DNA from: Phycisphaerae bacterium
Lineage (GTDB): Bacteria > Planctomycetota > Phycisphaerae > Phycisphaerales > SM1A02
Direction: 5' to 3'
DNA length: 37,319 bases
Assembly: GCA_018657585.1 (NCBI GenBank)
Contig: JABHWX010000057.1
Span: forward strand, 1 to 37,319
Positions 1-37,319 of this stretch are shown piece after piece. The notes beneath the pieces were generated by a model. It had not been told where the DNA came from and did not search any database. It saw nothing but the letters and a program-made list of their open reading frames with translations. Each line of letters starts with the position of its first letter. Positions within the stretch are counted from its first letter, which is position 1. The translations under genes and the position numbers were made by a program.

Positions 1-70
1 CAATAAAGACTATCCCCGCCTTACCTCTGATGTAACCTCAGAAGAAGATGCAGAGGTGTTTTGTGGCTAA
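1..70 (+). CDS. C-terminal end of an unidentified protein (partial)
   Basis: A plus-strand frame is open from base 2 and ends at a TAA at 68-70. It gives 22 residues that are acidic near the end and finish in VFCG. The product cannot be recognised from so short a piece. It would be convergent with the acyltransferase gene ending at 186. It is listed because the frame is open to the window edge and the gap that follows has the size of an intergenic region, but such a short open frame can arise by chance. Confidence 0.3.
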   Translation, partial: NKDYPRLTSDVTSEEDAEVFCG

Positions 71-168
71 AAACGATACTTTTGAGTGAAATAAGGATAA
101 TTGTAGAAAAACAGCACCCACATACGTGGCTTCTTTCTCTGAGGTAACCCATGAGGATGCATCTGCGT

Positions 169-183
169 CTTCCTCAAAGGAAG
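169..183. terminator. Small hairpin between convergent genes
   Basis: CTTCCT (169-174) and AGGAAG (178-183) form a perfect 6-bp stem with a 3-nt loop, directly after the stop of the minus-strand gene ending at 186. There is no clean U-tract on either strand, so termination is only a guess. The remainder of 71-185 shows no gene that I can support. Confidence 0.25.
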
Positions 184-185
184 AA

Positions 186-719
186 TTATGGACGTTTTTT
201 TATGATGACTGCAGGGTTACCACTGTAAATAGTGTGCGGATCCAAGTCGCGCATAGCAACACCCCTCGCGCCTAGAATTGCTGAGTCACCAACCGTGACA
301 TTTGGCCCCACGAAACTGTCAGCAGCAAGCCAAACATCGTCACAAATAGTAATTGGCGGCCGCAACAGTGGCATGTCATTTTTCGAATAGTCGTGTGTAC
401 CTGCGCATATATGTACATTTTGCGAAATAGAAACTCTGTCGCCAATCGTAACCTTTCCAAGACAATACACAATCGATCCATCTCCAAGACAACTGTTCTC
501 TCCCATCGTTAAATTCCACGGACATTCGATTTTTACTGTTCGACGAATCATGCATTCGTAATTGACTTTTGCGCCATAAGAACGAAGTAAAAATATGCGC
601 CACTTGTTACAAGTGTGGAATGAAAATCGAAAAAGTGTATTTTGCATAATTGCCCAAAGCAGTCGCCAAACCTTTTCTTGTGTTGTGTATGGGCTTATAT
701 GTCTATCTTCAGCAGCCAT
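186..719 (-). CDS. WcaF-like hexapeptide-repeat acyltransferase (copy 1)
   Basis: 177 aa, the usual size of the WcaF/colanic-acid acetyltransferase branch of left-handed beta-helix (LbH) transferases. These enzymes acetylate sugars of exopolysaccharide or lipopolysaccharide in the cytoplasm using acetyl-CoA. An N-terminal amphipathic segment (about 15-50) is followed by hexapeptide coils from about residue 58 to 170. The loop HICAGTHD ends in the catalytic-type His109, and PPITI follows as in the family. The ATG at 719 has an AGGAA-like ribosome site about 8 nt upstream and overlaps the end of the glycosyltransferase gene by 11 nt, so this is the last gene of a four-gene operon. The exact sugar acceptor is unknown. 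Confidence 0.85.
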   Translation of the reverse strand: MAAEDRHISPYTTQEKVWRLLWAIMQNTLFRFSFHTCNKWRIFLLRSYGAKVNYECMIRRTVKIECPWNLTMGENSCLGDGSIVYCLGKVTIGDRVSISQNVHICAGTHDYSKNDMPLLRPPITICDDVWLAADSFVGPNVTVGDSAILGARGVAMRDLDPHTIYSGNPAVIIKKRP

Positions 720-1554
720 CAGTTTGTTCCTGTTTCAGTTCGACAGTCTTCAGTGAAATTAATAACTCGTACGATGAGATAAATAAACAAAATCGAAACC
801 CTGTTACTCCATCAAGAAAACCCAAGCGAAGAAAATACATCCATATAAAACGGAAGAACCACCTCGCGGGTAACTTTGGATAGATATTGCGCTTAATCCA
901 ACGTCGGCGTTGCTGGGGGTTCCCGAAAAATTTTGCGTCAATTGTTTCATCTTTTTTGTTTTCTTGTTGAAGTATCTCCTTCGCCTCGAGTGTGGAATAG
1001 TGGTTGTGCTTCTCCATGTATAGTTCAAGACCTCGTCTATCCCAATGTTCCATGTGTCCGCGAAGTTCTTTGACCGATCCATCCACAACCATGTGTTCAT
1101 GTACTTCTCGTTCTTCATATCGCGCCTTCCCCCGTTTAAAGAATCGCACATTCCAACTTGGATAATATCCACAATGCCTAATGCGTTTTCCAAGAAAGAT
1201 AAAGTAACGATTGATATTAAATGCCGACTCAACAACTTGGTCTATTGGCTTCTTCGCAATTGCAAGAAGCTCATCCCGCAACTCAGGAAGAATCGCTTCA
1301 TCAGCATCAAGGAAGAAAATCCAATCTGCTTTTAAATCAAGGGTATCAAGTGCCCAATTTTTTTGTTTTGCGTAACCTAGCCATGGCTGTACGACTACTT
1401 CGGCGCCAGCGTCTCGAGCAATAGCAGATGTATTATCTGTAGATTCTGAATCAACAACCCACACCTTATCCGCCCACTGTAAAACACTTTCAAGTGCATA
1501 CGGCAAATTGATTGCTTCGTTTTTTACTGGAATAATGACTTCGATGTTAGACAT
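709..1554 (-). CDS. Family 2 glycosyltransferase (LgtF/WaaE-like)
   Basis: 281 aa if started at the ATG at 1554, which overlaps the TAA of the upstream gene by one base (TAATG). A longer in-frame reading to 1620 lies inside that gene and lacks family similarity. The start gives EVIIPVKNEA at residues 4-13, the nucleotide-binding edge of GT-A family 2 enzymes. VDSESTDNT follows at 35-43, and the DADE motif at 83-86 supplies the metal-binding DxD-type acid. The sequence resembles the beta-1,4-glucosyltransferase group (LgtF, WaaE) of lipopolysaccharide core synthesis. The C-terminus is aromatic and basic and may sit on the inner membrane. It is flanked by three acyltransferases, so it likely builds a decorated surface glycan; donor and acceptor are unknown. 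Confidence 0.88.
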   Translation of the reverse strand: MSNIEVIIPVKNEAINLPYALESVLQWADKVWVVDSESTDNTSAIARDAGAEVVVQPWLGYAKQKNWALDTLDLKADWIFFLDADEAILPELRDELLAIAKKPIDQVVESAFNINRYFIFLGKRIRHCGYYPSWNVRFFKRGKARYEEREVHEHMVVDGSVKELRGHMEHWDRRGLELYMEKHNHYSTLEAKEILQQENKKDETIDAKFFGNPQQRRRWIKRNIYPKLPARWFFRFIWMYFLRLGFLDGVTGFRFCLFISSYELLISLKTVELKQEQTDGC

Positions 1555-2063
1555 TAGTTTTGTTCGTACAACACACGACTTGTTCGTGGTTCTGCGGGTT
1601 CTCCAGTACAAATTGTCCAACTAGGGAGCTGACCGTCAACCATTCCCCTTGCTCCTACTACTACACCTGAGGAAATATGCGACCCTGGCATAACAACTGC
1701 ATCAGTAGCCACCCAGACATCATCTTCAATTTTGATTGGTGCCCTGCGCATTGTTTTACCCGCAGTCAAAGTATCTCCAACAACTGTTATCAATAGTGCA
1801 TACTGGCTAATCACGCATCGTTTTCCAATGTGAATTGGTTCGCCTGCCCGAATGACCGAGTTGTCACCAAAAACTACTAAGTCATCAGCCGTTACATTCC
1901 AAGGTTTATCGATAGTTACGCCCTTTCGCGTTCGAACCCTTTGCCCACACTTCATACCAAACAACTTTAATAGATTTGTTCGCACTGGATACGCAATGTG
2001 GGGGATGAACGCATAAAGCGGAGCACCAAAGTATTTCCATAAAAATGGTCTAATTTGGTTCAC
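1554..2063 (-). CDS. WcaF-like hexapeptide protein lacking the catalytic His (copy 2)
   Basis: 169 aa, starting at a GTG at 2063 that shares GTGA with the stop of the preceding gene. The N-terminus (1-40) and the LbH coils (about 46-155) align with copies 1 and 3 of this operon. The active loop does not: where copy 1 reads ISQNVHICAGTHD, this protein has ISQYALLITVVGD at 85-97, so the catalytic His position is Gly96. The DDVW segment that follows the loop is kept. It may be an inactive subunit that trimerises with its paralogues, an enzyme with another chemistry, or a decaying gene; the intact frame and translational coupling argue against decay. Confidence 0.8.
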   Translation of the reverse strand: MNQIRPFLWKYFGAPLYAFIPHIAYPVRTNLLKLFGMKCGQRVRTRKGVTIDKPWNVTADDLVVFGDNSVIRAGEPIHIGKRCVISQYALLITVVGDTLTAGKTMRRAPIKIEDDVWVATDAVVMPGSHISSGVVVGARGMVDGQLPSWTICTGEPAEPRTSRVLYEQN

Positions 2064-2629
2064 TCGATTACTCTCGCAGGATTCCCTTGAAGCTCACAAT
2101 TACCATTAACATTTCTGTAAACACTTGCCCTTGGGTGCACAATAGTGTTCGGCCCAAGTGACACGTTTGGGGCTATGTACGCGTCAATGCCTACAAACGA
2201 ATCGTTGCCGATTGTAATTGGAGGGCGAGTCAACGGAAATGTTGTATCCCGCATGTCATGGCTCCCAGCGCAAAGATGCGCCTTTGTGTCAATACGAACA
2301 TTGTCACCGAGAGTAATCGTGCCGAGTGTGTATAAAATTACTCGTTCCGAAACATGGCAGTTGTTTCCAACAGTTAAATTCCATGGAATGATGATTTCAA
2401 CGCTCCGAGAAAATGTACAACCGCGACCAATCTTTGCCCCAAAGAGACGAAGAACTACACTGCGAGCACACGGTAGACAAATCCAGATTGCTTTTCCAAG
2501 GGTACCCCAAATGAGCCGAACGAGTTTCTGTTTTGGTGTCCACACCGTTCGACGCTCTGGGGGGGCTTTTTCCATGGCCGATGTCTGAGCACCTGCAACG
2601 GCATTTTGTTTATTCTCTGTTGATTCCAT
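2060..2629 (-). CDS. WcaF-like hexapeptide-repeat acyltransferase (copy 3)
   Basis: 189 aa from the ATG at 2629, chosen because GGAG lies 4 nt upstream; a GTG at 2674 would add 15 residues. After a low-complexity N-terminus (1-30) comes an amphipathic region (about 31-62) and LbH hexapeptide coils (about 63-185). The loop AHLCAGSHD carries His124, the expected catalytic base, and RPPITIG follows. It is the first gene of the minus-strand operon and overlaps the next one by GTGA (2060-2063). Function: O-acetylation or similar acylation of a polysaccharide precursor. The acceptor is unknown. Confidence 0.83.
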   Translation of the reverse strand: MESTENKQNAVAGAQTSAMEKAPPERRTVWTPKQKLVRLIWGTLGKAIWICLPCARSVVLRLFGAKIGRGCTFSRSVEIIIPWNLTVGNNCHVSERVILYTLGTITLGDNVRIDTKAHLCAGSHDMRDTTFPLTRPPITIGNDSFVGIDAYIAPNVSLGPNTIVHPRASVYRNVNGNCELQGNPARVIE

Positions 2630-2760
2630 ATAACTCCAAAACTCTCTATCGGAAGAATCATGACTCAGAAACACACAATAGATGTGGCATTCCTATGATG
2701 CCTAACAGCCAATAGGTCGATGATTGTTTTTCCAAGTGAGTACTACTACGAAATCCCCTT

Positions 2761-3564
2761 ATGAGTTCAGAAAACAACTGCAAAACCAGTTCCAATCAGT
2801 CGAACGATCGGCTTCGCGTGCTATTTGTTACAGAAGACGACCCCCTCTACGTGGTACAGTTCTTTTCTGTCTTTTTCGACGAATACCCGCGTGATAAGCT
2901 TGATATTATCGGAATAACTATTGTGGATGCATTTCATGAACCAATATGGAAAACCGCATGGAGGATGTTTCGCTTCTATGGATTGATTGATTTTGTTCGA
3001 CTTAGCCTTCGTTTTATCGGCGTAAAAGTAAGAAGCAAATCCATTAAAACGGAATCGCAAAAACACAATATCGACCTTATTCCAGCCTCTTCGATTAACG
3101 ATCAGGAGTACATCCAAACTGCTTCAAGTCTCGTTCCAGACGTCATCGTTTCAGTTGCTGCTCCAGAAATATTCCGACGTGGAATCCTCGACGTCCCTAG
3201 AATCAAGTGCATCAACATTCATAGCGGAAGGCTCCCCGTCTATCGTGGCATGATGCCTAACTTTTGGCAACTCCTTCATGGAGAGCCTCATGCAACAATT
3301 ACCGTACATGAGATGGCAGAAAAATTGGATGCTGGCGGAATCCTGAAGACTCTCGAATTCCCGCTCAAAGAATATGATTCACTCGACCGAGTAATAGTTG
3401 GTACAAAGCAAGAGGGTGCGCGACTCATGATGGATGTTCTTACTTCAATTGGAGAGGGCAGCTTACAAGCAACTCCACTTGATATGAGTAATGCATCATA
3501 CTTCTCATTCCCTAAACCCAAGGATGTTCGAGCACTTCGTAAACGTGGACACACGATGCTATGA
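2761..3564 (+). CDS. Formyltransferase-fold protein, probably sugar N-formyltransferase
   Basis: 267 aa with a Formyl_trans_N-type domain that uses 10-formyl-tetrahydrofolate. The catalytic set Asn-His-Asp is visible as Asn152 and His154 in INIHSGRLP, and Asp190 in EKLDAGGIL; VYRG follows the LP turn as in Fmt and ArnA. It lacks the C-terminal domain of methionyl-tRNA formyltransferase, and residues 60-110 are a basic insertion unlike Fmt. Lying inside a polysaccharide cluster and overlapping the deacetylase gene by ATGA (3561-3564), it more likely formylates an amino sugar exposed or made in the same pathway. No Shine-Dalgarno is visible before the ATG. Confidence 0.78.
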   Translation: MSSENNCKTSSNQSNDRLRVLFVTEDDPLYVVQFFSVFFDEYPRDKLDIIGITIVDAFHEPIWKTAWRMFRFYGLIDFVRLSLRFIGVKVRSKSIKTESQKHNIDLIPASSINDQEYIQTASSLVPDVIVSVAAPEIFRRGILDVPRIKCINIHSGRLPVYRGMMPNFWQLLHGEPHATITVHEMAEKLDAGGILKTLEFPLKEYDSLDRVIVGTKQEGARLMMDVLTSIGEGSLQATPLDMSNASYFSFPKPKDVRALRKRGHTML

Positions 3565-4409
3565 GTTGGAAAGATACACAAACAACACCAGCTGCCATGT
3601 CCATTGACATTGAAGATTGGTTCCAAGTTCAAAACCTAGGCATTGACCCTAACCTTTGGGAATCAAATGAAAGACGAGTGGAACAAAATGTCGATCGAAT
3701 GTTAGAGTTGCTCAGTGAAAACGATGTTACGTGCACCTGTTTCTGTCTTGGGTGGATTGCGGAGAGACATCCAGAAACGATTAAGAAAATTGCTGCTGCT
3801 GGTCACGAAATTGCAAGCCACGGCTACAACCATGAACTTGCGTACGACTTAAGTCATGATCAATTTCGCAAAGACATCAGCGATGCAAAAAAAATACTTG
3901 AAGACTTAACGGGCAAACAAGTTATCGGTTACCGCGCGCCATGCTTCTCGATTACTGACTGGACAATCGACATTCTTCAAGAAGAAGGTTATACATACGA
4001 CTCCTCTTCATTTGCAACCATTGCCCACGATCGTTACGGCAGTTTAAGTGGGCTACAGAGCGGAGTTGTTGTACAAGAAATACGCGAAGGGTTCTATGAA
4101 GTTTGCGTGTCCTGTCTTGACTTCATGGGCAAACAATTGCCGTGGGCTGGTGGCGGGTATTTCCGCTTACTTCCTTACCCTATTTTCCGCGCGGGCGTTA
4201 GACGAATACTCAAAAAGAACCAGCCATACGTGTTCTATATTCACCCATGGGAAATTGATGGGGGGCAACCTCGTGTTAAAGGCATCAGTAAGCAACACAC
4301 GTTTCGTCACTACTTGAATCTAAAAAAATGTGACAAACGGTGGTCACGTCTGCTCGGAGATTTTAAGTGGATGACCGTAGCAGACCTGCTTGCCAACAAC
4401 ATTGATTAA
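3561..4409 (+). CDS. Polysaccharide deacetylase, exosortase/PEP-CTERM-associated type
   Basis: 282 aa, NodB-fold carbohydrate deacetylase. Motif 1 is SIDIEDWFQV (14-23) with the catalytic and metal Asp; motif 2 is SHGYNH with His87 and His91; motif 3 is YRAPCFS (124-130). Near residue 230 FYIHPWEID matches the C-terminal DUF3473-type segment that marks the PEP-CTERM locus subfamily (TIGR03006). Such enzymes deacetylate N-acetylhexosamines of exported polysaccharides. It is translationally coupled to the upstream formyltransferase, which suggests stepwise remodelling of an amino sugar. No signal peptide is visible. The internal Met13 could be the true start. Confidence 0.88.
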   Translation: MSWKDTQTTPAAMSIDIEDWFQVQNLGIDPNLWESNERRVEQNVDRMLELLSENDVTCTCFCLGWIAERHPETIKKIAAAGHEIASHGYNHELAYDLSHDQFRKDISDAKKILEDLTGKQVIGYRAPCFSITDWTIDILQEEGYTYDSSSFATIAHDRYGSLSGLQSGVVVQEIREGFYEVCVSCLDFMGKQLPWAGGGYFRLLPYPIFRAGVRRILKKNQPYVFYIHPWEIDGGQPRVKGISKQHTFRHYLNLKKCDKRWSRLLGDFKWMTVADLLANNID

Positions 4410-4430
4410 CCCAGGGATAATTTATTTTTT
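4405..4430 (+). terminator. Hairpin plus T-rich tract after the deacetylase gene
   Basis: A short inverted repeat begins in the stop codon (4405-4421, with one mismatched pair) and is followed by TTATTTTTT. This fits a weak intrinsic terminator on the plus strand, squeezed into the 12-nt gap before the convergent epimerase gene. Confidence 0.4.
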
Positions 4431-5459
4431 GTAAATTTCTTTTGGGGGCTGATGCCACTGAGCGGATTCATTCTCGCCAACTTGCTTGTACCACTGTGCG
4501 GTTCTGTCAATACCTTCGCGAACACTTGCTTCTGCAACATATCCTGCATCGAGAATTTTCTGAGCTTCAAACTTGGTTTCATGAACAAATAGTTTTTTCA
4601 CACGAGCAGTTGATACTGGCAAGTTTTTGCCTGTCAAAGCAATGACTATATCAAAGGGTTTTGCGCCAAGGAGCAGCAACCACGTTGGGGGTCTAAATTT
4701 GGGCAACGGCTTCTTAAGCGATTCGTAACATGTTTTCGCAATTTCAACGCTCGTCAAATCTGGCTTGTCGATATAGTTGTAGATTGCAAATTTTTCATCG
4801 CATCCTTTATCAAGCAAGAACATAGTTGCTGGAACGATGTTCTCAATGTACGAAAGACTTTTTATGTTTGATGATCCCTTGGCAAAGAAAAACTTACCCT
4901 TATCGATTTGGCGAAGAAGAGAATACATATTTGCAAAATTATCCGGTCCGTATGTAACGGTAGGTCGAATCACAAGTGCGTGTCTTCCATCCCCTTTATT
5001 CACCCAAGCTTTAAGAACAACTTCGCCAGCAAGTTTTGATTTTCCGTAAAATGACTCTGGTTGTGGGAGTGTTTCTTCAGTCAGGGGTGGCGTTGCATCC
5101 CCATATACTGCTACTGTGGAATAAAACGTGATGCTTGTAATACCTAGTTCGTCCATGACAGATGTCATGATTTCAAGTCCACCTTCGTTCACATCAAAAT
5201 AAGTTTGTTCTTCAATACCAAAATCATGGTGTGCCGCGGCTAGATGGATTACTTCTTGGCAACCCCCAAAAGCATCCCTGACTGCTTCGGCATCTCGAAT
5301 ATCGCCCTGTACAAACCTATCATGTGGGCTTTTTTTGGATGGCTCGATAATGTCAAGAATCACTACTTCATCGCCACGTTCTTTGAGGAAACGGCAAAAG
5401 TAGGCGCCGATGAATCCAGAACCGCCAGTAACTACTATTTTCTTTGGTTGTGCGCTCAT
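4422..5459 (-). CDS. Extended SDR-family NAD-dependent epimerase/dehydratase
   Basis: 345 aa. The Rossmann glycine motif TGGSGFIG sits at 11-18, an acidic residue ends beta-2 (ILDIIEP), and the catalytic Tyr138-x3-Lys142 pair lies in FYGKSK, with the Ser/Thr of the triad in the FYST stretch at 112-115. This is the layout of nucleotide-sugar epimerases and dehydratases. The substrate cannot be told from sequence. It is the only minus-strand gene between the plus-strand deacetylase and murJ and probably completes the sugar-modification set. There is no clear Shine-Dalgarno before the ATG at 5459. The 93-nt gap to murJ shows only AT-rich sequence. Confidence 0.88.
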   Translation of the reverse strand: MSAQPKKIVVTGGSGFIGAYFCRFLKERGDEVVILDIIEPSKKSPHDRFVQGDIRDAEAVRDAFGGCQEVIHLAAAHHDFGIEEQTYFDVNEGGLEIMTSVMDELGITSITFYSTVAVYGDATPPLTEETLPQPESFYGKSKLAGEVVLKAWVNKGDGRHALVIRPTVTYGPDNFANMYSLLRQIDKGKFFFAKGSSNIKSLSYIENIVPATMFLLDKGCDEKFAIYNYIDKPDLTSVEIAKTCYESLKKPLPKFRPPTWLLLLGAKPFDIVIALTGKNLPVSTARVKKLFVHETKFEAQKILDAGYVAEASVREGIDRTAQWYKQVGENESAQWHQPPKEIYKK

Positions 5460-5552
5460 TGCAGGTATTTGTACTTTCTATTCCTCAATTATGGGTTGTT
5501 TGCGTTGAGAACTTGAATCATACCTTACTTGATTATTAAATAAAGATGGGTG

Positions 5553-7115
5553 TTATCGACTTTTACCAATCGCCCAGTGCAATTCTGGTCTTTTCATAAG
5601 AACGCTACCCAAAACGAATACAACAATTCCAGCAGCAACCGAACTTATGAGAGGCAATAGAGAGTCATTCCAATCACCGCCTGTTTTCCAGAGTTGGCTT
5701 ACAACTAGAGCAACAACAATTGACATTGCAATTGTAAGAACAGATGTTGCTACGAATGAGCGAATTACTTCTTGGTCAATCGGATTTGCAACGTGAGGGC
5801 GAATATATACAAGTAGCAAACTCACGTTCATAACCGCACAAATTGCTGTTGACCAAGCAAGACCACTTGCGCCGAGGGGGGTCCATATTAACAATACATT
5901 CAATACAAAATTTAGTGCAACACAAATTACAGCGATAGTGACTGGGGTTTTCATGTCACCCTTTGCATAAAAACCTCTCGTAAGGACTTGGATCATAGAG
6001 TACGCCCATACTGCTGACGAATATCCAAGTAATATTGAACCGACAGTAATAACATCTTCGCTCGTAAATTTATCGCCTTGAAATACTGCCGATACTAGTG
6101 GTTCGCGTATTAAAATCAGCCCAGCACTTGCTGGCAATCCTATATAGACAACTAACCGCAAACCCCTACGAATCATTGAAGAAAAAGAATCGTGCATCTT
6201 TGCTTGTTTAGCAAGAAGTGGATAGATTGCTGTTGCAACAGCAATTCCAAATACGCCTAGAGGAAATTGATACAAACGTTGTGCCCACGTTAACGAAGCC
6301 ATTGTTCCTTCCTGAAGGGGATACTGCAAACCAAAGAAAAAAGAACTTCCAAATAGATTTGACCAGTTTGCTACAAATCCATCAAGGAGTGTGTTCAGTT
6401 GCAAGGTTCCTAGCCCAACAACCATTGGCAGCATTCTCCTCGTCATAACTTTCAATTCGTTGTGAGCCGATTTTTTATTACGAGTAAACCAACCATGCTT
6501 TCTAAGAGCGAGCATTGACCATGCTACCTGTACCACTCCAGCAAAGACAACAGAAACACCAATCGCTGTCATGTGATGCATTGGGTTCGCAAAGACACCT
6601 ACGAGACCCACTGTTGCTGCAATCATAAACCCGTTCAATATAATTGGGGCCGTCGCGGTTGGCCCAAACTTATCATGTACGTGCAACATCGCACCAAAAA
6701 TTGCAACCAAACAAACAAGTGGCATGTAAGGCAACATCACCATAGTTAATTGAATGGAAATGTTTTCCCCTGTTTGAAACAGGAGAATCATCCAGAGCAC
6801 AAATTCGCCAAGCAACGTTAGCAGTCCTAGAAACAACACTAATTTAGAAATAGTGAGCGACGCAAATGCTTTTGCTAGTTGTGGGTCTTCTGTTTGTAGT
6901 TTTGTGTAACTTGGCAAAAAAGCTGCTGCAAGAGCGCCATCGCCAAATAGTCTACGAAACAGATTTGGTATCAAAAAAGCAAAACAAAACGCAGAAGTTA
7001 ATATCCCAGGTCCAAAAATTCTTGAGAGTGCACCATCCCTAACAAGCCCAAGAGATCTGCTCACGAGTGTTAATACACTGTTTGTACGTGTATTCTTTTC
7101 AAAGTTGTCACTCAT
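5553..7115 (-). CDS. murJ: MurJ/MviN lipid II flippase
   Basis: 520 aa polytopic membrane protein of the MOP superfamily that moves lipid II across the inner membrane for peptidoglycan synthesis. The N-terminal region SRSLGLVRDGALSRIFG and LIPNLFRRLFGDGALAAAFLP are hallmark MurJ segments, and about 14 hydrophobic segments follow along the protein. The start at 7115 was chosen because its ATGA overlaps the stop of the VanZ-like gene; a longer reading to 7175 would intrude 20 codons into that gene. Its place after parA and the VanZ-like gene puts envelope growth and segregation genes in one transcription unit. A MOP-family polysaccharide exporter is possible but less likely given the N-terminal signature. 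Confidence 0.9.
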   Translation of the reverse strand: MSDNFEKNTRTNSVLTLVSRSLGLVRDGALSRIFGPGILTSAFCFAFLIPNLFRRLFGDGALAAAFLPSYTKLQTEDPQLAKAFASLTISKLVLFLGLLTLLGEFVLWMILLFQTGENISIQLTMVMLPYMPLVCLVAIFGAMLHVHDKFGPTATAPIILNGFMIAATVGLVGVFANPMHHMTAIGVSVVFAGVVQVAWSMLALRKHGWFTRNKKSAHNELKVMTRRMLPMVVGLGTLQLNTLLDGFVANWSNLFGSSFFFGLQYPLQEGTMASLTWAQRLYQFPLGVFGIAVATAIYPLLAKQAKMHDSFSSMIRRGLRLVVYIGLPASAGLILIREPLVSAVFQGDKFTSEDVITVGSILLGYSSAVWAYSMIQVLTRGFYAKGDMKTPVTIAVICVALNFVLNVLLIWTPLGASGLAWSTAICAVMNVSLLLVYIRPHVANPIDQEVIRSFVATSVLTIAMSIVVALVVSQLWKTGGDWNDSLLPLISSVAAGIVVFVLGSVLMKRPELHWAIGKSR

Positions 7116-7864
7116 AGTGCTTTTGCCCATGCGCAACGGGCACCAATAACGAGAACAAGCATCGCTAATACCCATTTATCTACATGAACAGTATGTGCTT
7201 TTAAAATAATTGCCACCGAAATTAAAATCGTCCCAAGTAGAATCAGCACTGCACTTTTTTTGTGTTTTAAAAAATCACATTTCACGCCAGACATTCGCTT
7301 GAGTAACATCAGCGCCCCGCCAATACTCACTATTGTCGCAAGTGCCATTGCCAAATCGCTTTCTTGTTTGTCAAAAAATTCAACGGATCCAAACCAAATT
7401 CCAGTGGAAATTGCGCAAAACAAAACGATTCCGGTCGCTGCAATTGCCATGCAATTTTTTGTGCTAGAAAGCGTATTTTGAACTGATTCTTTTACGGTCC
7501 GTAATTGTGGCGGGCGGAGGGCGCCATACCAACAAAGGGTCGCAAAAATTCCAAGTGATCCAGCGATGAAATCTTCGCTGGAAATTTCACGTTGAAGTGG
7601 AAGAATATCCTGTGTGGATTCATCAGCAAATGCCCACATTGTCATAATGAGCCAAAGAAAGCCTACGTTTCGTACCCAATTTGAGCACATAAACAAGAAA
7701 GTGAGGATTCCAAAGAAAACAAAATGCAAAAGTTTGTCTGGAGAGTCAAAGGTGGGATTCTCCACTGGTGGATCCTGTGGAAGGTGTGTGCCAATTGTTA
7801 GGCAAACCATCCAAACAACAAAGGCGACCCGAAAGTGCCAAACCATTCGGTCATGTTGCGTCAT
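7112..7864 (-). CDS. VanZ-like integral membrane protein
   Basis: 250 aa with several hydrophobic helices. Residues about 15-115 hold the VanZ pattern: a helix, then the DKLLHFVFFGIL segment, a further helix, and DESTQDILPLQREISSEDF near residue 82-100, followed by a glycine-rich helix. VanZ-like domains occur in envelope proteins, including some in exosortase and polysaccharide loci; a biochemical role is not established. The C-terminal half adds three or four helices that I do not recognise. The start at 7864 overlaps the parA stop by 14 nt; an internal Met at 7846 would give no overlap. It overlaps murJ by ATGA. Confidence 0.8.
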   Translation of the reverse strand: MTQHDRMVWHFRVAFVVWMVCLTIGTHLPQDPPVENPTFDSPDKLLHFVFFGILTFLFMCSNWVRNVGFLWLIMTMWAFADESTQDILPLQREISSEDFIAGSLGIFATLCWYGALRPPQLRTVKESVQNTLSSTKNCMAIAATGIVLFCAISTGIWFGSVEFFDKQESDLAMALATIVSIGGALMLLKRMSGVKCDFLKHKKSAVLILLGTILISVAIILKAHTVHVDKWVLAMLVLVIGARCAWAKAL

Positions 7865-8711
7865 TGGGTATTTGGTTTACCTGCTCTGACTTGACTTCAA
7901 CTTCTACTGTAACTGTTTTTGTTGGATCAGCGTCAACCACACTTTGAGCAAGTTTTCTGTAATCCTTTGCGCCAGCACAATCGGGTTCGTAGTCAAAAAT
8001 CGTTTGCCCAAAACTTGGGGCTTCGGCAAGTTTTACATTTCGACGAATTGGTGGGTATAGTATTTTGCAGTTTTTCCAAGGCACAGCGGTTTCACGAGAT
8101 GAGTCGAAAAACCCTTGCAAGTCATCTACAACTTCTCGAGCGAGTTTAGTATTCTTTTCGTGCATACATAGAACGATGCCAGTAACTTGCAATCCTGGGT
8201 TCAATCCTCCCACAAGCATTTGTACTGTTTCAAACAATCGGCTCACTCCTTGTAGTGCAAGGAAGTGTGTTTGCATTGGGACAATTAACTCCTTCGATGC
8301 AGCAAGTGCATTGATGGTCAACAAGCCCAAACTTGGTGGGCAGTCAATCAGAATGTAATCGTACTTACCATCAATAGGAGCAAGTTTGCGTGAAAGCAAA
8401 TCATGGCGATCTGTTTTTGAAGCAAGTTCTGATTCAGCTGCGGCAAGACCCACTTCGCTTGTAACAAGGTCGATGTTTTCCCGCGCAACTAGAAGGGTGT
8501 CTTGTATCGTGACATCTTCTTCCATAAGCAAGTCATAAACCGAAGCTGATTCACTTTCAACACCAAAGTGCAAGCCGAGATGAGTCTGCGGGTCGAGATC
8601 TATAACAAGAATCTTGTTTCCTTGCAGGGCAAGAGCCCCAGCAAGATTTACCGTCGTCGTGGTTTTGCCTACCCCGCCCTTCTGATTCAATAATGAAATA
8701 ATTCTCGTCAC
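7851..8711 (-). CDS. parA: ParA/Soj-type chromosome partitioning ATPase
   Basis: 286 aa deviant-Walker ATPase. KGGVGKTT at 11-18 carries the signature lysine, IDLDPQ at 37-42 and YILIDCPP near residue 117 complete the nucleotide site, and NVKLAEAPSFGQTIFDY is the typical ParA/Soj C-terminal segment. It binds DNA nonspecifically and moves ParB-parS complexes. A tail of about 30 acidic residues extends past the core. The start is GTG at 8711. Unusually, parB is about 10 kb away on the opposite strand, and parA here heads a run with the VanZ-like gene and murJ. MinD and plasmid-type ParA were considered; the N-terminus and PSFGQ motif favour Soj. Confidence 0.92.
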   Translation of the reverse strand: MTRIISLLNQKGGVGKTTTTVNLAGALALQGNKILVIDLDPQTHLGLHFGVESESASVYDLLMEEDVTIQDTLLVARENIDLVTSEVGLAAAESELASKTDRHDLLSRKLAPIDGKYDYILIDCPPSLGLLTINALAASKELIVPMQTHFLALQGVSRLFETVQMLVGGLNPGLQVTGIVLCMHEKNTKLAREVVDDLQGFFDSSRETAVPWKNCKILYPPIRRNVKLAEAPSFGQTIFDYEPDCAGAKDYRKLAQSVVDADPTKTVTVEVEVKSEQVNQIPNDAT

Positions 8712-8717
8712 ATACGC

Positions 8718-8723
8718 AGTATA
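8718..8723 (-). promoter_or_regulatory. Candidate -10 element of parA (leaderless)
   Basis: Reading the minus strand, TATACT (5 of 6 to the sigma70 -10) lies 6 nt before the GTG start of parA, so transcription would begin at or next to the start codon. No Shine-Dalgarno is present and no good -35 is seen. The remaining 120-nt gap up to recO is AT-rich without a hairpin. Confidence 0.35.
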
Positions 8724-8834
8724 AACGACCAGCGGAATTGTTTATTTATTCAAACTTCAAATATCCGGTTGTGGTGGTGTTTATTTTATGAATACTTTTA
8801 TTAACCGTAAGTGTGACGACCATTTTGGGGTGCT

Positions 8835-9563
8835 TTATGCACCGCGGATGGATTTGTCCGGGGGCCACATCCACCGCATTGCGGCGGTTTCTTTGCCGAT
8901 GATGTCACGAAGATAATGCGCAAGCAACCTGTTGGCGCGGTGGAGTGCATCGGGTTCGACAGGTTGCATCGGACCGTCATCTTGCACAAAGCGAAGTACC
9001 TCGATCGTTTCCTTTCGAACACGAACTCTGTCTATTTCACCGGTATCTTCAACGACGCCACCAACCTTAGAACTAAATGCAACTACGGATTCATCGCCAT
9101 CAATTGTAAGGGTCGGTTGGTATCCCGTCTCAACAAGAAGCGCCCATTGAAAACGGAGAAGTGGCCAATCAATATCATGACCTTCTTCCATCCTATCCAG
9201 TGCCATCAAAAAAGAATCAAATACATTTGTATGTGGATCTTGGTCCGTTATCATCCGACCAACCAAATCCGTCATGTAAATGCCCGCTCTGTTTACTGCC
9301 AAAGATTTTCTAGTAGTCCACCAGACATGTTCGAGTTGCCATTCTGTAAACATAGCGAGATCACTATTTGTTTTTAATCTTGCAACGATATTTCCGCGAG
9401 TCAATGGGTCAAAACCGCCAGAAAAAGATCCTTTATCTCGCTTTGAGCCCTTAGCAATTCCGCGAATGAGACCATACTCCTTTGTAAGTAAACTTACTGT
9501 TTGGCTCGTTTCTGAGTAGTCCCAGCAACGCATACAAATTGCACTGTCAGAAAGAATTGCCAT
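8835..9563 (-). CDS. recO: DNA repair protein RecO
   Basis: 242 aa, matching RecO length (about 230-260). The N-terminal OB-fold is seen in residues 8-80, with SETSQTVSLLTKEYGLIRGIAKGSKR typical of the family, and the rest is helical. RecO works with RecR and RecF to load RecA on SSB-coated gaps. The zinc-binding Cys cluster found in many RecO proteins is absent. It lies 2 nt after the M16 peptidase stop on the same strand, so both are probably one transcript. Confidence 0.85.
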   Translation of the reverse strand: MAILSDSAICMRCWDYSETSQTVSLLTKEYGLIRGIAKGSKRDKGSFSGGFDPLTRGNIVARLKTNSDLAMFTEWQLEHVWWTTRKSLAVNRAGIYMTDLVGRMITDQDPHTNVFDSFLMALDRMEEGHDIDWPLLRFQWALLVETGYQPTLTIDGDESVVAFSSKVGGVVEDTGEIDRVRVRKETIEVLRFVQDDGPMQPVEPDALHRANRLLAHYLRDIIGKETAAMRWMWPPDKSIRGA

Positions 9564-9565
9564 GC

Positions 9566-10783
9566 TTAGGATTGCGAAGAAGAAGCTTCAAAGATTGGTT
9601 CCCAAGGAAACAACTCTGCTGCTTTTTGCAAGTCTTTCAATGTAAGTTGTTCAATTGTTTGCAATTCATTTTCAAACGAAACGTACTTGCCCGATGTTGT
9701 CAAGATGCTTCCCAACCGTTGCATTCTTCCAGCAGGCCGCTCACTTGCAACTGCCACACCCGTACTCGCTTTTGCAATTACTTTTGAAAGGTCTTCCTGA
9801 GTAAGAGATGAGACAAGTTTTTGCATTTCTTCGAGGATAACAGAAGAAACTTTTTCAGCATCGTCAGGTGCACAAACTGCCCATACCATCTGTTCTCCAA
9901 AACCATCGTTTGAATCAACACTTGCAGAAGCTACTTCTGCAAGACCAGAGTCGACAAGAGCCCAATGCAGACGTGAGCCATCACCGCTACCAAGTATTGA
10001 TGCGAGTACAGAAATCGCGTGTCGATTTTCATCTTGAAAAGAAGCGCTTGGCATCATCATCATAAGATAGTGTTGATGTAAATCTTCAATTACTTTGTTA
10101 TGCACCCCACCAAAGCGTTGGATTTCTTCGTACTTTCTTGTCGCGCCTGTCGTCTCCCACCCACCACAAAGATTTTCTATACGAGACACCATGTCTTCAA
10201 AGTCCACATTTCCCGCCATTACAACAATTGTGTTATCTGCACTGTAACGATCTACAAAATAATTATTGAGTTCGTCCCTCTGCATATTTGTAATTGTCTC
10301 AGGTGTTCCAAGTACTCGATGACCAAGCGAACTTGCACCATAATATTTTTCCATAGCACTTTCGTACAACACCCAAAACGGTTGGTCGTCGTACATCGCA
10401 ATTTCTTCAAGTATAACTTTCTTCTCATCGTCAAAATCTTTCGCTCGTAACGCAGGACGTAAAATGTCTGCTAACGTTTCGTGAATGTTTGGAAGAATTT
10501 CTGGCAAACCAGCCCCCCAAAAAGCTGTCATCTCACTCGACGTAAATGCATTGTGCTCTGCTCCAATTGAGTCGAATGCAAGATCGACATCTTCGGCACT
10601 AAGGGTATCTGTGCCTTTAAACATCATGTGTTCAAGAAAATGACTCACCCCCATTAATTTTGCTGATTCGTCCCGAGCGCCAGTCTTTACAAAAAAACCG
10701 ATTGCAGCAGTAACCGCATTACTAGAATGTTCTGCAGCAATTCTTAAACCGTTGGGTAGTGTTGTTTCTGAATATTTGTACAT
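9566..10783 (-). CDS. M16-family zinc peptidase (processing-peptidase-like)
   Basis: 405 aa. The inverted zinc motif HFLEH (His48, Glu51, His52) lies in GVSHFLEHMMFKG, and a downstream acidic stretch ILEEIAMYDDQP supplies the third ligand. The rest shows the two-lobe M16B layout, as in bacterial PqqL-like and mitochondrial processing peptidase homologues. It likely degrades peptides in the cytoplasm or periplasm; no signal peptide is visible. It precedes recO by 2 nt. The 61-nt gap to lpdA has no clear terminator. Confidence 0.9.
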   Translation of the reverse strand: MYKYSETTLPNGLRIAAEHSSNAVTAAIGFFVKTGARDESAKLMGVSHFLEHMMFKGTDTLSAEDVDLAFDSIGAEHNAFTSSEMTAFWGAGLPEILPNIHETLADILRPALRAKDFDDEKKVILEEIAMYDDQPFWVLYESAMEKYYGASSLGHRVLGTPETITNMQRDELNNYFVDRYSADNTIVVMAGNVDFEDMVSRIENLCGGWETTGATRKYEEIQRFGGVHNKVIEDLHQHYLMMMMPSASFQDENRHAISVLASILGSGDGSRLHWALVDSGLAEVASASVDSNDGFGEQMVWAVCAPDDAEKVSSVILEEMQKLVSSLTQEDLSKVIAKASTGVAVASERPAGRMQRLGSILTTSGKYVSFENELQTIEQLTLKDLQKAAELFPWEPIFEASSSQS

Positions 10784-10844
10784 AGGAAAAACCCCAGTTT
10801 AGGTATACGCTTCTAGCAGTTCTTGATCAACGGGTAAGGGCATC

Positions 10845-12311
10845 TTAATTGTGAATCATTCTGTCTTCGGTTCCAAGGGCTGCCTCGTGAATGGATTCCG
10901 CCATTGTTGGGTGCGGGTGCATCGTAGAGATAATATCCTCTACAGTCGCTTCAAGACGAATCGCCAAACCTATTTCTGCAATGAGTTCACTGGCATCGTG
11001 TCCAATAATGTGTGCCCCTAAAATTTCGCCGTATGGTTTGCTCGCTAGTATTTTTACAACACCTTCTGTTGCACCAACAGCGAGTGCTTTGCCATGCGAC
11101 TTTAATGAATACTCGCCTTTGATATATTCAATACCCGCATCTTTGACTTGTTGTTCCGTCATTCCAATCGATGCAATTTGTGGATTCGTGTACGTGCAAC
11201 CAGGAATTGATTTATAGTCAACGCCAAAAGTATGGTGCCCTGACATCCGTTCAACACAAGACGCAGCTTCTTCTGAAGCAACGTGTGCAAGGAGCGGCGG
11301 TCCAATGACATCGCCAATTGCATAGATTCCAGAAACACTGGTTTTATATGTTGGCTCGTCTACATCCTTCGCATCCGTTTTTATATACCCTCGATGCAAC
11401 TCAATACCAAGCGAATCGTCAAAAAGACCGTCACAGCGTGGTCCAACGCCAATTGCAACTAGAACTTTTTGCGCTTCAATGGTTGACTCTTTGTCACCTT
11501 TTGTAAATGTAACTGTTGCACCGTTGTCATTTGTCTCAATCGCGTTTACCGAAGCGCCAGTGTGAATATCCATCCCCTGCTTTTTAAAAGCACGTCCTGC
11601 AAGTTTGCTGATGTCCTCGTCTTCAAGCGGGAGAATACGATCAAGCATTTCGATAATTGTTACCTTCGTGCCGAATGCATTGTATACATACGCAAACTCC
11701 ATACCTATTGCACCCGAACCAATAATGGCAAGAGACTCTGGTCGTTCTTCAAGTGTCATCGCATGAGAAGATTGTAAAATTGTTTTGCTATCACAGGGAG
11801 CAAATGGTAACTCTCGCGGTTTTGCACCAGTTGCAATCAGGACTCGGTCCGCGGTAACTGTTTCAAGAACATCGTCTCCATTTCCGTTGTAATAATCACC
11901 GGTTGGTTTGCGAACTTCAACGCTGCATGGTGTTACACCGTTGTTACCAGAGGTAATGTGTGCATGCCCACTAATGTGTTCAACGCCATTTTTCTTAAAC
12001 AAGAAACCAACGCCACCATTGAGTTGCTCAGTAATTTTTCGGCTTCGACCAATGAAAGCACCCCAATCAACCGAAACTTCACCAACGTTGATGCCCCACT
12101 CTTTGCCGTGGTTTACCGCTTCGTCATAAACCTCTGCTCCGTGCAACAATGCTTTTGATGGAATGCAACCCCAGTTCAAACATACGCCACCCAATTTATC
12201 TCGGTCAATACAGGCAACTTGTAAACCGAGTTGCGAAGCGCGAATTGCCCCAACATAGCCGCCCGGACCCGAGCCAATTACAATCAAATCAAAATGTCGC
12301 TGCGTAGTCAA
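10845..12311 (-). CDS. lpdA: Dihydrolipoyl dehydrogenase (E3)
   Basis: 488 aa flavoprotein that reoxidises dihydrolipoamide in pyruvate or 2-oxoglutarate dehydrogenase or the glycine cleavage system. FAD-binding GSGPGG is at 13-18, the redox disulfide GGVCLNWGC at 41-49 (Cys44, Cys49), an NAD-binding GSGAIG near 197, and the C-terminal active-site HPHPT motif is present. The start is TTG at 12311, supported by an AAGGAAGG ribosome site 8 nt upstream. No other complex subunit is in the window, so E3 stands alone. The 197-nt gap to the next gene carries the divergent control regions; a possible minus-strand -10 (TACTAT) is seen in it, without a strong -35. Confidence 0.95.
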   Translation of the reverse strand: MTTQRHFDLIVIGSGPGGYVGAIRASQLGLQVACIDRDKLGGVCLNWGCIPSKALLHGAEVYDEAVNHGKEWGINVGEVSVDWGAFIGRSRKITEQLNGGVGFLFKKNGVEHISGHAHITSGNNGVTPCSVEVRKPTGDYYNGNGDDVLETVTADRVLIATGAKPRELPFAPCDSKTILQSSHAMTLEERPESLAIIGSGAIGMEFAYVYNAFGTKVTIIEMLDRILPLEDEDISKLAGRAFKKQGMDIHTGASVNAIETNDNGATVTFTKGDKESTIEAQKVLVAIGVGPRCDGLFDDSLGIELHRGYIKTDAKDVDEPTYKTSVSGIYAIGDVIGPPLLAHVASEEAASCVERMSGHHTFGVDYKSIPGCTYTNPQIASIGMTEQQVKDAGIEYIKGEYSLKSHGKALAVGATEGVVKILASKPYGEILGAHIIGHDASELIAEIGLAIRLEATVEDIISTMHPHPTMAESIHEAALGTEDRMIHN

Positions 12312-12508
12312 AATACAAACCTTCCTTGTAGGGGTGAAAATACGTATGAAAAATAGTATTTTATCGTGCTAACTGCATAACGAGAAGTAGGTCATAACCA
12401 GTTGATATTAATAGAGTTGTGTTTCCTTCCATCAGTGCCCGTTTGAGCCCGCACTCAATTACTCTGTCTAAGGTATCATCCGCGGTTCAGTAGGAAAGAG
12501 ACCAATAC

Positions 12509-13270
12509 ATGCGAACTGCATTAATCAGCGACATCCATGGCAACCTTGAAGCACTCAATCGAGTGTTGGAGGCAATATTTGATCAAAAAACAGATCGAAT
12601 TGTCTGTTTGGGTGACACTCTTGGGTATGGTCCAAACCCTGTAGAGTGTGTGGATCTTATTGAAGAGCATTGCGAGTGGAGCCTCCTTGGAAATCACGAT
12701 TACGGGGCACTCTACGAACCAACCAACTTTAACGCTGCTGCTGAACAGGCTGCGTACTGGACTCGCGCGCAATTTGACGCCGAAGAAGACACGGAAGTTG
12801 CAGCAAAACGTTGGGAATTTTTAGGGTCTCTCCGTGTGAGAACGCAAATGGATGATTTCCTCTGTGTTCATGGTACACCTCGCCGACCAATCAACGAATA
12901 TCTCTTTCCAGATGACGCCATCAATTCACCAGTAAAAATGAAACAGATTTTTGAACGCATCCCAAAATATTCCATGTCTGGGCATACACATGTCCCTGGG
13001 ATTTTCACAAACGAACCCGAATTCTATCCTCCTGACGAATTAGATTATTCTTTCTCTTATAAGGATGAGGAAAAGTTCATTATCAATCCTGGCTCCGTTG
13101 GGCAGCCGCGTGACCTTGACCCAAAATTAAGTTACGCAGTCCTTGATGATAAAAAATACACTGTAGACTTTTATCGTCTTGATTACGATATAGATAGCGT
13201 ACGAGATAAAATTTACGCCATTCCAGATCTCAGCAATTGGCTCGGGGATCGATTGCTCGAAGGTCGTTAA
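12509..13270 (+). CDS. Calcineurin-like metallophosphoesterase (YfcE/DevT-like)
   Basis: 253 aa. The metallophosphoesterase motifs are complete: SDIHGN at 7-12, LGDTLGYGP at about 34-42, LGNHDYG at about 60-66, and SGHTHVPG near 155, followed by NPGSVGQPRD. Such proteins hydrolyse phosphomonoesters or diesters with two metal ions; the subgroup acting on whole proteins or small diesters cannot be separated by eye. An AGGAAAGAG ribosome site lies about 8 nt before the ATG. It stands 25 nt upstream of yidC and probably shares its transcript. Confidence 0.88.
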   Translation: MRTALISDIHGNLEALNRVLEAIFDQKTDRIVCLGDTLGYGPNPVECVDLIEEHCEWSLLGNHDYGALYEPTNFNAAAEQAAYWTRAQFDAEEDTEVAAKRWEFLGSLRVRTQMDDFLCVHGTPRRPINEYLFPDDAINSPVKMKQIFERIPKYSMSGHTHVPGIFTNEPEFYPPDELDYSFSYKDEEKFIINPGSVGQPRDLDPKLSYAVLDDKKYTVDFYRLDYDIDSVRDKIYAIPDLSNWLGDRLLEGR

Positions 13271-13295
13271 GACCGCAAATGGGAAATAGAAAATC

Positions 13296-15458
13296 ATGAC
13301 AAAACAGGCACGCCGGCGGTTGATACCGCTATTAGTAATTCTTGCAGCAGGAAGTGTATTGCTTGTTACTGTTTTTAGTGACAAGGTCGGGGATAAAACA
13401 GATACACCTGCACAAACAACTGCCGTTCAGGAGCAAGAAAAACCTGTAGAAACTTCACCACCTGCGAACACAACTGTTGCTGCAACACCAAGTACACCAA
13501 AAGAAGATAGTGTAAAAGCAGACCTTCCCACGCCTTTTGAAGAATTGCACGTTCTGCAAAATAGTCAAAGTGAAACACCTTTAGTTCTCGGATCTCTCCA
13601 CGATATAGAAAAGTGGAAGATGCAAGTTGCATTTACGCAAACTGGTGGTGGTATCAGCTCTATCCGTTTTGCAGATATTTTTGAAACTGTTGACGGCAAA
13701 CTTGCTTGGAACAAATTTAGGAAAGATGGCGGAGAACAACCGCCAATTGATTATTTGTATTTGCTCGTTGATGAACGTATTATCAATAAAACAACTGTGC
13801 CTGCGCTTGGTGCATTTAAACTTGTCATCAATGACCAAGAATTGAAACTTATTAACGCAAGTGACTGGAAAGTTTCTAGTAGTCGGAGCGATGGCGTTCA
13901 CTTCGAAGCCACAATTGCTGATGAAAACAATACGGAAATTGCAAAAGTCTATCGTTCGTGGACCATTGATAACCAGTACGGTTTGCAACTTAAACAAAGC
14001 GTACAAAACCTTACTTCGCAAAACATTGTTGTTCGTTGGGTACAGTATGGTCCACCATCACTAACTGTAGATCGCTCAAGGTACATGGACCGCAGACGCT
14101 TCCGATTTGGGTGGGAACTTGGGAACGATGGGCATCTTGCTCCAATTCAATCGAATGATATCGTCATTGAATTTGCCGATGCTATAAAAGAACAAAGTGC
14201 CACAATTTGGCCAACCCTTGACTCTGTAGAGGAAGATGACAAACTCTCTTGGTTCGCCGCTACGAACAGATACTTTGCACTTGCTACTTTTCCAAACATC
14301 AACAAGGAAGGCAAAGGGAATCGCCTCTTCACTGATAAAGTTGAGAAAATCACAACCGTGGTTGGTGGGGTCGAGGGTTCTGAGTTTGTTATTACTGGGC
14401 TCTACAGCCCAGAGGTAACTATTGAGGGCGGGAAGAAGTACGACCTTTCGATGGGTATCTATGCAGGTCCATTAGAACGTTCTCTCCTAGACAACGAACA
14501 ACCGTACATAGCTCTTAATTTACGTGATTTAGTTCTGTATCAAATGTCTAGTATGTGCGCAATTTGTACATTCCAGTGGCTTGCTGACTTCTTAGCAATT
14601 GTGCTCACTACCCTTGATCATTATGTTGTCTTTGACTGGGGTTTTTCTATCATCATACTTGTGCTCATCGTGCGCACCATTTTGCACCCAATTACCAAAA
14701 AGTCGCAAATCAATATGCAACGTTTTGGAAAGGTAATGCAAAAGCTGAAACCTGAAATTGACAAACTGAAAAAGAAATATCCTAACGATCCCAAACGAGT
14801 ACAGAGTGAACAGATGTCGCTCATGAAACAGTATGGAGTGAATCCCCTGCAGATGCTCGGGTGCCTTCCAATGTTCTTGCAAATGCCGATTTGGGTTGCG
14901 CTCTACGCGCTTCTTTACTTCATGTTCGACATACGGCAAGAACCTGCGTTCTTTGGTGTATTCCAATTATTAGGGGATTGGCCCTTCCTTGCAGATCTAA
15001 GTTCCGCTGACCACTTCTTTGGGAAATTCACTGAGGCAAAACAGTTCTTGTTTTGGAATATCACTGGAATAAACTTGCTCCCAATTTTAATGGGAGTAAT
15101 CTTTTTCGTACAACAAAAATACATGTCGCCACAAAGCATGGCATCAACACCAGAACAAGCCTCGCAACAAAAGATCATGCGTGTCATGATGGTTGTACTT
15201 TTCCCGCTTATGCTTTATTCAGCACCATCTGGCTTGACACTTTACATTTTGACTTCCAGTACAGTTGGTATTTTGGAGAGCCGTAGAATTCGTAAACACA
15301 TCGATAACACACCTATTGAACCAAAGGCTGTTACCAATGGAGCTGATGGTCGCAAACCTAAGGACAAACAAGGTCGTGCGTGGGCGGATGCTATGGAAGC
15401 GCGTAGAAAGAAGGTGCAAAACAAAGCGAAAAAGCGATCCTTTAAGAAACGCGATTAA
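13296..15458 (+). CDS. yidC: Membrane protein insertase YidC
   Basis: 720 aa, a Gram-negative-type YidC with a first helix at 9-27, a large periplasmic beta domain (about 90-400) and the conserved insertase core. The core helices lie near 425-460, 522-545, 586-607 and 630-665, with the cytoplasmic basic loop (about 463-515) and the LQMPIWVALYALL segment. It inserts membrane proteins with or without SecYEG. The last 35 residues are highly basic (many Lys and Arg); similar tails in Rhodopirellula baltica and streptococcal YidC contact ribosomes. Length is above the roughly 550 aa of E. coli because of the linker and tail. mnmE follows after 8 nt, a common origin-proximal arrangement. Confidence 0.95.
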   Translation: MTKQARRRLIPLLVILAAGSVLLVTVFSDKVGDKTDTPAQTTAVQEQEKPVETSPPANTTVAATPSTPKEDSVKADLPTPFEELHVLQNSQSETPLVLGSLHDIEKWKMQVAFTQTGGGISSIRFADIFETVDGKLAWNKFRKDGGEQPPIDYLYLLVDERIINKTTVPALGAFKLVINDQELKLINASDWKVSSSRSDGVHFEATIADENNTEIAKVYRSWTIDNQYGLQLKQSVQNLTSQNIVVRWVQYGPPSLTVDRSRYMDRRRFRFGWELGNDGHLAPIQSNDIVIEFADAIKEQSATIWPTLDSVEEDDKLSWFAATNRYFALATFPNINKEGKGNRLFTDKVEKITTVVGGVEGSEFVITGLYSPEVTIEGGKKYDLSMGIYAGPLERSLLDNEQPYIALNLRDLVLYQMSSMCAICTFQWLADFLAIVLTTLDHYVVFDWGFSIIILVLIVRTILHPITKKSQINMQRFGKVMQKLKPEIDKLKKKYPNDPKRVQSEQMSLMKQYGVNPLQMLGCLPMFLQMPIWVALYALLYFMFDIRQEPAFFGVFQLLGDWPFLADLSSADHFFGKFTEAKQFLFWNITGINLLPILMGVIFFVQQKYMSPQSMASTPEQASQQKIMRVMMVVLFPLMLYSAPSGLTLYILTSSTVGILESRRIRKHIDNTPIEPKAVTNGADGRKPKDKQGRAWADAMEARRKKVQNKAKKRSFKKRD

Positions 15459-15466
15459 CTTTTGCT

Positions 15467-16750
15467 ATGGATATTGACACCACTATCGTTGCGGTAAGCT
15501 CCCCAAGTGGAGAATCGTCGCATGCTTTAGTACGAGTAACGGGAAACAATCTCTTTGCGCCTCTTCGTACTCTAGGAATTGAGTGCAAGCCGAGTCAAGC
15601 AACTCCAAGTGTAGTGCAACTTCCTATTGGCGAACTTTCCATACTTGCAATGGCATATCCTGCAGGCAGATCATTTTGTGGGCAAGAAACTGTTGAAATA
15701 GTATTACCCAATAACAGACATTTGCTGCATGTTCTTGTATCAGAACTCATCTCTGTAACAAATGGTCGACAAGCTGAAGCTGGTGAATTTACTGCACGCG
15801 CTTTCTTTAATGGAAAACTTTCATTGTCACAGGCGGAAGGTGTCTGTGCAACAATTTCAGCATGCAATGATTGTGAGTTGCAAGGCGCAACTCTTCTTAG
15901 AGAAGGTGCGCTTCACAAACTTGTCGAACCCGTTTCAACATTGATTTGCAAAACACTTACTCTTGTAGAATCGGGAATTGATTTTGTAGACGAAGAAGAT
16001 GTAGTTGCTATTTCACAACACGACCTTGAGGCGGCGATTGTGAATATGTCCAAAACACTTCAGTCAATTCTCCATGGGAACATCGCCATGGAAACCTTGC
16101 GAGAATTACCCACAGTTGTCCTCGCAGGTAAACCAAATGCCGGCAAGTCTTCTCTGTTCAACGCGTTGGTGAATCGCAATCGGGTTGTAGTTTCAGAAGT
16201 GGTTGGAACAACACGAGACGCTATTGTAGAACCAGTTAGGTTCGGTGATAAAGAGGCATTGTTGATAGACATAGCTGGACTAGTTGATGCAAGTGACGTA
16301 CTGCATACTTCTTCGCAAGAGATTGCAAACAAAACTATTCAAGATGCTAATCTTGTCTTAGAATGTGTTGCTCCTGGCGAACTGGCTCAAGGTATTGGCA
16401 AAACAAGGTTGGTAGTTCACACAAAGGTAGACTCCACTAATTGTAATTCTGAACACACAATCAGCATAAAAACGATGCGCGGAATTGATGCGTTAAGAAA
16501 ACGAATAGAGAATACACTAGATGCAACACCTACCCCATCTACTGATGCGCTTGCGCTCTACCCAAGACATATACGATATTTACAAGACGCAATAGAATCG
16601 CTTTCGCGTGCTCTTAGTGAAATAAAAGTACCCGAGTTAGCCGCTGCATCATTACGCGAAGCCCTTAATGACATTGGTAAAATTACTGGCGAAGTAACTC
16701 CAGACGAAGTGCTTGGCGAAGTATTCTCCTCTTTTTGTATAGGGAAATAA
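15467..16750 (+). CDS. mnmE: tRNA modification GTPase MnmE with altered G-domain catalysis
   Basis: 427 aa (E. coli has 454). The N-terminal tetrahydrofolate-binding domain, helical domain, inserted G domain and C-terminal FCIGK (423-427) are all present, so this is MnmE, which with MnmG modifies U34 of tRNAs. G1 is GKPNAGKSS (221-229) and the switch I TTRD is at 248-251. Other key positions differ. G3 is DIAG (268-271) instead of DTAG, G4 is TKVD (319-322) instead of NKxD, and a gapless alignment to E. coli puts His280 at catalytic Glu282 and Val273 at Arg275. Part of the G domain before G4 is also shorter. The frame is intact and coupled to the next gene by TAATG. Confidence 0.93.
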   Translation: MDIDTTIVAVSSPSGESSHALVRVTGNNLFAPLRTLGIECKPSQATPSVVQLPIGELSILAMAYPAGRSFCGQETVEIVLPNNRHLLHVLVSELISVTNGRQAEAGEFTARAFFNGKLSLSQAEGVCATISACNDCELQGATLLREGALHKLVEPVSTLICKTLTLVESGIDFVDEEDVVAISQHDLEAAIVNMSKTLQSILHGNIAMETLRELPTVVLAGKPNAGKSSLFNALVNRNRVVVSEVVGTTRDAIVEPVRFGDKEALLIDIAGLVDASDVLHTSSQEIANKTIQDANLVLECVAPGELAQGIGKTRLVVHTKVDSTNCNSEHTISIKTMRGIDALRKRIENTLDATPTPSTDALALYPRHIRYLQDAIESLSRALSEIKVPELAAASLREALNDIGKITGEVTPDEVLGEVFSSFCIGK

Positions 16751-17130
16751 TGAATACATCAACAATTGAAATACGAGTCCGTTACAACGAATGCGACCCA
16801 ATGGGTGTTGCTCATCATGCTACGTACCCCATTTGGTTTGAGATGGGAAGAACAGAACATCTTCGTTCTCAAGGTAGACTATATGGCGACATTGAAAATG
16901 AGGGCTTGTTTTTTGTTGTTGTAGATTTACACGTGCAATATAAAAAGTCTGTAAAATATGATGACGTTCTCTCTCTTGCAACAGTCGTAGAAGATTGCAC
17001 CCCTGCCCGGTTACGACATTCATATGTCTTAACCAAAGAGAACGAAGTAATCGCAAGAGCATCAACAACATTAGCGTGTGTGGATTCCAAAGGAGTGGTA
17101 CATCGTTTTCCGGAATCGCTTGTACGCTAA
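16750..17130 (+). CDS. Hotdog-fold acyl-CoA thioesterase (YbgC/4HBT-like)
   Basis: 126 aa from the ATG at 16750, which overlaps the mnmE stop by one base. The N-terminal pattern VRYNECDPMGVAHHATYPIW with the acidic residue of ECD is the 4HBT/YbgC active-site segment, and EMGRTEHLR continues it. The remainder forms the single hotdog domain. It likely hydrolyses short acyl-CoA or acyl-ACP thioesters in the cytoplasm; the substrate is unknown. It is last in the plus-strand run and converges on dciA with 13 nt between the stops. Confidence 0.87.
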   Translation: MNTSTIEIRVRYNECDPMGVAHHATYPIWFEMGRTEHLRSQGRLYGDIENEGLFFVVVDLHVQYKKSVKYDDVLSLATVVEDCTPARLRHSYVLTKENEVIARASTTLACVDSKGVVHRFPESLVR

Positions 17131-17143
17131 CTATTAATTATTT

Positions 17144-17482
17144 TTACTCAACGCGAACCTTAATTTTTTGCAACGAACCGCTGCAGCGTTGTTGCAGCTC
17201 TCGAAGTAAACCCGCACGAATAAGCCGGTTAACTTGGTATGCCGTTGGAGCGCCATCAACAATTACTTCAACTGTTCCATTTCGCAAAGCAATAGGCATT
17301 GAAACAGTGCTGAGCTGGTTTGGAATAAGCTCAAGCCAAGCGTCTTGAACTTGCACTAATTGTTTGCTTGATTTTTTAAGAGAGCGGCAAAATGAATTCA
17401 TCACTTGATCAACTCGGAGGTTTGGTTTTTTCCATGCTCTCCAGTTTTGAAGTCGTTCAATTTTGCTTGTATTGTCGTCCAT
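17144..17482 (-). CDS. dciA: DciA-like protein (DUF721), helicase-loading factor
   Basis: 112 aa. The pattern W-x-ELIP-x2-L-x3-SMPIALRNGTVEVIV-x11-RLIRAGLL-x2-L is that of the DUF721/DciA family, which replaces DnaC/DnaI as partner of the replicative helicase DnaB in most bacteria. The basic N-terminus (about 1-35) leads into this KH-like fold. The family is often small and found near dnaA, recF or gyr genes; here it lies between mnmE and parB. A TAAGAT -10-like element sits 6 nt before the ATG, with no Shine-Dalgarno. Confidence 0.72.
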   Translation of the reverse strand: MDDNTSKIERLQNWRAWKKPNLRVDQVMNSFCRSLKKSSKQLVQVQDAWLELIPNQLSTVSMPIALRNGTVEVIVDGAPTAYQVNRLIRAGLLRELQQRCSGSLQKIKVRVE

Positions 17483-17488
17483 ATTGAT

Positions 17489-17494
17489 ATCTTA
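17489..17494 (-). promoter_or_regulatory. Candidate -10 element of dciA
   Basis: On the minus strand TAAGAT lies 6 nt before the ATG of dciA, with a weak TTGGTT 18 nt further upstream. The spacing would give a leaderless transcript. The hexamer matches the consensus at 4 of 6 positions only. Confidence 0.28.
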
Positions 17495-17578
17495 ACTCTT
17501 ACACAAACGTAAAACCAAATAAAAGTTCTTCTATTTCTTCCATACAAATGTTTTGTGGTGCTGCTATTGTTTCGACAT

Positions 17579-18700
17579 ATGACAGCAATTCATCTAAAAA
17601 AACTAGTAAAAAAATATGGGGAAACTACAGCAGTCGATGGAATAGACCTTGATATTGAGGCTGGAGAACTTTTCTTTCTTCTTGGCCCCTCTGGTTGTGG
17701 AAAAACCACCCTCCTTCGAATGTTGGCTGGTTTTATTGACCCAACAGCTGGTATTGTGATGTTTGGAGATACAAATGTCACTCATACTCCGCCAAACAAG
17801 CGGAATACGGGCATGGTGTTTCAGTCTTACGCACTCTGGCCACACATGACGGTCGCAGAAAATGTGGCGTATGGACTTAAAATCCGTAAAGATACACCAA
17901 CAGAACAGCGAAAAAAGGTAATCGAGGCGCTTGGTAAGGTTCAGATGAAGCACCTTGCAGAAAGAAAGCCAAATGAACTTTCAGGCGGGCAGCAACAACG
18001 AGTTGCTCTAGCACGAGCGATAGTTGTTGAACCAGATGTTTTGCTTCTTGATGAACCTCTGTCAAACTTGGACGCAAAATTGAGACTTGAAATGCGAAGC
18101 GAGATTCGCAGAATTTGCACATCTATTGGTATAACAACAGTTTACGTTACACACGATCAAAAGGAGGCCCTCTCAATTGCTGACCGAATGGCAATTTTAA
18201 AAGATGGCAAAGTGCAACAAGTTGGCACCCCCTGCGAGATTTACCAGCAGCCGGTTTCACAATTTGTAGCTGAATTTATTGGCGAAACAAATTTCGTACC
18301 CGCGAAACCTGAGGACTCCGGCTTACGAACTCCATTTGGAATCCTTTCGTCAAATTCAAAAACAGAGGCGAAAGAAGTAGTCTGCTCTCTGCGACCAGAG
18401 GCACTTGTTGTGTGCAATGCACCTCCTGCTGAGAATGGTTTTTCTGGAACCTGTATAGAAACTACATACCTTGGAGAACTTGCGCAACACCAAGTAAAGG
18501 TAGAGAGCGGACTAATCCTTCGTGTCACGGAAGTGAATCCAAGCCATCTAGGTAAAGTTGGAGATACCATGCATCTCTCGATCCATCCCAAAGACGTTGT
18601 TCCATTACCTTCAAACGGTGCTCCTGTATCTGTAGCGAAAACCACCGTAAATGTTGACATCTTGCACGCAAAAGTGTCAATTGAGACGGAACTCGAATAA
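17579..18700 (+). CDS. ABC transporter ATP-binding protein with TOBE domain (FbpC/PotA/UgpC class)
   Basis: 373 aa from the ATG at 17579; an upstream in-frame start at 17555 is less likely. Walker A GPSGCGKTT is at 36-44, the Q-loop FQSYALWPH at 81-89, the signature LSGGQQQR at 134-141, Walker B LLLDEP at 155-160, the D-loop next to it and the switch His192. Residues from about 230 carry PVSQFVAEFIGETNF and a C-terminal TOBE-type beta domain. This class energises import of iron, polyamines, sugars or phosphonates. No permease or binding protein gene is adjacent, so the substrate is unknown and the ATPase must partner with genes elsewhere. Downstream there is only a weak imperfect hairpin before the parB promoter. 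Confidence 0.92.
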   Translation: MTAIHLKKLVKKYGETTAVDGIDLDIEAGELFFLLGPSGCGKTTLLRMLAGFIDPTAGIVMFGDTNVTHTPPNKRNTGMVFQSYALWPHMTVAENVAYGLKIRKDTPTEQRKKVIEALGKVQMKHLAERKPNELSGGQQQRVALARAIVVEPDVLLLDEPLSNLDAKLRLEMRSEIRRICTSIGITTVYVTHDQKEALSIADRMAILKDGKVQQVGTPCEIYQQPVSQFVAEFIGETNFVPAKPEDSGLRTPFGILSSNSKTEAKEVVCSLRPEALVVCNAPPAENGFSGTCIETTYLGELAQHQVKVESGLILRVTEVNPSHLGKVGDTMHLSIHPKDVVPLPSNGAPVSVAKTTVNVDILHAKVSIETELE

Positions 18701-18763
18701 TTACACCTTGCTTAATTGTATATTATCGGACGAAACAAATACTTGTTTTGTTGCCTATACCCC

Positions 18764-18792
18764 TTGACGTTCCACGTGGAACATGAGATAAC
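18764..18792 (+). promoter_or_regulatory. parB promoter with parS in the spacer
   Basis: TTGACG (18764-18769) and GATAAC (18787-18792) are separated by exactly 17 nt, fitting a sigma70 promoter with 5/6 and 4/6 matches. The spacer is almost wholly occupied by the first parS palindrome, so ParB binding would block RNA polymerase. Predicted transcription would start near 18799. Confidence 0.55.
18768..18783. promoter_or_regulatory. parS centromere site 1
   Basis: CGTTCCACGTGGAACA, whose inner 14 bp (18769-18782) form a perfect palindrome. It matches the bacterial parS consensus (TGTTTCACGTGAAACA) in its TTCCACGTGGAA variant, known from other phyla. It lies 47 bp centre to centre from site 2 and about 100 bp upstream of parB. 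Confidence 0.88.
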
Positions 18793-18810
18793 CCTGGCTG
18801 ATTTTAGTTT

Positions 18811-18834
18811 TATATGTTCCACGTGGAACATATA
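18811..18834. promoter_or_regulatory. parS centromere site 2
   Basis: The core TGTTCCACGTGGAACA (18815-18830) is a perfect 16-bp palindrome and the symmetry extends to 24 bp (18811-18834) through flanking TATA. It would lie in the 5' leader of parB mRNA. Confidence 0.9.
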
Positions 18835-18871
18835 AAGGGAACGCGCTCGTGTACGGTTGAAGGAGTAACCA

Positions 18872-19873
18872 GTGGCAAGCAAACCAAAGAAAAAACGTCG
18901 CCTTGGGAAGGGGTTAGAGAGCTTACTTGCAAAGGCTGTTGATATTGTCCCTCCTCCTGAGTCGACGACGACCTCCACCGCCAAGAGTGTCTCAGGTAAA
19001 CCAAACGGAGCCTCGCAAAAAAGGGTGGATCATCAGCCTTTGCCCTCGAGGGAATTTGGTGTGGATATGGGCAATGAATTGGTCTACCTTCGGACTGAAC
19101 AGATAATTCCAAACCCAAGACAGCCACGCCAAGTTTTCGATGACGAAGGGTTATCCGCACTAGCCGACTCGCTCAAGAGCGCTGGACTCATGCAGCCAAT
19201 AATTGTTCGGGCATCGGAAACTCCAGAGATTTTTGAACTCGTTGCTGGTGAGCGGAGGTGGAGAGCCGCTCAACTTGCTGGACTAACCCAACTCCCATCA
19301 ATCGTTCGAGATATCGATGATGAAACATCTGCGCAGTGGGCGCTCATCGAGAACCTTCAACGCGAAGACTTGAACCCGATCGACCGCGCTGAAGCGTTCG
19401 ATCGATTGGTTGTAGATTTTAATGCTACCCAAAAAGAGATTGCTCTGAAGCTTGGTATTAACCGCTCGAGTGTCGCTAACTTCTTGCGCCTAAACGACTT
19501 AGGAGACTTTGCAAAAGATGCTGTTCGAGATGGTCGTCTGTCTATGGGTCACGCCAAAGTCATTCTGGGAATTCCAGACCTTGAGACCAGCAAAGCAATT
19601 TCGCGTCGGTGTTCGCAAGAACAGTGGTCCGTAAGGGAACTCGAACGGCAATTGAAAAAACGCACTACCAAAATTTCCATGCAGAAAACGGAGCGGGATC
19701 CGCATGAGATGTTTATGTCCAACCTCGGTAGCCAACTTGAGGAACATCTTGGGACGCAGGTATCAATTACGCTTGGTAAAAAGAAGGGGAGCGGCAAGCT
19801 TTCCATATCCTTTTACTCCAATGAACACTTTGAGGGAATTCTCAATACGTTCAACTTCAAGCCAAAATCATAA
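18872..19873 (+). CDS. parB: Chromosome partitioning protein ParB (Spo0J)
   Basis: 333 aa from a GTG at 18872 with AAGGAG 6 nt upstream. The basic N-terminus KKKRRLGKGLESLLA is the ParA-stimulating segment. The CTPase/ParB domain contains NPRQPRQVF (81-89), GERRWRA (126-132) and ENLQR (160-164), the helix-turn-helix follows at about 186-206, and the C-terminal dimer domain ends near 330. ParB loads at parS, slides as a CTP clamp and recruits SMC. Two parS sites lie directly upstream, one inside its promoter. Its coding sequence uses more G and C at third positions than the neighbours. parA is not adjacent but at 7851-8711 on the other strand. Confidence 0.95.
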   Translation: MASKPKKKRRLGKGLESLLAKAVDIVPPPESTTTSTAKSVSGKPNGASQKRVDHQPLPSREFGVDMGNELVYLRTEQIIPNPRQPRQVFDDEGLSALADSLKSAGLMQPIIVRASETPEIFELVAGERRWRAAQLAGLTQLPSIVRDIDDETSAQWALIENLQREDLNPIDRAEAFDRLVVDFNATQKEIALKLGINRSSVANFLRLNDLGDFAKDAVRDGRLSMGHAKVILGIPDLETSKAISRRCSQEQWSVRELERQLKKRTTKISMQKTERDPHEMFMSNLGSQLEEHLGTQVSITLGKKKGSGKLSISFYSNEHFEGILNTFNFKPKS

Positions 19874-19910
19874 TAATCGTAACCTTTACAGAATTACCCT
19901 AAGAATCCAG

Positions 19911-19948
19911 TCGAGTGAGTGGGGTGCAAAAACAACCTGCTCACTCGA
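19911..19948. repeat. Strong inverted repeat downstream of parB
   Basis: TCGAGTGAG (19911-19919) and CTCACTCGA (19940-19948) pair perfectly. As RNA the stem extends by two G-U and two G-C pairs to about 13 bp, with a 12-nt loop. It starts 38 nt after the parB stop. No U-tract follows, so it is not a standard terminator; it could be an mRNA 3'-end structure or part of a small RNA. Confidence 0.6.
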
Positions 19949-20115
19949 ATTATGTGGAGATTCCATCCAAGCAAGCCTCAGCTCTTGCGTGCTCCAACGC
20001 CGCAAGGATGTACCGACGAGTATTGGCTAGCTGGGCATCTGATTTGTTAATTGCTCGTGCTGAAAATCGAAAAGATCAAGGTGATTCGCACTCGACGTAT
20101 AAACGAGTGGCGTAA
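19915..20115 (+). CDS. Small hypothetical protein
   Basis: 66 aa if started at a GTG at 19915, which lies inside the stem of a hairpin; an in-frame stop sits 12 nt upstream, and an ATG at 20008 would give 36 aa. The middle (about residues 18-52) has the pattern of an amphipathic helix rich in Ala, Arg and Leu, and the end is basic. I recognise no family. It fills the gap between parB and mqnE and stops 2 nt before the convergent mqnE stop, which is the close packing seen for real genes here. It may instead be noncoding. Confidence 0.35.
   Translation: MSGVQKQPAHSNYVEIPSKQASALACSNAARMYRRVLASWASDLLIARAENRKDQGDSHSTYKRVA
20089..20109. repeat. Second inverted repeat, same CACTCG core
   Basis: CACTCG (20089-20094) and CGAGTG (20104-20109) pair with a 9-nt loop. 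The arm repeats the CACTCGA/TCGAGTG sequence of the hairpin at 19911-19948, so the two ends of this 200-nt region could also pair with each other. Confidence 0.4.
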
Positions 20116-20117
20116 CG

Positions 20118-21323
20118 TTATCGGACGTGCCATTCCTTGCCGTCTCTTTCCACCTGCCTGTATAAAGTATCTCGTTCTACTGGATTAAAACCTGCATCGC
20201 GAATCGCTCTGCATAAATCTCTGATTGATTGCGATTGATTCGTTGTGTCTGATTCCACTTTCGTAATGTCGTACCACATCACTGTTCCATCAATATCATC
20301 TGCGCCGCACTGCAACATGTGTTGTGCCATTTGAATTGTTTGCATAATCCAAAATGCCTTTATGTGCGGAATGTTATCTAGCATCAACCTAGAAATAGCA
20401 ATTGTTTTTAAGTTTTCTATTCCACTTGGGCCTGGCAACTTGGACAACTCGCTTACACCCGGAATAAACGGTAGGGGAATAAACGCTTGAAAACATCCCG
20501 ATGAGTTACTTGCAATGCACCGTTCCTGTTCTTCGCGAATTGTAATCATGTGTGAAATTCTATCTCTTCGCGACTCAATATGTCCATAGAGCATTGTTGC
20601 GTTTGAATGTAAACCAAGTTCGTGCGCAACCCGATGCACATCAAGCCATTTTTCACCACTTATCTTTCCGCGAAATGCTTCGTCATGCACGCGCTCATCA
20701 AATACTTCAGCGCCACCGCCTGGCAAAGACCCCAAACCGTGTTCTATTAATTCGCTAATCACAGAGGAAATCCCTGCAATTCCATCGCGTCCGCGTTTTG
20801 AAATGCGCGCAAGATGAACAATCTCTACCGCAGTAAAAGCTTTAATATGAATCGTCGGTGCAAGTTTCTTAATAGTAGAAAGCATTGTTGTGTAATATTC
20901 AAACGGTAACCAAGGATGCAAACCGCCAACAATGTGCATCTCAGTTGCGCCGGAATCCAACGCCATCTTTGCTTCATTTTCTATGTCTTCCAGTGAATGC
21001 TCGTAAGCTCCTTCCTCATCTTTTTTTCTGTAAAAATCACAGAACTTACAACTTAATGCGCACACGTTAGAGTAATTCAGGTGCCGGTTGATATTGTAGT
21101 ATGCACAATTCGCGTGCAATTTTTTTCGCACACTGTCTGCAAGATTACACACTGTCCAAAGGTCTTCACTTTCATACAACAGCAACCCGTCTTCAAGTGT
21201 GAGGGGAATTGTGTTTTCTACTTTATCAACAATGTCATCAAGAGATCTATCGTCGGTAGATCGTGGTACTGGGAGATGGTATGAACATATTGCCATAGAA
21301 CAGCGCATTTTACATGACTTCAT
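20118..21323 (-). CDS. mqnE: Aminodeoxyfutalosine synthase MqnE
   Basis: Up to 401 aa; starts at 21323, 21308 or 21296 are all possible and none has a Shine-Dalgarno. It is a radical SAM enzyme: the CxxxCxxC cluster motif appears as CALSCKFC in LNYSNVCALSCKFC. SLPGGGAEVFDERV, KISGEKWLDVHRVAHELGL, SNATMLYGHIE and the IPLPFIPGVS stretch are MqnE hallmarks and separate it from MqnC. It joins SAM-derived adenosyl radical chemistry with the MqnA product (3-[(1-carboxyvinyl)oxy]benzoate) in the futalosine route to menaquinone. No other mqn gene is in the window. It is convergent with the small ORF ending at 20115. Confidence 0.92.
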   Translation of the reverse strand: MKSCKMRCSMAICSYHLPVPRSTDDRSLDDIVDKVENTIPLTLEDGLLLYESEDLWTVCNLADSVRKKLHANCAYYNINRHLNYSNVCALSCKFCDFYRKKDEEGAYEHSLEDIENEAKMALDSGATEMHIVGGLHPWLPFEYYTTMLSTIKKLAPTIHIKAFTAVEIVHLARISKRGRDGIAGISSVISELIEHGLGSLPGGGAEVFDERVHDEAFRGKISGEKWLDVHRVAHELGLHSNATMLYGHIESRRDRISHMITIREEQERCIASNSSGCFQAFIPLPFIPGVSELSKLPGPSGIENLKTIAISRLMLDNIPHIKAFWIMQTIQMAQHMLQCGADDIDGTVMWYDITKVESDTTNQSQSIRDLCRAIRDAGFNPVERDTLYRQVERDGKEWHVR

Positions 21324-21337
21324 CCAAATATCAAAAT
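21309..21337 (+). promoter_or_regulatory. Candidate promoter of the small gene at 21397
   Basis: TTTACA (21309-21314) and CAAAAT (21332-21337) with a 17-nt spacer match sigma70 at 5/6 and 4/6. The start codon of the small gene lies about 50 nt past the expected transcription start. It overlaps the 5' end of mqnE if that gene starts at 21323. Confidence 0.4.
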
Positions 21338-21396
21338 AGAGAAACTTCCAACTAAGGCTTCATTTGCCTTTTATTTCTCCCGATGAGGTCAATTCC

Positions 21397-21615
21397 ATGT
21401 CTGAACAAAAAAATTCATGTCCCGACCCGCTTAAGTACTCAAATAGAACATCTCTACCGTTTACTGACTGCGCTGATAACCGTCTAGGTTCAACTCGTAA
21501 CAGTCGGTATGACCATGGTTTGCTTAAGTTCGCTGGTGCGGAACTTCAAATTAGACAATTCGCATCCATTATGGGTATGGTTGGAAGCGATGACGATTAC
21601 CCAACCGCTGCCTAG
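21397..21615 (+). CDS. Small hypothetical protein, acidic C-terminus
   Basis: 72 aa from the ATG at 21397, preceded by a modest AGG 8 nt upstream and by a candidate promoter. The N-terminal half is polar with Cys at two places; the C-terminal half, LLKFAGAELQIRQFASIMGMVG followed by an acidic SDDDYP end, could form one amphipathic helix and a tail. No family is recognised. Its TAG stop shares the four bases CTAG (21612-21615) with the stop of the convergent gene, which supports a real gene on each side. An upstream in-frame start at 21364 is possible. Confidence 0.5.
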   Translation: MSEQKNSCPDPLKYSNRTSLPFTDCADNRLGSTRNSRYDHGLLKFAGAELQIRQFASIMGMVGSDDDYPTAA

Positions 21616-22142
21616 GGCGTTGAAAGCACTATTTCTAATACAAGGGCGGTTAAACGATGGCGTCTATACGCCTCATTCTCAATAAATTGAAGGGTGTGGG
21701 GGTCAGTTGCAATGGGCTTGAAAAACGATCTTCCATGTGTTGTTTCAACAATTGTCGGTTGCACCATGGATGGATGATATTCTTGATCTCCCTGCAATTC
21801 GCCAAGTTGCGTTGCAAAGTCCGCGGGAATATCTCCTATGTAGTACACCGTACCTGCTGGGACAATTGGTATGTCACCCGACCCAGTCTGAAGATAAGCC
21901 GATTTCTGGAAAACCGCAGTCAGACCGCCTGATTTACGCACAAAAATACCATCGCTTCCCGCAACTCGGTAAAGTTTTTCAAACCCCATATCCACCCTGA
22001 GATCCTGTTGTTGCATCTTAAACGATGCGCTATGTGCCCCCACATCTTCAACACCAGCATCTACTGGAACCAACTCTAAATGGGTGGGTTGGGCTAAACA
22101 TAAAAAAGATATGAAACTCAAGGCAAAGCCGTAGTAAATCAT
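21612..22142 (-). CDS. Secreted protein of unknown function
   Basis: 176 aa from the ATG at 22142. Residues 1-17 form a hydrophobic signal peptide with a likely cut after LCLA before QPTHLE. The mature part looks mainly beta, with YRVAGSDGIFVRKSGG, an IPIVPAGTVYYIGDIP stretch and a basic helical end. No known domain was recognised. It diverges from the MOSC gene with only 24 nt between the two starts. A longer reading to 22163 would run into that space. Location is probably periplasmic. Confidence 0.65.
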   Translation of the reverse strand: MIYYGFALSFISFLCLAQPTHLELVPVDAGVEDVGAHSASFKMQQQDLRVDMGFEKLYRVAGSDGIFVRKSGGLTAVFQKSAYLQTGSGDIPIVPAGTVYYIGDIPADFATQLGELQGDQEYHPSMVQPTIVETTHGRSFFKPIATDPHTLQFIENEAYRRHRLTALVLEIVLSTP

Positions 22143-22153
22143 GATGAGTTGAG

Positions 22154-22159
22154 TATAGT
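22154..22159 (+). promoter_or_regulatory. Candidate -10 element of the MOSC gene
   Basis: TATAGT (5/6 match) ends 7 nt before the ATG at 22167; no Shine-Dalgarno fits in the remaining space. No good -35 was found. It would give a leaderless mRNA from the 24-nt gap to the divergent secreted-protein gene. Confidence 0.3.
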
Positions 22160-22166
22160 CCACTTC

Positions 22167-22610
22167 ATGGCAAAAGTACTCTCTGTAAACGTATCAAAAG
22201 GTGGAATTCCAAAACTACCAACGGCTTCGTGCAACGTGACTGTTGATGGACTTGAGGGAGATGGACGTAATCATGATAAACACATTTCCCCTGATAGAGC
22301 AGTCAGTTTAATTGATATTGAAATTCTGCATCAACTTGTAAATGAAGGCTACGACGTTATTCCTGGCGCAGTCGGTGAAAACCTCACAGTTGAAAACCTT
22401 GACGTACAAACGTTAGAGCCAGGAGACCATCTTGTTTTCTCTGGTGGAGTCGAAATTGAACTTGTCGAAAGTAGACGCCCGTGCTTTGTTCTTGACCCGC
22501 TCGGAATAGACCTTAAAAAGATAATTGTTGGACGTTGTGGATATCTTGCAAAAGTGATTACCGAGGGAATATTTACTCCCGGTGAAACAATCTCTGTTGT
22601 CAAATCGTAG
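22167..22610 (+). CDS. MOSC-domain protein
   Basis: 147 aa, the size of a stand-alone MOSC domain (the C-terminal domain of molybdenum cofactor sulfurases, also in YiiM and mARC). The segments VEGDGRNHDKH-like (GLEGDGRNHDKHISPDRAV), GAVGENLTVENLD and the conserved Cys of RRPCFVLDPLG are all present; that Cys is thought to carry sulfur or ligate Mo. It starts a run with mobA and lies opposite a molybdopterin oxidoreductase gene, so a role in maturing or using Moco is likely. An upstream TTG at 22149 would overlap the spacer and is less likely. Confidence 0.87.
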   Translation: MAKVLSVNVSKGGIPKLPTASCNVTVDGLEGDGRNHDKHISPDRAVSLIDIEILHQLVNEGYDVIPGAVGENLTVENLDVQTLEPGDHLVFSGGVEIELVESRRPCFVLDPLGIDLKKIIVGRCGYLAKVITEGIFTPGETISVVKS

Positions 22611-22617
22611 AATTAAT

Positions 22618-23169
22618 ATGTGGCCACATACTGTTGCAATTCTGATTGGCGGTCAAAGTAAACGAATGGGCTCGCCAAAACATCTCGTCACTTTACCAAG
22701 CGGTCAATCAATGCTTGAAACCATGATTGCATTCGCAAAGAAAATTTCGCCAACAACCGTTATTGTTGGTGGGAAAGTAGAAGGTGTTCGCTCGGTTCTT
22801 GATAGACGAACTTTGCACGGTCCTGTTGCTGGAATTGAAGCCCTACTTGCTTCAGAAGTAGATTCGCAATATCTCGTTGTAGGGTGCGACATGCCATACT
22901 TGCAACCGATACATGTAGACCCATTATTAGAATGTAATGGAAACGCCGTGTTTTCTTTTGAAAACCATACTCTTGGACTCCCTCTCAAAATACATACCGA
23001 TGAACTAGTCCACTGCACCGCATATCTAGATTCCGGTAGAAAATCTATTCGTGGTTTCATTGGGAAACTTCCCCATACAACGGTTGTACTTCCTGATGAA
23101 TTTCGAAATAGTGTAACAAGCTTAAACTCAAAAGAAGAAATTTCTAAATCCTTTGGTGATAATGGATGA
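22618..23169 (+). CDS. mobA: Molybdenum cofactor guanylyltransferase MobA
   Basis: 183 aa from the ATG at 22618, 7 nt after the MOSC stop. The nucleotide-binding signature LIGGQSKRMGSPK at 9-21 corresponds to GGxSxRMGxxK, and VVGCDMPYL near residue 88 holds the metal-binding Asp. MobA transfers GMP to Mo-molybdopterin to form the bis-MGD cofactor used by the DMSO-reductase family. That fits the bis-MGD-type oxidoreductase encoded about 0.8 kb downstream on the other strand. It overlaps the next gene by ATGA (23166-23169). Confidence 0.87.
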   Translation: MWPHTVAILIGGQSKRMGSPKHLVTLPSGQSMLETMIAFAKKISPTTVIVGGKVEGVRSVLDRRTLHGPVAGIEALLASEVDSQYLVVGCDMPYLQPIHVDPLLECNGNAVFSFENHTLGLPLKIHTDELVHCTAYLDSGRKSIRGFIGKLPHTTVVLPDEFRNSVTSLNSKEEISKSFGDNG

Positions 23170-23921
23170 ATCAGTATTACAGAACTATTGCGGAAACTAA
23201 CTTTGGAGATGAGCCTGATATAAAAGTACGCGAAGAACTCGCAGAACAATTCCTTGTACGGCAATACCTTGGCGAAAAGGGTGGGTTCTTTGTTGAAGTT
23301 GGTGCAAACAATCCATTTGATCTTTCGCAAACATGGCACCTTGCACAACTTGGATGGAAGGGAATCCTAATCGAACCAATTCCCTCTCTTTGCTCCGCAC
23401 TGAGAGAGAAACGCCCAGAGTCTACCGTCATCGAAGCTGCTTGTAGTTCGCCAAGCGCACCTACAAGTGCCACTTTTACCGTTGCACAAGACAGTGGAAA
23501 ATCGACTCTTGCCGACGAATTTTTAGACAAACGTTCTGATGTTTTGTCGCAAATCACTGTAAAACTCAGCACGTTGGATTCAATGCTTCAAGACAACGCA
23601 GTTAGCGAGGTTGATTTTGTTTCGATCGATGTGGAGGGGACACAATTCGATGTGTTGTTGGGGTTTGATCTTCAAAAGTGGAAACCAAGATTGGTGCTTG
23701 TTGAAGATCACCTACTCGACAAGAATACGCACAAACTACTCGTTGGACAGGGGTATCAACTTGTAAAAAGAACTTTGTTTAATAATTGGTACATACCAGA
23801 TAACGCAGAACCTCCAAAAACTGGAAAAGAAGAAGACAGGATTTTGCGAGGAAAGTTTCGTAGAATTCTTGTCCGGAATCTTCGTTTCAAAATACGCAGA
23901 CTCTTCGGCAGGGGACTTTAG
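23166..23921 (+). CDS. FkbM-family methyltransferase
   Basis: 251 aa. The SAM-binding motif is VEVGANNPFDLSQTW (about 44-58), followed by WKGILIEPIPS with the acidic ribose-binding residue, and VDFVSIDVEGTQFDVLLGF matches the second FkbM signature. Family members O-methylate sugars or natural products. The tail (about 215-251) is strongly basic. It is coupled to mobA by ATGA although the functions seem unrelated, and its stop overlaps the convergent oxidoreductase stop by 4 nt. The acceptor is unknown; a surface sugar is plausible. Confidence 0.85.
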   Translation: MNQYYRTIAETNFGDEPDIKVREELAEQFLVRQYLGEKGGFFVEVGANNPFDLSQTWHLAQLGWKGILIEPIPSLCSALREKRPESTVIEAACSSPSAPTSATFTVAQDSGKSTLADEFLDKRSDVLSQITVKLSTLDSMLQDNAVSEVDFVSIDVEGTQFDVLLGFDLQKWKPRLVLVEDHLLDKNTHKLLVGQGYQLVKRTLFNNWYIPDNAEPPKTGKEEDRILRGKFRRILVRNLRFKIRRLFGRGL

Positions 23922-26059
23922 GTTTTTTGAATCGACACCACTGTTCCTTTGAATAGTGGTGTTTTTGATTCTTCGTCAACTTCATTTGATAACAACACAT
24001 TTGCTTCTGGAAAATACATGGCGCAATTTCCAGTAGTAATTTGATATGGTCTCACAGTAACAAAAAGTGAACCGTTTACCCCAACTACATTCACTCGTTC
24101 CTCTGGAGCAAGATGCATGTCCTTCATGTCCTGTTCATTCATCATAATAATGTCTCTTTGTGTTTGATTTCGATAAACATCTTCTTCTTCGTATACAACT
24201 GTGTTAAATTGACCTTCGGATCGAATTGTCATCAAACGCAACTGAAACTCTGCAAGTTTCTTTGTTGGTTCAATCTGAATTACGTGCGATTTTACCTTAC
24301 CTGTAGATGTAGAAAACGAAGGCGAATGAAATGTTCTGCCTTCTATTTGATGCTCTAATTGATTATCAAAACCAGTGATACACGAAGAAAGCAATGCACG
24401 AACAGCAGAGTGATCTCTGTATTTTTCCCACGAAATTACTCCTACGCCTTTTGTGGCAATGTCCACAAGAATGCTTACTTCTGAGCGTGGCCCATTGTGC
24501 CGAGGTGAACCACCTGAACTCCTGCGAACATAATTGAACATTGACTCTTGCGTTGTCGTTTGCGATTCTTCATCTCTTGGAAGCACTGGAAAAATAATTG
24601 TATCTACGCCTCGTCCTTGGAAATGCCCTTGATTCAGCGTTGTAGACAAATAGGTAACAAGTTGTATCTTTGACATGGCTTCCATTGCAAATCGGGTATC
24701 GGGGTTTGCGCCAACAAGGTTCCCACCCAAGCACATTGCATATTTGATATTCCCCTTGCACGCTTCCTTCATACACCACATTGTGTCACCAGTATCTATC
24801 TCTGGTTTGGGAAGGGTTACAGAAAGTTCTTTTTCGATTGCACGAGCCATGTTCCCCTTCAATATAGGCGCAACTCCTACCGAACCCATACCCTGCACAT
24901 TAGAGTGCCCTCTGAGCGGTAATAAACCCGCGCCCTCTTTGCCAAGCATTCCACGAGCGATTGCAACATTTGCGATAGAACGCACTCCATCAACTCCCCC
25001 CTTCGTATGTGTGATACCCATCGCCCAACAAAAAATAGTTGCAGAAGATTGACTGTATATTTTGCTTACTTCCTCAATGAGTTCTAATTTCACCCCACTT
25101 TGTTCCACAATCCAATCCCAAGAAATTCCCCTTGCTTGCATCCTCGTTTCAGGAAAACATTCAGCATGGTGTTCTACAAAATGTTCATCAATAGCATCAT
25201 GTTCATCAAGCCATTTCAGAATTCCCATGAACAAGGCCTGATCTCCACCAATGTGCGGTTGAACGTATAGATCAGAAATCGTTGATCCAAATAAAAGACT
25301 TCTGAGATCACTCGGAACGCGAAATTTACAAAGCCCCGGTTCAAGAAGTGGGTTGACAACGATTACTTTACCGCCACGCCTCCGAAGATCAATAAGTGAT
25401 TTGAGTAACCGCGGGTGATTCGATGGTGGGTTACAACCAATTAAAAAAACCACATCGCTTTTGGATAAATCTTCGAGTTGGACCGTTGCAGTTCCAGAAC
25501 CCGTGACGCTTGTCAGACCAACCCCACTTGCTTGGTGGCAGTAATACGAACAGTTATTTATATTATTCGTCCCGCGTATTCTCGCAAGGAGTTGCAACAA
25601 GAAACCTGCCTCGTTACTAGATCTACCAGAACAATAGTAGAACGACTTTTCAGGAAGGGTCGATTTAATTTTTTCTCCAACCTGATTAAGCGCTTCATCC
25701 CAGTCGATAGGTTTGTAATGCATGTCTAACGGCCCTGCATACAACGGAAATGTAATACGTCCTAGACCTTCAAGTTCACGGGGGGACATTGCAGAGAGTT
25801 GTGAGATTGTATGTCGTTCAAAAAAATCTTGAGAAATCGCACCCTGCATATCTGCTGCCATCGCCTGTACAGATTTCTTACAAAACTCTGGAAACTTCCC
25901 TGCTTCATTTACCATTCCACCGCGTTGTCCGCCCATCCCGAAGGCACATGTTTTACATGCATTTGGAGAACGCATCGCTTTCCACATTGCAAGAATGCCA
26001 CCAACACTACGTGCTTTTTTTAAAACATAAAAGACGGAATGAAATCCACCAATGGCCAT
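23918..26059 (-). CDS. Molybdopterin oxidoreductase, YdeP/FdhF-like alpha subunit
   Basis: 713 aa, the TIGR01701-type branch of the DMSO-reductase family (E. coli YdeP has about 760 aa). The N-terminus has CKTCAFGMGGQRGGMVNE with Cys35, Cys38 and a later Cys60, likely a [4Fe-4S] site. YYCHQASGVGL (172-182) aligns with the UHGPSVAGL segment of formate dehydrogenase H, making Cys174 the Mo ligand in place of selenocysteine and keeping the next His. The C-terminal third forms the dinucleotide-binding domain. The natural substrate of this branch is not established; YdeP is linked to acid resistance. It shares TGATG with the upstream M3 peptidase gene. No electron-transfer subunit or fdhD is nearby. 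Confidence 0.88.
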   Translation of the reverse strand: MAIGGFHSVFYVLKKARSVGGILAMWKAMRSPNACKTCAFGMGGQRGGMVNEAGKFPEFCKKSVQAMAADMQGAISQDFFERHTISQLSAMSPRELEGLGRITFPLYAGPLDMHYKPIDWDEALNQVGEKIKSTLPEKSFYYCSGRSSNEAGFLLQLLARIRGTNNINNCSYYCHQASGVGLTSVTGSGTATVQLEDLSKSDVVFLIGCNPPSNHPRLLKSLIDLRRRGGKVIVVNPLLEPGLCKFRVPSDLRSLLFGSTISDLYVQPHIGGDQALFMGILKWLDEHDAIDEHFVEHHAECFPETRMQARGISWDWIVEQSGVKLELIEEVSKIYSQSSATIFCWAMGITHTKGGVDGVRSIANVAIARGMLGKEGAGLLPLRGHSNVQGMGSVGVAPILKGNMARAIEKELSVTLPKPEIDTGDTMWCMKEACKGNIKYAMCLGGNLVGANPDTRFAMEAMSKIQLVTYLSTTLNQGHFQGRGVDTIIFPVLPRDEESQTTTQESMFNYVRRSSGGSPRHNGPRSEVSILVDIATKGVGVISWEKYRDHSAVRALLSSCITGFDNQLEHQIEGRTFHSPSFSTSTGKVKSHVIQIEPTKKLAEFQLRLMTIRSEGQFNTVVYEEEDVYRNQTQRDIIMMNEQDMKDMHLAPEERVNVVGVNGSLFVTVRPYQITTGNCAMYFPEANVLLSNEVDEESKTPLFKGTVVSIQKT

Positions 26060-27765
26060 CAGGGTGCGTTTTTGTCGAGTTCTTCCTCAACAACTAACAT
26101 TAATTCGCCAACCATTTCCAATGAAAAGTCGAACTGAAGACCAGATGTTTCAAACAGTTCTGGAAGTGGCTTACTTGCACCAAGCGATAAACCTTTTTTG
26201 TAAGCAGTAATTGCAGCTTGGGGGTCTTGGCGATATTGCAGCCACATCTGTAGCGCTCCAAGTTGCGCTATACCATATTCCACATAGTAAAAAGGTACTT
26301 CAAATGGATGCAGCTGTCTGTGCCAAGCCGCTTCTTGCTCTGCTTCTAACCCAGACCAATCAACTCCGCCACCGAAACGTTTACCCAATTCAACCCATTT
26401 TGCTGTTCGTTCATCTCGTGTGTGTTCTGGATTTAAATAAATCCAATGTTGAAATGCGTCGATTGTTGCAACCCATGGCAATATATTCACTATTCCTTCA
26501 AGGTGTTTACGAATTGCTCGCTTGCATTCTGCTTCTGTATAAAACTCATCAAGAAATGGATATGCAAGTGACTCCATACTCATCGAAGCAACTTCAGCAA
26601 ATTCAAGTGGGGCCGTTCTGTTCCACACTAAATCATCGTGCCGACAAAGCATGTAATGGAATGCGTGGCCTGCTTCGTGCACCATTGTGTCAAGGTCGCG
26701 AGGAAGTCCTGCAGCATTCATAAAAATAAATGGCATTCGCTTACGATCACGGCTTGCTTGGTAACCACCGGGGGCTTTGCCTTTCCGAGATGCAAGGTCA
26801 AGTGAATACCCACCATCACGCATGGTGTCAAACATGTCCCCAAGCCCTTCGCCCATACGGTGGAATAGTTTAGATGTTTTTTCAATAAGGTCATCCGCTG
26901 TATCAAATGGTTTAAGCGCATCAAGACCGCAGGGGTCAACTGATAAATCCCAAGGGCGCAATGTATCTAAACCTAGAGCTGCTTTTCTTTCTTCAGCGAG
27001 TTTGCGAACAATAGGCATACATTTTTGTTCAATCGCGTCGTGAAATACAACACAATCGTCAGGGGTGTAATCAAAGCGATGCATCTCAGCAAACACATAT
27101 CCCATGTAATTATCAAAACCAGCGTTATGTGCCGTTTGGTTTCGATTCTTCACCATTTTGTCAAAGATGCCATCAATCGCATCTCTATCTTGCAAACGAC
27201 GTTCTGCTACAGAGCGCCATGCAGATTCACGCACATTTCGATCTTGATCTTGCTGGTAGACGCCCATCTGTGGCATAGTTTTTTCTTCGTCATCGAAGTT
27301 CACCATCATCGCTCCACAAACTTCTGAATACTCTTGCCCTAGTTTTGTATCTTCAGTTTGGAGAGGCACATTTTCATCACGATAAATTTCAACATCTGCA
27401 AACCAGTTACGAAGCATCACACCATAGCGAACTGGATTCAATCCCGCAACGAATTCTGAACGGACAACTTTTTTGTTCAGTTCAAAGCCAACTTTCTTTA
27501 ACTCTGGTTCAACATTTTCGATAAATGACAAGAATCCGTTTTTAGCATCCTCATCTTCAGTGTTACATGTCATTGCAATATATAAATCTGAACCAGCCTC
27601 TGCAACTGCTGCATCAAGTTCGCTTCGATCAAGAAGAAACTGCTCAATACAATCCGAACATGAAAATTCCCGATCTAATAGAAGTTGGTAATATGGTTGC
27701 AGGTTATCCCATGTTGTAGCATCAATATCTGCTGGGATAAAGTCTGTAATCATCATTGTTGTCAT
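26059..27765 (-). CDS. M3-family oligoendopeptidase (PepF-like)
   Basis: 568 aa from the ATG at 27765; a longer reading to 27807 overlaps ispE by 26 nt. The zinc motif HEAGH is at about 363-367 in TMVHEAGHAFHYML, and the third ligand Glu is in EFAEVASMSMES about 25 residues later. The mainly helical N-terminal region and PHE-type end match oligopeptidase F/M3B enzymes, which cut peptides of roughly 5-20 residues in the cytoplasm. It sits between ispE (16-nt gap) and the oxidoreductase gene (TGATG overlap). Confidence 0.9.
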   Translation of the reverse strand: MTTMMITDFIPADIDATTWDNLQPYYQLLLDREFSCSDCIEQFLLDRSELDAAVAEAGSDLYIAMTCNTEDEDAKNGFLSFIENVEPELKKVGFELNKKVVRSEFVAGLNPVRYGVMLRNWFADVEIYRDENVPLQTEDTKLGQEYSEVCGAMMVNFDDEEKTMPQMGVYQQDQDRNVRESAWRSVAERRLQDRDAIDGIFDKMVKNRNQTAHNAGFDNYMGYVFAEMHRFDYTPDDCVVFHDAIEQKCMPIVRKLAEERKAALGLDTLRPWDLSVDPCGLDALKPFDTADDLIEKTSKLFHRMGEGLGDMFDTMRDGGYSLDLASRKGKAPGGYQASRDRKRMPFIFMNAAGLPRDLDTMVHEAGHAFHYMLCRHDDLVWNRTAPLEFAEVASMSMESLAYPFLDEFYTEAECKRAIRKHLEGIVNILPWVATIDAFQHWIYLNPEHTRDERTAKWVELGKRFGGGVDWSGLEAEQEAAWHRQLHPFEVPFYYVEYGIAQLGALQMWLQYRQDPQAAITAYKKGLSLGASKPLPELFETSGLQFDFSLEMVGELMLVVEEELDKNAP

Positions 27766-27781
27766 GTTCTCTCCAATGCTT

Positions 27782-28600
27782 TCAGCAAGTGCGTGTTGCA
27801 ATTGCAACGAGTTCGGTTTCTTGTTCTATTTTTTTTGCAATCTCACTAGCGGACTCCGTATTATTGCATATTACAAAGAATGTGGAACCGCTTCCAGAAA
27901 GGTATATTTCTTGGTTTATAAGCTCTTTTACACAACCCATATCCTTTTCTAATCTTCGTTCCACGGCATACGCGGGGAGAAGTAGGTCGTTGCTCTGTTT
28001 GCCTTCTGGTTGCTCAAGTGAATCAAACGCCTTGTAAACATCTGCTGTCTTGCAACTGTATTCTGGACAAACAAGCACCAAGTGCGTTGTTTCGAGTTCT
28101 AATGGTTCTATTTCATCTCCAAGACCACAAACGGTTGCGTTTTTTCCGAAAAGAAAGAAGGGGACATCGGATCCAAGCTGAAGTGCCAAGTCAGCTGGAT
28201 CTATATCCAAGTTAAAAAGTTCGATGGTTGCTTTCAACATTGCAGCGGCGTCTGCCGAGCCACCACCGAGCCCTCCCCCAACAGGAATTCTTTTTTCAAG
28301 TTTCATCTGCACTGGCAATGAATGACCTAGCAATTGCTCAAGGCTTCGGTGTGCCCTGACTGCAAGGTCCGCTGTTACGGGCCAATCGATATCGGATTGC
28401 AGAGGCGCATCTGGGTGCCATAGGATGGCATACCTAGAAAGAGCGTGGCTGTCTAGCTTTGTAACTTCAAGCTCATCAGAAAGGGCGATTCGAGCCATCT
28501 TTGATTCAATCGGGTGCATTCCAGATGCCAAAGGAGATCCTACTGAAAGCGTAAAGTTAACCTTGGCTTGCGGGGAAAGATGAACTTGTTCTCTTTGCAT
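27782..28600 (-). CDS. ispE: 4-diphosphocytidyl-2-C-methyl-D-erythritol kinase IspE
   Basis: 272 aa from the ATG at 28600; the longer frame to 28720 would cover the start of the divergent AsmA-like gene and adds no family sequence. SPQAKVNFTL (9-18) contains catalytic Lys12 or Lys13, the GHMP ATP loop PVGGGLGGGSADAA is at 106-119, and GSDVPFFLFG holds Asp145. YLSGSGSTFFVI near residue 240 is motif 3. IspE phosphorylates CDP-methylerythritol in the MEP isoprenoid pathway. It heads a minus-strand run with the M3 peptidase and oxidoreductase. The 38-nt gap to the AsmA-like gene must hold both promoters. Confidence 0.92.
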   Translation of the reverse strand: MQREQVHLSPQAKVNFTLSVGSPLASGMHPIESKMARIALSDELEVTKLDSHALSRYAILWHPDAPLQSDIDWPVTADLAVRAHRSLEQLLGHSLPVQMKLEKRIPVGGGLGGGSADAAAMLKATIELFNLDIDPADLALQLGSDVPFFLFGKNATVCGLGDEIEPLELETTHLVLVCPEYSCKTADVYKAFDSLEQPEGKQSNDLLLPAYAVERRLEKDMGCVKELINQEIYLSGSGSTFFVICNNTESASEIAKKIEQETELVAIATRTC

Positions 28601-28638
28601 TACGCTGAAAGATACCAGAGCAGTATCATACGAAGTAC

Positions 28639-31386
28639 ATGCGTAAGAAGAAAATATCTTTGTGGTTTGGGATAGGGCTTGGTTGTATTGCAATTGGTGC
28701 GTTTTTTGCAATTCCACCAATTGTTGAGCAACTTCTCATCGGAAAGATTGCCGAGAACCCGGCGTACTCCGTTCGGGATGTCAGCGTTTCTTGGAAAGGC
28801 CCCCAAACTATTCGGGGTCTTCACGTTGAAGATGAATTTGGGTCAGCTGATATTGACGTAGAACTTTCCGGTGGACTTCTTGCTGTTCTTACACAGCCCT
28901 ACCAATTTGTTGTGAGTGGGGACATGGTTATACAGTCAACATTTGATTCCGTTAAAGGATCGGCTGGGCCAAGTGGTAAAAAGGAAAACGAACCTGCGCC
29001 TAAAACGGAGACCGAGCTATTTACGCTTCCTTGGTTCACCGCAGATATTGAACTTGAAACTGTCACTATCAATGCCGATGAGCCGCTCGTCTACCACGAT
29101 GTCAAAGGCGAGTTTATTGTAGAACCGGGTAGAGTCTGCTCTTTCAATTTAGACGCGAAAACAGACCGCGGTGGAAGTATTGTTTGTTTCGGAAATGCAC
29201 CAGACTTGTTAACTGAACAGGGTGAATTAAATTGGAACGCAAGTGCTTCGATGAACGTGTCCGTTAGAGATGCAGCAATTCCAACAATCGATGGGCAGGG
29301 TGGTTGGTCTGTCACAAGTCTTGATGGAGATATAACTACACCAAAATTGAGCGAAACAATCGTAGTATCCATGGTTGGCGAGTTTTCGCAATACGATATT
29401 CCTAGAGGAATAGCATCAATAAAAACACAATTCCAAAATACGCTACATTCGAGAGATCCATTTACCTTTAAGGGCAAGGAAATTGTTGGGACAATTGATG
29501 TGCAAGAGGTACCAACATCTATTCTTGCACCATTACTCAACAAATATGGTGTCGACACTGCTCGTGATTTGGGTGAAACAATGGAGTTTCATCTTGCAAG
29601 AGCAACTGAAGATTCTCTTCTATCTGCATCGTTTCAATCTGATAACGTTTCCGCTGAAGGAATTGTTGATTTCGAAATGGGGATACTCACCAACGTCTCA
29701 ATCACTGCAGATATTGGAACTGAGTTTGTTCAAGAATTAAGCAACGGTGAACTTTCAGGTGATGCAAATGCCAGTATTTACCTTAATCGACTTGTCCCTA
29801 TCGGTTTCAGCCACGATGACAAAAAAGAGTGCGAAGGAAGTCTAGTCGTAAAAGGAAACTTGCAACACGTTCCTACAGAGACCAGTATCTCTTATCTTCA
29901 ATCAGACTTCAGTGCAAATTTGAACTTGCGAAAGGTAATCATATCTGGCGTTATAACGCTCAATGAAAGTAACGCAACATATATTGCGACGTTTTTATCC
30001 ACAAACAAAAACAAATTACATGGCATTGATGATTTGTGGACGACCATTTTCAACCAACTTCCTCGTGGAAATGGCAGGGTTGCAATGGAGCGAGTTCCAA
30101 CTTCAATATTACATTACTACATCCCCCAAGAACAACAACAATTTTCTACGTTACTAGGAGAGGCGTTCTCTTTTAGCGCAACATTTTCGCAAAATGACAT
30201 TCAATTAGGATTGATTGGTGACGCTGTGCGAGCGGACGGTACCGTCTCGCTACTTGGCAACAATATTGTTACCGAGATAATCGACGTTGAAATACGCAGT
30301 GTATTACCCGCAGAATTATCAAGCACCCTACTTGGAGTTCGCATCGATAATGAATCTAAAATAGCAGTCGACATTCCTAGAATTGACATTGCAGGAAACT
30401 CTTCATTCTCCGCAATCTATGAAATTGGCTTACAGAAAACTTTTGTGAACGGAAAAACTACCAGGAAAATTGAGGGAGATCGAATAGGGGAGTTGGACGT
30501 ACACCTTGCTATGACAGGTGTTGACACACGCCTTCTGGATGCAATTCTTAATTGCAGCGGGCTTCTCGCTAATTCCCTTGGTTCACCCCTTGCCGTTGAA
30601 GTCATCGCAACCGATATTCTCGGCAAACCCATTGTCAAGGCTGGTGGGACCTCGCCAAACTCTGCATTTGAAACGTCTTTAGGCTTCTTTGATGGCAAGG
30701 TGTTTACTATTCCAGAAATACCTACAAAAGTTGATTTGCAACTCTCGCCGCAACTGACACAACATTTCCTGAAGGACTTAGGACCAGTACTCTCAGATAT
30801 TCGCTCGGTAAAAAATCCCATACGGATGACGGTGTCGAACGCGAGTACCACAACGGATGGAAATGTCGCTTCACTAAATGCAGACATTCTCATTAACATC
30901 GGAGAGGTAGAACTTGACAGTGGATCTGCAACCATGAAGCTACTACCAATGTTTAACACAAAACATGTTGAGATAGTTCCTGCATTCTTTGACCCTATTC
31001 AGATAGAAATACGAAATGGAATTGCGACGTACAAAAGGTTTAACCTTACACTCGTTGGGAAATATTCAATTCCCTATTCAGGAACTATTGACTTTGTAAC
31101 ACGGCAACTTAATATTAAAACAGCTGTTCCTCTCAGTGGTCTTGGATACAGCATTAAAGAACTACGTGGATTAACGACGGATATAGATGTGCCAATACTC
31201 ATCACGGGAACCATTGATCACCCAATAACAAACGTTGACCCTAATTTTGATCTCGGTAAATTGTTACAAAATGCTGCTCTTGGTGTTATTGGCGACGCAT
31301 TGGGTGGGGCTCTCGACGGAGATGGAACTGAAAAAGAAGCACCAAATCCACTCGACCTTCTTGAAGACTTGTTAGGCGGTCACTAA
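28639..31386 (+). CDS. Large AsmA-like envelope protein
   Basis: 915 aa with one N-terminal transmembrane helix (about 8-28) and a long periplasmic part that is almost entirely beta-strand and Thr/Ser/Asp rich. The beginning (PPIVEQLLIGKIAENPAYSVRDVSVSW) resembles AsmA/DUF748-like N-termini, and residues about 800-880 end with TDIDVPILITGTIDHP, the form of the AsmA_2-type C-terminal repeat, before a Gly/Asp-rich tail. AsmA proteins are proposed to bridge the periplasm for phospholipid transport to the outer membrane, which implies a diderm host. It is followed by tag after 2 nt. A TATCAT element lies 9 nt before the ATG. Confidence 0.75.
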   Translation: MRKKKISLWFGIGLGCIAIGAFFAIPPIVEQLLIGKIAENPAYSVRDVSVSWKGPQTIRGLHVEDEFGSADIDVELSGGLLAVLTQPYQFVVSGDMVIQSTFDSVKGSAGPSGKKENEPAPKTETELFTLPWFTADIELETVTINADEPLVYHDVKGEFIVEPGRVCSFNLDAKTDRGGSIVCFGNAPDLLTEQGELNWNASASMNVSVRDAAIPTIDGQGGWSVTSLDGDITTPKLSETIVVSMVGEFSQYDIPRGIASIKTQFQNTLHSRDPFTFKGKEIVGTIDVQEVPTSILAPLLNKYGVDTARDLGETMEFHLARATEDSLLSASFQSDNVSAEGIVDFEMGILTNVSITADIGTEFVQELSNGELSGDANASIYLNRLVPIGFSHDDKKECEGSLVVKGNLQHVPTETSISYLQSDFSANLNLRKVIISGVITLNESNATYIATFLSTNKNKLHGIDDLWTTIFNQLPRGNGRVAMERVPTSILHYYIPQEQQQFSTLLGEAFSFSATFSQNDIQLGLIGDAVRADGTVSLLGNNIVTEIIDVEIRSVLPAELSSTLLGVRIDNESKIAVDIPRIDIAGNSSFSAIYEIGLQKTFVNGKTTRKIEGDRIGELDVHLAMTGVDTRLLDAILNCSGLLANSLGSPLAVEVIATDILGKPIVKAGGTSPNSAFETSLGFFDGKVFTIPEIPTKVDLQLSPQLTQHFLKDLGPVLSDIRSVKNPIRMTVSNASTTTDGNVASLNADILINIGEVELDSGSATMKLLPMFNTKHVEIVPAFFDPIQIEIRNGIATYKRFNLTLVGKYSIPYSGTIDFVTRQLNIKTAVPLSGLGYSIKELRGLTTDIDVPILITGTIDHPITNVDPNFDLGKLLQNAALGVIGDALGGALDGDGTEKEAPNPLDLLEDLLGGH

Positions 31387-31388
31387 CT

Positions 31389-31940
31389 ATGCCTCGATGT
31401 GGCTGGTGCGGTGATGATCCTGTGTATGTTGCATACCATGATGAGGAGTGGGGCGTTCCTGAGCATGACGACCGGGCTCTTTATGAAAAACTCTGTTTAG
31501 ATGGGTTTCAAGCAGGATTATCTTGGATTATCGTTTTAAAGAAACGGGATAATTTCAGGAAAGCGTTTGATAATTTCGACCCTGAGAAAGTTGCGAGATA
31601 TGGGAAGAGGCAGATCAATAAACTTCTGAAAGATGCTGGCATCATTCGAAGTCAATCGAAAATTAACGGTGCAATTGCAAACGCAAAAGCGTGGCTTGCG
31701 ATTATGGAAAATGGCACTGGGTCATTCGATGATTTCTTATGGAAACACGTCAATCATAAAATAATAGTGAACAAATGGAAAACCGATACACAAATCCCTG
31801 CTTCTACCCCAATCAGTGAAGCAATGGCAAAGGACTTAAAAAAACACAACTTTAAATTCGTCGGTCCAACTATTTGCTACGCCTTCATGCAAGCAGTAGG
31901 AATGGTCAACGACCACGTCATCAGTTGCCCGCAATATTGA
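31389..31940 (+). CDS. tag: DNA-3-methyladenine glycosylase I
   Basis: 183 aa, the standard Tag length. RCGWCGDDPVYVAYHDEEWGVP at the N-terminus has the zinc Cys and His, LCLDGFQAGLSWIIVLKKR carries the catalytic Glu/Asp region with the base-binding aromatic residues, and HVISCPQY at the end supplies the last zinc His and Cys. Tag removes 3-methyladenine from alkylated DNA in base-excision repair. It follows the AsmA-like gene by 2 nt and likely shares its transcript. Confidence 0.94.
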   Translation: MPRCGWCGDDPVYVAYHDEEWGVPEHDDRALYEKLCLDGFQAGLSWIIVLKKRDNFRKAFDNFDPEKVARYGKRQINKLLKDAGIIRSQSKINGAIANAKAWLAIMENGTGSFDDFLWKHVNHKIIVNKWKTDTQIPASTPISEAMAKDLKKHNFKFVGPTICYAFMQAVGMVNDHVISCPQY

Positions 31941-31956
31941 TTATCCATGGGATAAT
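31940..31956. terminator. Bidirectional hairpin between tag and nif3
   Basis: ATTATCC and GGATAAT form a perfect 7-bp stem with a 3-nt loop. It touches the stop codons of both convergent genes and has AT-rich flanks, but no long U-tract. It resembles the smaller inverted repeat at 4405-4421. Confidence 0.4.
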
Positions 31957-33080
31957 TAAAAGTATGTCCAGAGTGGGGCGTCAGCGGTGCTTACTGAAAT
32001 ATCTGCTTTTGGAAGCAGCTCGATAAGTTGCTCTTTAAGTTTTGGCAAATACCCACGTTCACTGTTGGTATGCCCCGTCAATACAACGGTGCAACCACGA
32101 GCTGTTGCTGCTACTACACGATGATGTGTCATCTCACCAGTAATAAAAACTTCACACCCATCGTCAATTGCTAATTCACAAACCGAACCACCTGCACCAG
32201 CGCACATCCCAATAGTTTGAACACTCGACCTGTCATCTTTTCCCGCAGCTGGAGCAACGCGAACGTAGCCGATACCTAGGTGTTTTTTGAGTTTGCGTGC
32301 AAGTTCATCGAGTTGCATGGGTTGATCAAGAAGAATACGTCTACCAACCCCCATATCCCGACGTGGTCGCTCACAGAGTTCGTGCACTTCAAGCGCAGGT
32401 TCTTCGTACGGGTGGAATTGGCGAAGTGCCTGAATGGCGAGAGAAAGAGATGCTCTTGACACAACCATTTCAAACTTACACTCTATAACACTTTGTAATT
32501 CTCCGGAGACACCGTGCGTCGGGTTCGTACCTTCTTTTCCAATGAAAGTACCTGTACCGGCTGTAGTGAACGAACATTGTTCATACTGTCCAATTCGACC
32601 ACACCCAACGCTTGAAAGTGCAAGTCGTAGTGCTTCGACGCTGTCTTCTGGGCACACTGTAATTATTTTGCATTCTTCATCCGGCGGCAAATTCCCAAAT
32701 GGGCGTAAAGCGCGAACATCTCCATCACCTAAACCTTCAACTATCCAATCATTCACCCCACCTTTTGCAATGTCAAGCGATGTGTGTGGAGAGTAAATTG
32801 CAATGTTGTTAGAAATTGCATCAAGAACTACACGTTCCTTGAACGTTCTATTTGTGATTGATTTTAGCGGGTCAAATATTGGGGGGTGGTAAGAAACAAT
32901 TACATTTGCTTTCATTGCAATTGCTTCTTTTAACACCGACTCTGTAAGATCAATCGTAAGCAAAATTTTATCTGCTGCCCAATCTGGGGTTCCAACGAGC
33001 AAACCAACATTGTCCCATTCGTTTGCGTAATACGTCGGGGCAAAAGTATCAAAAGCCGATATGAGTTTTTGTGTTTTCAT
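31956..33080 (-). CDS. Nif3-like dinuclear metal centre protein
   Basis: 374 aa, the long form of the NIF3/YqfO family (previously annotated as GTP cyclohydrolase 1 type 2). The metal ligands are seen in SYHPPIFDPLK near the N-terminus and in TGHTNSERG near the C-terminus. Between the two halves, residues about 140-235 form the PII-like insertion ending in FHPYEEPALEVHEL. The function is unresolved; a metal-dependent hydrolase or metal chaperone is proposed. It is divergent from the Bax-inhibitor gene with 51 nt between starts; AATAAT lies 5 nt before its ATG. Confidence 0.88.
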   Translation of the reverse strand: MKTQKLISAFDTFAPTYYANEWDNVGLLVGTPDWAADKILLTIDLTESVLKEAIAMKANVIVSYHPPIFDPLKSITNRTFKERVVLDAISNNIAIYSPHTSLDIAKGGVNDWIVEGLGDGDVRALRPFGNLPPDEECKIITVCPEDSVEALRLALSSVGCGRIGQYEQCSFTTAGTGTFIGKEGTNPTHGVSGELQSVIECKFEMVVSRASLSLAIQALRQFHPYEEPALEVHELCERPRRDMGVGRRILLDQPMQLDELARKLKKHLGIGYVRVAPAAGKDDRSSVQTIGMCAGAGGSVCELAIDDGCEVFITGEMTHHRVVAATARGCTVVLTGHTNSERGYLPKLKEQLIELLPKADISVSTADAPLWTYF

Positions 33081-33131
33081 AAGTAATTATTCAGTAGAAT
33101 ACCCCAAGTACCTAAACGGAGGATACACCAT

Positions 33132-33959
33132 ATGAGATTCGGAAAAAACATGTTAAGAACAAGTAATCCTGCCCTAAAGAATCAAACAGCTTGGCGCGAT
33201 GGGGTGGCAGAAGGCGGAACTGGAACTGCCTCTATTCAAGGTGCTGTAAATAAAACAGCCATGCTGACAGCCGTCGCGCTAGCTGGAGGAATGGGCAGCA
33301 TCGTTCTTATGAAAAACCCTAATTTCAGCCAATACGCTTGGATTCTCGGAATTGGCGGTTTTATTGCAACTCTTGTTGTGTACTTCATGATTTTACGAAA
33401 TCCCATGCGGGCAAAAAGTATGGCTTGGGTATACGCGGCAATACAAGGTGCATTCCTTGGTGTTCTCACAAAAGCACTTGATAGCACTCTTGCTTCAATG
33501 GAAATAGCTGTCCCTGGAGGGCTTGCTCTTCAAGCATTCGCAATCACGATGAGCGTTTTGGTTGCCATGCTCACTTTGTATTATTTCCGAATTCTTAAAC
33601 CAACAAAAATGTTTGTAAATGTTGTTTCTGTTTTAACCCTTGGGATTTTTATCACATACATGGTTTCATTCGCCATGTCGTTCTTTGGTGCCGAAATGCC
33701 ATTCCTTAATCTTGGATCTGCTATCAAAGGTGGAACCGCGGGGTGGATTGGGGTTGGAATCAACGTATTAATTTTAGGCGTTGCATCGCTTTGGCTCATC
33801 ATTGATTTTGGAATGATCGAACAACAGATTCAATCTGGAGCTCCAAAACAGATGGAGTGGTTCTGTGGTTTTATTCTGATGGTAACACTCGTCTGGATTT
33901 ATCTAGAAGCCCTCAAGTTATGTTTCAGGCTTGCTGTTCTTTTGAACAATAGAGATTAA
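33132..33959 (+). CDS. Bax inhibitor-1/YccA-type membrane protein (BaxI_1 family)
   Basis: 275 aa. A soluble N-terminus with TSNPALKNQTAW is the mark of the BaxI_1 group, followed by about seven hydrophobic helices spread from residue 45 to 270. Bax inhibitor-1 relatives act as membrane regulators or pH-gated calcium channels; the bacterial role is unclear. A strong GGAGG ribosome site lies 9 nt before the ATG, unlike most neighbours. The stop overlaps the convergent ribBA stop by 4 nt (33956-33959). Confidence 0.85.
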   Translation: MRFGKNMLRTSNPALKNQTAWRDGVAEGGTGTASIQGAVNKTAMLTAVALAGGMGSIVLMKNPNFSQYAWILGIGGFIATLVVYFMILRNPMRAKSMAWVYAAIQGAFLGVLTKALDSTLASMEIAVPGGLALQAFAITMSVLVAMLTLYYFRILKPTKMFVNVVSVLTLGIFITYMVSFAMSFFGAEMPFLNLGSAIKGGTAGWIGVGINVLILGVASLWLIIDFGMIEQQIQSGAPKQMEWFCGFILMVTLVWIYLEALKLCFRLAVLLNNRD

Positions 33960-35140
33960 CGATCGCAATCTGCGTCGATTGGAATTTGCTGTTCAATATC
34001 AATTCCAAAACCATGCAGAGCCGTTAAGTGTTTTGGATGATTCGTAAGCAAGTTTAATTTCTTCAAGCCTAGGTCGCGAATTATTTGAACGCCTGTTCCA
34101 TAATCACGACGATCCATCGGATGCTCTGAAACAGTTAAATCTGGAACATTGAAATCAGTTTCAGGTCGTTGTATTTTTTGTAAGCGATCAATAAACTCAT
34201 CCCCATATTGTTCTGGTCGCATATATATTAGTGCACCCCTCCCAGTGGCCGCAATCATTCTCAGTGATGCTCGCAGTTCGCGACCGGATGGGTGATTAGT
34301 TGCATCAAAAATGTCTCCAAGTAAATTTCGTCTATGAACCCTGACAAGTGTGGGTTCCTCTATCGCTTTCGCCGTCCCGTATTCATCAAGTTCCCCAACT
34401 CCTCCAACAGTAAGAGCAAGATGGGGAACAGCATCAATGTCACTGTGGTACGCAATTAAATTAAAGGTGCCGTATGGTGTTTCGATTGGTGTGCCGCATC
34501 GTGGATCAATTCGACTGACAAGGCTTTCACGTGCAAGTCGATACTCAATAATTTGTTCTACAGAACACATCTTTAAAGAATGTTCTTCGCAAATTTTTTC
34601 TAAGTCTGGCACTCTTGCCATCTCACCATCTTCCTTAACAATTTCAATAATGACAGCGGAAGGTGTAAGGCCAGCAAGTTTGCAAAGATCGACCGAACCC
34701 TCGGTCTGACCGGTGCGAGCAAGTACCCCACCATCTCGCGCACGAAGTGGGTTTATGTGTCCAGGACGAACAAAATCGTCTGGTCTTGTGTTTGGATCAG
34801 CAAGCAGTTCAAGCGTCTTCACCCTATCCGCAGCAGAGATGCCTGTACTCACGTTGTGTCGCGGGTGCCCATCCACACTAATTGTAAATGGAGTACCTCG
34901 AACACTTGTGTTGTCTGAAACTTGGGGACCTAACTCAAGACGATCACAATCTTCACCAGTCATGGCGACGCAGAGATAACCACCACCGATACGAGTAAAA
35001 AAGTTGATGAGTTCAATATCAATATGTTCAGTAGCAACTACAAAATCACCTTCGTTTTCCCTATTTTCATCGTCCACAAGGACGATGACCTTCCCATCAC
35101 GAAGGTCGCTTATTATTTCCTCTATTGGTGCTAACGCCAT
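33956..35140 (-). CDS. ribB: RibBA-like protein: RibB domain plus degenerate GTP cyclohydrolase II domain
   Basis: 394 aa. Residues 1-205 are 3,4-dihydroxy-2-butanone 4-phosphate synthase: DDENRENEGDF (23-33), STGISAADR (98-106), RPGHINPLRARDGGVL (125-140). Gln145 stands where E. coli RibB has metal ligand His153. Residues 206-394 follow the RibA fold, ending LTNHPK, but its zinc site is gone: aligned without gaps, the three Cys become Asn272, His283 and Ser285, and the RQEGR catalytic loop reads RPEQY. It thus probably makes only the butanone precursor of riboflavin, as proposed for RibBX-type homologues. TAAAAT lies 6 nt before the ATG. Confidence 0.88.
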   Translation of the reverse strand: MALAPIEEIISDLRDGKVIVLVDDENRENEGDFVVATEHIDIELINFFTRIGGGYLCVAMTGEDCDRLELGPQVSDNTSVRGTPFTISVDGHPRHNVSTGISAADRVKTLELLADPNTRPDDFVRPGHINPLRARDGGVLARTGQTEGSVDLCKLAGLTPSAVIIEIVKEDGEMARVPDLEKICEEHSLKMCSVEQIIEYRLARESLVSRIDPRCGTPIETPYGTFNLIAYHSDIDAVPHLALTVGGVGELDEYGTAKAIEEPTLVRVHRRNLLGDIFDATNHPSGRELRASLRMIAATGRGALIYMRPEQYGDEFIDRLQKIQRPETDFNVPDLTVSEHPMDRRDYGTGVQIIRDLGLKKLNLLTNHPKHLTALHGFGIDIEQQIPIDADCDR

Positions 35141-35146
35141 TCGCTT

Positions 35147-35152
35147 ATTTTA
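35147..35152 (-). promoter_or_regulatory. Candidate -10 element of the RibBA-like gene
   Basis: On the minus strand TAAAAT (5/6) lies 6 nt before the ATG at 35140, predicting a leaderless mRNA. No convincing -35 is present. It overlaps the -35 of the divergent M42 gene. Confidence 0.4.
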
Positions 35153-35178
35153 CTCGGTTTGGTGCCTGGCACTATGAT
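35149..35178 (+). promoter_or_regulatory. Promoter of the M42 peptidase gene, probably leaderless
   Basis: TTTACT (35149-35154), an 18-nt spacer and TATGAT (35173-35178) match sigma70 at 4/6 and 5/6. The ATG at 35185 comes 6 nt later, so transcription should begin at the start codon itself. There is no Shine-Dalgarno. Confidence 0.5.
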
Positions 35179-35184
35179 ACGCAG

Positions 35185-36288
35185 ATGAAAAAGCATCTGA
35201 ATTGGTTGATGGATATAACTGCTATTCCGACGGCTGCGGGTCAGGAGTGGCGAGTTGTTGATTGGGTTGAACAGTGGGTTAATAAACAAAAGGGTATTGA
35301 ATTTCGTAAAGACAAATTCGGAAACTTGATTCTCACCCAAACTCGCAAATCATCCAGAAAACCAATCTATATCACCGCTCACTTAGATCACCCTGCATTT
35401 GTGGTTCGTAAACAAATCGATGATCAACATCTCGAAATGGAGTTTAGGGGTGGTGTAAACGATGCTTATTTTGTCGGAGCCAAAGTCGAAGTGTTTGACA
35501 ATGAAGACAACCGTTACATAGGCACAATTCAATCGCTCGACGCAAAGGCGAAACCATTTAAGCGAGTTGTTGTGCAACTCAATAAAGGTGTTGCAGGAAT
35601 ACTGATTCAAGATGACATTGCTCGCTGGAGGTTCCCTCCTCCAGTTGTAAAAAACGGCTTGCTACATGCCCCCGCTTGTGATGATCTTGCGGGCGTTGCT
35701 GCAGCTGTTTGCGCACTCGATAAAATTAAAAAAATACCTGCTCTCGGAAACGTCGGTGTACTTCTAACACGGGCCGAGGAAATTGGTTTTGTTGGCGCAA
35801 TTGCTGCGGCGAAACATCGCTCAGTTCCAAAAACGTCGAGATTGCTCTGCCTTGAAACATCAAGAAGTTTTCCAGAGTCACCTATTGGCGGCGGGCCAAT
35901 TCTTCGGGTAGGTGATAAGACCAGTGTATTTGGACCTGAGCTTACGAACGCTGCAACTGAAATCATGAACGCGCAAAAGAATTTTTCTTGGCAACGAAAA
36001 CTAATGCCTGGTGGGACGTGTGAGTCCACTGCATTTTGTGGCTACGGTTTTCTTTCAACGTGTTTATGCTTAGCATTAGGTAATTACCACAACATGAAAG
36101 ACATTGATGGTGTTTTACAAAAGAACAAGCCCGCAAAAGTCGCTCCTGAAGTTATATCAGTGAACGATTTTCATGGGCTTGTTGATATGTTAAAAATTGT
36201 TTGCCGAGACTTAGATAAACCAAGAAAAACAACTCTGCGCAAAGGTCTCGAAACTCGGTTAACAATGTATCGCAAAATCCTTAGTTAG
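35185..36288 (+). CDS. Divergent M42-family aminopeptidase
   Basis: 367 aa from the ATG at 35185, which follows a -10 element by 6 nt; an earlier in-frame start at 35125 lies in the divergent gene. The M42 metal and catalytic motifs can be followed: TAHLDHPAF (His and Asp, with His in place of the usual Glu after Asp), ACDDLAGVAAAV (bridging Asp), RAEEIGFVGA (Glu pair), CLETSRS, and GNYHNMKD with the last His. Family members are large cobalt or zinc aminopeptidases in the cytoplasm. The changes around the first and last motif make it a distant branch whose substrate is unknown. Its 3' end overlaps the convergent lipoprotein gene by 8 nt. Confidence 0.82.
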   Translation: MKKHLNWLMDITAIPTAAGQEWRVVDWVEQWVNKQKGIEFRKDKFGNLILTQTRKSSRKPIYITAHLDHPAFVVRKQIDDQHLEMEFRGGVNDAYFVGAKVEVFDNEDNRYIGTIQSLDAKAKPFKRVVVQLNKGVAGILIQDDIARWRFPPPVVKNGLLHAPACDDLAGVAAAVCALDKIKKIPALGNVGVLLTRAEEIGFVGAIAAAKHRSVPKTSRLLCLETSRSFPESPIGGGPILRVGDKTSVFGPELTNAATEIMNAQKNFSWQRKLMPGGTCESTAFCGYGFLSTCLCLALGNYHNMKDIDGVLQKNKPAKVAPEVISVNDFHGLVDMLKIVCRDLDKPRKTTLRKGLETRLTMYRKILS

Positions 36289-37015
36289 ATAAAACAAGCT
36301 CAACCATATAATCGGCGGCTGCTTGGTCGTTGCCTTCCTCTTTCAATGTTTGAATGGCTACTATGAGTGCTGCGTTGCGGGATGAAGAGCCCATCGCTCC
36401 ATCTTCGATGATGGTTTCAAGAGCAGCCATTCTCGCTTCGCCCTCAAGCTCATCACGAATCATCTGAATTCCCAACATCGCTACTGCGTTTGAATCATCA
36501 AGGGAATGTGAGGCTCCTCTAAATAATTCAAGTTCATGCATAAACTCTCTTATTTCTGAGCCATCTTGTTCACCGTGTGGGTGCTCACCTAGACGTTCGC
36601 CGTGCAGATTCTTTCCATATCCACTGCGTATGTGTGCCACGTATTCTCGCATCCCATCCCTGTCTTCTGGTGGACCGCCTTGCAAATGCATCATCCGGTT
36701 CCTCATCTGCGGGTGGGGCATTTCTTTTCCATTTACCCACTTCATCAACTGTATTGACTCTTCATCAGCAACAGCCATGATTGCAATACTCATTTCTCCA
36801 TCGGTGACATCCAAATCGATATCTCCCATGATTTCACTGATGTCAATAGTTTGCTCTTCGCCATTCACAAGGACAATTATTTCACCGCTATCAACCTCAA
36901 CATCTACTTCCATTTCAGTTGGTTGTAATGTTGCTATTGTTGCATTCTTTGTTTTAGAACAGCCAGCGAAAATAAGTGTTGAAGTAATTGCAATAGTTGT
37001 TACTAGATATTTAAT
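36281..37015 (-). CDS. Putative lipoprotein of unknown function, apparent AUU start
   Basis: 210 aa can be read from the first ATG (36913), but the frame stays open upstream to 37078 and encodes a perfect lipoprotein signal there: basic KY, hydrophobic LVTTIAITSTLIFAG, then Cys19 in a lipobox. No ATG, GTG or TTG is in frame; an ATT at 37015 comes 7 nt after AAAGGA and would give 244 aa. The mature part has an acidic beta-rich region, a Met/His-rich middle (MRNRMMHLQGGPP, HGERLGEHPHGE) and a helical C-terminus like HEAT or TPR-type repeats. No family is recognised. A membrane-anchored periplasmic location is likely. Confidence 0.65.
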   Translation of the reverse strand: MKYLVTTIAITSTLIFAGCSKTKNATIATLQPTEMEVDVEVDSGEIIVLVNGEEQTIDISEIMGDIDLDVTDGEMSIAIMAVADEESIQLMKWVNGKEMPHPQMRNRMMHLQGGPPEDRDGMREYVAHIRSGYGKNLHGERLGEHPHGEQDGSEIREFMHELELFRGASHSLDDSNAVAMLGIQMIRDELEGEARMAALETIIEDGAMGSSSRNAALIVAIQTLKEEGNDQAAADYMVELVLSN

Positions 37016-37020
37016 GTATG

Positions 37021-37028
37021 TTTCCTTT
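37021..37028 (-). promoter_or_regulatory. Ribosome binding site that supports the AUU start
   Basis: On the minus strand AAAGGAAA lies with its GGA 7 nt before ATT at 37015-37013, the ideal distance for a Shine-Dalgarno. No such element precedes the ATG at 36913. This site decides the start proposed for the lipoprotein gene. Confidence 0.5.
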
Positions 37029-37044
37029 GGGTTTGAACATACAG

Positions 37045-37070
37045 AATAGCGTCCTGCGCTATTTTTTATT
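37045..37070 (+). terminator. Intrinsic terminator on the plus strand
   Basis: AATAGCG (37045-37051) and CGCTATT (37057-37063) form a perfect 7-bp stem with a 5-nt loop, followed on the plus strand by TTTTATT. The flanking genes are both minus strand, where an A-run precedes the stem and no U-run follows. It may end an antisense or long 3' transcript from the M42 gene, or act as a hairpin between the two minus-strand genes. Confidence 0.55.
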
Positions 37071-37075
37071 GCATT

Positions 37076-37319
37076 TTATTCTTGAACTCGTTGCAATTCA
37101 ATAGATAATTTGAGGATCTGGGTTTCAGATACTTTAATTGCTGAAATAACTACGCCGTGTGTTTCAATTATTTCGCTTTGCGCTGGTACGTGCCCCAGTT
37201 GAGCCAACACAAACCCTGCAATCGTGTCGTACTCTTCATCCTCTGGCAGTTCAAGCCCAAGCTCATCGTTAAAGTCATCAAGACTATATCGCCCATCAAC
37301 CTCAACGAGATTTTCATTA
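37076..37319 (-). CDS. C-terminal part of a CorC/HlyC-type transporter-associated protein (partial)
   Basis: A minus-strand frame is open from the window edge to a TAA at 37076-37078 and gives about 80 residues. The sequence has DGRYSLDDFND, LGLELPEDEEYDTIAGFVLAQLGHVP and a GVVISAIKVSE end, the pattern of the CorC_HlyC (transporter-associated) domain. That domain ends CNNM/hemolysin-family membrane proteins with CBS domains, and CorC, which are linked to magnesium or cobalt efflux. The N-terminal part lies beyond the window. The lipoprotein gene follows in the same frame after a short gap. Confidence 0.85.
   Translation of the reverse strand, partial: NENLVEVDGRYSLDDFNDELGLELPEDEEYDTIAGFVLAQLGHVPAQSEIIETHGVVISAIKVSETQILKLSIELQRVQE

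Follow-up and report, generated by a model that had tools for sequence, protein, structure and literature searches.

The stretch of DNA analysed here (the window; 37,319 nt, 41% GC) belongs to a Phycisphaerae assembly of 1.92 Mb in 232 contigs. Near its end, ribBA and a gene for an M42 peptidase diverge from a gap of 44 nt. The following features were found in this region.

33956..35140, minus strand: ribBA (DHBP synthase / GTP cyclohydrolase II; Pfam), predicted leaderless
35147..35152, minus strand: -10 TAAAAT of ribBA, 6 nt before the ATG (35140); no Shine-Dalgarno (SD) site
35149..35154, plus strand: TTTACT, proposed -35 of the M42 gene, overlapping the ribBA -10 of the opposite strand
35162..35172, strand not assigned: GTGCCTGGCAC, inverted repeat in the middle of the 44-nt gap
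35173..35178, plus strand: -10 TATGAT of the M42 peptidase gene, 6 nt before the ATG (35185)
35185..36288, plus strand: M42 peptidase gene (Pfam), predicted leaderless

Hexamers of the same form precede other genes of the window, which also contains SD-led genes for contrast.

8718..8723, minus strand: -10 TATACT of parA, 6 nt before the GTG (8711), in 13/13 genomes
10845..12311, minus strand: lpdA, SD-led contrast case
12509..13270, plus strand: metallophosphoesterase gene, SD-led contrast case with a leader
17489..17494, minus strand: -10 TAAGAT of dciA, 6 nt before the ATG (17482), in 11/13 genomes
17565..17570, plus strand: -10 TATTGT of the ABC ATPase gene, 8 nt before the ATG (17579)
21612..22142, minus strand: putative secreted-protein gene, start moved to ATG 22142, TATACT 9 nt upstream
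22152..22160: palindromic AGTATAGTC, candidate shared -10, read as TATAGT for MOSC (plus strand) and TATACT for the divergent gene (minus strand)
22167..22610, plus strand: MOSC-domain gene (Pfam), -10 at 7 nt, predicted leaderless
28624..28629, plus strand: -10 TATCAT of the AsmA-like gene, 9 nt before the ATG (28639)

The -10 hexamers and spacings that an earlier note on this DNA had quoted for RibBA, M42, parA, dciA, MOSC, the ABC ATPase and the AsmA-like gene were all present, and SD sites of the AGGA/GGAG type were found, as it had claimed, before parB, BaxI, lpdA and the metallophosphoesterase gene. Its protein names RibBA, M42, ParA, DciA, ABC ATPase, MOSC, phosphoesterase and BaxI were upheld by Pfam, while the AsmA-like protein had no Pfam match. 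The closest named relatives of RibBA are from uncultured Phycisphaerae. An Rfam scan of the window matched no family, so no FMN riboswitch leader was detected before ribBA.

Start-proximal hexamers across the genome

The genome-wide count proposed in the earlier note, of -10 hexamers before starts without an SD against a shuffled control, was carried out on 779 kb of the same assembly (contigs C1-C100 plus the window), with gene calls from a coding-potential model blind to upstream signals. It showed a large position-specific excess with a peak at 6 nt. Of 202 first genes without an SD, 72 carried TANNNT 5-8 nt ahead of the start, against 18.9±4.0 expected from dinucleotide shuffles (maximum 30 across 300 shuffles), and the strict leftmost-ATG subset agreed with the full gene set. 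The observed and expected numbers in these genes were 31 and 3.9 at a gap of 6 nt, 17 and 4.0 at 7 nt and 10 and 3.9 at 8 nt; they were 8 and 3.9 at 9 nt and 9 and 4.0 at 10 nt, and gaps of 3-5 and 11-13 nt were at background. Among SD-led first genes there was no excess at 5-8 nt (4/72 vs 5.1 expected). Set against the 72/202 first genes without an SD, this makes the SD and the start-proximal -10 mutually exclusive signals.

The excess over gaps 5-10 nt amounts to 23.5% of first genes (17.8-29.6%, 95% bootstrap interval), which is probably a lower bound because of start-call errors and -10 boxes other than TANNNT. About another quarter of first genes have an SD, and about half carry neither an SD nor a start-proximal -10 by simple criteria, in part because of start-call errors. 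TATAAT-like hexamers (at least 5/6 positions) were found at gap 6 of first genes 16 times, against 1.3 per position. Such strong hexamers occupied gap 6 in 16/209 first genes versus 0/200 operon-internal genes; the latter had no strong-hexamer peak, and the signal is concentrated at the first genes of transcription units.

The TG of an extended -10 preceded 17/62 start-proximal hexamers versus 16/181 hexamers elsewhere, an enrichment that marks the hexamers as promoter elements. No genome-wide enrichment of -35-like hexamers at a spacing of 16-18 was detected (13/186 vs 31/558). The TTTACT that the earlier note had read as the M42 -35 at 18 nt is present, but it is not conserved in that role; it overlaps the -10 that ribBA itself has on the opposite strand, and congeners do not keep it. 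The 16S rRNA of congeners has an intact anti-SD (CACCTCCTTTC), which agrees with a mixture of SD-led and leaderless genes, and loss of the anti-SD was rejected for these congeners. A 16S rRNA match was not found in the window's own assembly.

Conservation among relatives

In sister species the rest of the intergenic DNA turns over, but orthologues retain the hexamer at the same distance of a few nucleotides. Genes were compared one by one in this genome and 10-12 sister genomes; congeners share ancestry, and the following counts are not independent trials. A -10 at exactly 6 nt, without an SD, precedes RibBA in 11/11 genomes of the genus. For M42, TANNNT is at gap 6-7 in 9/11 genomes and at 9 and 10 in the remaining two. 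TANNNT at 5-8 nt was found in 13/13 genomes for parA and likewise for MOSC, and the ABC gene has it in 13/13, always at gap 8. The two contrast genes had a -10 at 5-8 nt in 0/13 genomes each, with an SD in 13/13 for lpdA and in 12/13 for the metallophosphoesterase. Upstream of the latter, TATCAT is kept at ~27-33 nt, as expected for a leadered mRNA.

Beyond the genus, the M42 pattern was present in 14/17 genomes from other genera and families of the order (mean 64% GC), where 0.5 were expected. Through the order, RibBA had a -10 at 5-8 nt in 11/23 GC-rich genomes versus 0.1 expected, and 7 more had one at 9-11 nt. In the rest of the phylum sample, RibBA had one in 2/25 versus 3.0 expected and an SD in 14/25. 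The phylum comparison consisted of RibBA upstream regions plus ~100 kb from each of four relatives; these four relatives of the same order, pooled with named Phycisphaerae loci, gave 19/157 versus ~3.3 expected. Loci of other phyla, analysed by the same method, showed no excess: 17/98 versus 14.2 expected in Bacteroidota upstream regions (27% GC, SD 7%), 2/16 versus 2.3 in Firmicutes and 2/60 versus 3.6 in Cyanobacteria. The Actinobacteria loci yielded 20 first genes without an SD, too few for a positive control. The choice between a predicted leaderless start and an SD-led start is a stable, gene-specific trait common to Phycisphaerales.

Across the genus, the length of the ribBA-M42 gap ranges between 44 and 141 nt, and both terminal -10 boxes are retained throughout. 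The sequence between the boxes is unrelated between species and often palindromic. REP-like palindromes found there differ among sister species: GGGGTCTGACCCC, GGGGACAGTCCCC, GGTGCCTAGCACC and GTGCCTGGCAC (35153-35172 of the window; congener loci L183-L190). This pattern suggests that mobile palindromes have repeatedly been inserted or replaced between a fixed pair of -10 boxes. A role of GTGCCTGGCAC as a regulator operator is unsupported; it occurs once in 779 kb, and congeners have other palindromes there. A sigma-54-like TGGCAC beside the M42 -10 was also rejected, its spacing to a GC dinucleotide being off by one (by eye) and the motif missing in most congeners. One congener assembly (contigs C26 and C69 of G001) contains two M42 copies with 83% and 82% identity to that of the window and two BaxI copies with 86% and 70% identity, and is perhaps a mixed bin.

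Probable leaderless mRNAs and alternative explanations

It is very probable that the ribBA/M42 gap is formed by back-to-back promoters of leaderless mRNAs and is one case of a genome-wide habit. Two primary-sigma promoters would stand back to back, their -10 boxes at either end of the 44 nt. For many genes, the mRNA appears to begin on the start codon or only a few letters away from it, because the -10 is just 6-9 letters ahead. The start site was placed by the usual distance of 6-8 nt from -10 to start, and for ribBA and M42 transcription would begin at, or 1-2 nucleotides from, the A of each ATG. Both mRNAs would be leaderless and translated without SD pairing, presumably by direct 70S (start-codon-dependent) initiation. 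Genome-wide, a -10 at 6-10 nt would serve roughly a quarter of first genes, often as an extended -10 and with little -35. The analysis shows the sequences, their positions, the statistics and the conservation; the transcription start, the sigma factor use and the mode of translation are what we infer here. The suggestion of the earlier note that leaderless mRNA may be common for first genes gains good sequence-level support from the excess, the controls and the orthologues.

A single TANNNT is common at 41% GC (~10% of first genes per 4-nt frame), but the probability that chance hexamers in AT-rich intergenic DNA explain the pattern is close to nil, as this is refuted by the position-specific excess (72 vs 18.9±4.0) and, for each gene, 9-13 of the 11-13 orthologues retain the site. 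The A/T-rich hexamer could also act in translation, as a site for ribosomal protein S1 or a Bacteroidota-type A-rich enhancer within an ordinary leader. According to Nakagawa et al. 2017 (PMC5397173), the AT bias at -20 to -10 of non-SD genes could stem from leaderless mRNA, from S1 binding or from both; they list Planctomycetes (one species) with the phyla concerned. We consider such a role very improbable: TANNNT is in a fixed register and keeps its form in GC-rich genomes, the TG of the extended -10 is present, and the signal is weak in operon-internal genes and absent from the Bacteroidota controls.

The hexamers could, finally, be real promoters of mRNAs with short leaders (1-8 nt), if transcription started earlier or the true start codon were slightly downstream. 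Gaps of 8-10 nt do occur (always 8 for the ABC gene, 8-9 for the MOSC partner) and would imply a leader of ~1-4 nt, not strictly zero. The peak at 6 nt, however, puts +1 on the start codon, and orthologue alignments mostly begin at the called start codon, which makes short leaders very improbable as the general explanation. The preferred reading, leaderless mRNAs, resembles known systems. Zheng et al. 2011 (PMC3160421) surveyed leaderless genes in which the first T of TANNNT lies ~12 nt ahead of the start. In Deinococcus-Thermus and Actinobacteria (Zheng 2011 PMC3160421; PMC12340547; Cortes 2013 PMC3898074), the TA-led or -10-motif leaderless genes have the same TANNNT at this distance, likewise lack an SD and are mixed with SD-led genes in one genome; they have experimental support, whereas the Phycisphaerales case is drawn from sequence. 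Bacteroidota, with non-SD initiation, likewise have few SD sites at many genes but differ in that our sample had no -10-adjacent peak (17/98 vs 14.2).

Leaderless transcription was predicted by GeneMarkS-2 in 21.6% of bacterial species, as cited in PMC9581028, and in Deinococcota leaderless genes reach ~30% of ORFs (PMC12340547). In Nakagawa et al. 2017 (PMC5397173), one planctomycete species fitted leaderless initiation, S1-mediated initiation or both. Beyond that study, nothing on leaderless transcription or TSS maps in Planctomycetota was found in the literature searched, mostly without subscription papers, and Phycisphaerales are not named in the searched main texts of PMC3160421 and PMC12340547. 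As the mechanism is known elsewhere and no description from Planctomycetota was found in that literature, this would be a new clade for a known mechanism. The results indicate that leaderless expression is a major mode, and a heritable one, in this order of Planctomycetota. It would affect gene-start annotation for about a quarter of first genes and leave no room for leader-based control (e.g. riboswitches) at genes like ribBA.

Compact divergent gene pairs

Divergent pairs 31-60 nt apart had a start-proximal -10 on both sides in 6/14 cases versus 0.21 expected, and the ribBA/M42 gap is arranged in the same way. Among conserved cases, the MOSC gene and the putative secreted-protein gene form the most compact pair, with 24 nt between their start codons and one palindromic -10. 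In 11/13 genomes of the genus this distance is 23 or 24 nt; AGTATAGT(C), which gives the overlapping hexamers TATAGT/TATACT on the two strands, is also kept in 11/13, and the -10 gap of the MOSC partner is 8-9 nt. In some divergent pairs, the two genes appear to share one palindromic -10. We think it rather likely that in such pairs of the genus a single 8-9 bp palindromic -10 is the sole promoter of two (near-)leaderless mRNAs and that the 23-24 nt region holds every signal for starting transcription and translation of the two genes.

A symmetrical -10 shared by both directions is known from bidirectional promoters (Warman 2021; Warman 2026 PMC12825309); it is one short palindrome, as proposed for MOSC and its partner, and common TSS spacings are 10, 18 and 23 bp (PMC12825309). 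The TSS spacing predicted from the geometry of MOSC and its partner, ~22-24 bp, would fit one of these. Unlike in the known cases, both products would be (near-)leaderless, as predicted from sequence, so that the 23-24 nt gap would be the whole intergenic region. The new element here would be a conserved bidirectional variant, in which this pair diverges across 24 nt from a single palindromic -10. Very compact divergent promoters are on offer for study.

The putative secreted protein (21612-22142, minus strand) had no Pfam match; it has a hydrophobic N-terminus followed by a conserved ELIPVDAGVED-like motif and lies beside MOSC in 11/13 genomes. The ispE-like (ATG 28600) and AsmA-like (ATG 28639) genes also diverge, from a 38-nt gap, with a -10-like TATCTT 8 nt before the ispE-like ATG and the -10 of the AsmA-like gene at 9 nt. 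The TTG at 28720, taken as start in the longest ORF, is probably wrong.
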